Of a stretch of 64,000 bases of DNA, positions 1 to 64,000 are shown one piece after another. Where the stretch lies: assembly GCF_965363235.1 (NCBI RefSeq), contig NC_134845.1, forward strand, positions 29,390,524 through 29,454,523, read 5' to 3'. Under the pieces are notes generated by a model. The model did not search any database. It had not been told where the DNA came from and saw only the letters and a list, made by a program, of their open reading frames with translations. The position numbers and the translations under genes are program-made. Position 1 is the first letter of the stretch. The number at the start of each line of letters is the position of its first letter. Origin of the DNA: Mytilus galloprovincialis (Eukaryota > Mollusca > Bivalvia > Mytilida > Mytilidae).

Positions 1-1111
1 CCTTCCCCCATTAACATAAGGACTATGAAACGATCGTCCGTTAAAAGTATCGAATTTATTTAATTCCTTGCACTACTTACATATTTATATGTGTTCGTGA
101 TGTTTGTAAACGTGGTTACACCAAAACATTTTCTGTAAACAAGTATATTTCGTAGCCTTCATTTTCATATTAAGTCCTAATTTTTGTTATGTGTACTCAC
201 CAATGACATTTTCGAATTCTATGCTTCACTTTCCAATACAGAGTTAACATTCACAGAAGAGCATGAAGAAGATGCTGACATTAAGACATACAAGTTATAT
301 TGTTGGACATTTTTAGTAAACAGCTATAAATAAATATTGATCGATTTAAAATAATTTGCTCCATTTAAAACCCACGTCTTTTGTTATGATAACATGTAAG
401 ATAGTATTGGAGTATTCATAAAGTTATTTGAAAAGTTCATATAGTTCTCCAAAGCAGGTTTATTCATAGATAACTGGGACACTATCTAGACTATTTTTTA
501 AACATTAAAATACACTTTAGAATTTCTGAATACTAGTATATAATTTGTATTTTTATTTTCGTTTTTAGAGGCAGTCAGTAATATTTTCGGTTGCTGATTT
601 TTAAGGACGCTTAACTATGGTAACAGTAAATATTATGTAACAAATTCCTCTGATAGGAAGAAATAACAGAACTGAACAAAAACCCGTAAAAAAATGTAAG
701 AAAATACCTGTACCAAGTCAGGAACATGGCAGTTGTTTACGATTCGTAAGGTGTGTTTGAGCTTTTGATTTTGTCATTTGATTATGGACTTTTCGCCTAC
801 AATTTTCCTCTGACTTCAGTATTTTTATGATGTTACTTGATGCTATAATAAAAGGAAAACCTTCGAAACATAAAATCTAAACTTGAAAATGAACTTATAC
901 TGAAAAATAAAAACAAATTCAGGTCAAGAAGGTGTCATCATCACCACTGTCTAATTAATTTGAATTTTTAGGCGTAGTCTATAATACATGAATAGGTATT
1001 ATCACTGACAGGTACATAAAATCTACCAGATCAATTTGGCTATCACTAGCTCGAGTGCTATACATTTATAAAGCGTACACATCTTATCAAACGGTACAAA
1101 ATACTATACTC
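1..1111. other. AT-rich intergenic DNA with an R4 repeat fragment
   Basis: No coding region is supported here. At about 715-845 there is an inverted fragment of dispersed repeat R4, recognised by its 'tttgagcttttgattttg' stretch, which is the reverse complement of the copy near 7865-7980. The rest is AT-rich and shows no structure I can name. Confidence 0.5.
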
Positions 1112-1199
1112 GAAATGGGTCTTCAATGCAGCGAGAAAATTCCGCACCCGGAGATGCGCCTCCGCTGGCCCCTAAATTAAAATTTGTACTAGTCCATAA
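1112..1199 (-). repeat. Dispersed repeat R2 fragment
   Basis: Reads as the reverse complement of the segment at about 18100-18170, from the 'ggtcttcaatgcagcgagaa' block to the 'gcctccgctggcccctaaa' block. Other copies are at 10066, 17680, 29940 and 46885. No coding capacity is seen. I associate this sequence with mussel genomes, but that is from memory. Confidence 0.6.
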
Positions 1200-1235
1200 C
1201 ATAAGCTGTATTATATAGATCGTCCATCCCCTACA

Positions 1236-1596
1236 CAGGCAAAATTGCAACGCATGTTTACCAGGTGTTTTTTTGAAAACGTATGGTAAACATGCGTTTC
1301 ACCATACGTTTACCATGTGTTTTGAGTAACAGTTGGTAAACATATGTTTGAAACCATGTGTTTCCCATATGTTTCCCATATGTTTGAAAAACATGTTGTA
1401 AACGTGCGTTGACGAACACATGTTTACAAAACGCATGTTTCTCATATAAACATGCGTTTACAATGTGTTTTCAAACGCATGTTTCCCATAAACGCATGTA
1501 AACAATACGTTCTCCAAACATGCGTTTCTGACATGTTTAGAAACGTGCGGTAAATTCCTGGTAAACATGCGTTTACATGCGTTGCAATTTTTGCTG
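1236..1596. mobile_element. Foldback/MITE-like element built from palindromic 12-mers
   Basis: The two ends are inverted copies of each other: 'GCAAAATTGCAACGCATG' on the left matches the reverse complement of the right end, with one extra A. The interior is a run of variants of AAACGCATGTTT, itself close to palindromic and present on both strands. There is no transposase ORF. This fits a non-autonomous foldback or MITE element. The repeats lack the constant spacing and unique spacers of a CRISPR array. Confidence 0.6.
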
Positions 1597-1599
1597 TTT

Positions 1600-4331
1600 A
1601 CCCAGTAATCAGAAGGCTGGATGTATAGATTAAGTCGTTTTCTCACTAAAGGCTGTATACTTTAAAAGTATTTTGTAAAGTATTTAAAAACAGATCTTCA
1701 TATTCATTCTATTAGTCTTTTGATTAAAGCGAATGTTGTTTTTTCTTAGGATAACAATAAAGAATATAGATTCTGACGGCGGATTATTATTATATTGTCA
1801 AGAAAAACACATCACTTTCGGTTTTTATTATGTGGGTCTTTCTGTTTGCTGACGGAAAACACATAGATTTATGTTGGTGTTTTTTATACTTTAATTCAAT
1901 TCATACTTTGCACAGTCTTCCCCATTTTAGATAATTGTTACTTTTTGATTCTCGTATATCATTGTTTCATTCACCAAGTATCTACCCAGCCGGTTAGTAA
2001 ACGTTTTAGTCTGTGGTAAAGTAAATATAAATGTCTGCAATTTTTTTTAAAGCTTAACGAGCTCGAGTGCATTTCTCCTTTTTTTGTTGTTCTAAAGCAC
2101 ACCAAAATATATTGCTTTGAAAAGGGAGCACTTCTAAAGCTCTTGCATTACTTGGATATCTTTTTATGTATTGGGTATCCATATATAACTTCGAAAAATT
2201 ATTATTAGTTCAATTATAAAATAAAAAATTGAACAATACACAAAGAAATCATGTGTATCAAAGTTTTACAACTACGCAATAATTAAAACGTAGAATGCGC
2301 ATTTCTGAAAGAAAAAAAAATCGAAGGTCGGATTTCGGATACCAGCTGTCTGAAACAAGAAATCCCGTACTTTTGATTACTGATTATAGTCACCATGTGT
2401 AGTCCTTTAACCAATCATATCTCTATAAATCTATAGAAGGTAAGATAATGTAACATATATGCCCGTTAGTCCAGCCCTGGCCTCAGTGACTCTTTTTTTT
2501 TTGTTGTCAGTGACTAATATGCCCGTATTCTACAAAGTCATGGAAGACAATTTATTGTAGCGTACATAATCAAATTTTAATAATGTAAGTTAAGATACAC
2601 TTCGATGTTTCTTGATAAATTCCTTTTTCTTAACTCAAAATACACATGACATTATATTAGTTTCAAAATTAATAGTATAATAATAATTGTATGTGGTAAT
2701 GAATGTATAAAATACAATTGCAGAGCATAAGTGAATTATACAACAACTTGACGACATCAAAATCAATCTATTGTAACTTACAAAAAGCAAGCAAATATAA
2801 CAAAATAATACGGTTAAATGTCTTATAGTTTTGATAGCCACATAAACTTGTAGCAGTTTTCAACTTTTTTCTGTCATTTCAACCTTTCTCGTTTTGACAT
2901 ATATCAGTGGTATAAACAGATACAAAATAATAAAGAATAAAACATGTTCAGAAAAGCATTTAAATCTGTGATAACAATATAATAGATAAATAAACAAAAA
3001 CGAAATAATAAACAAAACAAAAACTTTCAAGAAACAAGTTCGAGAACACAACTATTATTTGGGTCCAGAGCATGTTCACTTTTTACCCTCAAAACTAAAG
3101 AACAATTGCACTGAAAATATATGAATGTTTGAGCTTTAAACGTTGACACATCTGACCAAAATTGAACGGACTATGTGCCTCTTACCTATGAAAGTTTACC
3201 TGTAATTATGTCATCCATGATTCTTATAGTACATTAAGGATTTTGACAATTAAAGTGGAAACTTGTTGCTATTGAAAAATCAAAAAGCATATCAAAGCCA
3301 AATCTTCTTTCTAAAAATACTGAATGGGTGTTCCAGTCAAATATAAACACTCTTTGTATTATAAATATTAATTCTACGTATAATGCCGTGGTTTTTTTTT
3401 TTTTTTTGTTCCTACAGCAACCGATTTGGGATAAACAATTTTTCATAATATAGATGACTGCAACGAGCATGGGAATTATTTTGTGTGCATAAGTGTTCTG
3501 ATAATTGTGGGTGTTTTGCGGGAGATAAGGTCCGAGTCTACCTTCCTATGTACTTTTAACTAATCGAAACTTTTATTTATCCAATGTCAAAGATAAATGT
3601 TGTTAAATATCTATAAATCAACGAAAATCATTTGTACATTTCAGATATCACCACTTGTAGAAATGAGAATTTATTAAGAATTCTCTTAAATGCCTTACAG
3701 TCTAAGAACCAAAGTAGGAACGTTCAAATATTATCATTATCAACTCATGCTAAACTGCAATTATTGTTTACCAATACATTCAAACACAGAATGAAAATGA
3801 AAAGCATCCCCTCTTCGGGCCAATATATGGACTAAAATCTAGGCATTTCAATGTTTATATGCATCACGTTATATCGTTCACATATGAAATAATAAAATAA
3901 CTGCAAATCAGCCTGAGGGAATGTTATTAGTTCATCGTTTTGAACAAAATCAAAACATGATGTGATTTTGTACAAAACGTACATAGATTGTAAACGATTA
4001 CTATTGACCAGCCGTTATAAAAGAGACTTACACAAAATAGAATTGTGCAACATAGTTTGATGATCAGCAGGGGAAAGAAAAGATTTAAATCTAGCGTTTG
4101 TATTCTGACATAAAGTGTGCGTTTATGGCTAAAGACAATTTGAATATTATGCCTCCCATCCACTAGTATTTTAATCTGATATTCTGCTTTATATCGTGAT
4201 AGTTGCTGTAGTTAGAAAGAAATGTTTTGTTAACTGGATGGATAATTCATGAATATATGAGTTATTATACAATAAATATGTTAATGCTATCAAACTATAT
4301 AAAGGCATGAAGGGGAGTTTCTTCTGTCTTC
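1600..4331. other. Intergenic, no gene supported
   Basis: AT-rich with homopolymer runs, such as the T tract near 3390. Only short open frames occur, without recognisable motifs. The phrase 'atatgcccgt' appears twice near 2458 and 2518 on either side of a T tract, a small local duplication. Nothing else stands out. Confidence 0.5.
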
Positions 4332-4786
4332 GTGTGTTACACTTCTATTTCTCTTTCAAATGATTCGCCGATACCGGTTTTCTTTGCCTCCTTGACAAAA
4401 GATACCACCCTGACATATAGCACTACAACTTTAAAATTTGATGACGTCAGAATCAATATTGTTAATGGTTACGATTCTACAACGTTACGATTCTACAACA
4501 GGCATGTTCATTGCGCCAAGAAGTGGCATATACCAGTTCAACTGTTTACTTCGTACAAAAGGTAGCAATGACGTACACTTCCAACTAAACAAGAATGATG
4601 CACTTTACGTGGGGATACGTCTCAAAGGGTCATTATAATTCACAAACCATACAGTGTACTAACATATTAAGCTATGAACAAAGATACTTACCAGGTAGAT
4701 GTTCCTTTAGCAAACCATCCTATGTTAATATTGTGGCATTGTTTGCAAATAAAAAAAAACACTTACCAAAATCATTTCTACTTTAA
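4332..4786 (+). pseudogene. C1q-domain protein pseudogene
   Basis: Three reading frames together give a typical C1q domain: the N-terminal part reads FFASLTKDTTLTY and KFDDVRINI, the next frame gives GMFIAPRSGIYQFNC and HFQLNKNDALYV, and a third gives GYVSKGHYNSQT and KPSYVNIVALF. The first shift comes from a tandem 16-bp duplication (4468-4483 and 4484-4499). The second falls near 4612-4620. C1q-domain proteins are secreted, trimer-forming lectin-like immune proteins and are very numerous in bivalves. No signal peptide or collagen region is visible, so this is probably a single broken exon. Domain recognition is firm; exact limits are not. Confidence 0.8.
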
Positions 4787-4789
4787 CCC

Positions 4790-5430
4790 AACTATGACAA
4801 AAAAGTAAAAAGTTTATATTTCCAAACCATGAACATGATAGCGAAATCGAGTTAAGGTGAAGTGTATGTAATTAACTTTTCAACGAAATTGACTTTATCG
4901 GACGTAAGTGAATGCACATAATTGAGTGTGAAAAAACAACTAGACATGTTTGGATATTCATTGAAGTCGACCACACGTTTGGAGAATTGGATATGTTTAA
5001 AGGCAGCAAAAAGAAGGAAACGCTTCAGAACGTAAAACACCTTGAAATATATCATTTTAGCAACAAAAAAATAGGCTGCATTAGTATACGTCAAACAAGA
5101 AATCACAGATGGTTAGCGTGAAATTAAATATCAGTTTACATATCTATCTATAGTACCTTTGGTACGACAGCATCAGTTAATAGTCGATTCTTTTTTCGTA
5201 TTTTCTAATTGGTATCTGTAATAAGTAATCTCCGTTTGTTTGTACAATGTGTAGTAGAATTTTCTTTGTATTATCGTCAATTTTTATTTATCTAAATTAT
5301 TGCCCAAAATGTCTTTTGTTATTTTTTATGTAGTTTTGCAGTCTGTTTTGTAGATATGCGTTTTATCATAACAGAAATGTATTAGTATATTTATCAATAC
5401 TAAATGTTTTTCTTTAAACATTTACAAAAG
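4790..5430. other. Intergenic, no gene supported
   Basis: AT-rich. Near 4940-5000 there are 'acatgtttgga' and 'cacacgtttggagaatt' phrases that recur near 41965-42030, so a short shared repeat may be present. No coding region is supported. Confidence 0.4.
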
Positions 5431-5434
5431 TTAC

Positions 5435-5645
5435 ATAAAATATTGTCCCTAAGGCTAAGGAAATATGTTAGTCTGTTCAGGACAATATTTGATTATGAAA
5501 AAGTGTCCTTAAATATGAATTTGTGTCTCCTCCTTCTGTAAAAAACACTATAAAACTCTGTCAATGACAATATTTTACTGTAAATTCTATCTTTGACAAT
5601 ATTCCGCTATGAAAAACTATCCATGAAAATATTTCTTAATGAAGT
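5435..5645. repeat. Left arm of a GACAATATT-rich inverted-repeat element
   Basis: Contains several copies of GACAATATT or its reverse complement with 'gtgtcc' phrases. The segment at about 6785-7000 carries the same words in the opposite sense. The pair may be the ends of a MITE-type element split by the SINE complex between them. The match is by eye and only partial. Confidence 0.35.
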
Positions 5646-6039
5646 GATTACAAAACAAGAATAGTACACTAGCATGCAGTATTCACATTTGTAGACTTCT
5701 AACTGAAAATATTAACTGAATTAAAGTAAGTATTTTATATTTAAAACCAATATTTACTTTAACATAATTAGCAGTGTTAATTTAGCAAATATTCTTGATT
5801 AAATGTTTAAAACTATAGAAAGATTAAAGTATTATCTAACGTATACTCCATTGTACTAAAATATACTGTGCATCAGTGATGAACCGACAATCACTTGTTT
5901 ATAACCAAAATGAATAAGTTGTAAATACTAGTTTAACAGATCTTTTATCCATGGCGTTTTGAGGGTACAGAATTACAATGTAACTGAATTAATGCTATTT
6001 CTATTTGTTAATATCATTATATATATATATATATATATA

Positions 6040-6203
6040 TAAGTACGTCTGAGTCAGTGACAACTCTACAACAGATGTATCCATCGGATCGCCATCAATG
6101 ATAGTGATACATGGCTGTGTACATAATGTATATACAACTCGTCTAAACATCAACCCAACAATGTTAGATCTGTAAATTTGCACTGCAGCCGTCCCGCTAG
6201 ACC
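6040..6203 (-). repeat. Inverted SINE-derived arm, left copy
   Basis: From 'agtacgtctgagtcagtgac' to the 'cgtcccgctagacc' block this is the reverse complement of the right copy at 6304-6545, with few differences. It lacks about 70 bp of the tRNA-like part that the right copy keeps (roughly 6331-6400). Together they form a large hairpin-capable structure. Confidence 0.7.
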
Positions 6204-6271
6204 TTATATATCATGTACTGTAGTACGCCGCTAGATTAAAGCTGACGAGGAAAGGTAACACACGGCCAGCG
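6202..6271 (+). repeat. 70-bp direct repeat, copy 1
   Basis: Begins 'ccttatatatcatgtactg' and ends 'cacacggccagcg'. It is repeated at 6641-6710 with about one base difference, so the SINE complex carries direct as well as inverted duplications. Confidence 0.75.
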
Positions 6272-6303
6272 AAAGCTCTTTTTTGAGAGCCCAGGTGGTC
6301 GTG

Positions 6304-6545
6304 TGGTCTAGCGGGACGGCTGTAGTGCAGGCGATTTGGTGTCACGATATCACAGTATCACGGGTTCGAATCCCGGTGAGGGAAAACCAAAAATTTGCGA
6401 AAGCAAATTTACAGATCTAACATTGTTGGGTTGATGTTTATACGAGTTGTATATACATTATGTACACAGCCATGTATCACCATCATTGATGGCGATCCAA
6501 TGGATACATCTGTTGTAGAGTTGTCACTGACTCAGACGTACTTAT
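6304..6545 (+). mobile_element. tRNA-derived SINE with A and B boxes
   Basis: A perfect RNA polymerase III A box, TGGTCTAGCGG, lies at 6304-6314, and a perfect B box, GGTTCGAATCC, at 6363-6373, spaced as in tRNA genes with a long variable arm. The body then runs to 6545 and is matched in inverted orientation by 6040-6203. This is the layout of a tRNA-headed SINE. It is not a functional tRNA gene: I cannot fold a proper acceptor stem. (AT)n runs at about 6019-6041 and 6741-6757 sit at the edges of the complex. Confidence 0.65.
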
Positions 6546-6640
6546 AAATATAATTATTTTCTGTGACTGTATATTACATTAATTTGTAGGATCCTTTACT
6601 ATAGATAATTTAGCTGATCTGTAACAATAACATCTTCATG

Positions 6641-6710
6641 CCTTATATATCATGTACTGTAGTACGCCGCTAGATTAAAACTGACGAGGAAAGGTAACAC
6701 ACGGCCAGCG
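6641..6710 (+). repeat. 70-bp direct repeat, copy 2
   Basis: Second copy of 6202-6271. Just after it, the 'ttacaaattaatgcaagata' stretch is the reverse complement of sequence near 6555-6590, so this end is also palindromic. Confidence 0.7.
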
Positions 6711-6784
6711 TTACAAATTAATGCAAGATACAGTCACAGAATATATATATATATATATCCTCCTCTTCGGCATTCCAATCCGTC

Positions 6785-7000
6785 TATAAATATTGTCTAA
6801 ATACACACAAAATATAACCTTCCTTTGACAGAACTAAATTTCATAGTATTCATCTGTAAAATATTTTCTATATACAGACACAATTTCACCATGGAAATGT
6901 GTCCTTCTCTGGACATTTTTTAATAGATTTGGACAATATTTCAACATTCATGAAATATTGTCTGTGGGAAAATATTTCATAGGACATTTGTTTTACTTAC
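6785..7000. repeat. Right arm of a GACAATATT-rich inverted-repeat element
   Basis: Carries 'gacaatattt' and 'aaatattgtc' words and the phrase 'ggaaatgtgtccttctctgg', mirroring 5435-5645. See that entry for the limits of the match. Confidence 0.35.
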
Positions 7001-7139
7001 GCATATGCATTTATTTCATTGTTTGTCCTATTCAATGTTTTTAGAAATCGGTTATACTAAACGGCTAATTTTTTAAGAAAATCAGTTTATGTAATTTTAT
7101 TTATAGAAAATCATCATGCACTATCATTTAACGTCAGTA

Positions 7140-7430
7140 TTGACCCATTTATCATTGCATATATCACGTGATCATGATCTACACAGATTTCGACTACGAC
7201 AACAACATCTATTTTTATACTTTCATTTGGAAATCAAAAACAACACTATTGTGAGTATAATGTTTATAGATTTAATAGTCTCAATAAATATTTGAACTCT
7301 TTCACCTGAACTACTTCGTTAATTTTCTGACATCTCATCAGGTATTTGTTAATGTAAACAATATTACTTTTTAAATTAATTCAATGGTTGACCCATTTAA
7401 CATTTTCAAAAAGTCATTTACGCAGAACTT
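7140..7430 (+). repeat. Dispersed repeat R3
   Basis: Shares a series of phrases with 43540-43815 and 18236-18425: 'tatcac(g)tg', 'caacaacat', 'aactctttcac', 'ctgacatctc' and 'cccatttaacattttcaaaa'. The copies are diverged. No coding capacity is seen. Confidence 0.6.
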
Positions 7431-7864
7431 GTGACAACGACATCGATTTTCATAAACAGAAACTGTTTTACATTACATTATTTCAATTAACATTGAAAGT
7501 CAATGTAAACCTCTTTATATTTGCAATCAATAGTCGATCAAATTCTTTGTGTTCTATATTTTGCTATGGTTTTTAAATAGCAAAACCTGTTATTTTATTT
7601 TTATATATAATCGAATGCGTAATCAAATGAGGAAGTCGAACTTCGATAGTCATTTGAAGTACAATGAAAAACAACATTTTCAGGTGATTTCATATTTTTT
7701 TCCAAAACAATTGTCGTAGCGTGTGAAATAAAATTCATATTCCAAGGGAATATTTAAAAATGGTTTTGAAAATAATGCCTTAGAACTTCACATGTTTAAT
7801 CAAATTTGGGTAATCCAGCATAATATGTCCATTTTATGAATACGGAATGTAGATTTGGTTGTGA

Positions 7865-8350
7865 AAGCCTGAAGAAAAAAAAAAGGCATTCAAAATTAAA
7901 ATAACAAAAAAAAATACCGAACGCCGAGGACAATTCAAACGGCAAGTCCGTAATGAAATGGCAAATCAAAAGCACAAACAAGTCAAACGAATGGACATTC
8001 CTGACTTGGTACATGCATTTTCTTATGTAAAAACGGATTAAACCTGATTTGTCGCTAGCTGAACCTCTGACTTGTATGACAGTCGCATACTATTCCGTTA
8101 TATTGACAACAATGTGTGTACAAACAAACATATAAAAATGTCAAAAATACAGGTACACCATTCAACATTGTGTTATAATCTTGAAATTGAAGAAAATAAT
8201 TCAAAGCAATATAGCACAATGACGGGATATATAAGCAAAGAGCCACTTCATATGTTACAAAGAAACACAAAACAAGCATATAGGAAAAGCACATTAAAAC
8301 AAACGAAAGACAAGAATACAAATACCATAGCATAACAACATTATGACGGT
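7865..8350 (+). repeat. Dispersed repeat R4
   Basis: Phrases 'aaacgaatggacattcctgac' (in part), 'cttggtacatgcattttctt' and 'ttaaacctgatttgtcgcta' recur at 30395-30510 and 38970-39065, and inverted at 715-845 and 43930-44050. Open frames on both strands here are by-products of the AT-rich repeat. Confidence 0.6.
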
Positions 8351-8424
8351 AAGCCACGTCAAATGAATATCACAAAAAACTGAAATTAAAAGAAATATTA
8401 AGACAAATAAAAAGAACTCTATAA

Positions 8425-9010
8425 CACGTTTTCGATATGATAAACAACATCAGTACCCAGATTCTATATTTCAAGAACATCATTTCTTATTTGTGAAGTT
8501 GATTTGGAAGATTCATCAACAAGGTATCGATGAACTTTTTTTAGTAAGGAAGAGATGTTCTTTGACAAACTCCTTCCTTTTTCATCAACTTTCCACTCGG
8601 ACACTGGTAACGTTGTACAAAGTCTGAGTAATAACTGAAAGCTCTTGAATACCGAACAAGTTGAAACTACATATCCAATATACAGGTGAAGTTAGTATAT
8701 AGCTATTAAGATGGATAAATTGATCATTTCAAATTTCAAACCATCTCATTTGTCATTATTCTGGTACTAATATGACAGCGTATGTCAAAGAATGGTAATG
8801 GTAAGAACATCATCAATATATCTGAATGTGAAGTTAAATGATCCGGTTTCTTTCTTTGATTTTCTTGTTTAAGAAAAGTGCGTGAAGGTTTCGACTCATA
8901 TAAAAATAAGACGAGGTCCGCAAGAAATACCGAACATTTGGTGAAAAAGTGAAGAAATATGTTGCCAATAAGAAACTCGAGCATACTGATCACTTGTTCC
9001 TCTGCGTAGC
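8425..9010 (-). pseudogene. Penelope-like element reverse transcriptase fragment
   Basis: On the minus strand one frame reads MLEFLIGNIFLHFF and then LADLVLFLYE, matching the block around the GIPMGTNCAPLLADLFLYSYE region of Penelope-like RTs with that motif deleted. A second frame reads FRYIDDVLT at about 8802-8827, the catalytic YxDD motif, before a stop. Downstream the text resembles the RT thumb (LLKKVHRYLVDESSKS). Several frames are needed, so this is a dead fragment. Penelope-like elements are retroelements with an RT related to telomerase. Family assignment is fairly secure; ends are approximate. Confidence 0.6.
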
Positions 9011-9019
9011 ATGATTTAC

Positions 9020-10065
9020 CTTTTTGTTCAACATGTTCAACAAAGTATGTCGTTTGCTACTATATTTATTTTGAAAAGCAGTGTAAATTATTTCTTTTAA
9101 ATCGTTACTTCAATGTAGGAGATCAGCATATATCTATAAAACAAGTCGGTAGTGTAGTACTCACTTTATGTTATTGTTCCCTGAAATTAAAAGAAGACAT
9201 TCTCCAATCCTTATTTACCAAAGTCATATTGAACATAAATATTTAGCGCAAGGTATCGTGAAAGACATCATTACATGTCATGGCTTAATTTCGTTAAAAA
9301 AATATTTTACCCAATTGCATAGCTCTATCATAATAATATATTTTTACAAATAAGTTCTTGTATCTACATTTTTAAAAACATCTTCAAGAATGAGAGTTTC
9401 CGCAAATTTCAATCGCTACATGTATTCTTCTTCAAAGTCTTATTTGGGTTAAACATGTCAAATGAACTCAATCAGTGACTTGAAAATAGATGCATAGTAA
9501 ATCTGGTCTACTTCTTTCATTCAGGGGCGTCCGATTTTTTTCTATGCAGTATGTACACGTCTGGTGGAAATGGCACATTCAATCTGATCATGCATCTAAA
9601 GATAATATAAGATCTACACGTTATAAACCATCGAAACAAATCATTTAAGGGTGATTACGTACCCTGTTGCAATGCAAAATGTCTTGCTCTATCCAGTTTA
9701 ATCTAATTGTTCACATGGAATCCAACTTTCCTGATCTTTATTCTGGACGGCCTCTACCTATTGTATTTAGAATTTATTTTTCGCAACTGAGGTGAAGCAA
9801 GCACACATCCTTCAGCCTATCATATATGATGAGTAACTGGTAGTACTACCATACTGTACATAATTAATATAATAAACAATATGTGTGAACCATGTGTCTA
9901 AAATTTAAACATTTAACTGAAGCTTTCAAAATCTTGCTTCAGAAAAACGATGTTTAAGTATTTTAGTAAAAAGAAGTGAAAAGCTTGCTGTCTGTAAAAC
10001 AACTATAGTTATACTAAAATGACGTAAAACTATGTTTAACAGTTCAATTCAACTTACCTGCCCCA
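9020..10065. other. Intergenic, no gene supported
   Basis: AT-rich, no recognised coding region or clear repeat structure. It may include further decayed Penelope-like sequence next to the RT fragment, but I could not identify any. Confidence 0.4.
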
Positions 10066-10190
10066 TAGGTCTTCAATACAGCGAGAAACCCATACGCTTC
10101 CTTCAGCTAGCCCCTAAACAAATATCTATAATAGTTCAGTGGTAATGGACGTCATACTAAACTCCGAATTACAGTCAAGAAACTAAAATT
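10066..10190 (-). repeat. Dispersed repeat R2 fragment
   Basis: Contains 'taggtcttcaatacagcgag', 'cttcagctagcccctaaa' and the following 'gttcagtggtaatggacgtc', matching the R2 copies at 1112 and 29940 in order and strand. Confidence 0.6.
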
Positions 10191-10738
10191 AAAAATCATA
10201 CAAGACTAAAAAAGGCCGGATCAGTTTTTCTCATCACTTGGTTTCCATCGTTGTTGTTGTCACTGTCGTCCGTCGTCGTTACTTTTACAAAAATCTTCTT
10301 CTATGATACTCCTGATTTAAATGTAACCAAAATTGGCCATTATCATCATTAGGGTATCTGGTTTAAAAAAAATCCATTTGAATAAATATTAAATAATTTA
10401 CCAATTTGTAAATGACCCAGTTTGCATAATAATTGATAACTACCATTGTTTTCAAATTGTGTAACAAAATATCATCACGTGAAATCAATAACAGAAGTTT
10501 GAGATATATTCCCTTGACCTTTGATTTTGTCGTTTAAATCTGCATAGTCTTGATGATTATGCAAAGATTGTATTCATTCACTTAATTTGTTTTAGTAAAT
10601 ACTCTTGAATAAAAAAAAACCATCATTTTTGTCCACAAAAAAGGATTTAAGGTGTTCTTGTTTTGAACCATCATCATAATGGAGATTAACAAATGTTTGT
10701 ATTTAAAGTGTTTGAAAGTCTCTTATCTTATTTTTCAG

Positions 10739-10812
10739 AATTTGCTGAAACAAAAAAGATGAGAAGATCTATAGCGGCTCAAATCCGAAATAAAAGATAT
10801 GACGTAGACAAT
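10739..10812 (+). CDS. Possible 5' exon of the first BTB-BACK gene
   Basis: A pyrimidine-rich acceptor (tttttcag, ending 10738) and a donor (gtatgt at 10813) bound a 74-bp block. From ATG at 10759 it reads MRRSIAAQIRNKRYDVDN and leaves in phase 0, the phase in which the exon at 13074 begins. That exon has no ATG before the BTB domain, so an upstream coding exon is expected. This is an inference from splice signals and phase only; no domain supports it and no equivalent was found upstream of the other two paralogues. Confidence 0.33.
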
Positions 10813-11269
10813 GTATGTTTTATTTTTTTTAAAGAATAAAGAACATTCCTTTTTATCTCTGAGGCAGTATCGTTATTCAGGCCGGATTGTGAATGACATT
10901 TTTAATCCTGGTATCTATGATGAGTTTATTCTAATGGTCGGTCACTTGTTCATATTAAACTTTTATTTTTTTTTTAATAATTGAACACGCCTAACGCATG
11001 CTCAGCCAATCGTTAGTTAAGGTCACGCTACGATTATACGAATACGGGTTCAACTGAAGTAGTTTTTTAGATTTGCAAGTCAATAATACAGTTGCTTTTT
11101 ATCGATTTTATCTTTACTTAATTGAACAGAATTTACTTCTAGTGGCGAAATAGTATTTTAATATTTCCAAATGTTTGAAAAAACTTTGTTTTTTTCAAAT
11201 GACAGTATTTGCTGCTTTAATAACTTAGTGGTGAGGTTATATAGCAAGCAAATTTTGATTTTCTAATTA

Positions 11270-11350
11270 CTTTGACCTGAGCGTCACTAAAGAGTCTTAT
11301 ATACACGAAACGCGTGTCTGGTGTATCAAATTATAAACCTGATGCTGTTG
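11270..11350 (-). repeat. Dispersed repeat R5 fragment
   Basis: 'ctgagcgtcactaaagagtc' followed by 'cgaaacgcgtgtctggtgta' is the inverted counterpart of the 'catcagtgacgctcag' block at 30140 and 39645. Confidence 0.55.
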
Positions 11351-13073
11351 GTAGCATATCTGGCCTGAATATGTTTTAAATTTTCAAATCTTTAAATCAA
11401 ACATCAAACATACTAACCATGCAAAAAACTCAAAGTCAATAAACAATGACTGGATTGAAAAAAACATGGAAATAACATAAGTGAAATCTAATACATCTTC
11501 GTCTTAAGATTGTTCGCTAGTCATGTTTTGAAATGTTTTTCAGGTTTTTGGAATCCTTTGGTTTACCCATTTGTTTGCCCTAAAAAATTGCCTACATGTT
11601 TCTTTTTTAAATCTTTAACATGTATAATAATAAGACATCTGTAAATGTCTTTGTTATTTTTTTAATAGCTTTGAAGAACCAAAACTTGCCAATAATAAAA
11701 CTATGAAAATTCAGAGGGATCATTTTCCCGCCAAAATTGCAATGGCTATTATCTCGAAATCAAACAAATGGGCCTATATTTTTGCGCTTTTTTGGTTCCT
11801 TTATCTATCTCATCATTATATACAAGTGTTTTCAAAAATTCTTAAATATAATGAATTTATCATAAACCGATTCTTTTTAAAATATCAGAACTAAAACTAA
11901 CATGAATTTATGAAAACATTTTTAAGTCAATGAACCGAATCTTTTGGTAAAAAGATATAATTACAAAGGAATTGATTGAGGTAATGCAACTTGATACAGG
12001 TCTCATTGACCAATCGTAAGTGTTTCTCCTTAAACTAAACAAGCCACAAACTTTTATAATGAACACTATGCAAATATGTCAAAGTAAAAATATCATGAGT
12101 GGATAGGTTTTAAATAATGTCTATTAAGATAAAATGGGTTGATATTATCAATACCACTTGATATCAATATCAATGAGTTTTAGTGGTTATCCATTACCCG
12201 ATCTTATCGTAGATTTGACCATATCAACATGTGAACATTTCATCAAAATGGAATGTTTGAACCTTATACAACTGCATACCAAATATCAATGAATACTTCC
12301 AATGAAAGCGACCTACTAAAAATCTTTCACACATTGATATCGCAGCAACCACGTTTAACATCACGCCTATGTATACCCGGGTTCATATTTATGCGAAGGT
12401 GAGAAACAATCAGGTTGTTTGTCATTCATAATTTCCCAATAAATGCAGTTGTATTAAATGAAAAAGTCACTCACTTGTTTTTCTTCAAACAACATATGAT
12501 TTTGGTGATATTCGATTAGTTTTAAAACCCGAAGATATAGAGCAGATATCAGTATACAGACTTGAGACTATATAAATAAACAACATGTTTGTCGGTATAA
12601 ACAACCTTTTGCTGTTGCTGCATGGGTTCAATATTCAAGGATCACTAATATGTCAATTATGCTTCTGTAGAAAATTTAAGTATATGTTGCCTTTTGATAG
12701 TCAATGTCTGTAAATATTCATAATTTTTTATAATACTACACCTTAAATTTTACAAACAAGTAAAACCATATTCAACGCATAAATACTGATAATTCATTTT
12801 ATTTTTTTATGACATATAATTTCATTGTTATCATTAGTTTTTATATACAATTAAACATGTAGCAGATTCATTTTCAATTGCAAGTCTGACACATCAGTCG
12901 TCAGTAAAGAAACTGGTGCATAACACTGAGAAAAGTAAAATAGTACTCACCGTGACAATAATGTAATGATAAGTATTCCATTTCTTTTGTCTACAAACAA
13001 TTGGATACTAGCCTGGGAAAAAAACCCTTGCAGTATATAACATGTATAAATACTATGTTTGATTTTCTTATAG
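11351..13073. other. Region between the possible 5' exon and the BTB exon; no gene of its own
   Basis: AT-rich, with short open frames only. If the exon at 10739 is real, this stretch is its intron. It ends in the acceptor 'gattttcttatag' at 13073. Confidence 0.4.
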
Positions 13074-13342
13074 GGAGCTACATATAAACGTGTTGACATA
13101 ACGATACAAGAGAGTGTAGAAACTACAGCAGATAGATTGGCCAAAATATGCCTGACGGAGGACATGGCGGATGTGTTCTTCTCATTTCAAAATGAAAAAA
13201 CATCCCGCATACCAGCTCATAAAATGATCTTAGCTTTGAGAAGTCCTGTGTTCAAGGCCATGTTTTATGGTAGTTTTCCACAAAGTGAAGGCGATATAAG
13301 TATCGAAGATATCAGTTTGAATACATTTAAGAGACTAATGGG
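13074..13342 (+). CDS. BTB-BACK protein 1, BTB-domain exon
   Basis: Exon begins after the acceptor at 13073 and ends before GTAAGT at 13343. It encodes about 89 residues, including LTEDMADVFFSF, the BTB core IPAHKMILALRSPVFKAMFYG and EDISLNTFKRLM, the first two-thirds of a BTB domain. It leaves in phase 2; joining to the exon at 14480 keeps the frame, and the two together are an exact multiple of three (1380 nt, 459 residues plus stop). No ATG precedes the domain, so the start codon should be in an earlier exon. BTB domains dimerise and, in BTB-BACK proteins, bind cullin-3. The closest layout I know is the BTBD1/2/3/6 group. Paralogues lie at 26442 and 51125. Confidence 0.85.
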
Positions 13343-14479
13343 GTAAGTAATACTCTACAGTATATAGAAAATTATACGTCAAACTGAAAACTATTATAGT
13401 GTTTTTGTCATTGGTTGCATTGAACATATGTGTTTTTGTATTTGTATAACAAATACTCATCACGTATGCGTCATGTCCTGCCTAGTGATACAAAAAAATA
13501 TCAACCGTTATGCAATTTTTTTTTTACTTTGCATGCTAATTTTTTGTATAAAATAATACAATGTTGTAGTAGAGTTTATGAATTCACACAAAAATTTATG
13601 TAAGATAAGCTCACAAGGGGTAGTGCTGTAAAAACTAATAGAATGTTCAGTGCAAACATTGAAAAATGCATCAAAATTAATCTTCTTTCGCCTAGGGTTA
13701 AAGTCCGACTCCTTACTCTTGTAAGGATCAAGGGGTTGCATTATTACCCTTTGCTAAAGAGGATGATAAAAATATTATACCCAAGCGAGTACAGTTTTCG
13801 AGTCTATTGCTATTCCTTAAATATACATAAAGCAAAAAAACAAAACTGTATGCCGTCTAAATCAGATTCGTAACTTTTTTTTTAAATCTTGACTTAATAA
13901 CATTCATAATGCACACTACTAGACAATAATAAAGCGGTCAAGTGCATTTCTGATTAGTTATAAAATCGCTGAGGCGCATTTAAAACACAAATAAACTTCA
14001 CTTTGGATCTTGAAATTTTTTTTTAACCTGTGACAATTAGCTTTCAACTGTTGAAATTTCATGTCTGCCTTTCCACAAATATTGTTACTTTGCATTTGTT
14101 TTCAATGAACCTGGCAACCTATCGGACTATGATTAAGAGTATATTGGCACAAATTATTTTAAATGGCGGTAAGTTTGAAGAATTATAAAATACTATTCAA
14201 AAGGTGCAGTAGTGGTGCAATGTTAACTAAAAAAAATAAAGGTTTCAGTGCCATCATGAAACCGGTTCAAACAATGAGGAGACATTTCTGACAAAATTGA
14301 AATCGGATTGCTTGATATCAATAGAAATTATTGATAAACAGTTATTAAAAGTCATCAACAACACTTTTTGTTTCGGAATGTCTTGATGCAATTTAATACA
14401 TAGCTTACATGGTAATGATTTGGAAGTGCAGGCAAGATTTTCGAAATCTAATTCCAGTATCTAATTTCATATGTTTCAG
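13343..14479 (+). other. Intron of BTB-BACK gene 1
   Basis: Phase-2 intron of 1137 bp, GTAAGT to TTTCAG, at the same codon as in the two paralogues (between LM[G/K] and YLYTD). No repeat family or gene is recognised inside. Confidence 0.8.
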
Positions 14480-15590
14480 ATATCTATATACCGATCATCT
14501 TCAGCTTACCAAAGATTCTGTAATTGCTTTATTGTATGCTGCCAAAAAATATCAGATCGCAGGGTTAATCTCAAAATGTGAAACCTACCTACAAGATAAC
14601 CTCGATGTCAGCAATGCATGTTCTCTTTTCAGTAATGCAAAATTTTTCACAATGGAAAAACTCAAAATCAATGCACTTAAATTTATATCCGAAAATGCGA
14701 TCGAAGTGTTGAAAAATGACGATTTTCTCTTGCTCCCTTCAGAGGACTTAGTTGATATTCTTAAGCTTGATTCCCTGTGTGTACCAGAAATTGATGTATT
14801 CAGAGCTGTTCTTAAGTGGGTGGATAATGAATTGACCAAAAACAAAACCACAATCGCCGGGAAATCAAGAAGAGCTTATTTCCTTAAAGATGGTATTCTA
14901 TTCACTATCGGAATCCCTCTACTTTCTCTGGAAGAATACACATCAGTTGTTATACCGAGTGGTGTTTTAACAGACGAGGAACAGCTTCAAAGTTTTAAAG
15001 CTATAACAATTCCCGATAATGCATTAACATGCAAAAAATTCAGGAATCGTCCGAGAATAGGAAGTAGGGTAATAGAGATTTCAGTTGATGATATACTGTA
15101 TCCAGGCAATAACTTTCCTAATATGAATAATAAGTGGGTTTATTTACAATCAGAAACTTTATCTGTGAGAGCAAACAAAAGAATTAAGATTAAATCAATC
15201 TCCATCAATCCAAGATTTCAACAAAATATTAAGAATAATTGCAGATTGAATTTTGATATTGAAATTTACACTATTACTAATATTCAAAACGAATCTGGAA
15301 AAAGCAGTGACACAGTGAATGTAGCATTTGACGGAAGCGTTTGCAAAATTTCAATCGACAAACTTATTTCACAAAATGAAATTCTGCATTTGACAATCAC
15401 ATCGAATAATAGAAATTATAATCCAGGAGCGTGGGGATCACAGCAACACACAATCGCGAGGTTACCATTTGTAAACGCAAGGTTTAGTGATATGATGTAT
15501 CAACACGAGTTATCTAAACAAACAACTATGTTTTTGTCATTGACAGGTGGATATATATTGGAAAGTTTTGAAGTGATAGAAATGTGCTGA
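14480..15590 (+). CDS. BTB-BACK protein 1, terminal exon
   Basis: Starts after 'atgtttcag' and runs to TGA at 15588-15590. It begins YLYTDHLQLTKDSV, the end of BTB, continues with YAAKKYQIAGLISKCETYL and the helical BACK domain (through about residue 235 of the joined protein; note LKWVDNEL), and ends in a domain of about 200 residues with RVIEISVDDILYPGN, SVRANKRIKIKSISI and LSLTGGYILESFEVIE. In position and pattern the last domain resembles the PHR domain of BTBD proteins, but it is diverged and I mark that as inference. The likely role is a cullin-3 substrate adaptor. A polyadenylation signal AATAAA lies at 15822. No internal stop. Confidence 0.87.
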
Positions 15591-16840
15591 AAGAACAGAG
15601 CCATGCTCTATTCGGTCCTTAACCAGAATGAATTTTGATAATTACAGAATCCAAATGCATTCCTTAACCAACATGAAATACTTGTTACTGACAAATGTGT
15701 AGATTTTCTGTTTACCCCATCTTGGATTGTACAAAAACAGTTCGCATAAGCGAGAGTTCCTTGCTTAAATCTTCTAATTTTGAGACAGATATACATAAAG
15801 GGGTTAATTTTTTTTTATTGGAATAAAGAAAATAAGTGATTAATGCATTACGAGACTGATTTATCAAATTACAAATTTTTGTGTTTGTTTGATTAAAATA
15901 ATCAACTTAGTAATTTAAGGGGGAAAATAGTGAAAGTAATTTTTACTTGATACAAATAAAGCAAAGTCGGGTCCACGTTTTTAAGTATTTTTAAACTTAT
16001 ATTTTCATATTTTTTTTTTTAATTCTGTCTCATTTATATCTTTTCATTCACAGACAAAGTTTTTGTATTTTCATAAACAGACTATGCAAATTTTGGCCAT
16101 TTTAAAGCTTAATAACACGGTGATCCATACTTCTTATTATATTTTTGAAAAAGGCATTCAAAGATCTGCATTCTTGCAAAGTAAAAGACAATTTCATCTG
16201 AGGATATATATACCATTGATCCATCTTAAGCAGAAACAAAGTAGTCACTCAATGGCACAAGGTTATCAGTAGTAAAAAAAGTCTTTTTTAAAAGGTTATC
16301 TTTCTATTATTTTATCGATTTTGATAGTTCTTTCTTTCTAATCATTAGAATAATAAATTATACGTTTACAAAATTATGCATGGACACTATTGACATTCAA
16401 GCTATATCAGTACAATTAAAATCCACGCTATGCTTCCACTTAATCAGATAGACTAAAAGGAGATTTTGATTGTAAAGGTATTTTGACAAAGAACAACGTA
16501 GGATGAATTCATCGCAAATTAAACACTACATTTACTTTATATTCAGTTCAATTCAATTTAATATTTATTAGAAAGAGCACAATAGAGGCGTGATCCAAAT
16601 ACAGACAATGATAATATTAAAACAACATATAAATGAAATATAGATGCCTGTGTAACAACAATTCATAAGTAAACTCTATGGGTACCATAACCTTCTAAGT
16701 ATATTATACGAATACCATTTCATTTTAAACTCATATTGATACAATGCATATCACGATTATTCTTAATTTTCCTTAAAATACACAATGATCTATATATGTG
16801 TGTATGCACAAACTACTATCAAGGATAAAAATATCATATT
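15591..16840. other. 3' flank and intergenic DNA, no gene supported
   Basis: Holds the probable 3' UTR of BTB-BACK gene 1 up to about 15850, with AATAAA at 15822-15827. The remainder is AT-rich without recognisable coding sequence. Confidence 0.5.
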
Positions 16841-17045
16841 ATATAGATAAGACCATTGGTTTTCCCATTTGAATGGTTTTCCACTAGTCATTTTTGTGGC
16901 CATTTACAGCTTGCTGTTTGGTGTGAGAAAATGTTGAAGACCCTACTACGACCTATAATGAATTTTCTTTTACAAATTGTGACTCTGATGAAGAGTTGTC
17001 TCATTGGCACTCATACCACATCTTCTAATATCTATACACATACAT
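16841..17045 (+). repeat. Dispersed repeat R1, partial copy
   Basis: Contains in order 'gaccattggttttcccattt', 'cagcttgctgtttggtgtga', 'tgttgaagaccctactacga' and 'tctcattggcactcatacca' followed by 'catcttc'. The same order is seen at 19270, 48592 and, inverted, at 36954. No ORF of its own. Confidence 0.75.
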
Positions 17046-17439
17046 AACATACCCCTGTTTAAAAGTTTACAAAAATCAATCTCGAATCTTATTTAATGTC
17101 AAGAAAGTGATTGCTTTAGTAATTTACAAGTTTGATATTGTTATCTAAAACACCTCATTAAACGTAATTATCGCATTGCAGAGGTGATTGGTGAAACGCC
17201 GTCATGTGGTGACCCTTATAGATTAGGTTAGTAAATGGCATTAAAGGGTTCATGAGATCATGTCTACTGGCAATTATGACTCCATTTTTTGAAGCTGTTG
17301 TATGCTATTGACCACTCAGCAACACAGAGGGTGAGTACAATCTATAGGGATTCGGTCTTCGTCCTCACCACTATAGAGTGTACTTACCATTCAGGAATCC
17401 TTAGTGAGTCATTAGCGAAACAAATAACTTTTACATTTC

Positions 17440-17535
17440 TCACATTATGTGATCAACATAGAAACTGACTTTAACAACAACTTCTATTTTTGGGAATTTC
17501 ATTTGGACATTCAAAACAACAACAGTTACGATACT
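17440..17535 (+). repeat. Dispersed repeat R3, left piece
   Basis: Matches the first part of the R3 copies at 7140 and 43540 ('acaacaacttctatttttgg', 'ttcatttggacattcaaaac'). The second part of R3 is found at 18236-18425, on the far side of an R2 copy. Confidence 0.5.
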
Positions 17536-17679
17536 GTTGTCAGGTCATTAAAGATTGCATATTTTGGCGTTAATATTGATTCACTTATAGGGTCTTTGCA
17601 TCGGAACTAAACACATTTATTCAAAAACCAGTTGTTGGCATGACACGGGTTATGTTCTTCTCATATATGTTATGATGGT

Positions 17680-18235
17680 ATGATACTAAACCCCTAACGG
17701 GAAGGATTGTGCCTGATGTTCATATGATGAAATCATAATCTTTCAGTCAGTTTAATTGAAGTCTGGAGCTGGCATGTCAGTTAACTGCTAGTAGTCTGTT
17801 GTTATTTATGTATTATTGTCATTTTGTTTATTTTCTTTGGTTACATCTTCTGACATCAGACTCGGACTTCTCTTGAACTGAATTTTAATGTGCGTATTGT
17901 TATGCGTATTTACTACATTGGCTAGAGGTATAGGGGGAGGGTTGTGATCTCACAAACATGTTTAATCCCGCCGCATTTTTGCGCCTGTCCCAAGTCAGGA
18001 GCCTCTGGCCTTTGTTAGTCTTGTATTATTTTAATTTTAGTTTCTTGTGTACAATTTGGAAATTAGTATGGCGTTCATTATCACTGAACTAGTATATATT
18101 TGTTTAGGGGCCAGCTGAAGGACGCCTCCGGGTGCGGGAATTTTCGCTACATTGAAGACCTGTTGGTGACCTTCTGCTGTTGTTTTTTTCTATGGTCGGG
18201 TTGTTGTCTCTTTGGCACATTTCCCATTTCCATTC
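17680..18235 (+). repeat. Dispersed repeat R2, longest copy
   Basis: The most complete R2 copy. It includes 'ctagaggtatagggggaggg', 'cgcctgtcccaagtcaggag', 'gtatggcgttcattatcact', 'ggggccagctgaaggacgcc' and 'cattgaagacctgttggtga'. The copy at 46885-47240 is its reverse complement over most of the length. No transposase or RT motif is seen, so it is probably a non-autonomous element. Confidence 0.7.
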
Positions 18236-18425
18236 TCAATTTTAACATTCAAATAAATAATATTTCAACTCTTTCATCGAAACTACTTCGTGAACACACT
18301 GACATCTCTTCAAGTTCTTTTAATATGAATTGCAGGAACTATTTTATGACTTCAATGTTTAACCCATTAAACATGTTCAGAACATCATCTGCGTAGATTA
18401 CTAGCAGGAACATCTCACAATTATT
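18236..18425 (+). repeat. Dispersed repeat R3, right piece
   Basis: Contains 'tttcaactctttcatcgaaa', 'ctgacatctcttcaagttct' and 'acccattaaacatgttcaga', matching R3 at 7300-7430 and 43677-43800. Confidence 0.55.
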
Positions 18426-18429
18426 TTTT

Positions 18430-19269
18430 ATTGTCAAACATATGCACCATAGAAAAACTGAAGTCAGCCTTTATGACAATGATAGAAGGATAGAATAACG
18501 TTTTCTCCATTTATACGTTAAGTTTCAACAATGAAGCGAGTCTGTCCATTGATCTTTTGAAATAAGTTACCTTGATAAGTCACTGCACTATATGTTACGA
18601 ACATTTATAAATTACGTCTTGCATTGTTTATCTCTGAGAACAAACCTCATGTACACCTACATCTGGTTAAAACCAATGTACAGATAAGATCAATTTGAAC
18701 GATAAGCCAGTGTTCATCACATGAAACTGATTGCGTACAGGTTTACAGTACGCCACGTTTTTTTAAACTCAGCCTTAGTAAGTACATGTTTTAGTTTGGC
18801 TTTAGGGAATTTAATAATGTTCATATTTTTGACAGGTGGTCATCGTGTAATGGACATTCCATTTAGTTTATAATTTTGTATCTTATTAACCTGTAGTACT
18901 TTGATACGTGTTTGGTATGACTATAAATTATCACTTCTTTGTACTATGAACAACAAAATTATTTACGTTTTAAAAAATTATTTCCTTTATCCATTTAAAC
19001 GGAGTACCTTACAACAAAATTATTTCATTTACCTGTGTATATTTTTGTATTTGGCGACTTTTTATTCAAGATTATTGTTATTTTTGAAATTGTTTAATAT
19101 ATCGAAGCCATATACTATTGTTATGTTTATTTTGTTATCCCTCATTTTATCGATTTTATATTTACATTGTATCATAGATCAAATTTATTCGTTCAGTGTA
19201 TGTACACTTGTAATACCTCTTGATTGGGTAAAGCCATTTCAATTGATATTTATAGTGTGTATTTTTATG
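18430..19269. other. Intergenic, no gene supported
   Basis: A 124-codon open frame at 18901-19275 is very hydrophobic and rich in Ile, Leu, Phe and Tyr, has no ATG at its first codon and no motif. I attribute it to AT-rich composition. Confidence 0.5.
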
Positions 19270-19590
19270 CTGTGATCTTACACTATTGTTTCAGATAAGG
19301 GTAATAGGTTATGACCTATTAAAACGTGTAAACCCACTGCATTTGTTTGCACCTGTCCTAAGTCAGGAATCTGATGTTTATATGACATTAGACCGTTAGG
19401 TTCTCCGTTTGAATGGTTTTACAATAGTTATTTTTGGGACCCTTTATAGCTTGCTGTTCGGTATGAGCCAAGGCTGTGTGTTCAAGACCGTACTTTGATC
19501 TATAATGATTAACTTTTACAAATTGTGACTTGGATGGAAAGTTGTCTCATTGGCACTCATGCCACATTCTTTTGTATCTACTAGTATATG
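19270..19590 (+). repeat. Dispersed repeat R1, longer copy
   Basis: Extends R1 to the left with 'tgtttcagataagggtaata' and 'cctgtcctaagtcaggaatc', then the same order of blocks as at 16841 up to 'tctcattggcactcatgcca'. Its left part mirrors the far end of the inverted copy at 36954-37370. Confidence 0.75.
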
Positions 19591-19599
19591 AGAGAAACA

Positions 19600-21539
19600 T
19601 AATCAAACATTAATGATCTATGTATTTCATGCCTTGACCGTGACCTGGAAACTATTTTATTCATTACCAGGTAAGTTCTCCTATCTTTGATATCTTCCTA
19701 TTCATTGGGGCTGAGACATATGGTTAAAAATTATAAGGTTAACAAGCTAACGATTTATAGTAAGTGATTGAATACAGTTGACTTGACCATCACGATTGAG
19801 ATATAAGCATGGGCTTGAATGAATAAAAAGCCAAGTTAATTATCAGATAAAGAGAAATGATCACTATTAATTTGAAAAAGTAGCGCGCTTACAGATTCTG
19901 GAGCACCATGTACTTTATTACACTACAAAATTGATGAAAGCTTTAATAAGTATTTACTAAAATTATTAAACAGAAAGTTCGCCTTCATTCAGCAAACCGA
20001 TACTCTTCTGATTCTTAGGGTGGTTTTGAAACAGAAACAGTTGTCCTAATATCTTTTTTTAATGTCACAAGTATTTTACAGACATCACATATTTTTTTTA
20101 AATGTCACACGTTTTTTCAGACATCAAAAGATATTCATCTTAGGTCTTTAAATGTTAGTCTGAAATAGAGAAAGGCTTTACTTTAATTGAGAAATGATAC
20201 GAGTATGCCATTTAGAAGAAGATTTTAATATATTTAGTATGTCCGGTTTTCAAAGAGCGACATTTGAAAATAATTTGTCCAGTTCAGGAAAACTTTTCAA
20301 TTTTCAAATTCAATTTCAAATATTTATAAATTTCAACTGTTACGCGTGGAAAATTCAATGAGTAGTCGGGATTATTTTGAGAATAGAAAGTTGAAATGAC
20401 AATATCACAAGAAGAACGTTTAAATTGAACAAAGATACCGCAGTATGCATGATGAATACAGTCGTCATCGAGGAATTTTTTGGCTGTAGAATAATTGAAA
20501 ACTTTATTCAGAAGTAGGGGATCATCCTCTTGTCAAATTAAGACCGTATAGAACACCTTTTTATAAGAGACAAATGGTCGCTATGGCAATCCATGGAATG
20601 TTTGATGCTAAAGTCTTTCCATGTTCACAATGTAGTTGGAGCAAACCAGCAATGGTTATACAGAACAAAAATAACACTTGTACGTTTTGCCCAGACTTTG
20701 TCTCTAAACTCCTCTACGGATTGGTCATTTCCATTGACGACTTTCGTTTAAAGTATGAATATACGAAAAAAATAAATACTCTTTTATAGGAGTATTTTTC
20801 AAATTTAGATCAATTAGATTCTGATCATTGTATTCGAAGTTGCTGTTTGTAGTAGACGATTGTGTCTTCTACCTTGTTACAAATTTTCATTTATCAATAA
20901 TTTAAAATAGTAGCAGACCTCCAATTCTTATTAGTGAAGAAAAAACACCAAACAACGGCAATTTTTTTTTTTTAAATTTAGTTTTTAAACACAGTGGTAC
21001 TACATTCACTAGATTTGCTTCAGCTTTTCATCTAACGAATATTCTAGTCGTGAAAGATAAATCATATAAATTTATGAACAGATGTTTTTATTTTTGCGTT
21101 CAATTATGTGTTTTTTGTATTGTAGAATTCATCCTTATGGAATACAGCCAGAGTCAGTACGCAAGGCCAAGACCTGGCACGGTTTCCGAATCATTGGTAA
21201 TTTGATGACTTAAGTATACAAATAGTTAAGACAGTCGTTTTTTGTAGAATAAAGATACTGTATAAGTTATTTTATTTCTTTGTTACATCTCACGCAGAAA
21301 ACCCGACATAGGGGCAATGATATGTCGGTGGAGTTAACTCATTAATCAAAAGCTTTTTATTTTAGGTGGAAAACCTGTATGATTCATACTTTGTAAATGA
21401 ATGCCTTATGTTAGGAAGTTTTCGTCTGTCATATGACCATTGTCCTTGACTTCTATTTCATGTTTAAGTAAAGCTTTTTTGTAATGTGTATTTCTCGTTT
21501 ATTGAGCAATACGATAACTATATTTAGTATGTGCGTACA
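19600..21539. other. Intergenic, no gene supported
   Basis: AT-rich. An open frame at 20574-20789 contains several Cys residues (CSQCSW, CTFC) but no pattern I recognise as a zinc finger, and I do not call it a gene. Confidence 0.45.
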
Positions 21540-22380
21540 TTGCTTTGTCTTTATGCCTGTCAGACAGTTTTCATCTGACCTCGACCTGTTGCCATGGATC
21601 AGAAAACAAGATTTAGTGTTTGTGGTTTTAGTTTAAACATATTTTATTGTACAAAACAAATGGATTAGACAAAAGTTTTCATCTTAGTTTGTTTTCTTCG
21701 TTGTGTGGTGACATCCATATAATAGATACTACATGTATAAGCAATGGGTCTACTATATTTGGTGTATCGAATGATTGTACGGTGTAATGTCCAACTGGGA
21801 ATATCATCTGCCATTGACCTCAATTTGATTGTCTCTTGGATAAAGTTAATTCATTTGATTTTTTGCCTTTTTTGTAATACTTATAAACTTGATGTGAAGA
21901 AATATTTTACGATGAACAATTCAGACAAAATGTACTATTTGACCTTGACCTCATTTTCACGGTTCATTGTTCAATATTTAGTTTTCATTTGTTAGTCTTG
22001 GTTTTTCTTAAACCAATAGGTCAACTATGTTTGGTATATAAAATAATTGTAAGGTGTATATGTTTGTCTGGTTAGTATCATCTGACCTTGACCTCATTAT
22101 CATGGTTCATTGGTCAATGGTTTTTAGATTCTATTACCCTAAGCAATAGGCCAATTATATGTCATGCATTTATTGTATGAAATGTGTACAAGTCTGTCTG
22201 ACTTTGACCTTATTTTCATGGTTAATTGGTCAGTGATATGTTTTCTTGATCAAGTTTGTTTCTTAGAAACAATAAGCAATATTTTAACTATATTTTGAGT
22301 ATGGAATGATTCAATTTGTAAGGTGTACATGTATGTTCGGTTTGTTAACGTGATACTTGAAGTAAAGCTTTATACTGACG
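21540..22380 (+). repeat. Degenerate tandem satellite, about 120-235 bp spacing
   Basis: The phrase 'catctgaccttgacctcatt' or a near variant recurs at about 21572, 21805, 21937, 22079 and 22197. In most units it is followed by 'ttcatggttcattggtcaat', 'aaacaataggtcaactat' and 'gaatgattgtaaggtgta'. The units are diverged and unequal, so this is an old array. It resembles widely distributed bivalve satellites of about 160 bp; that identification is from memory. Confidence 0.7.
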
Positions 22381-25300
22381 AATTTAAACATTAAATCAAG
22401 GATTAGTAAAGCAGGCGAGACATTTAGCATGTGTACTCCTGTTGCTGCTTTAACCTCCAATAAAGGGGGCTGTAAAACCAAAGGCTTATGAATTAGTTAT
22501 TGTTTCTCCACGCTAGACACTTGGCATTACGAAGTAAGAGCAAATACTTATTACTATACATAAAGTAAAAATAATGTGTCCGGGTAAATTTGCCTCCTCC
22601 TATGGACAGTTACGTTGTGAACTAGCACGTTACAACGGATTATTATTTCAATCTTAAACATGACAAGGATCATATTTTAACGTTTATATGATCTCGGTGT
22701 GATACGCATGTAAAATTTACGACAAATACACAGAACCAGTTTTTACAAATTGATATAACCTAAGGTCTGAATTCAAACATTTTAATGGTAGATTTAATTT
22801 TGAACTTTCTATATATAAAAAAATATAGGATCAAGTTTTATGTATCTATGGTGAGGTTATTCGACCTAATCCAAAATTGTTTTGAGTCAAACGCAATTTT
22901 TTTATAGTAGTGTAAAGGCTAAGCAGGAATTGTTATTTGTAAAGTAACCCACGACCTCCAGCAGTCAGGCGGTCACGCAACTAAAAGATCGCTGTGGCGG
23001 TTCAATATATTGTGACGGGTACCATTTATCAATTGTACATATAAAACTACTTTTCTTAAAACTTCAAATGTGTATATTTTGTATGCTGTTCATTTCTAAA
23101 TTTCACTCTACTTATTCAGAGACAAAGATAGAATCAGTGCATTCCTTTTCAGGATTATTTTTATAATTTTTATTCAGATTCAAATAACTAATAACTGGCA
23201 GAATAGGTTGTAATGCAGTCATTTTATTATAGAATTGTATCTACTTGTATCTACTGTTTACTATGGGGAGTGTTGGAATTAAATCTGTTATTTACTGTTA
23301 TGAGACGATCCCCGTATTTATTTACTTTCATTGAACCGAGTGTTGTTTTTACTCGTATGTACATTTTTTGATTGTGTCATGTGAACTTACTTATCTGTAC
23401 AGTTTCCTCAAGTCATTTCGGTATAGGGAATTACAAGTTTTATGTCAGAACATATTGTTAAACTACATAACTTGTCGAAATTCGTTGACAGACAAGCACC
23501 TGGTTTCCTTTCAGCGCCATCTTCAGTTAACGGTACTGAAGCGTTTTCATTGGTCGAACGATTACGGAAGGTCACGAGTATTTTTAGCTATCGAAAGAAT
23601 TTTTATTATTATATTCTATTTACGGAACAAACATTTTTGCAAATATAAAGTCGCTTGAGAATGATTTTTGTATATCTATTTAATAAATATAAATATTTCA
23701 CAACGACCGAAGTAGGAAATGCCGCAAATGATTTCCATTGGTTTACTGTTCAATCTTGCAGTTGCGCGGTAGAAAATCGCACAAAAACTGCACGAAAACT
23801 GCACAAAACTTGCACTATTTTTAAGTACAAGTATAAAACCCAAAAACGCGAGTCTGACGTCATTCTGGCTAAGACGTTAATAAAACAATAAGGAGATATT
23901 CTTTTTGAAAGTAAGAATAATAGATTTACTTTACTTTTTGTAAAGTTTTTAACATTTTTAAAGTGCACATAATTGTTTAAAAACGATTTACGCAAATATT
24001 TTACCAAAATTTCACGGAAAACTTGAGGAATCTAGGAAAATTATGAGAATTTGTCATTGTTTAATAATAATGGTTTAAATTGAATTACAATACATAAACC
24101 ATAGAATTTACGTATACATATTTTTCTGATGGGAAATTTTGTACATTAATAATACTTTTTGCCGAATCACTGTCTGAAGTTTTCATGTAATAGAACAATA
24201 TTTTGTTTCTTTTTACAACCAGATTTGATAAACATAATCGAACAATTTTTGACAAAACTTATATAGAATATTCATGTCACTGGTAACAGGGATTCAGTAA
24301 ATTTAAAGCAAAGTCTTTTGCACTAGTTAAGGGTTCTAATAGGGTTTTCAGACAATGAGATAAACATAAAAATGCACATTACTAGTGAAGGAAACTAGTA
24401 CAAATCTTCCATATTTTTGGTTAAAAGACCAAAACAGTTAGTCAATCATTTTGTATAATAATACAAGACATCATTCTTGTAATCAAATATATATACATGT
24501 ATAGTCAGTCAAAACTTTAAAGGAACATTGTTAGTAAAATAGATAATTGTACTTCTTGCCAAATTTTGTCATTTTCTTCTGGTCACTTTTGAGACAATCG
24601 TTTTTAACCAAAGGATACTAAAACAATGTCTCAACAAACATTATGGTAATAAAATTATAGTTCTTGATTTTAACTTCACAAACATTCACTGTTAAGAATA
24701 AAGGTCAGGGAAACATGAGACTTACGTTTTTAGTGAAAGGAAGCTAATACAAAGTCTCTACTAAACTCTATCATTAAAAGCTTCAATAAGTCACATAATT
24801 GCCTATAAGTAAACTTTGTAATAACCAAGTTTGGAAATCTAGACTATAGTGTTAGCCTGTGGAAGCAATAACACTGTTTAAGTAAAAAATTGTAGTTCTT
24901 ATAATTATAATCCTTATTGTCTTGAATTACGTCCCACTATAATTAGCTTGAGGTCAGATGTACTTTGATACATGAGTTCATATAATATTTTTGTCCATAT
25001 CTGCTCTTATTCTCAACAAACAAGAGAACACTATAGCAGTTAGTGTTACAGTAATTATACTCTTTATGCGTAGTTTTAGTATTTTTGATCAACCTTTTAA
25101 AAGATACCCTAGGCAATAGTTGTCTGGAAATTCACTTAAAGGTGTACTTATTATTGATAAATTTGCAAGTTGTTTTTCTGATTGGTCTTGAGCTTGACTA
25201 AAATTGTGATCTCAAATATATGCCACTGTTATGTTATTGTTATGCTATATATATATACTTTTGTCAGAAATAAAGTATTTGCAACTATAAATATGAATTG

Positions 25301-25681
25301 TTTGCTGTCAGTATCAAGAACCCCTTCTTTCAGTTCGTTTTCAGGGTTTTGTCAGAGGTTTTTGGTTTAATACGTCGGGATTTTATATCCAAAGTTTTCG
25401 GTGTATGTGTTTCTGCCCTTTTCGCCATTGACCCGCTACAATATATTGACATATCAAAGTTTTTAACATTGTATTTCCATGTACCTAAAGTATGAATCGA
25501 TCATGTATTATATTATTTACTTTAACCTTTTTGTAATTTTTTGATAGTGTTTATTCAACTCATATTAACTTCACTTACTTTGAACGGATTAAAAAGCTGT
25601 ATTTTTGTTGATGGTAGAATTTTTTGCGACTGTGTGAGTTGTTCTGGTTAGGTTTTTAATTAAAATGAAGCTTGATTAAGG
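22381..25681. other. Intergenic, no gene supported
   Basis: AT-rich. Overlapping short open frames occur at 23368-23660 and 23655-23891 with no motif. Loosely similar phrases recur between 24300 and 24900 ('gaaactagtacaaatct' and 'gaagctaatacaaagtct'), which may be a very decayed duplication. Confidence 0.4.
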
Positions 25682-25966
25682 TCACTTGATGATGTCAAAC
25701 ACTTCCTTATCATTAGCTTGGTTTGATGTGATGAACTGTTGAATCACATTAATAGTTTGGTCTTCTCTTCTTTTCATTATTTTCACTCGCATTTCTTGGT
25801 AAAAGGCGCTTCTTATTAAAATAATTTTGAATTCAGGCCATTTGCATGTGTTAGACATTGTGCACCCGTTATCTCCTATTGCATGACAAATATTATTTTT
25901 AATAACAAAACATCCGATTGCATTTGCTAACGCTATCAGTATTGATACAGGCGCGCGAAAGGTCAC
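25682..25966 (-). CDS. Unrecognised open frame, doubtful gene
   Basis: The minus strand is open for 94 codons and ends TGA at 25682-25684. The C-terminal half is hydrophilic and looks protein-like (EMRVKIMKRREDQTINVI, ANDKEVFDIIK), while the first codon is not ATG. It could be the last exon of an unknown host gene on the minus strand or a chance frame. I recognise no family. Confidence 0.2.
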   Translation of the reverse strand: MTFRAPVSILIALANAIGCFVIKNNICHAIGDNGCTMSNTCKWPEFKIILIRSAFYQEMRVKIMKRREDQTINVIQQFITSNQANDKEVFDIIK

Positions 25967-26441
25967 AGTATATGATACTTACATGTATAGTTGACAATGA
26001 GCAAACTTCAACCAAAGACTTTTAAAACTGTAGGTCAACGTACAACCTTCGCCTCTCACAATGAGGTTAAAGGGTTAAAAGGGCAGTGTTGAACTAAAAT
26101 CAAATTAAATTCAGTAATCAAGTCTGCAGTTTTCATCTTCGTAAAAACAATAAATACATTGCTTATCAACTGAAAACATCAATATGATCTTTAACATGAA
26201 TATAGATTCTACCACTGCATCGAGTGTTACACACTATTTATCTTAACCACTCGAGACAGTTCAATTTTCAAATTTAGAACTGTACTAAAAACAATAATGC
26301 AACGCTATATAAATATAAAAGTTAAGAATGCGTTGTATGAATCAACGAGACTGCAACTAAACACAATCATGTATTCAAATATCTCAAGTATTTCATTAAT
26401 TTTCTTTACAGAAAGATTTTAAAGAACCTTTTATGTTTTAG

Positions 26442-26680
26442 GAAGAAGGAAACTTGGAATCTTTAACTTGCAGATTGAACCAAATATGTTTGACATATGA
26501 CTTGGCAGATGTGTTCTTCTCATTTGAAGGTGAAAATGTATCACACTTTCCAGCTCATAGAATGATCTTAGGTTTGAGAAGTCCTGTATTCAAGGCCATG
26601 TTTTATGGTAGTTTTCCACAAAGTGAAGGCGATATAAGGATCGATGATATCAGCTTGAATACATTCAAAGAGTTGATGAA
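26442..26680 (+). CDS. BTB-BACK protein 2, BTB-domain exon
   Basis: Bounded by the acceptor 'tgttttag' (to 26441) and the donor GTAAGA at 26681. It encodes about 79 residues: ICLTYDLADVFFSFEGENV, FPAHRMILGLRSPVFKAMFYG and DDISLNTFKELM, nearly the same as paralogue 1 over the BTB core. It leaves in phase 2, and joined to the exon at 27921 gives 1410 nt, an exact multiple of three (469 residues plus stop). No ATG lies before the BTB domain in this exon, so the start is upstream and was not located. Confidence 0.85.
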
Positions 26681-27920
26681 GTAAGAAGTAATCAATTGTC
26701 ACTCTGGTAAAGAATGTGGTATGATGACCTATGAGACAACTCTCCACAAGAAACAAAAATACACAGAAATTCAGTTAGCATTTGAAATTTATGGCCTACG
26801 GGTACAGAATATTTGATGTATGATTTATATATTTTGCTTTACGTCTTGTTTCGTTTGCCAATATTCGGTATGGACAGGATATTTTACCAGCTTCGATACT
26901 AGACATGGGCGTGATGATCTTTTGAATCTATTATTTCAAGGGAGTTTTGTTGGTATAATTTTTGCCTCTATGTCTTAAATTGAAGATACAAAAAAAATCA
27001 TTAAATTGCATATACATATATATTGAACGATAACTTTAGAGCATTTATGGGCCTAAAATGAAACTTTTTGACTAATTTTGTATGTAAACATATTATCTAC
27101 CTAACATAAGTAGAATCAAACTGGTGGAATAAAAAGTAAAACAATGTCTACAAATTATTTGATTTTGGATGTTACACGTCTTCTGATTGACGGAAAGCGT
27201 TTTGTCAATCAGCTCATACACATAATTATGTCATGTGATCGTGACGTCACCATTATTTGTTTTCAAAATTTACTCTTTACAAATGGAATTTATAATTGAA
27301 TTATTAGGAAAGACTGTACTATTTTGTCTGTCTATTCGAATTAACATAACAAATTTGGTATACACTTTTAAAAAACACGCTATGCAGGTTATTGAACGTG
27401 ATTTAATCATTTTGGGGCCTACTTCTTGCTCTGAAATGAATATTTTTTACTAATTTATTTTTCAATTTCTGTGTCCGTAAAATTGAAAACTATAATCGAA
27501 ACGTAAAGTAACTATAAACAGAAAACTGATCGGAAAAAATAAGATCTACATAATGTCAGTAAAGGCAGAATACAATAAATTGCACTAAATCGGAGTTATA
27601 ACTTTTGAATTTTTGAAATTTTGCAAACTATAATTTGTAAAGCATCAAAAGAGATGGGCAATACAATGCCAACTAAAATGCACAACGTCTTTAACCATTG
27701 GATGACCCCGTAATGCAAAAGTTGCATATTATCTTAAAAACTTCAACCGATTTGCATATTGAAGAGCTCCTAATAGGTGTAGTTATCCTCACAAGAGTTT
27801 TTGTTAATGGGTTTGCCTATTATTGCTGAAAACTTAAAATATATTTTACAGAGAAAACGGGGAAAAGGGGGGGGGGGAATAAACACTCGATTACAATTTG
27901 TTTTACTCATAATATTTTAG
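26681..27920 (+). other. Intron of BTB-BACK gene 2
   Basis: Phase-2 intron of 1240 bp, GTAAGA to TTTTAG, at the same codon as in the paralogues. Apart from the R1 fragment at its start it is AT-rich, with a G run near 27868. Confidence 0.8.
26695..26760 (-). repeat. R1 fragment in the intron of BTB-BACK gene 2
   Basis: 'aagaatgtggtatgatgacc' and 'tatgagacaactctccacaa' match the 'ccacatcttc' end of R1 in inverted orientation. It starts only about 15 bp after the splice donor. Confidence 0.55.
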
Positions 27921-29091
27921 GTATCTATATACCGATTATCTTCAGCTTACCAAAGAATCCGTCATTCCTTTATTGTATGCCGCTCAGAAGTATATGATAG
28001 CAGGGTTAATCTCAAAATGTGAGAATTATCTACAAGATAGTTTAGCTGTTAAAAATGCATGTACACTTTTCAGTCATGCAAACCTTTTCACAATGACTAA
28101 ACTGAGAGCTAATGCACTCAAATGCATAGCAGATAATGCAATCGATGTTTTAAAAGATGACGATGTTCTCTTGCTCTTACCAAAAGACTTAGTTGAAATT
28201 CTTGAGCTTGATTCACTTTGTGTACAAGAAGTAGACGTTATCCGTGCTGTGCTGAAGTGGGTGGACCGTAAACTGACGAAGTCCAAGAACAAAATTGACG
28301 GAAAATCCAGACGAGAAGTTCTTCTCAAAGATGGTATTCTATTTACTATGCCAATTCCTCTACTTTCCATTGACGAGTTCACGTCAGTTGTAATCCCGAG
28401 TGGTGTTCTGACAGACGAAGAACAGTTACAGATTTTTAAAGCTATAACAATTCCTAATAAGGCATTAGCATGCGGAAAATTTAGAGTCAGTCCAAGAAAA
28501 GGAGGGAGGGTTGTGGAAGTGTTCGTTAACGATATAGTGTATCCAGGTAATAACCGGTCAAGTGATATCAATACCGGCAGGGCTTCTCTATGTTTGACTA
28601 ATATGGAACCTGAAAATTTATATGTGAAAGCAAACAAAAGAATTAAGATTCAATCAGTTACCCTCAAACCACAATTCGAACAACCAGGCCCGAATAAATG
28701 CCATTTTAAAGTTGATTTTAAAACTGTTACCAGTATGCAAAACGTATTTCCAAGAATGACCGATATGTATGACTGCTGCTTTGACTATGACGGTAGTATT
28801 GGAACTGGGGAAGGCACAATGCATATAACATTTGAGGACAGAGCTTGTAAATTTCTAATTGACAAAGTTATTCCAGAAAATGAGATATTAGTTATGACAA
28901 TCAAACCAAATATTTCTAATGAAAATTGTATGTGGGGAGTAAACCAACACTTGATCCAGATCTTACCACAAACATACGGAATGGTGAATGGTATGATGTA
29001 TGAACACAAGTTATCTCAACAAACAACTCTGTACTTGGCACTTACAGGCGGACATTTAGTACAAAGTTTCGAGGTAGTGGAAATTTGCTGA
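27921..29091 (+). CDS. BTB-BACK protein 2, terminal exon
   Basis: Starts YLYTDYLQLTKESV (end of BTB) and continues with YAAQKYMIAGLISKCENYL, the BACK domain with VLKWVDRKL, the linker FTSVVIPSGVLTDEEQLQ and the C-terminal domain (RVVEVFVNDIVYPGNN, VKANKRIKIQSVTLKPQF, LALTGGHLVQSFEVVE). TGA is at 29089-29091 and AATAAA at 29211. It is uninterrupted and about 20 residues longer than paralogue 1 because of an insertion in the C-terminal domain (DMYDCCFDYDGSIGTGEG). Expected role as for paralogue 1. The minus-strand frame across it is a shadow. Confidence 0.88.
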
Positions 29092-29219
29092 AATAACTTA
29101 ACAGTTATTCTCTTTAATCAACAAATCTAAATATAAAAAAACTTTTCTTTCATAACTATTTATCAGAATATATTTTGACAATTATATAAAACACAAGCAT
29201 TTTTAACCACAATAAAATA

Positions 29220-29939
29220 CTAGTATATAAGAGATGGGAAGCATGCGCAAATGAATCATGCTATTACGCAAGACGTTTTTTTTTAATTAAGATATGTACA
29301 CAATTTGTTTTTCGAAGCATCGAAATTAAATATTCAACGATTTTAAAAATAGTAAGCACAGTATTGGTTTTGCACTGTTGAATGTCGTAAAGCGATCTAG
29401 CTATAGTTGCTACCTTCTTCGTCATTTGGTATCTGATGGATAGGTGTCTCATTTGCAACCATAAAACATCTTCTGCACTACAGACAATTGGGACCTTCAA
29501 AATATCTCGTTCGAAATATAATGCAGGCTACGCATTAAATCCAATCTGTAAGATAAAAGTACAGTTTATTGTCAAGGGAATTTTTGACGACGTTAACATA
29601 ATATTTTTTCATCGAAAAGCAAAAGCATGATTTCTTTCTTTTGGCCGAAAACTGCAGGCATACCAATATATCTGAGCCCTGTCTATTTTTTTCAATTTTT
29701 CACGACGAGTTTGTCCTTAATCCGTTGTTTTCTGTTTACAAATTTGTGGACTTCTTTATATTTTCATTTTTCTATGAATATGGTTGCCTTTTTTATGTCT
29801 TCCAATCCGGTTAATAGAATAAATAAAGAAAATGATGAGACTTTGTTTGTGCATATAAGTATATACTTTTAATGCACTAGACGTATACAATTGATAATGG
29901 AAATGGGGAATTTGTCAAAGAGACAACAGCTTGACAAAA
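29220..29939. other. 3' flank of BTB-BACK gene 2 and intergenic DNA
   Basis: Contains a short R1-like fragment near 29425-29475 ('ggataggtgtctcatttgca' and 'aaaacatcttc'). No coding region is supported. Confidence 0.4.
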
Positions 29940-30085
29940 GGGCAAACACAGCCGAAGGTCACCAAAAGGTCTTCAACAAACTTAGAAATTCCCGTACCAA
30001 GAGAAGGATTTCAGCTGGCCCCTTATCAAAACTGTGTACTAGTTCAGTGATTATGGACGACAAACCAAACTCCAAAACATATCAA
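29940..30085 (-). repeat. Dispersed repeat R2 fragment
   Basis: Contains 'ggtcaccaaaaggtcttcaa', 'tttcagctggccccttatca' and 'ctagttcagtgattatggac', the same block order as the R2 copies at 1112 and 10066. Confidence 0.6.
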
Positions 30086-30139
30086 TAAACTAAAATTTAA
30101 AAACAAACATACTTGCCTAACAACGGACTTATGTTTGGT

Positions 30140-30300
30140 TAACATAGATACCAGAATTAACTTTAGAATTTACGCCAGTCTACAAAAGACTCATCAGTGA
30201 CGCTCAAATCTGGATAGGTTAAAAAGCCAAATAAAGTACGAATTGGAAGAGCATTGAGGACCAAAATTTCTAAAGGTTTTGCCAAATACAGCTTAGGTAC
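30140..30300 (+). repeat. Dispersed repeat R5
   Basis: Blocks 'ctcatcagtgacgctcaaat', 'aaagccaaataaagtacgaa' and 'gaagagcattgaggaccaaa' recur in order at 39645-39800, and the first recurs inverted at 11270. Confidence 0.65.
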
Positions 30301-30394
30301 TATATTCCTGAGGTAGAAAAGCCGTAGTATTTCAAAAGTTCAAAAGTTTTGTAAACAGTTAATTTACAGAGATATTCAAAATAAGTCAATTCCT

Positions 30395-30510
30395 TATTAT
30401 GACAAAAAGAACTCCGTGCAAAATTCAAACCTAAAATCCCTAATCATATGGCACAACATAAAGAACAAACATATCAAACGAATAGACATATTCCTGACTC
30501 GCATTTTCTT
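30395..30510 (+). repeat. Dispersed repeat R4 fragment
   Basis: Contains 'catatggcacaacataaaga', 'caaacgaatagacatattcc' and 'ctgactcgcattttctta', matching 7930-8020. Confidence 0.5.
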
Positions 30511-30933
30511 AAGTAGAAATCCAAGTCAATGTTATTATATAACGATCAAATATCGATAGAGAAATCGAAATCGATTTGATATTGCCTGTTATCTGTTGTT
30601 ATAAAGAGGAGAAATATAACAAATGATATTCAAAATTATAAGTTCAAAGGAAACTGAGAATGGCATGGCCAAAAAACAAAAAAACAAAAATGATCATCAA
30701 AAGATAAAAGTAGTTTACAAAACACAACATAGAAAATTAAAGACTGGTCAACACGAACACCATCACATGTGCAACCCGTAGCAATGCTCATAAAAGTACA
30801 AACCCGTTGATTAGTTATTCTATAAGTCACATTCCTGGAAAAGAGGACGTGGTGGTAAAAACGACATACATAGCCGTCGTCATCTGGGAAACAGATTTTC
30901 CATAACGGTCATCAAACTTGGGATAGTGTTTGT

Positions 30934-31519
30934 AAAAGGAGTAGGTCCGGTAAGGACCGATTTTGGCCTCAAATTTCAGGTTCATCTGAGGAAAGATTTT
31001 GACCACTTTTTAAACACTTAAGTGTCTATTTCATTTGATTCAATTAGTTAATGTGAAAGATTTTAACTTATTTAGTCATTAAAATCGATCTGAGTCAAGC
31101 TCAAGTATGAAAAATCTACCAAATATGCCGAAAAATGTCACTTTTCAGACGGTTTTTGTCAAAATTGAAAGTGGCCGCATCCGTGTTCATCCTCAACCTT
31201 TATATATGTTATGTATTATCATAAAATACAACTTGCATTTCAATATTAATGATGAACACGAATGCGGCCACTTCCGTTTTACACGAAAACCGTCTAAAAT
31301 TTAACTAAAATGCTAGAATTGTGAAGATTTCAGTAATTTAGCATGACTTAATGGTGCTAGTACCCGATATATGTGCATTGTATTGTCAAAAACAGCCCAT
31401 ATTTATGTAGCAGAAGCATTCTACTGTCCAATTAATAACTAAAAGTTTACATTTTAACAGTTTTGTAAAACTGCTATATTTTGGGGCCAAAAAGGGGTCT
31501 TACTGAACCTACTCCTTTT
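30934..31519. mobile_element. TIR element, 586 bp
   Basis: The left end 'AAAAGGAGTAGGTCCGGTAA' matches the reverse complement of the right end with about three differences, continuing into 'GACC..TTTTGGCC'. A second inverted pair sits inside: 'gaaagtggccgcatccgtgt' at about 31168 against 'aacacgaatgcggccacttc' at about 31256. No ORF beyond short frames. Fits a MITE, a non-autonomous DNA transposon. Confidence 0.65.
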
Positions 31520-31684
31520 CAAAATAACGACTTCTTATTCACAACTGGGGACTCTTGGTTTAATAGCTTACTAAGTAGTAGTTAACCTCTTTCAAAGAAA
31601 TCGGGATAGGAAAAACAAGCTCTTGATTGTCGTATTAGATTGGAGATATTTGTTTGGGAAATTTATAATTTTATACCCAATGAT
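31520..31684. other. Short gap before the tyrosine-recombinase retrotransposon
   Basis: Nothing recognised. It separates the TIR element from the A1 repeat. Confidence 0.5.
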
Positions 31685-31864
31685 ATGTATTTATCAAAGT
31701 TGTACAAAAGTCGAACATGAAGAATGTTGTTGTTGTTTATAGTTAACACGTGTTTAGTTATTTATAGTAAGGTCGGTTTGAAAGGGGTTTAAAGTTTTAT
31801 GCACGAGTGAATTCAGGTAGTTTATAGTCATTCGAGCCATTGCAGTTAAAGTGACCAGTAGCAC
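31685..31864 (+). repeat. Split direct repeat A1
   Basis: 180 bp from 'atgtatttatcaaagttgta' to 'accagtagcac', repeated at 37892-38071 with only a few differences. Confidence 0.9.
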
Positions 31865-31899
31865 ATAATATACCCGCTTCATATAACACGTGTGTTGGT

Positions 31900-32634
31900 A
31901 TGGCAAGTTCCGAAAGAGAAGAAAGTCCACCGTCAAGACATTCTGACATTAATGTTACAGATCGAGATACTGTAACGAAGATTGCAGATATCACTTTCAA
32001 CAACTTCGAGCAGTACTTCGACAGCAAAATTGGCAGCCTGAAGAGAGAACACAAAGAGGACGCGACTAATAAATCCGAAAGAGTGGTAAAACAACTTAAA
32101 TCAGAACATTCGTATAAGTTTAAGTTTAATGGTAATCAGGTCCAACATGAATTCAACTCGGATATTGACTACGAGGTATCCAGGATTAAACGCGCAGCAG
32201 AGCGTGAGGACTATTCCAAAGTCCGTGACATTTGTTCCGACATCAGAGATAAGATTCACAAGAGAAACAAATGCATTAAGATTGCCGATAAGTCGCCAGC
32301 AGGGTGGGATACAGTGAAGGAATACATGTCTGATGACCTTGCTTCAGATTCGGAGGACGAAAAGAAGATTCGGTCGGCGGAAACTCGAGCTATGCGTGGT
32401 AAGAAGCAGAAGGAACAAGCACGCGGTAAACATAGGAATGGTGGAAATCCTTCAACTAGGACAGCACCCGAAGATCTTCCGTCTACTTCAAATTCTACAA
32501 ACCGTAATTTTCGTCCCTACCAGTATGAAAAGCAAGTCGGACCCAAGTCGACAGATCGCTGCTTCAGATGTAACTGTCAAGGACATTGGAGACGTGATTG
32601 CACAAGATACAACAAGACAACGAACGGAAATTAA
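31900..32634 (+). CDS. Gag-like ORF1 of the Ngaro-type element
   Basis: ATG at 31900, TAA at 32632-32634, 244 residues. The protein is charged. Near its C-terminus it has a CCHC zinc knuckle, CFRCNCQGHWRRDC (C-x2-C-x4-H-x4-C), as in Gag proteins that bind the element RNA. The N-terminal half is rich in Lys, Glu and Asp (ERVVKQLKSEHSYKFKF, AEREDYSKVRDICSDIRDK). It starts 35 bp after the A1 repeat. The RT frame downstream is different (frame 2 against frame 1). Intact in this copy. Confidence 0.8.
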   Translation: MASSEREESPPSRHSDINVTDRDTVTKIADITFNNFEQYFDSKIGSLKREHKEDATNKSERVVKQLKSEHSYKFKFNGNQVQHEFNSDIDYEVSRIKRAAEREDYSKVRDICSDIRDKIHKRNKCIKIADKSPAGWDTVKEYMSDDLASDSEDEKKIRSAETRAMRGKKQKEQARGKHRNGGNPSTRTAPEDLPSTSNSTNRNFRPYQYEKQVGPKSTDRCFRCNCQGHWRRDCTRYNKTTNGN

Positions 32635-32639
32635 AGATA

Positions 32640-33475
32640 TAAATGATAAGTATTCTTTAAATCTTATTGATACTGAAAATCTTGGTAAAAATGAACATTT
32701 AGATATTATTCAATTAGATTCATTTGAATATGAAAAATCTTTTCAGTCTGCATCTGTGAAAGGGAGATTAAAAGAACATATAAACTATTGGCAAGAAATT
32801 GATACAAATACATTTGTTTTAGACATTATTAAAAACGGTTATTCCATCCCGTTTATCACAATTCCGCCAGTTATGTTTAACGAGAACAATAAGTCAGCTT
32901 ATAATAATGCTGAATTTGTTTCAGAAGCTATTACAGATTTACTTAGAAATAATTGTATTGTACAGGTAAAATCGAGACCTCATGTTGTCAATCCACTCAC
33001 TGTTTCAGTTCAAAGTTCAGGGAAAAAGAGGTTAATTCTTGATTTACGTTTAGTTAACGAACACGTTTGGAAGAGTAAAATTAAGTTTGAGGATTGGAGA
33101 GTTGCTTTGCAGTATTTTGATAAAAATAATTACACGTTTAAATTCGATTTAAGGTCGGGATATCATCATTTGGACATTGAACAATCTTGCCATACCTATT
33201 TAGGTTTTTCATGGAAACAGAATTTCTATGTGTTCACGGTTTTACCTTTTGGATTGTCATTCAGTCCTTATATATTTACTAAATGCCTAAGACCGCTAGT
33301 TAAACACTGGAGAAAATGTGGAATTCGCATTGTTTTATATCTTGATGACGGATGGGGAACGAACAGTACTTTTGATTCTTGTAATGCAGATTCAAATTTT
33401 GTTTTAAAATCCTTGACAGAAGCAGGTTTTGTAATAAATACAGAAAAATCTGTTTGGAAACGTGTCAGGAGTTAA
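32640..33475 (+). pseudogene. Reverse transcriptase of the Ngaro-type element, 5' part
   Basis: Open in a different frame from ORF1; the frame is open from 32333, but homology to RTs starts after the ORF1 stop. Motifs in order: KKRLILDLRLVNEHV, FKFDLRSGYHHLDI, FVFxVLPFGLSFSPYIFTK-like (YVFTVLPFGLSFSPYIFTK) and the catalytic YLDDGWG at about 33339. The frame ends in TAA at 33473-33475 because of a net one-base loss near 33461-33466; the sequence carries on in another frame. The RT copies element RNA to DNA. Its mode of expression after ORF1 is not clear from this copy. Confidence 0.8.
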
Positions 33476-34640
33476 TATGGTTAGGTATAATTTGGAATTC
33501 GAAAACGCACACTATTCATATTACCGACAAACGAGTTTTAGATCTCACTCTTAGCATTGATCACGTGGTAAATAGTTTACCTTCTATTTCTGCACGAAAT
33601 TTAGCTAGAATAACGGGACGTATTGTTTCTATGTCACCTGTACTAGGTAACGTGACGAGATTGATGACCAGAAATATTTATAAGTTGATTGAATCTAGAG
33701 TGTCATGGGATTATACATTCAAATTATCGGACCAAGATGTTATAAACGAGTTGTTATTTTGGAAAGTACATGTTTCTAAACTAAATGTAAAGTGTTTGTC
33801 GGATTATAAGATTCCTACTGTAGTTATGTATTCTGATGCAAGCAGTTTTGCCTGTGGTGCATATTCGTGTCAATTAGATGATAAAATATTTCACAAAATG
33901 TGGTCTGAGGATGAAAGAAAAAGGAGTTCTACGTGGAGAGAAATGTATGCCATAAAAAGTTGCTTAGAAACTTTTCAGTATCAGTTAGTCGGGAAAGTAG
34001 TGAAATGGTTCACGGATTGCCTTAATTGTATTCATATTATTCAGACAGGTAGTCAAAACCTGATTTACATCAGTTAGCTATGACCAAATTTTCAGTATGT
34101 GTTAAAAATTCGATATATTTAGATAAACAGTGGATTCCTAGAGATCAAAATGTCTAGGCTGATTCCTTAAGTAGGATTTTTTATTATGATGATTGGAGTG
34201 TGACTGATGATTTTTTTTCATTTTATAGATGACTTGTTTGGGCCGCATACATGCGATAGATTTGCGGATAGCAATAATAATAAAATTGCTAGTTTTAATT
34301 CAAAATTTTATACACAAGATACATCAGGTGTTGACGCTTTTGCATTTAATTGGCTAAACGAAAATAATTGGTCAATGCCACCTATTAACTTAATTAGCCG
34401 AGTGATAAAACACAGCGTAGCTTGTAAAGCTAGATGTACGTTAGTGGTCCCGAAGTGGATATCTGCATCATATTGGCCATTATTATTTCAAAGAAACATG
34501 TTATGTCAACCTTACATCGCAGATATTTTAGAATTTAAAGATGCAAGAGATATTTATAAACACGGATCAAATAAAAAGTCTTTATTTGGATCAGATAGAT
34601 TTACAGGCAGTGTTCTTGTTGTTCGCATTGTTCCTTAATA
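33454..34640 (+). pseudogene. RT thumb, RNase H and downstream domain of the Ngaro-type element
   Basis: Continues the RT (LIWLGIIWNSKTHTIHI), then RNase H with VVMYSDASSFACGAY, TWREMYAIKSCL and VKWFTDCLNCI, giving the catalytic D, E and D. The frame stops at 34077 through a one-base shift. The next frame continues with IYLDKQWIPRDQN, a TAG stop at 34155-34157, and ADSLSR. A further shift near 34210 leads to HTCDRFADSNNNKIASFN and FNWLNENNWSMPPI, a block typical after RNase H in DIRS/Ngaro elements. The last frame ends at 34638. The region is clearly decayed. Confidence 0.8.
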
Positions 34641-34744
34641 ATGTTATATTGTACAAATAAAATTGAAGATCTCAATGAATTAGTTTGGTCAAGTATTTAT
34701 AGGTATTTGAAGTTATTATTTATATTGATACAAAATAGTTGGTT

Positions 34745-36115
34745 GGGAAAATAAATTGTTATTAAGCCACTAGGCAGGTGATTAAAATTAAACAGCTAGG
34801 CAGGTGGTTGAAATAAAGCCACTTGGATTGTTGGTATGATAGCCACTGGGAAAATTGTTATTGAAGCCACTAGGCAGGTTGTTTAAATTAAGACATTCAG
34901 CTTGTTGGTATGATAGCCATTAAAATTTTTTGTTATATTAAAGCAACAGGGTGTTTGTTTTTGAAGTCACTAGGCAGGTTGTTAAAATTAAGCCTCTGAA
35001 CTTGTTTGTAACCCACTACGCAGGCTGTTAAAATTAAGCCATTGCGCTTGCTGGTATGATAGCCACTGAGTAATGTTGTTATATTAAAGCCACTGGACAG
35101 GTTGTTTAAATCAAGCCACTGGACTGTGTTGTTTTTGAAGCCACTGGGCTTGTTGTTTTTTGAAACACTGGAAGTTTTGTGACATTAAAGCCACTGGACT
35201 TATGTCATTGAAGCCATTGGGATTGTTGGTATGAAGCCACTGGGGTCGTTGGTATACATGGTATAAAACCATTGGGATTGTTGGTATAAAGCCTCTGGGC
35301 TTGGTGTTATTAGAGCCACTGGGCTTGTTGCATGGTATGAAGCCACTGTGCTTGTTAGTATAAAGCCACTGGGCTTTGTTGGTATAAAAGCCACTGGGCT
35401 TGGTGTTATTAGAGCAACTGGGCTTATGTCATTGAAGCCACTAGGCTTGTTGGTATGAGGCCACTGGGTCTTTTGGTATAAAGACACTGGGCTTGGTGTT
35501 ATTAGAGCCACTGGGCTTGTTGGTATAAAGCCACTGGGCTTGGTGTTATTAGAGCCACTGGGCTTGTTGGTATAAAGCACTGGGCTTGGTGTTATTAGAG
35601 CCACTGGGCTTATGTTATTGAAGCCACTGGGCTTGTTGATAAGAAGACACTGGGCTTGTTGGTATAAAGCCACTGGGCTTGGTATTATTAGAGCCACTGG
35701 GCTGGTTGGTATGAAGCCACTGGGCTTGTTGATATAAAAGCCACTGGGCTTATGTCATTGAAGCCACTTGGCTTGTTGGTATGAAGCCACTGGGCTTTTT
35801 GGTATAAAGCCACTGGGCTTGTTGATATATAAAAGTCATTGGTTGGTTGTTATTGAAGCACTGGGCATGTTGTTCAAATAAATTCACTGGGCTGGTTATT
35901 TTCTGAAGCCACTTGGCTTGTTGGTAATGAACCACTGGGAAGTTCTTTGTGGTATCGAAGTCAGTGGGCTTATGTTTTTGAAGTCACGCCATGTATATAT
36001 ATAAGTCAATAGGCTTATGAGTATTACAGCCAACGGGTTTGTTGGTATGGTAGCCATTGGGCAAAGTCACTTCGCTTATGTTTTTGAAGCCAATGGGCTT
36101 TAAAAGTAACTGGGT
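34745..36115. repeat. Minisatellite inside the Ngaro-type element
   Basis: A long array of variants of 'agccactgggcttgttggta' with spacers such as 'taaa', 'ttattag' and 'tgtcattga', giving about 22-35 bp per unit and tens of units. The units are most regular at about 35220-35830 and degrade to both sides. It sits between the RNase H region and the recombinase. The minus strand is open for 165 codons at 35200-35697 only because the unit lacks stops in that frame. Confidence 0.85.
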
Positions 36116-36199
36116 TGATTGTATTTGGTCACCGGACTGACGGTTATTATCAAATACTTGGTTTTACATTGAGTTGAATGTTGACGAAAAGATTTCTTA

Positions 36200-37746
36200 T
36201 TGTCACTGATCGAAACACTACACGTTTACGTTCTGTTGCTTAAAATACACATTGTATGCCAAAAATTTATTAACGGGTTATATATTTTCTTTTCGTTTAT
36301 ACATGTTTCAGATTTGTTTCATGTTGGAAGGTGGACGGAATTTCATAAAGAAAAGGATAAGAGTTTAAAAGGATTATTATTCAAGTTACCAGAAATTGTT
36401 TTGAAATCTAAAGCTCAAAATACAGTCAAGAAGTATAATTATGCTTTCCGAAGTTGGTGTAAATGGTGTAAAAATTATGATTCTGTAAACAGCATGCCAG
36501 CCACCGATTATCATGTTAGTTTGTATCTAATTTATTTGATGCAAAATGAGTGTTCGTCGTCTAAAATAGAAGAAGTAATATATTCTATTGCTTGGGCACA
36601 TAATATAGCTGGATATAACAATCCATGTGCATCTGAGCTAGTCAAAAATGTAGCCGAAGGTGCAAAGAGGCAGCTTTCTCGTCCTTGTTCTAAAAAGGAA
36701 CCCATTACACCAGAAATACTTACTCAGTTAGTTAATAGATTTGGTTCTACTGAAAATCTATTGGATAAACGAATAGTGACTATGTGTTTGATAGGTTAAG
36801 CCGGTTTTCTGAGATTTTCAGAAATAGTTAATATTAGGGCATGTGATATCCAATTTCAATCTACACATATGTCTATTTTTATAGAAAAGAGCAAGACAGA
36901 CAAATACAGGCAGGGAAGTTGTGTTATAATTGCGAAAAGTAATAATATAACATAGATATAGGAAGATGTGGTGTGAGTGCCAATGAGACAACTCTCCATA
37001 CAAATAACAATTTAAAAAGTAAACTATTATAGGTTAAAGTACGGCCTTCAACACGGAGCCTTGGCTCACACCTATAAAGGGCCCCAAAATTACTAGTGTA
37101 AAACCATTCAAACGTGAAAACCAACGGTCTAATCTATATAAACAAAACGAGAAACGAGAAACACGTATATATTACATAAACAAACGACAACTACTGTACA
37201 TCAGATTCCTGACTTAGGACAGGTGCAAAACATTTGCAGCGGGATTAAACGTTTTAATGGATCCAAACCTTCTCCCTTTTTCTGAAACAATAGCATAACA
37301 TCACAACAAAGAAAAACATACGATAAAATATCAATTGGCAGACTTAACTCAATCAAAAAACGTATGATTAAACATGTACAGTTACTTGTTTAGAGAGCTA
37401 TATTAAAGATGCTGACATAAATTTTGAAGATGATAAATTCATTTTTCGGCAAATAACATTCTTTAAGAAAGCGAATACTCATAAGCTTCGTAATGATTCA
37501 AGACACATCTCATATACTAAAGCCAGAGAATTATTATTAGAAAAATTACAATCTTTAGGACTTGATAAAACTAAGTTTGGATTACACTCGTTAAGATCTG
37601 GTGGTGCTACTTCAGCCGCTAACGCTGGGATTTCGGATAGAATTTTCAAGAAACATGGAAGGTGGAAATCAGACAGAGCAAAAGATGGTTACGTAAAGGA
37701 GGACCTTAAAACACAGTTGTCTGTTTCACAAAATTTAGGAATTTAA
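36200..37746 (+). pseudogene. Tyrosine recombinase of the Ngaro-type element, interrupted
   Basis: The core-binding part reads KSKAQNTVKKYNYAFRSWC and EEVIYSIAWAHNIAGY. A TAA at 36797-36799 falls just before the block GFLRFSEIVNIR with catalytic Arg at 36812-36814. An R1 repeat then splits the gene (36954-37375). After it come HSLRSGG (His 37585, Arg 37594), HGRW (His 37654) and the nucleophile Tyr in DGYV at 37690-37692, ending at TAA 37744-37746. The full R-H-R-H/W-Y set is therefore visible, but the gene is dead. These enzymes integrate circular DNA by strand exchange without a DDE integrase. Confidence 0.87.
36954..37375 (-). mobile_element. R1 repeat inserted in the recombinase gene
   Basis: The inverted R1 copy runs from 'aagatgtggtgtgagtgcca' through 'acggccttcaacacggagcc' to 'aggacaggtgcaaaacattt' and beyond. 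It is flanked by AACAT at 36949-36953 and 37371-37375, a likely 5-bp target duplication. Taking out the insert with one AACAT brings the two halves of the recombinase into one frame. This gives the best limits of the R1 unit in the window: about 417 bp. Confidence 0.8.
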
Positions 37747-37790
37747 TAAATAATCTTTTTCCTTATGTTTTTCCCGTTCTTTGTGTGTCG

Positions 37791-37891
37791 AAAATGTGCA
37801 CTTGTCTCTGCAAGTGGCGTCTCCCATGTGAGAGTTTGTGGTTATTTGATAAATATTTTATATTCGTTTGAGTTTACGAATTAGAATTTAA
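37791..37891 (+). repeat. Split direct repeat B1
   Basis: 101 bp beginning 'aaaatgtgcacttgtctctg', repeated at 38213-38313 with about one difference. It is directly followed by A2. Confidence 0.9.
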
Positions 37892-38071
37892 ATGTATTTA
37901 TCAAAGTTGTACAAAAGTCGAACATGAAGAATGTTGTTGTTGTTTATAGTTAACACGTGTTTAGTTATTTATAGTAAGGTCGGTTTGAAAGGGGTTTAAA
38001 GTTTCATGCACGCGTGAATTCAGGTTGTTTAAAGTCATTCGAGCCATTGCAGTTAAAGTGACCAGTAGCAC
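37892..38071 (+). repeat. Split direct repeat A2
   Basis: 180-bp copy of A1, immediately after B1. The B1-A2 junction is the same as the junction of the circular intermediate expected for this element type. Confidence 0.9.
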
Positions 38072-38212
38072 TTTTCCAAATAAATAATATAATAATTTTA
38101 TATTATTTATTTTCAGATTTGTTCATCTTTAGTATGCGGTAACCAGTACCAGCTGAGAATTTTCGGTGTATTTACACAAAAACATTGATTTCATTATACA
38201 TATACGAATAAT

Positions 38213-38313
38213 AAAATGTGCACTTGTCTCTGCAAGTGGCGTCTCCAATGTGAGAGTTTGTGGTTATTTGATAAATATTTTATATTCGTTTGAGTTTACG
38301 AATTAGAATTTAA
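38213..38313 (+). repeat. Split direct repeat B2, right end of the element
   Basis: 101-bp copy of B1. Similarity stops at 'gaatttaa' (38313), where B1 passes into A2 and this copy passes into flanking DNA. Confidence 0.9.
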
Positions 38314-38969
38314 CTTACAATTACTTTGCCTTGCCCTGTACCTGTTTGTTAATGTATACTGACAATGCTCCCGTTTCCATCAGACTTTATATTACAGTTG
38401 TAAAAACAAGATGTTCTTGTCAGAATTCTCATAAGATTTGTTTATATATACTGTTAATTGTTAGTCTCAATCAGACTTTGTATGCCATTAGTTTGTTACA
38501 CGATGCCCTCGTCAGATTTCTCAAAGGATATTTCCAGATTATGATTATTAAACAAAATTCATAGTAGGCTTGATTTCAATTCTTTCCCCATACTGCATTC
38601 ATTCTTTTCTACACGGATATCTGTCCATCACCACCATTATAATGATTCAGTGCATAGATCTTTGCAAAAAGTTTAGTCTCATCTGATGTAGGTGTATCGA
38701 ATATGTATCCCTGTCCGAGGTAAAGATACCAAGAAACAAATTAATAACAAAAACGCGTCTGCGATAAAATATTTTATACCTTCAGGCAACAGTAGTAAAC
38801 CGCTTTTCAAAATTCATAAATCGATTAAGAGAAAAACAAAAACAAAACCGAGTTACAAACATCAACTATAAGAGGAAAACAACGAAACAACATAACACTA
38901 AAGTACAACAAAAAACAAACGACAATGCAACATACATAGAATCGAAATATTCCATAACAACTGCCATAT
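38314..38969. other. Intergenic, no gene supported
   Basis: AT-rich flank of the Ngaro-type element. Two phrases around 38340-38540 ('caatgctcccgtttccatcaga', shortened here, and similar 'gatgccctcgtcagattt') suggest old local duplication. No coding region. Confidence 0.4.
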
Positions 38970-39065
38970 TCCGAATTATAACTTGGTACAAGACATTTTA
39001 GGAAAAGATGATGGGTTGAACCTGGTTTGTGGCTAGCCAAACTTTGCGCTTTATGGCAATGTTAA
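38970..39065 (+). repeat. Dispersed repeat R4 fragment
   Basis: 'ataacttggtacaagacatt' and 'gggttgaacctggtttgtgg' followed by 'ctagcc' match 8005-8070. Confidence 0.5.
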
Positions 39066-39575
39066 ATATACCGCTAAAATGACAACCTTACATGATGGGA
39101 ATACAGTTCCAATAAATGCAAGAACACTCAGACAAAGAAATACATAAATAAATAATAAAAAAAGCACTAAATCATACAATCGTTTCAAAAAAGACTTTTA
39201 CAGGACAAGGATGAAAGTGAACAATTTTAAATTGTCTTTATTGGTAACATATTTTGAATCAACTTTATAAAATAGTCATTCGACGATTACAAAGTTCATT
39301 ATACTTTTATTTTAATTTTTTTAAGAAGTATAATTACCAAATGTCATGTATAGCATTGTAAAAATCTTTATTGATAAGGGCACACATGTATATTTCATGT
39401 ATTCCTAAGGCAGTTTGTACAGATATCCGTTTTCTTGGACCATATTAACACAGATTTCACTATGATTCTACATAATAATCTTTTATTGATTCTTCATACA
39501 GATAATGTAGTTAAACTAATGTTGTGGACTCTTACTCAACTTTATCAACAACAAAAAATAAGAATGCCGACAATG

Positions 39576-39630
39576 TTGAATTACAAAAGCATCCAAAGCA
39601 AAATGTAATAATTTTCGGTCGATGTTTCTA
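39576..39630 (+). repeat. 55-bp direct repeat, copy 1
   Basis: From 'ttgaattacaaaagcatcca' to 'ttcggtcgatgtttcta', with a second copy exactly 600 bp downstream at 40176-40230 and about one difference. An R5 copy lies between them. Confidence 0.75.
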
Positions 39631-39644
39631 TAATTGATTATGAC

Positions 39645-39860
39645 AGGTACCAGGCTTATAATTTAATACGCCAGATGCGCGTTTCATCTACATATGAATC
39701 ATCAGTGACGCTCAGACCAAATAGTTATAAAGCCAAATAAGTACAAAGTTGAAGAGCATTGAGGACCCAAAACTCCAATAAGTTATTCAAATGCGGCTAA
39801 GGTACTCTATGCCGGGGAACAGAAAATCCTTAATATTTCGAAAAATTCATAGTTATGTAA
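39645..39860 (+). repeat. Dispersed repeat R5
   Basis: Blocks 'acgccagatgcgcgtttcat', 'catcagtgacgctcagacca', 'aagccaaataagtacaaagt' and 'gaagagcattgaggacccaa' match 30140-30300 in order. Confidence 0.65.
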
Positions 39861-40175
39861 ACAGGAAACTTATGACCATATAATTGATATGCATGTCAAC
39901 ACACACAAGTGCTGACTACTGGGCTGGCTAACATATAGATTAGGAATAGCATACATGGAAAGCCAACAACAAATATCAGCAGATGAATGAATAGAAACAC
40001 AGATTGTTTCCTATACTGAAACATATCTAGCATGCATATAAGTGATTCAATGTTTCATATAGAACACTAAATATATGTAACTGACTTTAGCGCAACCTGC
40101 CACTAAAATGATTTCGTTGTTTCTTACTACATGCATTCAGCAATGTTTGAAACAGGTACACAACGTTAATGAAAC

Positions 40176-40230
40176 TTGAATTACAAAAGCATCCAAAGCA
40201 AAATGTAGTAATTTTCGGTCGATGTTTCTA
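40176..40230 (+). repeat. 55-bp direct repeat, copy 2
   Basis: Second copy of 39576-39630. Confidence 0.75.
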
Positions 40231-40608
40231 CCATAACCATCATCCGGTTGGCTAATATGCCACAGGTTTCAAAATATATCATGAAATATGCTGAAAAATC
40301 ACAGGTCCGAAAATAAGATTACTATGGATACACCTGTGATGTTAATCTTTAAATTGATTAAGTTTTGTTCTCCTTTCTTGTGTACCATTAGGTGTCTGTT
40401 TGTCTTTTTCTTTTTTAGCCATAGCGTTGGCAGTTTATTTTCGATCTATTATTTGAATGAATCTCTGGTATCTTTCGGCCCACTTTCAAACTGATTTTTT
40501 TTTCAGAAATGGAGAGTTATTTTTATTTGTTCATCTTCATTTATGCAGACGTGTTATCCTTTGAAGACTTCCAAATGCATTTTCATCAAAAAAAGTTTTA
40601 ACCAATGT

Positions 40609-41576
40609 ATATGTTCTTGACCATATGAGTATTTGGACCATACTAGTATGGTCACGACCATATGCGTATACTCATATGGTCCGACCATACGCGTATGGTC
40701 GGAACATATGAGTATATTCTTGTTTTGTTATTAACGGGCCGGACCATATGAGTATTTGGACCATATAAGTATTAATTCAAATATGCATTTGAAACGTTTC
40801 AATAATACAATAAACTTTATCTTAAAAAAAAAATGATATTTACTTAGAAACGTATTATTTTTATAATGCAAAGGCTGCATTTATTATAAAAATTAAATAT
40901 AGATACCACAGTCAGTTGATCATAGTTTTCATCGCTTATTGTATTCTTGCATGTATGATTAGGGTGACATTTACTTCCAAACGGAACCATAGCTTATTTT
41001 AATTTGCACGTCTTGCTTTTGCACATTCCTTTTCAGTTACACCTCTAACAGTAAGACTTCTTTGAAGCTGCGTGCAGTGATATCGAGGTCTCTGGCTATT
41101 CCAATGTGTCTACGGTGTTTAAAAAATATAGAACTTCAATATCGTAACATTACTGCAGTACACTAATTCACAAGACAACTTATATAAACTGTGGTCCGTG
41201 CCGGTGATGTCATCTACATTTCACAATAAACGGTGTTTATAAAATAAATAGACGCCCTGTCAACCACCGGTATACGTAATGTAAATAAGCTTCCTTTTAC
41301 AATATGTGCATTTGAGTTTGACATTTTCTTATTGTACTTACAAATAGTGAAAACAATAAACTGTAAAACTACTTAGTGATGTTTAGATTATCTTTTTTAT
41401 TGTTAAATATAATCAAATGATCTTCTAAACGACGTGACAACTAGAAGGGTCATACCTTATGAAGAATTTAAAGTATTTAAAGTAAACATGTTAATTACCC
41501 CGACCATACACGTACGGTCGGACCATATGGGTATATACCCATATGGTCCAAATACTCATATGGTCCGGAACATATA
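40609..41576. mobile_element. Inverted-repeat element with GACCATATGAG/CTCATATGGTC arms
   Basis: The left arm starts 'tatgttcttgaccatatgag' and continues 'tatttggaccat'. The right arm is its reverse complement and ends 'tcatatggtccggaacata'. Near both ends, palindromic words such as 'gaccatacgcgtatggtc' are iterated. The 700-bp middle has no transposase motif. This fits a non-autonomous foldback or MITE element of the same style as 1236-1596 and 47844-49004. Confidence 0.65.
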
Positions 41577-41579
41577 TAT

Positions 41580-43539
41580 TACTAAAGGACGTAACGCGAT
41601 ATTAAATAAAGAAAAAAACAAATTTTCATTGACGCTACATCTGTTTCCCCTTGCAATGTACCTGAGATTAGCTCCAGTTTTTTTTCAGTTGCCCAGTCTT
41701 TATGTTTGTATGTTGTATTTTGTGTGTACTGTTGTTTGTCTTTTCGTCTTTTTGTCAGTTTTTTGCAATGGCAATTGTGCAGTTTGTTTTCGCCTTATGA
41801 GTTTATTCCTCTGGAATCTTTCGTTTATCTTTTCGTTTCGCCTGATACTGATTTTTATTCATATGGTACGTTTGAGGGGATTGGACACGAAATGGAGTTT
41901 TTAAAAATGAACACGATTGGGCGTTCATTAAAAGAACAAGTTTTAGAGCCATTTAGCAACTAGACATGTTTGCAGTTCATCGACGTCATATGGACACGTT
42001 TGGGAGAATCGGACACGTTTGGGGGGTTGGACACGTTTCTGAGTGTTTAAATTGAAAACAAAGTTGAAACCTATGATTGCGTTAGATAAAAACCGCAATT
42101 TTTATACGTGTGCATGCAAAACAAATTGCTTGGTAGACCGGTCTTAATACAGCACATACAACATTTTCCAATAGACAAAAAAAAGTGCAGAAAATATATG
42201 TTAATAAAAAGCATTTGACTAACAGGTCGAACAACAAATAAATATATTAACACAAAGTACTAAGGCTAATTCATTGTGCGTCTAACAAGGCATCAATTCA
42301 ATGATGTAAGCATAAATATGCACATACAATGTACTTTAGTTTATAAAGTTTATAAACGTATATGTATTAGGTCATATTTGGTAGGACAATACAAGTTCAT
42401 AGCCACTGTTTTTATGTTAAATTTGGTAGGACAATACAAGTCCATAGCCACCGTTTTGATCGTTTCCTCCTACTGTAAACATCAATAGAAATGCCAATTA
42501 AAAGAGAGGCTGACGATACCAAAGGGTTATTGAAACTAAAAAATCAAAGATAAAAAGCCAATAGGTCGGCAAAAAACCCCGATAAACGACAGAGGAAATT
42601 ATATAATTCACAACACAGACTACTTCAACTGAGCACCATGAACCCCATAAATAAGCCAGGATGATCACATAATTCCGGAACATTAAGCAAAGTTTCCACA
42701 ACATTTGGTACCCGTCGTAATCTGCCAAATGTTTTTCTTTTCGTCTTGTTTGTTTTCTTTTGCAAGTGGTTTCGACTGAATTATTTTATTTGCCCCCTTA
42801 AATCATTTTCTCCTTTTATACAATAATTAAATGTTTACCAAGTCTGAAATAAATCGATACTATTGTATTTAACTTTTTTGTATTGTAGGTATACGTCTTA
42901 TTATAACCGAACTTAAGATTATAATAATTTCGCTTGCTGCTCCTCGATTTGTGAACAACATATTATATATCTGATAAAATTAATATACGCATGGTCCTGA
43001 TAAGTTATTTATGCAGAAATTCGGCTGTTTTCATGAAAATCTCCCATTACTAGTGATATTTGCTATGTAAAATTATAACTGTTTGCAGTTCTTCAGATAA
43101 AAGAGAAAAGTTCAAAACAAAAAATGTGTTAATAGTCCTTAAATCATAAAAGACAAGAATTTACCTAGATGTGCATATATTTTTGACGACAGATGAAGTG
43201 GTATAATGATACAGAAATGTCGTTATTACAACATAAAGAGGAAATTTTTACGCATTTTATTTCAATACGGCCCTCATCGGCTTCCTTACAATAGATAATT
43301 TTTAAAGTTTACACAGTTTTATATAATAATATTTATTGAGTTTCATATCGTTATTTATCTTCAATTGATCATTCTCAGTATAGTTATCAGAAACTTGAAT
43401 AGATATATTACCTACTCCATTGAAGCACATGTGCGTCTCTTGGTGTGTGTTTTATTCTCATTTTTAAATTTTATATTTTCATTTACGATGTTATCATTGG
43501 TATTTGTATGATCTTTTACATGACGTCAATACTTGGCCC
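41580..43539. other. Intergenic, no gene supported
   Basis: Open frames at 41434-41904 and 41706-41963 overlap and are low-complexity, so I do not call them. Near 41965-42035 'ggacacgtttggg' recurs three times. At 42376-42465 a 45-bp unit ('atttggtaggacaatacaag' and on) is present twice in tandem. Otherwise AT-rich. Confidence 0.45.
42376..42465 (+). repeat. Two-copy 45-bp tandem repeat
   Basis: 'atttggtaggacaatacaag' followed by 't(t/c)catagccac(t/c)gtttt' occurs at 42376 and again at 42421 with two or three differences. Confidence 0.7.
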
Positions 43540-43815
43540 ATTTAACAATCGATATATCACTTGTGCTACACAGATAACGAGTGCAACAACAATTTCTTAT
43601 TTTGGAATTTTACTTTGTAATAAAAAACAACAGCAGTGTAAGTAAATTTATTGGAGATAATAGTCAGGATAGATATTTCAACTCTTTCACGAGTTTCTAC
43701 TGTTAACACTCTGGCGCCTTTTCGGGTATGTTTTTAATATGATTTAATGTAATGCATTTCACCCATTAAACATTTTTAAAAGTTATCTGCAAAGACCTGT
43801 TATCAGTGGTAGGTT
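43540..43815 (+). repeat. Dispersed repeat R3
   Basis: Blocks 'cccatttaacaatcgatata', 'tttcttattttggaatttta', 'tttcaactctttcacgagtt' and 'cacccattaaacatttttaa' match 7140-7430 in order. Confidence 0.6.
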
Positions 43816-43929
43816 ATTTTTCGACATTCCTGTTTAGTAAAGATGATAGGTAATCAATATTCATCCATTTTAGATTTTCATATTACATAAGGAAATGCCT
43901 GTACTAATTAAGGAATATGACTATTGATT

Positions 43930-44050
43930 TCCTTTCGTTTGAGGTGCTTGAGCTTATGATTTTGCCATTTGATAAAAAGGCTTTTTTTTGGGGGGGGGAG
44001 GGTTCGGTATTTTTGTTGTTTCTCTTTTTATCAGTTGAATGAAATAGAAG
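43930..44050 (-). repeat. Dispersed repeat R4 fragment
   Basis: 'tttcgtttgaggtgcttgag', 'cttatgattttgccatttga' and 'gttcggtatttttgttgttt' match the reverse complement of 7905-7985. Confidence 0.5.
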
Positions 44051-45000
44051 TAGAACTTCAATTATCATTAGTATCATAATTACACCATAGAATATCGAAC
44101 TTGTTCTTATGCCTAACAACAAGGTATGAATAGTGTCATTGTGTGCCCCTTTTCTACAAACTTCATATTCATCCTCAGTCTTGCAATGATTTCGCTACAC
44201 GAAACATATCAAATATTTAGACTCAACAATTCATAAAACCATGTTTTCCTGAAGGGTATAAAGTTCTTCATTTACCAGTGCAACCTGCTTTGACAAACAC
44301 TATTTATTGTGAGCTATTGATTATTTTATCATATTCAATGTCAATGTTTTTGACTTCAAGTGAATAAAATTTCAAACATTACCATGTGCATGACATTTTG
44401 AAGATACAAGTTTTTAGGGACCTGAAAACGTGACACGCGGTATTATGGGTCAGACATAGCTTCATACCATGACATGGGTCAATGAATGATATAATGAATG
44501 CTGAAAATAGCGGTAGAAAAAAAGACGGAAAAACGGCGGTAACAACGTTTCTTGTATTACTTGATTTATTTCACTTGACTGGGCGGACTTTAACCAGTTG
44601 GCTCATTATATACCAGTCACTCTATAGACAGGTGGTGTTTTGGGATAAACTCATCAATGAAGTGTCCAGTTATGGTTATTGATTCGGATAAAATATGTAA
44701 ACACTATATGTGTACTTGCAAAATAAATAATGAGACGCAAGCATTAACTTTCTTGAAAAGCGAAGTTTAAAAACATGCAAAAATTGTCACATTTTGTAAT
44801 ATGTGGATATGAAAGTAAAACTATAACAACAGCTGTTGCAAAATCTGCATATGACGTTATTCTTTTATATTTTTGTGACACTAAAAGGTTATTAGAAATC
44901 AGTAATAATTATAACGGCAATCATCCTTATCACACACATCTTCAAATAGACTGTCCTTATGAAACGTAAGTTTCGCCCGGTCAGTTGAAAACACATTGGT
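44051..45000. other. Intergenic, no gene supported
   Basis: AT-rich; no coding region or repeat structure that I can support. Confidence 0.45.
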
Positions 45001-46309
45001 AATAGACATGTTCACCATAAGCCGAAACCGAAACGGATACCGAAACGGATACCGATACCGATACCAAAAATAGTAGTGAGGTAAATGGTAAATGTTTATA
45101 ATGTTTAATAAACTCAACCATTTTACTCCATTATATTGTTTGAGATTTTTATACACTAAATGGAGCATTGCTTCATTTCAACAATTTAACATGAATCTAT
45201 CAAAAAATAAAGTTAAATTCAACGAATATTAAATACACTCATGCAAGTAATATACAATTGAGTTGTGGATACAAATTTATTTATGATGTAAATTAATCAT
45301 GAAAGTTTCGTCGAAGGGAATGAACTGTTCATAGCTCTACAACATATGCAATATCTTATCGACTATAATTACTGGTGTGATTTTGCAATTGCCACTGTAT
45401 TTCTAGATTGAAAAAGAAGAAACTAAACAAATGGTTAGTAAGATTGACATATTAAAAATGAAATTATCAAACTTACGAAAATATTAAGATTATTTTCAGT
45501 AAGAACTAATTAATAATTAATGACCAATTGACACATATAGACAAACGTTACTTTTAAATAAAAGAACAACAACACATTGCAAAATGAAAATAAGAAAAGT
45601 TCTTTCATTAATTTCGTAAAATTCCACAGCTTTCTATTAATTAAAACAAAAAGGCTAATGAAAATGCACACACTGATTTGTTATTTTGAATAGCTTCCCA
45701 ATTCATTTGATGAAGAAAAGACTTTCGAGCCCAATTCGCCTTAATATAGGTGCGATCGGTCCACAGGACATATTACCGTTTTCTGATGCTTGTTACTTAA
45801 CAGATATCCATCTTAATATCATATTGCAATACTGTGTACTTTATGGCAGCTACGCAATCAAAGGCAATAATTCGTGATCAATGCAAATTTGCCCATGAAA
45901 AGATTCGTGCAAGAAGAGTTAATGTAGAACATTCCCTGAAAGAAAATTTATAAAAATATAGGTTCTCTTTGTAGACCCTGTCGGAACGATATTGCATCTG
46001 TGGTTCAATATTATTTGCAGCTCTTTCCCTACGACGAAAATATGCTTCATGATTAAAGTACATCATGAATAGATTGAATAAACATCTGAAAGTGTATATT
46101 AGTTGGATAAGTGTATTCAATAATAGTTAAATTTAAAGATTTTTTGATAGATTATTGTGAATTGATGTATAAAGTAATACTCCATCTAGTGTATTCAAAT
46201 TTGAAACAATGTAGTAAAGTAAAAGGTTAATTAACATAATTAACATTTACCATTTACCTATTAACAACTATTTTGGTTTCGCTATCGGCTTATGGTGCAC
46301 ATGTCTAAT
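45001..46309. mobile_element. TIR element of about 1.3 kb with arms of about 160-180 bp
   Basis: The left end 'aatagacatgttcaccataa' with 'gccgaaaccgaaac' and, further in, 'ggtaaatggtaaatgtt' is matched by the reverse complement of the right end ('aacatttaccatttacc' to 'ataagccgatag' and 'catgtctaat' read on the other strand). Similarity continues inward to about 45180 and 46155. The left arm has a tandem run of 'ccgaaacggata' and 'ccgata'. No transposase was found, so it is probably non-autonomous. A clear target duplication was not identified. Confidence 0.6.
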
Positions 46310-46884
46310 ACTATGGTACACTTTTAATTATAAGTTGTATCTATTTTTGTCTACAGGCTAAGATTGGTAGTGAATAAGTATTTTTCTTATTTAAGACATA
46401 TAAGCAAATATCATACTGCTTTTTAAAATCTATGTTGCGGTGCATTCATTAAGTATTGAAATGATAATGATTGACATCTTTATTGATGTAATATCTGAAG
46501 TTTATAGACAAATGTTTAACAAAGCATCCACATTATACTATATTATAAGCGTTATCGATACTTAAATTGGAATGTCACTAAGGAAATAACATTTTATTTT
46601 AGAATTATTTTTGAAATGTCTTTTGTTTGTTGTTTTCTAGATTTCCCTGTAATGGCATTTAACAAATGGAACTTGAGTCCGGACACACAGTCAAGAGGAG
46701 AATTCAGATTTTCTAAATTATTTGTAATTTGATTAATTCAGTTCAGGATATTTTTTCTGGGTGCAGTATCAATAAACCGTAGATATGAGTATTACATAGT
46801 ATAATGATTATAAAAACCGTCATTTGTTTTTATTCTCGTGCAATATCACATCGGGTTTTATCAAATTTTCCTCATTTATATGAA
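46310..46884. other. Intergenic, no gene supported
   Basis: AT-rich, nothing recognised. Confidence 0.45.
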
Positions 46885-47240
46885 AGTATATCCACGTTCA
46901 CCCCAGCCAGAAAATCCAACAACCGGAGGTGGGCCTCAGCTGGTCCATAAATAAAAATATATATTAGTTCATTGAAAATTGACGTCATAATAAACTCAAA
47001 AACATATGAATGAGCTAAAATTAAAAAAAAACATACAAGACTAACAAAGACCAGAGGCTCATAACGTGGGACAGGCGCAGAAATATGGCTGGGTTTTAAA
47101 ATGTTTTTTTGATATCTCAACATTCCCCTATACCTCTAGCCAATGGAGAATAAAGACAGTTAAGGAAAATGATAACGATACATAAATAAACAAAGGACTA
47201 ATAGCAATCATACTGACAGGCAAGCTACAGATCTCAATTA
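46885..47240 (-). repeat. Dispersed repeat R2, inverted copy
   Basis: Reverse complement of about 17760-18130: 'gaggtgggcctcagctggtc', 'agaccagaggctcataacgt', 'gggacaggcgcagaaatatg' and 'cccctatacctctagccaat' appear in the opposite order. Confidence 0.7.
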
Positions 47241-47389
47241 AACTGATTTAAAGTTAATTTTTTAGTTGAACTGTTACACCACTGTCCAAGATAATGGGAG
47301 GGTTGGCGCAATTAAACGATTTGAAACCCACCACATTATCTATGTACCCCTCCCATTTCGGGAGCCTGTATTTCAGTTATTGTTGTTTG

Positions 47390-47635
47390 TTTTGCTGTGT
47401 AACATATTTGTTTTTCGTTCATTATTTTGCACATAAATTAGGCCGGTATCCATTTCTCGTTTAAAATGTTTTACATTTGTCATTTCGGGCCTTTTATCGC
47501 TGACTTTGTTGTATGGGCTCAGCTCATTGTTGAATGCCGTTGGTTGACCCAAAATTGATTAATTTCTGTGTCATTTGGTTTATTGCGGAAAGTTGTCTAA
47601 TTGGCAACCATACCATATCTAGGTATATATAGGTA
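47390..47635 (+). repeat. Diverged R1-like repeat
   Basis: Ends 'aaagttgtctaattggcaac' and 'cataccatatct', similar to the right end of R1. The left part ('ttcgttcattattttgcaca', 'gggccttttatcgctgactt') is not found in the other R1 copies, so this is a related but distinct subfamily. Confidence 0.5.
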
Positions 47636-47843
47636 GGTTAGCATAATACTTTTCATTCATTCTTTCAAATATAGCTGGTGTCCAGTAATTTGGCACAATG
47701 TATCGAAATAACGTCTTTTATGATTGAAAATTTTCAAGAAAGGGTCTTTAGATTTACCTATGAAGATTTGAACAGTTCATACGAAGAACTGCTAGAAAAG
47801 TCAAAATTACCGTCTTAAAATATAAGAAGAATAAAAGCTATTT

Positions 47844-49004
47844 TACGGAAGCGTATTAGCGCCACACATTTTTTTTTTTTATTTTTCTTCCTATGTTTGC
47901 GTTTTAACGCAAACCTTTGCGTTATAACGCAAACATCTTTATTTCAATTATTCATTAAGTTTTGTATATATGTCCGTCTGTCATTCATTTCGGATGTGAT
48001 TTACTAGTAGATAAAAAAAGAAACATACATACAAGGCCAAATCATTATAATAAATATGCATAGGAATAATGGAATAATTGAAGAGCAATTATACATAAAT
48101 TAAGACTGATTTGTGCATCAGAAAAGTATATAATTTAACAAGAAAATAGATATAGTTTAGTATTTAGTCATATTAAAATTGAAAGATCAAAAATAATGTC
48201 ATACAATTGTGAAACCTCCAAGTCAAATAGACAAAATGATCTTTCTGCTTTAAAATGAATTATTAATAAGGAAACATTTTTTTTAAATCTCAGAATATGA
48301 TCAATATTCTTTGATAGAAAGTCATTGAATTTTCATTTCAATATAATGAAGTATTTTTAAGATGCTTGTGTAGCAATTTGAATAGAGAGAACATAATTTT
48401 ATTAATAAAACATCTTCATTCTATACATTTATTGCCAAAGGGTAGCTTGTTTGAATGTAACCTACTTTACACAGTCCTCAAACGAGAGCTTACCTTGGAA
48501 GTATATTTATATTCGGTTATAGCTATATTAGCAGAGTTGATTTTTTTCTTAGGTATAATCTCAATTTACTCAATTTTCTATGTAATATATATACTAGTAG
48601 TAACTTGGATATCGTTTTTGGGGACCTTTATAGTTTGTTGTTTAGTGTGAGCCAATGCTCCGTGTTGAAGACCGTAATTCGGCCTATGATGGTTCACTTT
48701 TACGAATAGTGACTTAGATGGAGAGTTTTCTTATTGGCACTCATACCACATCTTCTTATATTATTCTGCTCATTATTAGTCATTGATATGATCTAATTAT
48801 TCAAGCAGTTTACTTTGCAATTACTACAAAGGTGATAAATTTTATTATATACAGCCTCCTCCATTAATAACTACTGTTTCCTTTGAATCTTAAATAAGAA
48901 ATAAGATAAAACAAATGTTTGCGTTATAACGCAAAGGTTTGCGTTGTAACGCAAACATAGGAAGAAAAATTAAAAAAAATGTGTGGCGCTAATACGCTTC
49001 CGTA
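47844..49004. mobile_element. TIR element, 1161 bp, with 6-bp target duplication
   Basis: The left TIR (47844-47936) and right TIR (48915-49004) are near-perfect inverted copies starting TACGGAAGCGTATTAGCGCC. Each contains two palindromes of the form GTTTGCGTTATAACGCAAAC. CTATTT directly flanks both ends (47838-47843 and 49005-49010), a target duplication. The interior has no transposase but carries a nested R1 copy at 48592-48768, so the element is the older of the two. The superfamily is unclear. Confidence 0.8.
48592..48768 (+). repeat. R1 copy nested in the TIR element
   Basis: 'gggacctttatagtttgttg', 'gtgagccaatgctccgtgtt', 'gaagaccgtaattcggccta' and 'ttattggcactcataccaca' match R1 in order. 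Confidence 0.75.
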
Positions 49005-49349
49005 CTATTTCAACAGAAACATTAAAATAAAAGTCAAAGATATCTTCATGATTTTGTTGTTATTAAAATTCAGAAGTGTAATTTTAGATCAATGGAAACA
49101 GAAGATCTAGAGCCATATTTCACGAGAGTCAGAACTACCAGGTATGGTTTAAGATCGTTTCACTATAATGCTTCACAAGTCTGAAATGAGCTGCCTCGCG
49201 ACTGTGGAATGGATACATTTTTTACCAATTCATGTGAATCAAAAAATAACAATATGTGTCCCCGTGCTTGTGGTGTATGCCCTTATATTTTTCAATTATA
49301 GTCTGTTTGTCTGTGAGAGAGCTTTCTCGTGTTTATTATATCTTTTATT

Positions 49350-49405
49350 TAGATGAGGAGTTGTCTCATTGGCACTCATACCACATCTTCGTATATCTAT
49401 AAAAC
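49350..49405 (+). repeat. R1 right-end fragment
   Basis: 'gatgaggagttgtctcattg' and 'gcactcataccacatcttc' are the terminal R1 block alone. Confidence 0.7.
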
Positions 49406-49639
49406 ATGGGATCCCCATAACAGCTTATGCCAGTGCAGTGTATGCATATAGTGCTTTTATGCTTTCGCTCCCTTAAGCTTGTGTTTTTGTAGTTTATTGA
49501 ATATCGACTTTGAACTTGAACTAATATTTGAATAATTTATTGGTCGGTCATTTGCTTCATATGGTTCTTTATGGACAGTCAAAGTATATAGAGTGTATTC
49601 TTGAATTCTTGGATAAGTTTTGTATCACACAATTGTACC

Positions 49640-50580
49640 TTAACACATCCTGTTAGAAAGATGCGAGGTTCCCTGTTCATGTAAATTCTTCATCAGCTGT
49701 TTCTGTGCTGTCCACTACAACATCCAGAGTGTTCACTGGGGTGATCAAGTCCTAGCCCGAAACTGCCCATGCCTCTACACTTTACTGTTTCCATTGCACA
49801 GAAATTTACCGCAGCATCCACATTGATGATGTCACTACCTTTTGGCAGAAGTTACCAATCAGTTTGCTTATTTCACCTCCAACAAAACCAAGCGCTCCTA
49901 ATGCCCACCACATAGACTTCCAACAAACCCTTTGCTTCCCACTTAAAGTAGAAATAACTAATTCCTCCATTTATTGTCTCTCCATTCTGCAAGTACGTCT
50001 TGATACTTTAATCTCTTTCTTTCGTTGGCATCTTCTATTCGTTCTTCCCATTGCACCTATAGTTTCAGAATAATTGCCTGTTGTGTTGAGGCTGACCAAA
50101 TGACGATGTAAGGTTTGTGGCTGATATCTGAGGCGGGAATTGTAACTTCTGCTTCAGATATACCAACATGTGTCAATCGATTGCTGTTCCCAGTAAACCA
50201 CTGCCTTCCACACTCTTCTTCTGTCCCTTCTATCCTTCGAATTCCTTTAAAAAAAAGGCCAAAGGTACGGCCTTTATTGCTCTTTCTGGGCTTCCTGAAG
50301 TTTCTCTCTATGGTGTCTGCTAATGTTCACAATACCTTGTCGTGTTGCCATGTGTCTTTCAAAGCACTTAAGCATGAAGATAGTATATGCTTCACATTTG
50401 GTGGCTTACTGCAAAAAACACACTTTATGTCATCTATCAAAGCCCATGTTGCTAGATTTGTTGGGTTTAGCAATACATCATATACCGACGATAGCTTGAA
50501 CTGCAACCTGTATGGCTTAAAAGAGGGACGAAATATACCAGATCTCATTCTATCCTAACTTCAGCTGCGTTGTTCCTTCC
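49640..50580 (-). pseudogene. Non-LTR retrotransposon 3' coding end, decayed
   Basis: On the minus strand one frame reads LNPTNLATWALIDDIKCVFC and HILSSCLSALKD.TWQHDKVL, a CxxC...H...C zinc-binding block found at the C-terminal end of some LINE-type ORF2 proteins (zf-RVT). Further on, other frames give RKARK-like text, then KRLKYQDLLAEWRDN-like text (read here with changes) and a VGSKGFVGSLC block. Stops and frameshifts are frequent. The plus-strand frame at 50115-50558 is a shadow. LINE recognition is good; clade and ends are not determined. Confidence 0.65.
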
Positions 50581-51124
50581 CAGTTTTATCAGCTTCCTTG
50601 TTTCTTCACACTCACTGCCTTAATCAATCTACTTTCCTCTTCCTTTGTTCGTATCTTTCTCTTTAGCAGGTGTATTTTTTCTTCCACAGTTGCTGTTCTT
50701 AATTGGTCTCTAGATTTTACGTATCATATCTGAGTTAGTTTAAATTTCTCAACAATAATATCGAAAAACAACATTTTTTAATATATATTCTTCTAGTATT
50801 TCATGGTTAGTCTTATCAAAAGAATACCTAATGCACGAATTGAAATATCAAACTAATATTTAACTCGTGACCGAAATATACTGATAATTAAATCTTGCGC
50901 ATACAGTAATGTTTTGTTCGGTCACTCGTTAATATTTACCTAAATTTGAATATTTGTTATTCTATAAATCAAGTTTAGATTTAGATCTTAAACGTAATAT
51001 ATAATAAGCTAACAATATGCAAATCAGAAATGAACTAGAAGATTCGTGTTTTGTCGGTCAATTAGACAGCAACCAAACAACAATTTTGCAGGATCATATC
51101 TGAGTTCGTTTTATTACCCCATAG
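50581..51124. other. 5' flank of BTB-BACK gene 3
   Basis: AT-rich. It contains 'ggatcatatctgagttcgtt' at about 51092 and a similar 'cgtatcatatctgagttagt' at about 50720, a short repeat. No upstream coding exon was identified. Confidence 0.4.
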
Positions 51125-51402
51125 AAAAATCTCAAAGACCAACGTGTGCTTAAACATCTCAAAGAAGATGGAAGAATGGAGACTGTAACAGATAAATTGG
51201 ACAAAATATGTCTGACAGCGGAAATGGCGGATGTGCTATTCTCATTTCAAGGTGAAAATGTACCACGCATACCAGCTCATAAAATGATCCTAGCTTTGAG
51301 AAGTCCAGTTTTCAAAGATATGTTTTATGGTAGCTTTCCACTACGTCAAGGTGAAATAAGGATCGAAGGTATCACATGGGATATATTTCGAATATTTTTG
51401 AA
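51125..51402 (+). CDS. BTB-BACK protein 3, BTB-domain exon
   Basis: The acceptor 'accccatag' ends at 51124, and an in-frame ATG lies at 51176 (METVTDKLDKICLT), so translation could start inside this exon, unlike in paralogues 1 and 2. The BTB part reads AEMADVLFSFQGENV, IPAHKMILALRSPVFKDMFYG and EGITWDIFRIFLK. The donor is GTGAGT at 51403, phase 2. The segment SFPLRQGEIRIEGITWDIF differs more from the other two, which share SFPQSEGDI and ISLNTFK. The gene as a whole is disabled by a frameshift in the next exon. Confidence 0.8.
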
Positions 51403-52745
51403 GTGAGTAGTAGTCAACTGTCATTGTAACAAAGAATTAAACATGAAATTAATGTCGCCTTTGAAAAGCTTGGTCTTAAAATATGTTGATACAACCAATC
51501 AAATGTAAAAATAATAATTTTGTGTAGTTACATACTGTTTCTTAATTTTATTTTATTTGATCATTTGTATACTTTGGCAATACTGGGTTTCGGATTTTAC
51601 GGGTACATATACATTAAAACCTGTTTCATATTTTTTTCTTCGAATTAAGTGGGTTTTTTTTAAATAAATATCCCACAGGGGAAAATAAGACTAAAAAACA
51701 AATTATAGTGCATATTGCAATCAACTAAAAGTTGTATAGGAGTATAAATTAAAAACGATAGAATGTGTTAATGTTTTGCCAAAACATAGCATATAGTGTG
51801 ATATGTTCAAAAATATAATAAAAATGATAAGTCACCGACATTGTTATGTAATTAAAAGCTTGAATAAACGATATAATTGTAAATTAAAAAACGAGAAGAT
51901 TGCTTTTAGAAACTGCTTTGAAAATATCAAAAGAAAAGATAGGTTCACCGTGCTTTTTTATTACTAAAATATAAAAAAAACAAATCTAGATTCCTTCAGA
52001 ATATGCACTTTTTCAGAGTCACCTTCTCTAAAAATTATACAATTTTTAAAATCACTAAAATTCAAGCAAAAACAAATATACGTTTGAAAATATATAAAAC
52101 TTATAAGTTAAATTTTTATAAATAAAAATTCAAATTAGTTATCTGCATTGTTTATCAAAATTTGCTAATTTTCATGAAAATCTAGACCTTTGGTATTCTG
52201 TTATTTACAATCCCAAGATGGAGAAAGACACCCATACTACTTTCAAGCAAGGACCGAGCCTGATAAACGCAGGACTTTGGGAATGTCCGGAGAGCCGACA
52301 ACCTTTTTTTAGAGATTGGCATACTACTCAACGACATTAATTTAATTACCTGAGTATTTGAGAATGCTTAGGAAAACATTCCAAAACAAATTTATGCAAT
52401 ATAGATTGTAAGGTACATGTTCAAACCGGAACCTTTCATATGTGTGTTCAATGATAATTTTATTGTCTTACAGACTGTTTATTTTGTTGGTTTGTTTTAA
52501 TAATTGCATGTCTTTGAACGATTTAGTGATTGGTTCTTGGGGTAGCTTAATGTAACGCAGACAATTTATAAACTGTTCTTTGTTTGAGAAACGTACGATT
52601 AGTCCTACTTCAGCTACTGATACAAAATAATAGTAACAGTTCTTATTGTCACGGCTCAGATTTGAATCCCATTTCTTTTTCTGACAAACAAAATTATCAA
52701 ATCTACGATTGTGTTTTATTATATATATATATATATATATTTCAG
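51403..52745 (+). other. Intron of BTB-BACK gene 3
   Basis: Phase-2 intron of 1343 bp, GTGAGT to TTTCAG. A (TA)n run of about 20 bp sits immediately before the acceptor, where a pyrimidine tract would be expected. No gene inside. Confidence 0.75.
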
Positions 52746-53870
52746 ATATCTATATTCCGATCATCTTCAGCTCAGCAAAGATTCCGTAATCCCTTTATTG
52801 AATGCTGCTCAGAAGTATCAAATCGGAGAATTAATCTCGAAATGTGAGAATTATCTACAAGATAATTTAGTTGTTAACAATGCATGTACACTTTTCAATA
52901 ATGCTAAAGTTTTCACAATGGATAAAATCCAGACTACTGCACTCCGATTCATCGCAGACAATGCATTCGATGTATTGAAAAATGACGATTTTCTTTTGCT
53001 CTCATCAGAAAACCTAGTTGATATTCTAAAATTTGATTACCTTTGTGTACAGGAAGTAGGTTTAATCCTTGCTGTTCTTAGGTGGGTAGATCATAAACTG
53101 ACCAACTCCAAAATCAAAGTCGACGGAAAATCAAGAAGAGCCGTTCTTCTTAAAGATGGTATTCTATTCAATATGGCAATCCCTCTACTTTCCATTGACG
53201 AGTACACGTTAATTGTCATGCCATGTGAAATTTTAACAGAAGAAGAAGAGCTTCAAATTCTTAAGAAAGATGTATCAATTCCGAATAGTCTGCTATCATG
53301 CGGAAAATTTATGGTACGTCCGAGAGAAGGATCCAGGGTGATGGAGATTTCCGTTGACGATATTTTGAATCCAGGTAAAGTCCATAACAACACACATAAT
53401 CAGTGGGTTACTTTACAAGAAGAAACTTTTTCTATCAAAGCAAACAAACTAATCAAGATAAAATCAGTTACCATTAAGCCCCAACACCAACACCCACCTC
53501 AGAACAGTGGCCGTTTTAATGTTAATTGTTAACACAATCACTTACCATCTCGCAAAATCGTCCTAGCAAACGCCAAAGAGTGAACTGGTTATGCTCCGAA
53601 ACTGAAGAAGGCACTGATATAGTTGATGTAAAATTAGAAGGCAAAGATTACAAACTCCCAATTGACAAAGTCCTTCAGCAAAACGAGATGTTAGTATTGA
53701 CAATTAGACCACAATCAAACCAACACGCGTTCAAGATGTTATTGCATACATATACAAATTTCAAAAATGGAATGATGTATCAACACGATTTATCTAATCA
53801 AACCACTCTTTACTTGTCACTTACGGGTGGACATTTAGTAGAAAGTTTTGAAGTGACGGAAATATACTGA
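52746..53870 (+). pseudogene. BTB-BACK protein 3, terminal exon with frameshift
   Basis: YLYSDHLQLSKDSVIPLL, then the BACK domain (ISKCENYLQDNLVVNNAC, VLRWVDHKL) and the start of the C-terminal domain (RVMEISVDDILNPGK, KANKLIKIKSVTIKPQ) are in one frame that stops at TAA 53530-53532. The rest of the domain (LPIDKVLQQNEMLVLTI, LSLTGGHLVESFEVTE) is in another frame to TGA 53868-53870. The shift lies near 53520-53540 and equals a net loss of one base or gain of two. The rest is well conserved, so the lesion is recent, allelic or a sequence error. A possible AATAAA lies at 54028. Confidence 0.8.
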
Positions 53871-54639
53871 AATATCTGAACAATTGTTCTGTTTTCTAGA
53901 CGTTACTTAATATCAAAAAGTATGTTTTTAACAACTCTTTATCAGAATTGATTATGACCATTTAAATCAAAATACACTTTTGACCCACATTGAAAAACTA
54001 GTTAAAAAGAGATGTAGATCAAGCATTAATAAACTATTACATAAGTTCGTCATTTCACATTTCACGGATCATCATTTGTTTCCCTGTTGATGTCAGCCGG
54101 CTACACCCGGTTGGATAATATAAGTATAAAAAAAAACAGAATTGTTTATTTTATCGCTAGACTTCTTTTTGTGCCTATCATAAACATTTGATGAAAAAGA
54201 TTACTATTAGTATAAGACTGGTTTACAAAAATATCTTGAATGAATATTATCTTCACAAACATGCATTTAATTTGGTTAGGGAGCGATAAATATAGTACAG
54301 ATCTATTATGTCCCGACAGAAATCTATCTAAGGGAGAAACTACTTTAAAATACTAAGTATCAGTTATATGTAGATCTTGACAAGTTGTCAAATGAAATCA
54401 TTCTGAAAAAAAGGCGCTGTTTAAAGATCCTTTTAATGATCTTAAAAAAATGTAATCGTAATACTAGTTGATAGAATAACATTGTATTGCATCTAGAATG
54501 GTTCAGAAGTGTTCTAAGATTTGTAAATTATTTAATATACCAAAGTTTGATCAGATATTTAAATTGACCAATTTAAGTAAACATACAATATTAAAACGGA
54601 TTTTCTAAATCTTTCACTAAAGGTTATCGCAAATTATTT
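53871..54639. other. 3' flank of BTB-BACK gene 3 and intergenic DNA
   Basis: AT-rich with no recognised element. Confidence 0.45.
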
Positions 54640-55140
54640 TGTCTTTTTACACCATAATGTCTACGAGTAATTTTGGACATTGTAAAAGATTAACAGATTT
54701 GATTTCTGTACTGAAATGAAATCATTTTATTCCAACTGAACAGTTAAACAGAATCTGAACTGGAAAATTGTATTTAGACTGCCTTTCACAGTTATTAAAT
54801 AATGTAAAAGATAGGGGGTTGCAATACAGGATGTGCCTTTTCATTATTGCAAAAATTCAGTGTTTATGTAAAATCAAACTTATTGATGATCCTTTATGTA
54901 TAATTTGTAAAACAGAAAACGAGTCTATAGAACATATTTTGGAATTATATTACTGTACAATGTATTCTACAAGATATTGATAACAGCTTTCTTGTCCATA
55001 ATATTCCCCCAAATCCAAACAACGTGATATTTCTTTATATTAATCAATATATGTAAAATTATAGAAGCTTCAAAAAGAATTTCTCACTACAAACAATTAA
55101 AATCATGATGAAAGATCTGTACAAAGTAAAGAGTATGTAG
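54640..55140 (+). pseudogene. Non-LTR retrotransposon C-terminal fragment
   Basis: An open frame at 54768-54980 contains IKLIDDPLCIICKTENESIEHILEL, shortened here to the CxxC...H core (PLCIICKTENESIEHIL), a zf-RVT-type block found at the end of LINE ORF2 proteins. Following frames read FLYINQYM-like and IIEASKRISH-like text. Only a short, broken tail remains. Confidence 0.5.
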
Positions 55141-55439
55141 CTGTAAATAAATAACTGAATTTGACAATGTATTCAAAGCTTTTGAAAACCTGTTATCTAA
55201 TATATGATAATGAATATTAACCGATCATTTATTTTCCAGAATATATAATGTCCGTGTATCTTTCTTTACCTTTCGTGGTGGCTGTTACAAAAGAAATATG
55301 TACAGTTATCTTTATTCATTCATTATTAGTTTATGTTACTTAGAAATATATATGTATTTTGTTATATAATTTTCCAACCTTATACGACAAGTTACTTATT
55401 ATATTTATTTTTACATTTTTTTTTTTTAATTTTTTCTTT

Positions 55440-55713
55440 TGATCTGTTCTATAGAAAATTTCCACACCTGTAAGGTATTCATGATTGGACTTCCAATGGG
55501 GACTAACTGTGCACCACTTATTGCGGACCTGTTTTTGTATTGTTATTAGTTACAATTTATGACTAAAATTAGCAAAGACCCATCGAAACAACATTTGATA
55601 CAATAATTTAACAATACTTTTAGATATTTGGATGATATATTGGCTCTTAATAATGCCGACTTCAGTGTGTATACTAAAGAAATTTATCCTGTTTAAATAA
55701 AGCTAATACTAAC
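55440..55713 (+). pseudogene. Penelope-like RT, left part (host site of the Gypsy-like element)
   Basis: From 55481 it reads MIGLPMGTNCAPLIADLFLY, then a TAG stop at 55547. Further on comes FRYLDDILALNN with the catalytic YxDD and YTKEIYP. These are Penelope-like RT blocks in the correct order. The reading continues on the far side of the inserted element at 63964 (NNDHCPFLDLDIS), so the two parts were one sequence. Confidence 0.8.
55709..55713 (+). repeat. Target duplication, left copy (CTAAC)
   Basis: CTAAC directly before the left LTR, repeated at 63959-63963 directly after the right LTR. Five base pairs is a usual size for Ty3/Gypsy integrases. Confidence 0.85.
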
Positions 55714-56337
55714 TGTTGTGCCAAAGCTCATTAACTTAATTTACTTTCGTGATAGAAGTTATTACGTTGTTTAATGCAAATAGTTTGTGCAGTTCATTTT
55801 TATATTTCATAATTCCCGCAATATTTTGGTAATGATTTTACCGGGAGTTCGTATCACATTTTAGGTTGTCATTCGCGACTCAGATGTTATGCGGAGTAAT
55901 TTTCATAGGAACTGCATAACAAATCATTTATATATGTTTAAGTCGTATGGAATTACCTTTTACACATTCATTTATAACGATAATCTTTCATAATTGTAGT
56001 CTTTTGCTACACAGCGTTCATGTTTACATTGTAACCGTTAACCGGAAGTAGGGAATATCTATTTTTGTGTATTCACTTTGTAAACTAGGTCGACTATAGT
56101 CAGTTTCAAATTTGGATTGCCAACGATCAGCTGCTTTTAGAAACGAACTTCAGATATAACTTCACAGATTAGTTATTTTATAGGTAATTGAATACGTAGA
56201 GAATATTTAAATACTATTTATTGTAAATTGCAATACATTTCACATTTATTTCTGTTATAATAAACGGAATATATTTTACACCAGTTTTTCATTCATTGCT
56301 TTGAAATTGGTAAACTTAATAAACGGTCGGCGCTACA
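55714..56337 (+). repeat. Left LTR, forward orientation
   Basis: 624 bp, TGTTGTGCC...GGCGCTACA. AATAAA occurs at 56259-56264 and 56318-56323, near the 3' side as expected for R/U5. It is followed by AT and a TGG that starts the primer-binding site. The right copy is at 63335-63958 on the other strand. Confidence 0.9.
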
Positions 56338-56339
56338 AT

Positions 56340-56357
56340 TGGTGACAGCGGTGAACG
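56340..56357 (+). promoter_or_regulatory. Candidate tRNA primer-binding site
   Basis: TGGTGACAGCGGTGAACG begins two bases after the CA end of the left LTR. The TGG would pair with the CCA end of a tRNA. Which tRNA is not determined. Confidence 0.6.
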
Positions 56358-56560
56358 AATTTAATTTTTATTAAATTGCCACTGAAATTCTTTTGATTTA
56401 AAAATTATTAATACTCAAAGTGTAACTTGATACACAAAGAGTTTTAACAAAAAGGGGGAGAAAAATAAATAAAGATAATTTTTAAAAGTATAAATGAAGA
56501 AAAAACAAAACGTTAATTTGAGACTTCAAGTGTTATTTAAAAAAAATATATATATATTTT

Positions 56561-56765
56561 AGTGAACACTAAAGAGTGACTGACACTCAAAGGTGTAATA
56601 TTTAAGTATTTTTAGTGAGCACTAAAGAGTGACTGACACTCAAAGGTGTATTATTTAAGTATTATTTAGTGAACACTAAAGAGTGACTGACACTAAAAGG
56701 TGTATTATTTGAGTATAAATAAGTGAGCACTAAAGAGTGACTGACACTCAAAGGTGTATCCTTTT
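56561..56765 (+). repeat. Leader tandem repeat, about 54 bp x 4
   Basis: Units start at 56561, 56614, 56668 and 56722 with 'agtga(a/g)cactaaagagtg' followed by 'actgacact(c/a)aaaggtgta'. The last is partial. Decayed versions follow to about 56870. The array lies in the untranslated leader between the primer-binding site and gag. Confidence 0.85.
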
Positions 56766-57026
56766 TCAATTTAAAAAAAAACAACCTTAAAGGTAAACAC
56801 TAGAAAGATTTCTGATATCTTAAAGTGTAATAAACATTTTCATAATTAAGAGTAACTGATACTCAGCAGTAAAAAAAAAAAAAAAAAACACACAAAACAA
56901 CAACAAACAAACAAAACAAACAACAAACTTGGGCAAGATAAACAATCCTCTGTAGAGCACAGATTTATTAAAGCATTACACACAGTATATTATAAGATAT
57001 AAACCTTGCTTTTGCCCAAAGTCAGT

Positions 57027-58625
57027 ATGAATTTACGGAATAGAGGGCTACCATTGCCAATATTTTCAAGTATTGAGGGAAATTCTAGTATGACGCCAAG
57101 CTTACATACATCCTTAGTTCAAGCTGGTCCATCTTCATTAAATATGGGTAGTAGTAGTAATTCATTAGGCAGTGTTTCAATAAATAGTCAAAGTTCACAT
57201 ACATATACAACTAGTCCACCTATTCAAAGTACTTATAGTTTTCTGTATGATGCACAGAGCACACATGCCCCTGTTCAAAGTGCACCGAGCACTTACATGT
57301 CAAATTATAGTGCACTGAGCACAAATTTGTCTAATCAAAGTGTACAGAACACTTTTCCACAATCAAATAGTGCACTGAGCACAAGTTATCCATACCACTG
57401 CGTCCCAAGTGCAATGAACATTCCTCAAAGTGTACTGAACACTCAAAATAAAGCAAGTATTGATATGACTTATGACCAGGATGTTAATCCACCAAGAATG
57501 GTACCACGCAGCGACACACATATCTACCCACATAGTAACACCATGGATATTAATCAGATAGAAATGGTAAGACTGAGGGAGAAGATAACAGAAGTTGAAA
57601 GAGAAAGAGATTTCCTATGGCAAAACAGTCAAACAGATCAAGGAATGCCAAGTAGGGAAACAAGAGGCAGAACAGAGTCAATGTCGAGCACGCAGGATGG
57701 ATACCGATCAAGATTGCCCTTTTACAACGGCAAAGAAAATTGGAGCACATTTCTTATGCAATTTGAAATCATTGCAGACAGAAACAACTGGGATCCAAGG
57801 CGCCAGGCTGAAGAAATATTGCTAATCCTGAAAGATGAGGCTGCAAATTTTGCTGCAGAGCTGCCTTATGACACCAGAAGTTCATTTAGACTCCTGTCCA
57901 GAGAAATGGAAAGTCGTTTTGGTGACAATAATTTGCCAGAAACATACAGAAAGGAATTGCAGACAGTCAGAAAAGGTTACAAAGAATCAACCAATGAGTA
58001 TGCAGCACGTATACAGACAATGGTGAAAAAAGCATATCCAGGAATGAATCAACAATTGTTCAAAAGCATTGCCATAGAACATATGTTAAATGGGTTGCCA
58101 GATCAAAGCGTAGCATATGATGTTCTGACGAAAAGACCAAAAACAATGGAGGAGACTATCAACCTTGTCGCATGGCATACAACCTGTAAAAATGGTATAA
58201 AGGGGGAAAATCAAATAAGACAAATAGAAGTAGAAACAGAGGACAGAGATGTCAATTACAGTACAACTGAAGAGTTAGATGTACGACGAATTGGCGGAAA
58301 ACGTTTTGTGACTGAAGAGAGGCTGAATCAGTTTGGGAGGGACATTAAAGATATCATAACTACTGAGGTTACCAAGTCCGTTGAGAGTATTATGGATGCC
58401 AAGTTGAACACCCAACAAGCACCAAAGAATTTTAATTATAATAAACACAATCAGAGAAACTTTGATCCAAGATCAAAATGGCAGAATAAAGACCGTTTCC
58501 AGACACAGAAACAGAATAACAACAGATGTTATAATTGCCAAGAAGAAGGACATTTTGCGAGATACTGTCCAAAACCGAGGCAGAACCAAGGACAAAATCA
58601 AGACAAAGAGGATGATTTAAACTAA
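57027..58625 (+). CDS. gag: Gag polyprotein of the Gypsy-like element
   Basis: From ATG 57027 (the frame is open upstream to 57006 with no earlier ATG) to TAA 58623-58625, 532 residues. The N-terminal third is rich in Ser, Thr, Asn and Gln with repeated SALSTN- and SVxNT-like phrases. The capsid-like core reads LPFYNGKENWSTFLMQFEII and RFGDNNLPETYRKEL, as in Gypsy-type Gag. A CCHC zinc knuckle, CYNCQEEGHFARYC, lies near residue 500. Gag forms the particle and binds element RNA. It ends at a -1 frameshift signal leading into the protease frame. Confidence 0.88.
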   Translation: MNLRNRGLPLPIFSSIEGNSSMTPSLHTSLVQAGPSSLNMGSSSNSLGSVSINSQSSHTYTTSPPIQSTYSFLYDAQSTHAPVQSAPSTYMSNYSALSTNLSNQSVQNTFPQSNSALSTSYPYHCVPSAMNIPQSVLNTQNKASIDMTYDQDVNPPRMVPRSDTHIYPHSNTMDINQIEMVRLREKITEVERERDFLWQNSQTDQGMPSRETRGRTESMSSTQDGYRSRLPFYNGKENWSTFLMQFEIIADRNNWDPRRQAEEILLILKDEAANFAAELPYDTRSSFRLLSREMESRFGDNNLPETYRKELQTVRKGYKESTNEYAARIQTMVKKAYPGMNQQLFKSIAIEHMLNGLPDQSVAYDVLTKRPKTMEETINLVAWHTTCKNGIKGENQIRQIEVETEDRDVNYSTTEELDVRRIGGKRFVTEERLNQFGRDIKDIITTEVTKSVESIMDAKLNTQQAPKNFNYNKHNQRNFDPRSKWQNKDRFQTQKQNNNRCYNCQEEGHFARYCPKPRQNQGQNQDKEDDLN

Positions 58626-58658
58626 AGAGGGCTGAAACTGACGGCCAAGTGTCAGCCC
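58616..58658 (+). promoter_or_regulatory. -1 ribosomal frameshift signal at the end of gag
   Basis: Slippery heptamer TTTAAAC at 58616-58622, phased T-TTA-AAC in the gag frame, is followed by the gag stop at 58623. A six-base spacer leads to a perfect seven-pair stem, GGGCTGA (58629-58635) with TCAGCCC (58652-58658). Slipping back one base enters exactly the frame of the protease ORF. The fit to the classic rule is very good; frameshifting itself is inferred. Confidence 0.8.
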
Positions 58659-59869
58659 ACAATAGTAAAAGTAAGACAGAAGTAGTAAAGATAAACCAGA
58701 CAAGTGATGATCCAATAGAAAGGATACTGCAATGTTTGTTGCTTAGAGAGAAGAAGGAGGAAATGTTGAAATTTGCTAGTGGTAATCAAGAGCAAGATTT
58801 TGTTGCTGAGTCTGTGCAAAAGGACCAAGGTCTTTCTTCACATGATGAAAATGGTCAGAATACAGGTGCTGATGAAGATGTGATATTGAACACTAAAGAG
58901 GAAATTGTGATTGATCGCATAACAGCAGCCAGTATAAAGGTACCAATGGAGGTCAGCAATCAGAAAATCAAGGCTGTAATTGATACTGGGGCAGAAGTTA
59001 CTGTGTTAAATGAAGATATATTTTTCCGCCTTCCAAAAACAAACAGATCAAAGTTAAAACCAGCACTGAAAAACCTAGTTGTTGCCGAAGCAGGGAAGCA
59101 AATGGGAACCAAAGGGGTAGCAGCAGTGACGTTAACACTTGGAGACTCACAGTTTGTCTGGGATGTATATGTAGCACCTATAGGTGATGATTTATTGTTA
59201 GGCTGCGATGTCCTTGATGAAATGGATATTACAGTTAACTCTAGAAAAGGAATCCAGTTGAATGGAAAATGGATAGAATGTGAAGTAAAACGCAAGTCGG
59301 ACTTAATTGCGAGAGTAGTCTTGTATTCGAATTTCACCATTCCACCATCTTCAGAAGTTATTTTTTATGGTTGCGGTCAAAATCAAGAGTTGTTAGATAC
59401 CAGGTATTCCATGATACAGCCTGTTATAGAAGACAGCAGGAAATTTATGGTGGCACAGACTTTAGTTGACCCCTTCATGAAAAATATTCCAGTTAGACTG
59501 ATAAATTTAGATTCAGAACCAATACGTTTGAAGAAAAACTATCTTCTTGGTGAACTTCATCCTGTTGATTACATAGAAAACATGTTTGAACTTGAGAATG
59601 ACAGAGTCGAAACTTTGACAAGCAAACAGTCCAAGATGTGTAAAACACATGAGTTATCCAAAGAAAACTTCACATTGTCTGAGACCATAGAAAAGGCAAA
59701 TATACCAGAAAAGTGGGAATCAGAGATAAAGATTTGTAAAATCAATGAGCTGAATGGTAAACAGAAGAAAAAGGCCGAAAATCAACTGTTGCCAGAACAC
59801 CTCAAAGAACAGTATGGCTTTTGCCTCTTCAAAAACAGATTTGGGAACATGTTCCCTAGTCAAACATAG
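58622..59869 (+). CDS. Protease region of the Gypsy-like pol
   Basis: Open in frame -1 relative to gag, entered through the slippery site; the first possible in-frame codon after the gag stop is not ATG, which supports frameshift expression. The retropepsin motif IDTGAEVTVLN has its catalytic Asp codon at 58982, and LLLGCDVLDEMDI corresponds to the second conserved block. It is an aspartic protease that would cleave the Gag-Pol polyprotein. The tail (LPEHLKEQYG) runs into the region normally joining protease and RT, but the frame then ends at 59869. The RT lies in another frame. Confidence 0.8.
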   Translation, partial: LKRAETDGQVSAHNSKSKTEVVKINQTSDDPIERILQCLLLREKKEEMLKFASGNQEQDFVAESVQKDQGLSSHDENGQNTGADEDVILNTKEEIVIDRITAASIKVPMEVSNQKIKAVIDTGAEVTVLNEDIFFRLPKTNRSKLKPALKNLVVAEAGKQMGTKGVAAVTLTLGDSQFVWDVYVAPIGDDLLLGCDVLDEMDITVNSRKGIQLNGKWIECEVKRKSDLIARVVLYSNFTIPPSSEVIFYGCGQNQELLDTRYSMIQPVIEDSRKFMVAQTLVDPFMKNIPVRLINLDSEPIRLKKNYLLGELHPVDYIENMFELENDRVETLTSKQSKMCKTHELSKENFTLSETIEKANIPEKWESEIKICKINELNGKQKKKAENQLLPEHLKEQYGFCLFKNRFGNMFPSQT

Positions 59870-62636
59870 AATTGATACAGCTGGGGCTGCTCCTATTAGA
59901 CAACCACTAAGAAGAACACCAGCAGCATTTGATAATGAAGATAAGAAGAACCTAGATGAACAATTGGAACAGGGAATAATCCAGCCATCTAAATCAGCAT
60001 GGGCTTCCAATGTCGTACTTGTTCGGAAGAAAGACAACACTGTTAGGTGGTGCTTAGATTTCAGGAAACTGAATGATTTGACCATTAAGGATGCCTATCC
60101 GTTGCCTAGGATAGATATGTGTCTGGATTGTCTGGCCTCTGCATCTCTATTTAGTTGCCTTGATCTTCAGAGTGGTTATTGGCAGTTACAGTTAGAAGAA
60201 AAAGATCAGCCAAAAACAGCGTTCATCACAAAATATGGATTGTACGAATACTGTAAAATGCCATTTGGTTTGTGTAACGCACCAAGCACGTTCCAGAGAT
60301 GTATGGAGCTTATCTTCAGAGGATTACAGTGGAAGACCCTTCTAATATATCTTGACGATATTATCATCTTCAGTTCAGACTATGAAGAGCATTTGTCCAG
60401 ACTAGACGAGGTATTTCAACGACTCATCAAGGCTGGTTTGAAACTAAAACCATCCAAATGTAACCTGATGAAGAGCGAGACACTGTATATTGGACATATT
60501 GTAGGAAAAGATGGCATAAAACCAAACCCTAAGCTTATCTCGAGTGTAAAAAACTGGAAGGTACCAACATCAATGAAAGAAGTACAGAAGTTCCTGGGCC
60601 TTTGCAACTATTACAGGCAATTTATTAAAGGTTTCAGTGAGATAGCTGCTCCATTAAGTCATTTGACTAGAAAAGATGTCACTTTTGAATGGACAGAAAC
60701 TGCTCAGAATAGTTATGATAATTTGAAAACAGCCCTTTGTACCAGTCCAGTATTAGCATATCCACATCCAGATGGAAAATTTGTCCTTGACACAGATGCC
60801 TCCAACATTGGTATTGGTGCAGTGCTTCACCAAGTACAAGATGGGAAGGAAAAAGAGATTGCATATGTCTCAAAGAAATTAGATAAGACTCAACAAAGAT
60901 ACAGCGTCACAAGAAGAGAACTGTTAGCCATGGTAACATTTGTCAACCAATTCAGACACTATTTACTTGGCAGAAAGTTTATCGTCAGAACGGACCATGG
61001 GTCTCTGAAATGGTTATTTGGATTCAAAGATCCACAAGGGCAACTAGCCAGATGGATTGAAACCCTTTCACAGTATGATTTTGAGATACAACACCGTCCA
61101 GGCTTAAAACACCAAAATGCTGATGCATTGTCCAGACAAAAACATGATGTTCCAGTATGTAATCATTCTACAAACAGTTCTGAAGACACCTGTAAAGCCT
61201 GTGAACAGATAAATGAGCAATGGAAAAGTTTCAAGACTGAAGTAGATGATGTAAAGGAACTGAATTATAAAGTCACAGTAAGAGCTGTGGTAACAAGGTC
61301 TCAAGAACAGCCAGATTGGTTGGCCAAATATTCAGTTAAAGAAATGCAGGCGTTCCAAAAAGAAGACCAAGATCTAAAATACTTACACCAATGGAAAAAA
61401 GAAGGAAAAATACCAGAAAGAGAATTGTGTGCTAGTTTAAGCTCAGCCACAAGGAGATATTGGTTAAACTGGGAAAATATTGAATTGATAGATGGTATTG
61501 TTTATCAGAAATGGATAAATGCTAAGAGTAAATTAAATCATTTACAGTTGATTGTTCCACAAATATTAAAGAGGGATATATTGATCTTGAGCCATAACAC
61601 CCCTTATTCTGGACACATGGGAGTTAAGAAAACCATAGAGAAAATGAAGACAGTTTTTACCTGGTACAAGATGAGTCAGGATATAACAGAACATATACAG
61701 AATTGTACCATATGCAACAAAATAAAAGGAACAGGGAAAAAACCAAAAGCACCTTTGATGGACTATAGAGTGGGATACCCATTAGACAGAATTGGTATAG
61801 ACATCATTGGTCCACTGACATTAACCAGAAAGAAGAATAAATTTATACTGGTTATAGGCGATTATTTTACCAGATGGATGGAAGCCTACCCTATATCACA
61901 TCAGCATGCTGACCTGGTGGCACAGAAACTAGTGATGAAATTTATTGCTAGGTTTGGCATACCCCTAGAACTTCATACAGACCAAGGAAAGAACTTCGAG
62001 AGTGACCTATTCAAATCTGTTTGTAATTTATTTCAAATTAACAAAACCAGAACAACTGCATATCATCCGTCATCAAATGGTTTAATAGAAAGGTTTAACA
62101 AGACTCTTGGTGGTATGATCAAGACCTTTGTCAACAAGAACGTAACAAATTGGGATGAATACATTAATTTCCTGCTAGCTGCTTACAGAAGTACCCCTCA
62201 TCCGGCTACAGGGTTTTCACCAAACTACATGATGTTAGGTAGAGAGGTCAATATCCCTCTGAACCTGATGTTCAGAAGTCATGACAACAGAACACAGAAC
62301 AACGAAGATTACATTTCAACAATAAAATCTCATTTTCAAAACGTCTATGAGATTGCGAGAGAAAATCTAAAGACCAATGCAGAAAGACAAAAACGTGACC
62401 ATGACACACGATTGACTGACAATAGATATGAGTTAGGGGCCTTGGTATATAAATTTGACAAAACCGTAAATAAAAAGTTTCGCTCTCCATGGCTTGGTCC
62501 TTTTGTAATAACGAAAATTCTCAGCCCCGTTGTTTATGAGATTCGCGGTGAATTCCGCACTGAGGTAGTTCACCATGATCGATTAAAACCCTGTAATGAA
62601 AACATGCCAATTTGGGCAAAAGCAAGTTACCAGTAG
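59754..62636 (+). CDS. pol: RT, RNase H and integrase of the Gypsy-like pol
   Basis: Open over 960 codons. The first 35 or so residues overlap the protease frame; homology starts near TDLGTCSLVKHRIDTAG. RT blocks: WCLDFRKLNDLTIKDAYPLP, MPFGLCNAPSTFQR and YLDDIIIFS (codons 60348-60359). RNase H: FVLDTDASNIGIGAVLHQ, RRELLAM and NADALSR. Integrase: zinc-binding SHNTPYSGHMGVKKT...CTICNK, and the DDE triad in IGIDIIGPL, LHTDQGKNF and SNGLIERFN. A GPF-type end follows (WLGPFVITKI). No stops within. Moving from the protease frame needs +1, and the linker is shorter than usual, so a deletion of 3n+2 bases is likely. Confidence 0.9.
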   Translation: MVNRRKRPKINCCQNTSKNSMAFASSKTDLGTCSLVKHRIDTAGAAPIRQPLRRTPAAFDNEDKKNLDEQLEQGIIQPSKSAWASNVVLVRKKDNTVRWCLDFRKLNDLTIKDAYPLPRIDMCLDCLASASLFSCLDLQSGYWQLQLEEKDQPKTAFITKYGLYEYCKMPFGLCNAPSTFQRCMELIFRGLQWKTLLIYLDDIIIFSSDYEEHLSRLDEVFQRLIKAGLKLKPSKCNLMKSETLYIGHIVGKDGIKPNPKLISSVKNWKVPTSMKEVQKFLGLCNYYRQFIKGFSEIAAPLSHLTRKDVTFEWTETAQNSYDNLKTALCTSPVLAYPHPDGKFVLDTDASNIGIGAVLHQVQDGKEKEIAYVSKKLDKTQQRYSVTRRELLAMVTFVNQFRHYLLGRKFIVRTDHGSLKWLFGFKDPQGQLARWIETLSQYDFEIQHRPGLKHQNADALSRQKHDVPVCNHSTNSSEDTCKACEQINEQWKSFKTEVDDVKELNYKVTVRAVVTRSQEQPDWLAKYSVKEMQAFQKEDQDLKYLHQWKKEGKIPERELCASLSSATRRYWLNWENIELIDGIVYQKWINAKSKLNHLQLIVPQILKRDILILSHNTPYSGHMGVKKTIEKMKTVFTWYKMSQDITEHIQNCTICNKIKGTGKKPKAPLMDYRVGYPLDRIGIDIIGPLTLTRKKNKFILVIGDYFTRWMEAYPISHQHADLVAQKLVMKFIARFGIPLELHTDQGKNFESDLFKSVCNLFQINKTRTTAYHPSSNGLIERFNKTLGGMIKTFVNKNVTNWDEYINFLLAAYRSTPHPATGFSPNYMMLGREVNIPLNLMFRSHDNRTQNNEDYISTIKSHFQNVYEIARENLKTNAERQKRDHDTRLTDNRYELGALVYKFDKTVNKKFRSPWLGPFVITKILSPVVYEIRGEFRTEVVHHDRLKPCNENMPIWAKASYQ

Positions 62637-62700
62637 AATATTTGATATGTGTAAATTTTAAAACAAATTTTTAGTTTTTTGATAATTTTTTATTTATAGA

Positions 62701-63339
62701 ATGTCAGACGTCATAGGAACCAAAGTATGGCAATGCAGGCTTTGTGATTTTAAACATTTAAACAAGAAAGGAGCTGTGCAACATTTTATGTTTAGGCATA
62801 CTCCAAATAACCAAATACCATTTTTATGTAATATCTGCAACTTTAAGGCACTAACTGAGGGAAAATGGAAAAACCATGCTAATGCCATGGCAGGAAAGCC
62901 TCTCAGAGAGGATTCTGCTGTACATACTTTTCATAAGTCCACCAACCCATACAATGTAAAGATTGGAAGTGACATTTTTATTAAAACAACACTAATTACA
63001 CCTTCAACACAAAAATCAGAAATTAAAGAGGAAGAATTCATCCCGGATTATGATGAGGAAATCACCATCAGTGAGGAAGAAGTTGCCATTATGGAAGTAG
63101 AGGTAGATGAAAGAGATGAACAAATTGAGGGACTTAAAAACAAAATAAAAGAAATGGAGGAAAAACACAGGGAAGATAACAGAAGTATGGAAGAAACCCA
63201 CAAGAAGCAAATTAAAGAATTGGAGGAAAAACACAAATTTGAATGTCTAAGATTCGGAAATTTTATTCAAAGACTGGAAAAGAAAAAAGAAGACCTAAAG
63301 AAAGAGCTGAAGTCAGCGGAAAAGATGGTCCAATTGTAG
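62701..63339 (+). CDS. Extra ORF with C2H2-like zinc fingers and coiled coil
   Basis: ATG 62701 to TAG 63337-63339, 212 residues, 64 bp after pol. Residues about 10-31 give CRLCDFKHL...VQHFMFRH and about 43-60 CNICNFKAL...KNHANAM, two C2H2-type finger candidates. Residues about 115-205 are Glu/Lys-rich heptads (IEGLKNKIKEMEEKH, LEKKKEDLKKELKSAEK), a coiled coil. There is no signal peptide or membrane segment, so it is not an envelope protein. The stop codon is made by the first bases of the inverted right LTR. Function unknown: it could be an accessory nucleic-acid binder of the element or a captured host exon. Confidence 0.7.
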   Translation: MSDVIGTKVWQCRLCDFKHLNKKGAVQHFMFRHTPNNQIPFLCNICNFKALTEGKWKNHANAMAGKPLREDSAVHTFHKSTNPYNVKIGSDIFIKTTLITPSTQKSEIKEEEFIPDYDEEITISEEEVAIMEVEVDERDEQIEGLKNKIKEMEEKHREDNRSMEETHKKQIKELEEKHKFECLRFGNFIQRLEKKKEDLKKELKSAEKMVQL

Positions 63340-63958
63340 CGCCGACCGTTTATTAAGTTTACCAATTTCAAAGCAATGAATGAAAAACTGGTGTAAAATA
63401 TATTCCGTTTATCATAACAGAAATAAATGTGAAATGTATTGCAATTTACAATAAATAGTATTTAAATATTCTCTACGTATTCAATTACCTATAAAATAAC
63501 TAATCTGTGAAGTTATATCTGAAGTTCGTTTCTAAAAGCAGCTGATCGTTGGCAATCCAAATTTGAAACTGACTATAGTCGACCTAGTTTACAAAGTGAA
63601 TACACAAAAATAGATATTCCCTACTTCCGGTTAACGGTTACAATGTAAACATGAACGCTGTGTAGCAAAAGACTACAATTATGAAAGATTATCGTTATAA
63701 ATGAATGTGTAAAAGGTAATTCCATACAACTTAAACATATATAAATGATTTGTTATGCAGTTCCTATGAAAATTACTCCGCATAACATCTGAGTCGCGAA
63801 TGACAACCTAAAATGTGCTACGAACTCCCGGTAAAATCATTACCAAAATATTGCGGGAATTATGAAATATAAAAATGAACTGCACAAACTATTTGCATTA
63901 AACAACGTAATAACTTCTATCACGAAAGTAAATTAAGTTAATGAGCTTTGGCACAACA
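63335..63958 (-). repeat. Right LTR, inverted orientation
   Basis: 624 bp, the reverse complement of 55714-56337 with about three differences. Just inside it, CCAAT is the complement of the ATTGG that follows the left LTR, so the inverted similarity runs five bases past the LTR into the TGG of the primer-binding site before ending. Confidence 0.92.
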
Positions 63959-63963
63959 CTAAC
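63959..63963 (+). repeat. Target duplication, right copy (CTAAC)
   Basis: Matches 55709-55713. Confidence 0.85.
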
Positions 63964-64000
63964 AATGACCACTGCCCTTTCCTCGATCTTGATATCTATA
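63964..64000 (+). pseudogene. Penelope-like RT, continuation after the inserted element
   Basis: Reads NNDHCPFLDLDIS, the block that follows the YLDDI and YTKEIYP blocks in Penelope-like RTs. It runs off the window edge. Confidence 0.75.

Follow-up and report, generated by a model that had tools for sequence, protein, structure and literature searches.

Inverted LTRs in a Ty3/Gypsy retrotransposon of Mytilus galloprovincialis: probably an aberrant reverse-transcription product of an ordinary direct-LTR family

How does a retrotransposon with the gene content of Ty3/Gypsy come to be enclosed by LTRs that face each other? The question is raised by an element in a 64,000-nucleotide stretch of the Mytilus galloprovincialis genome, C8:29390524-29454523, which was analysed as a whole and is hereafter called the window. 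An earlier note, made from the sequence of this stretch, had offered two alternatives, i.e., an unusual product of reverse transcription, accepted by the integrase nonetheless, or a lineage that replicates with inverted ends. Having searched the genome (1.38 Gb in 331 contigs), we find that the former is supported and the latter is not: the window copy belongs to an ordinary Ty3/Gypsy family with direct LTRs, of which it is a rearranged product. Its features, numbered from the first base of the window, are these:

55709..55713, no strand: left target-site duplication CTAAC (from the sequence; a single CTAAC in 6/6 aligned empty-site paralogues)
55714..56337, + strand: left LTR, direct, TGTTG...CTACA (sequence comparison)
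56338..56351, + strand: AT spacer and start of the primer-binding site, ATTGGTGACAGCGG (comparison with eight other copies)
56546..56770, + strand: four tandem repeats of ~54 bp in the leader (self-comparison of the window)
57003..58625, + strand: gag frame, stop to stop, with a zinc knuckle and a Retrotrans_gag match just under the cut-off (ORF list, Pfam)
58616..59869, + strand: protease frame (gag-asp_proteas, RVP), stop to stop (ORF list, Pfam)
59754..62636, + strand: RT, RNase H and integrase (H2C2, rve) frame (Pfam; Ty3 Gag-Pol relative)
62701..63339, + strand: extra small frame of 212 aa with two CxxC near its start (ORF list)
63326..63329, + strand: TGGT, not found at the corresponding place in the ten other copies printed
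63330..63334, - strand: CCAAT, complementary to the ATTGG after the left LTR (sequence comparison)
63335..63958, - strand: right LTR, inverted, U3 end outermost (sequence comparison)
63959..63963, no strand: right target-site duplication CTAAC (sequence; empty-site alignments)

The 624-bp LTR at the left recurs in full as an inverted copy at the right, as the earlier note had read it, and the approximately three differences counted there are exactly three (sites 141, 231, and 546 of the LTR). The ungapped inverted match is somewhat longer, 629 nt (55714-56342 versus 63330-63958), the two arms having five further inner bases, ATTGG, in common. These two arms are the only ones found in the element, and no internal third LTR is present. 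CTAAC adjoins both outer ends, each of which is a U3 end. When the window flanks are joined with a single CTAAC, no gap is needed at the site to align them to all six copies of the host repeat that were compared (fetched loci among 40 matches listed, 40 of 2437 host-repeat candidates having been scored), and a 10-base gap ~20 bases upstream is a separate change in the window's copy of this repeat. Given the duplication and an empty site with one CTAAC, one unit was therefore inserted with U3 at both outer ends, and the single insertion claimed in the earlier note is confirmed as a single integration event with a 5-bp duplication. The window copy thus has the integrase-type target duplication and the TG...CA ends, although both of its outer ends are U3. 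The host RT-like repeat itself also occurs as a tandem array with a period of 2041 bp at C1:131860083-131868615 (five matches, among the matches listed).

Between the arms, the zinc knuckle, aspartyl protease, RT, RNase H, integrase zinc-binding, and rve domains all pass their Pfam cut-offs in the window frames, in agreement with the protease, RT, RNase H, and DDE integrase recognised earlier; as to gag, the zinc knuckle stands, and the gag domain itself (Retrotrans_gag) falls just short, at 23.4 bits against a cut-off of 24.1. Protease, RT, RNase H, and DDE integrase follow one another in the Ty3/Gypsy order, the best solved relative of the pol frame is Ty3 Gag-Pol (E 3.3e-120), and no tyrosine recombinase was matched by Pfam in four frames at E 0.001. 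The element is a Ty3/Gypsy with a DDE integrase. The extra small frame, which has no Pfam match, crosses the inversion junction and finds its stop codon inside the inverted LTR; its DNA is also found in sister copies, and in six of these the tail of the frame continues for ~26 residues (four copies), stops immediately (one) or runs out of frame (one). Several sister copies give multiple overlapping matches at the leader tandem repeats as well, and ~74 bp of several other copies, judging from match coordinates, are absent from the window at 59805-59808, where a 4-base repeat lies close to the protease/pol boundary.

A genome-wide classification of the LTRs by orientation, together with a check of 5-bp duplications, had been called for in the earlier note. 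A search with the LTR yielded 44 listed matches (40 of 52 candidates scored) and a search with the inverted junction yielded 41 (40 of 65 candidates scored); among the latter, no match but the window's own crosses the junction. The internal part of the junction query is matched at 13 other places among those listed, every one ending at query base 391, i.e., window position 63325 (a further short row, query 10-93, belongs to one of these 13). With L018, 14 other places among the matches listed carry the same 3' internal region, and at 14/14 the next LTR is direct. These represent at least 11 separate insertions, because the flanking DNA is common to two of the places, at C1:2.3 Mb, where it follows the LTR, and to three others, on C11, which align well past the matched part of the LTR. 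Exact 5-bp duplications bound five of the six printed two-LTR elements (L013, L015, L016, L017, and L030; L032 was left out of this count), and at the sixth, L018, four of the five bases match. The exact structure of the window element was seen in no other copy among the matches listed. Two trios of places, on C11 and at C2:58.53-58.61 Mb, likewise have flanks in common. At C1:2325806-2335400 (L014 and L006), a 5'-truncated copy and its 3' flank stand in tandem at an interval of 6997 bp and are 97.8% alike. This arrangement is a segmental duplication, in tandem, of one truncated copy plus flank and not a multi-LTR template-switch complex; it also follows that the two LTRs at this locus (10 mismatches) are not the pair of one element.

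The window copy departs from its sisters at the 3' end, a loss that the earlier note had not described, as it had not the TGGT and CCAAT at the junction. Ten copies printed have 345-350 bp from the point where the window body ends to the LTR (the count for L015 takes in two LTR bases), ending in ACGGGAGGCAG, and in L032, L036, L037, and L038 the corresponding gap is ~330-340 bp by match coordinates. The window copy is without this 3' internal stretch and its polypurine tract, and GACGGGAGGCAG is absent throughout the window on both strands. Instead, the body ends ...GCGGAAAAGA at 63325 and is followed by TGGT, CCAAT, and the inverted LTR. The gene content, the 5-bp target-site duplication, and the TG...CA LTRs are those of Ty3/Gypsy, whereas the direct LTRs and the polypurine tract before the 3' LTR are found in the sister copies and not in the window copy. 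The nature of CCAAT becomes clear from the other end of the element. The same 14 bases that follow the left LTR in the window, ATTGGTGACAGCGG, do so in four of the eight other copies printed (L015, L016, L017, and L019), with variants in L031 (ATTGGTGGCAGCGG), L013 (AATTGGTGGCAGCGG), and L018 (AATTCGTGGCAGCGG) and host flank at this place in L014. As sister copies have this sequence or its variants after the LTR, CCAAT is the complement of the 2-base spacer plus the first three bases of the primer-binding site. We take the primer of the family to be tRNA-Leu, and these three bases presumably copy the CCA end of the tRNA. A mis-primed tRNA start at 63325 was also considered and is not supported, because only 6/18 bases at the body stop are like the primer-binding site.

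All three differences between the arms are private to one of them. The left-arm T141 and C231 occur in none of 38 and 38 other LTR alignments and the right-arm G546 in none of 35 (the 50 alignments used being pieces rather than copies, as one copy may contribute two LTRs or several fragments, and certain places are duplicates of each other). No site private to both arms was found against these alignments, and two rare variants, C16 and T226, are common to both arms, each being present in one other copy. It follows that the arms were identical at birth and, by parsimony, the simplest reading is that they are identical copies of one template that have accumulated three changes since. Their divergence (3/624) is below that of the five direct pairs measured, which differ at 7, 17, 17, 13, and 42 of 624-634 positions, the L014 row being omitted from this comparison.

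A second copy of the family also carries an LTR folded back on itself. At C1:119801852-119811811 (L019/L020) the left side is normal except for a later insert in the left LTR, and the 3' side consists of a direct LTR to ~576, an inverted LTR from 552 to 1, the complement of the polypurine tract, and then a normal U5 end, the switch back to which passes through a 6-base overlap, AATAAA. The entire structure is flanked by ATTCT, a 5-bp target-site duplication. Its three LTR copies show 13 substitutions over 501 columns, all singletons (5 in the left, 3 in the direct right, and 5 in the inverted copy); a fold-back of much later date should have left shared changes in the two right copies, and as there are none, it is by this pattern of substitutions as old as the insertion. 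With normal outer ends, this copy attests to head-to-head LTR synthesis and not to the integration of two U3 ends. Counting the window as well, abnormal 3' ends amount to 2 among the 15 places listed whose 3' end can be read. The insert in its left LTR (L019:955-1670) is ~710 bp long, has inverted ends GGTAGCACAATACAAAG with TTAA on each side, and we take it to be piggyBac-like. Another inverted piece, at C2:85432155-85432935 (L021:8156-8936), runs from LTR base 1 to ~600, then continues with the exact U5 end in inverse orientation, cut at LTR base 475; this arrangement holds a short palindromic insert, and no closing duplication was seen. As the joined end is here the outer LTR end, a second insertion or autointegration appears to fit the C2 piece better.

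Taken together, we consider it very probable that the window element is one aberrant reverse-transcription product of its ordinary direct-LTR family. The observations that favor the first alternative of the earlier note are the single integration, the U3 sequence at both ends, the original identity of the arms, a junction that includes the start of the primer-binding site, and the second fold-back on C1, which is as old as its insertion. Retroviral plus-strand strong-stop DNA begins at the polypurine tract and copies U3-R-U5 plus part of the primer tRNA (PMC11241228). We postulate that a truncated cDNA body stopping at 63325 was joined head to head with the inner 3' end of such a strong-stop DNA, U3-R-U5-AT-TGG. 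A strong-stop DNA with U3 at one end and the spacer and primer-binding-site start at the other would, on joining, yield both the observed order and the exact U3 edge. The join could more likely have come about by a template jump of the reverse transcriptase onto the strong-stop end, with a few extra bases added, and less likely by end-joining; copying of the strong-stop DNA to its 5' end would then leave an inverted LTR terminating exactly at U3, and the integrase of the element would have used two identical U3 ends in place of one U3 and one U5. Having neither a polypurine tract nor a direct 3' R, the product should be unable to replicate further by the canonical route. It looks like an isolated copying error and not like a new type of element.

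Several other histories could leave inverted LTRs behind. Among them, a change after integration is the least improbable, though still unlikely: a normal direct-LTR insertion would have lost its 3' part and 3' LTR, these being replaced by an inverted 5' LTR via replication template switching. Both LTR termini end in ACA, so that a switch-back at the exact edge through 3 bp of microhomology is possible in principle, and fold-back switching at DNA breaks has been described (PMC11724301). Such a switch must nevertheless hit the exact edge of the element, which only 1 of 12539 microhomology switch-back pairs achieves (a plain tally of the 3-base matches in the LTR and 200 bases of flank, which is no estimate of probability). 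The arms, moreover, have no private mutation in common, which is what arms formed at integration should show, though a switch soon after integration would look alike. An assembly artefact, in which a truly direct right LTR was misjoined, seems to us very improbable, as the arm differences, the target-site duplication, the primer-binding-site bases, and the clean empty site would all have to be products of chance, and a unit of 8.2 kb is within the reach of single long reads. Autointegration is known to befall retroelement cDNA (PMC2644782), yet it, or a nested second insertion in inverse orientation, joins the outer LTR end to an inner site, whereas in the window copy the end that is joined is the inner one, with the primer-binding site, and the outer end lies at the target-site duplication. 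Autointegration is rejected on this ground; a separate insertion would moreover bring its own duplication, and no 5-bp duplication of internal sequence was seen at 63325-63334. We give these two routes almost no credence.

The same holds for a Gypsy lineage that replicates with inverted LTRs and behaves like DIRS elements, for which the inverted ends themselves speak. The family census rules it out: sister LTRs are direct throughout the places listed, the inverted junction recurs in no other listed match, and the window copy is without the polypurine tract and a direct 3' R. Its integrase is moreover of the rve type, with no tyrosine recombinase match. We know of no YR elements with target duplications. 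DIRS-1 also has inverted LTRs, and sense and antisense transcripts of it are reported, but it is characterized by a tyrosine recombinase, an internal complementary region, and a circular intermediate (PMC5633606), whereas insertion through a circle without target duplication is at odds with the CTAAC duplication and empty sites of the window. A DIRS-like element is ruled out by the domains and the target-site duplication. Closer to the reverse-transcription accident that we favor are template-switching complex LTR retrotransposons, in which two internal regions have a third LTR in common (Sabot & Schulman 2007, PMC1950507). Like these, the window element is an aberrant reverse-transcription product that entered by one integrase insertion with a 5-bp target-site duplication, its matching outer LTRs stemming from one round of reverse transcription; unlike them, it has an inverted LTR, which is not described there, and a lost 3' internal end, and it has no third LTR between two complete internal regions. 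HIV-1 proviruses with asymmetric LTRs are similar in that plus-strand strong-stop DNA moved to an abnormal partner before integration, the difference being that the part of the source consulted speaks of deletions in the LTRs and mentions no inverted LTR (PMC9278108). A locust paper words Gypsy-25, in a passage of its text, as having an inverted LTR pair (PMC8786324). Among the titles and abstract openings of the open-licence literature, in which few subscription papers are covered, we recognised no published DDE-integrase LTR element inserted with inverted LTRs.

The window element is thus likely an informative accident of an ordinary family, as in the first alternative of the earlier note. 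It appears to document, in nature, that the integrase of a Gypsy element is able to insert a cDNA whose two ends are identical, both being U3, and that the 5-bp duplication which it makes is nevertheless a proper one. The locus would preserve an abnormal plus-strand intermediate at base resolution. Copies of this sort would be overlooked by an annotation that looks for direct LTRs only, and their frequency could be counted. Going further, it may be, though we hold this as a tentative idea and rather doubt it, that the reverse transcriptase of the family makes head-to-head LTR cDNAs repeatedly, that its integrase accepts two U3 ends, and that the locus makes antisense and LTR-hairpin RNA able to feed small-RNA silencing of the family. 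With LTR promoters that would be convergent, the locus is a candidate source of double-stranded RNA.
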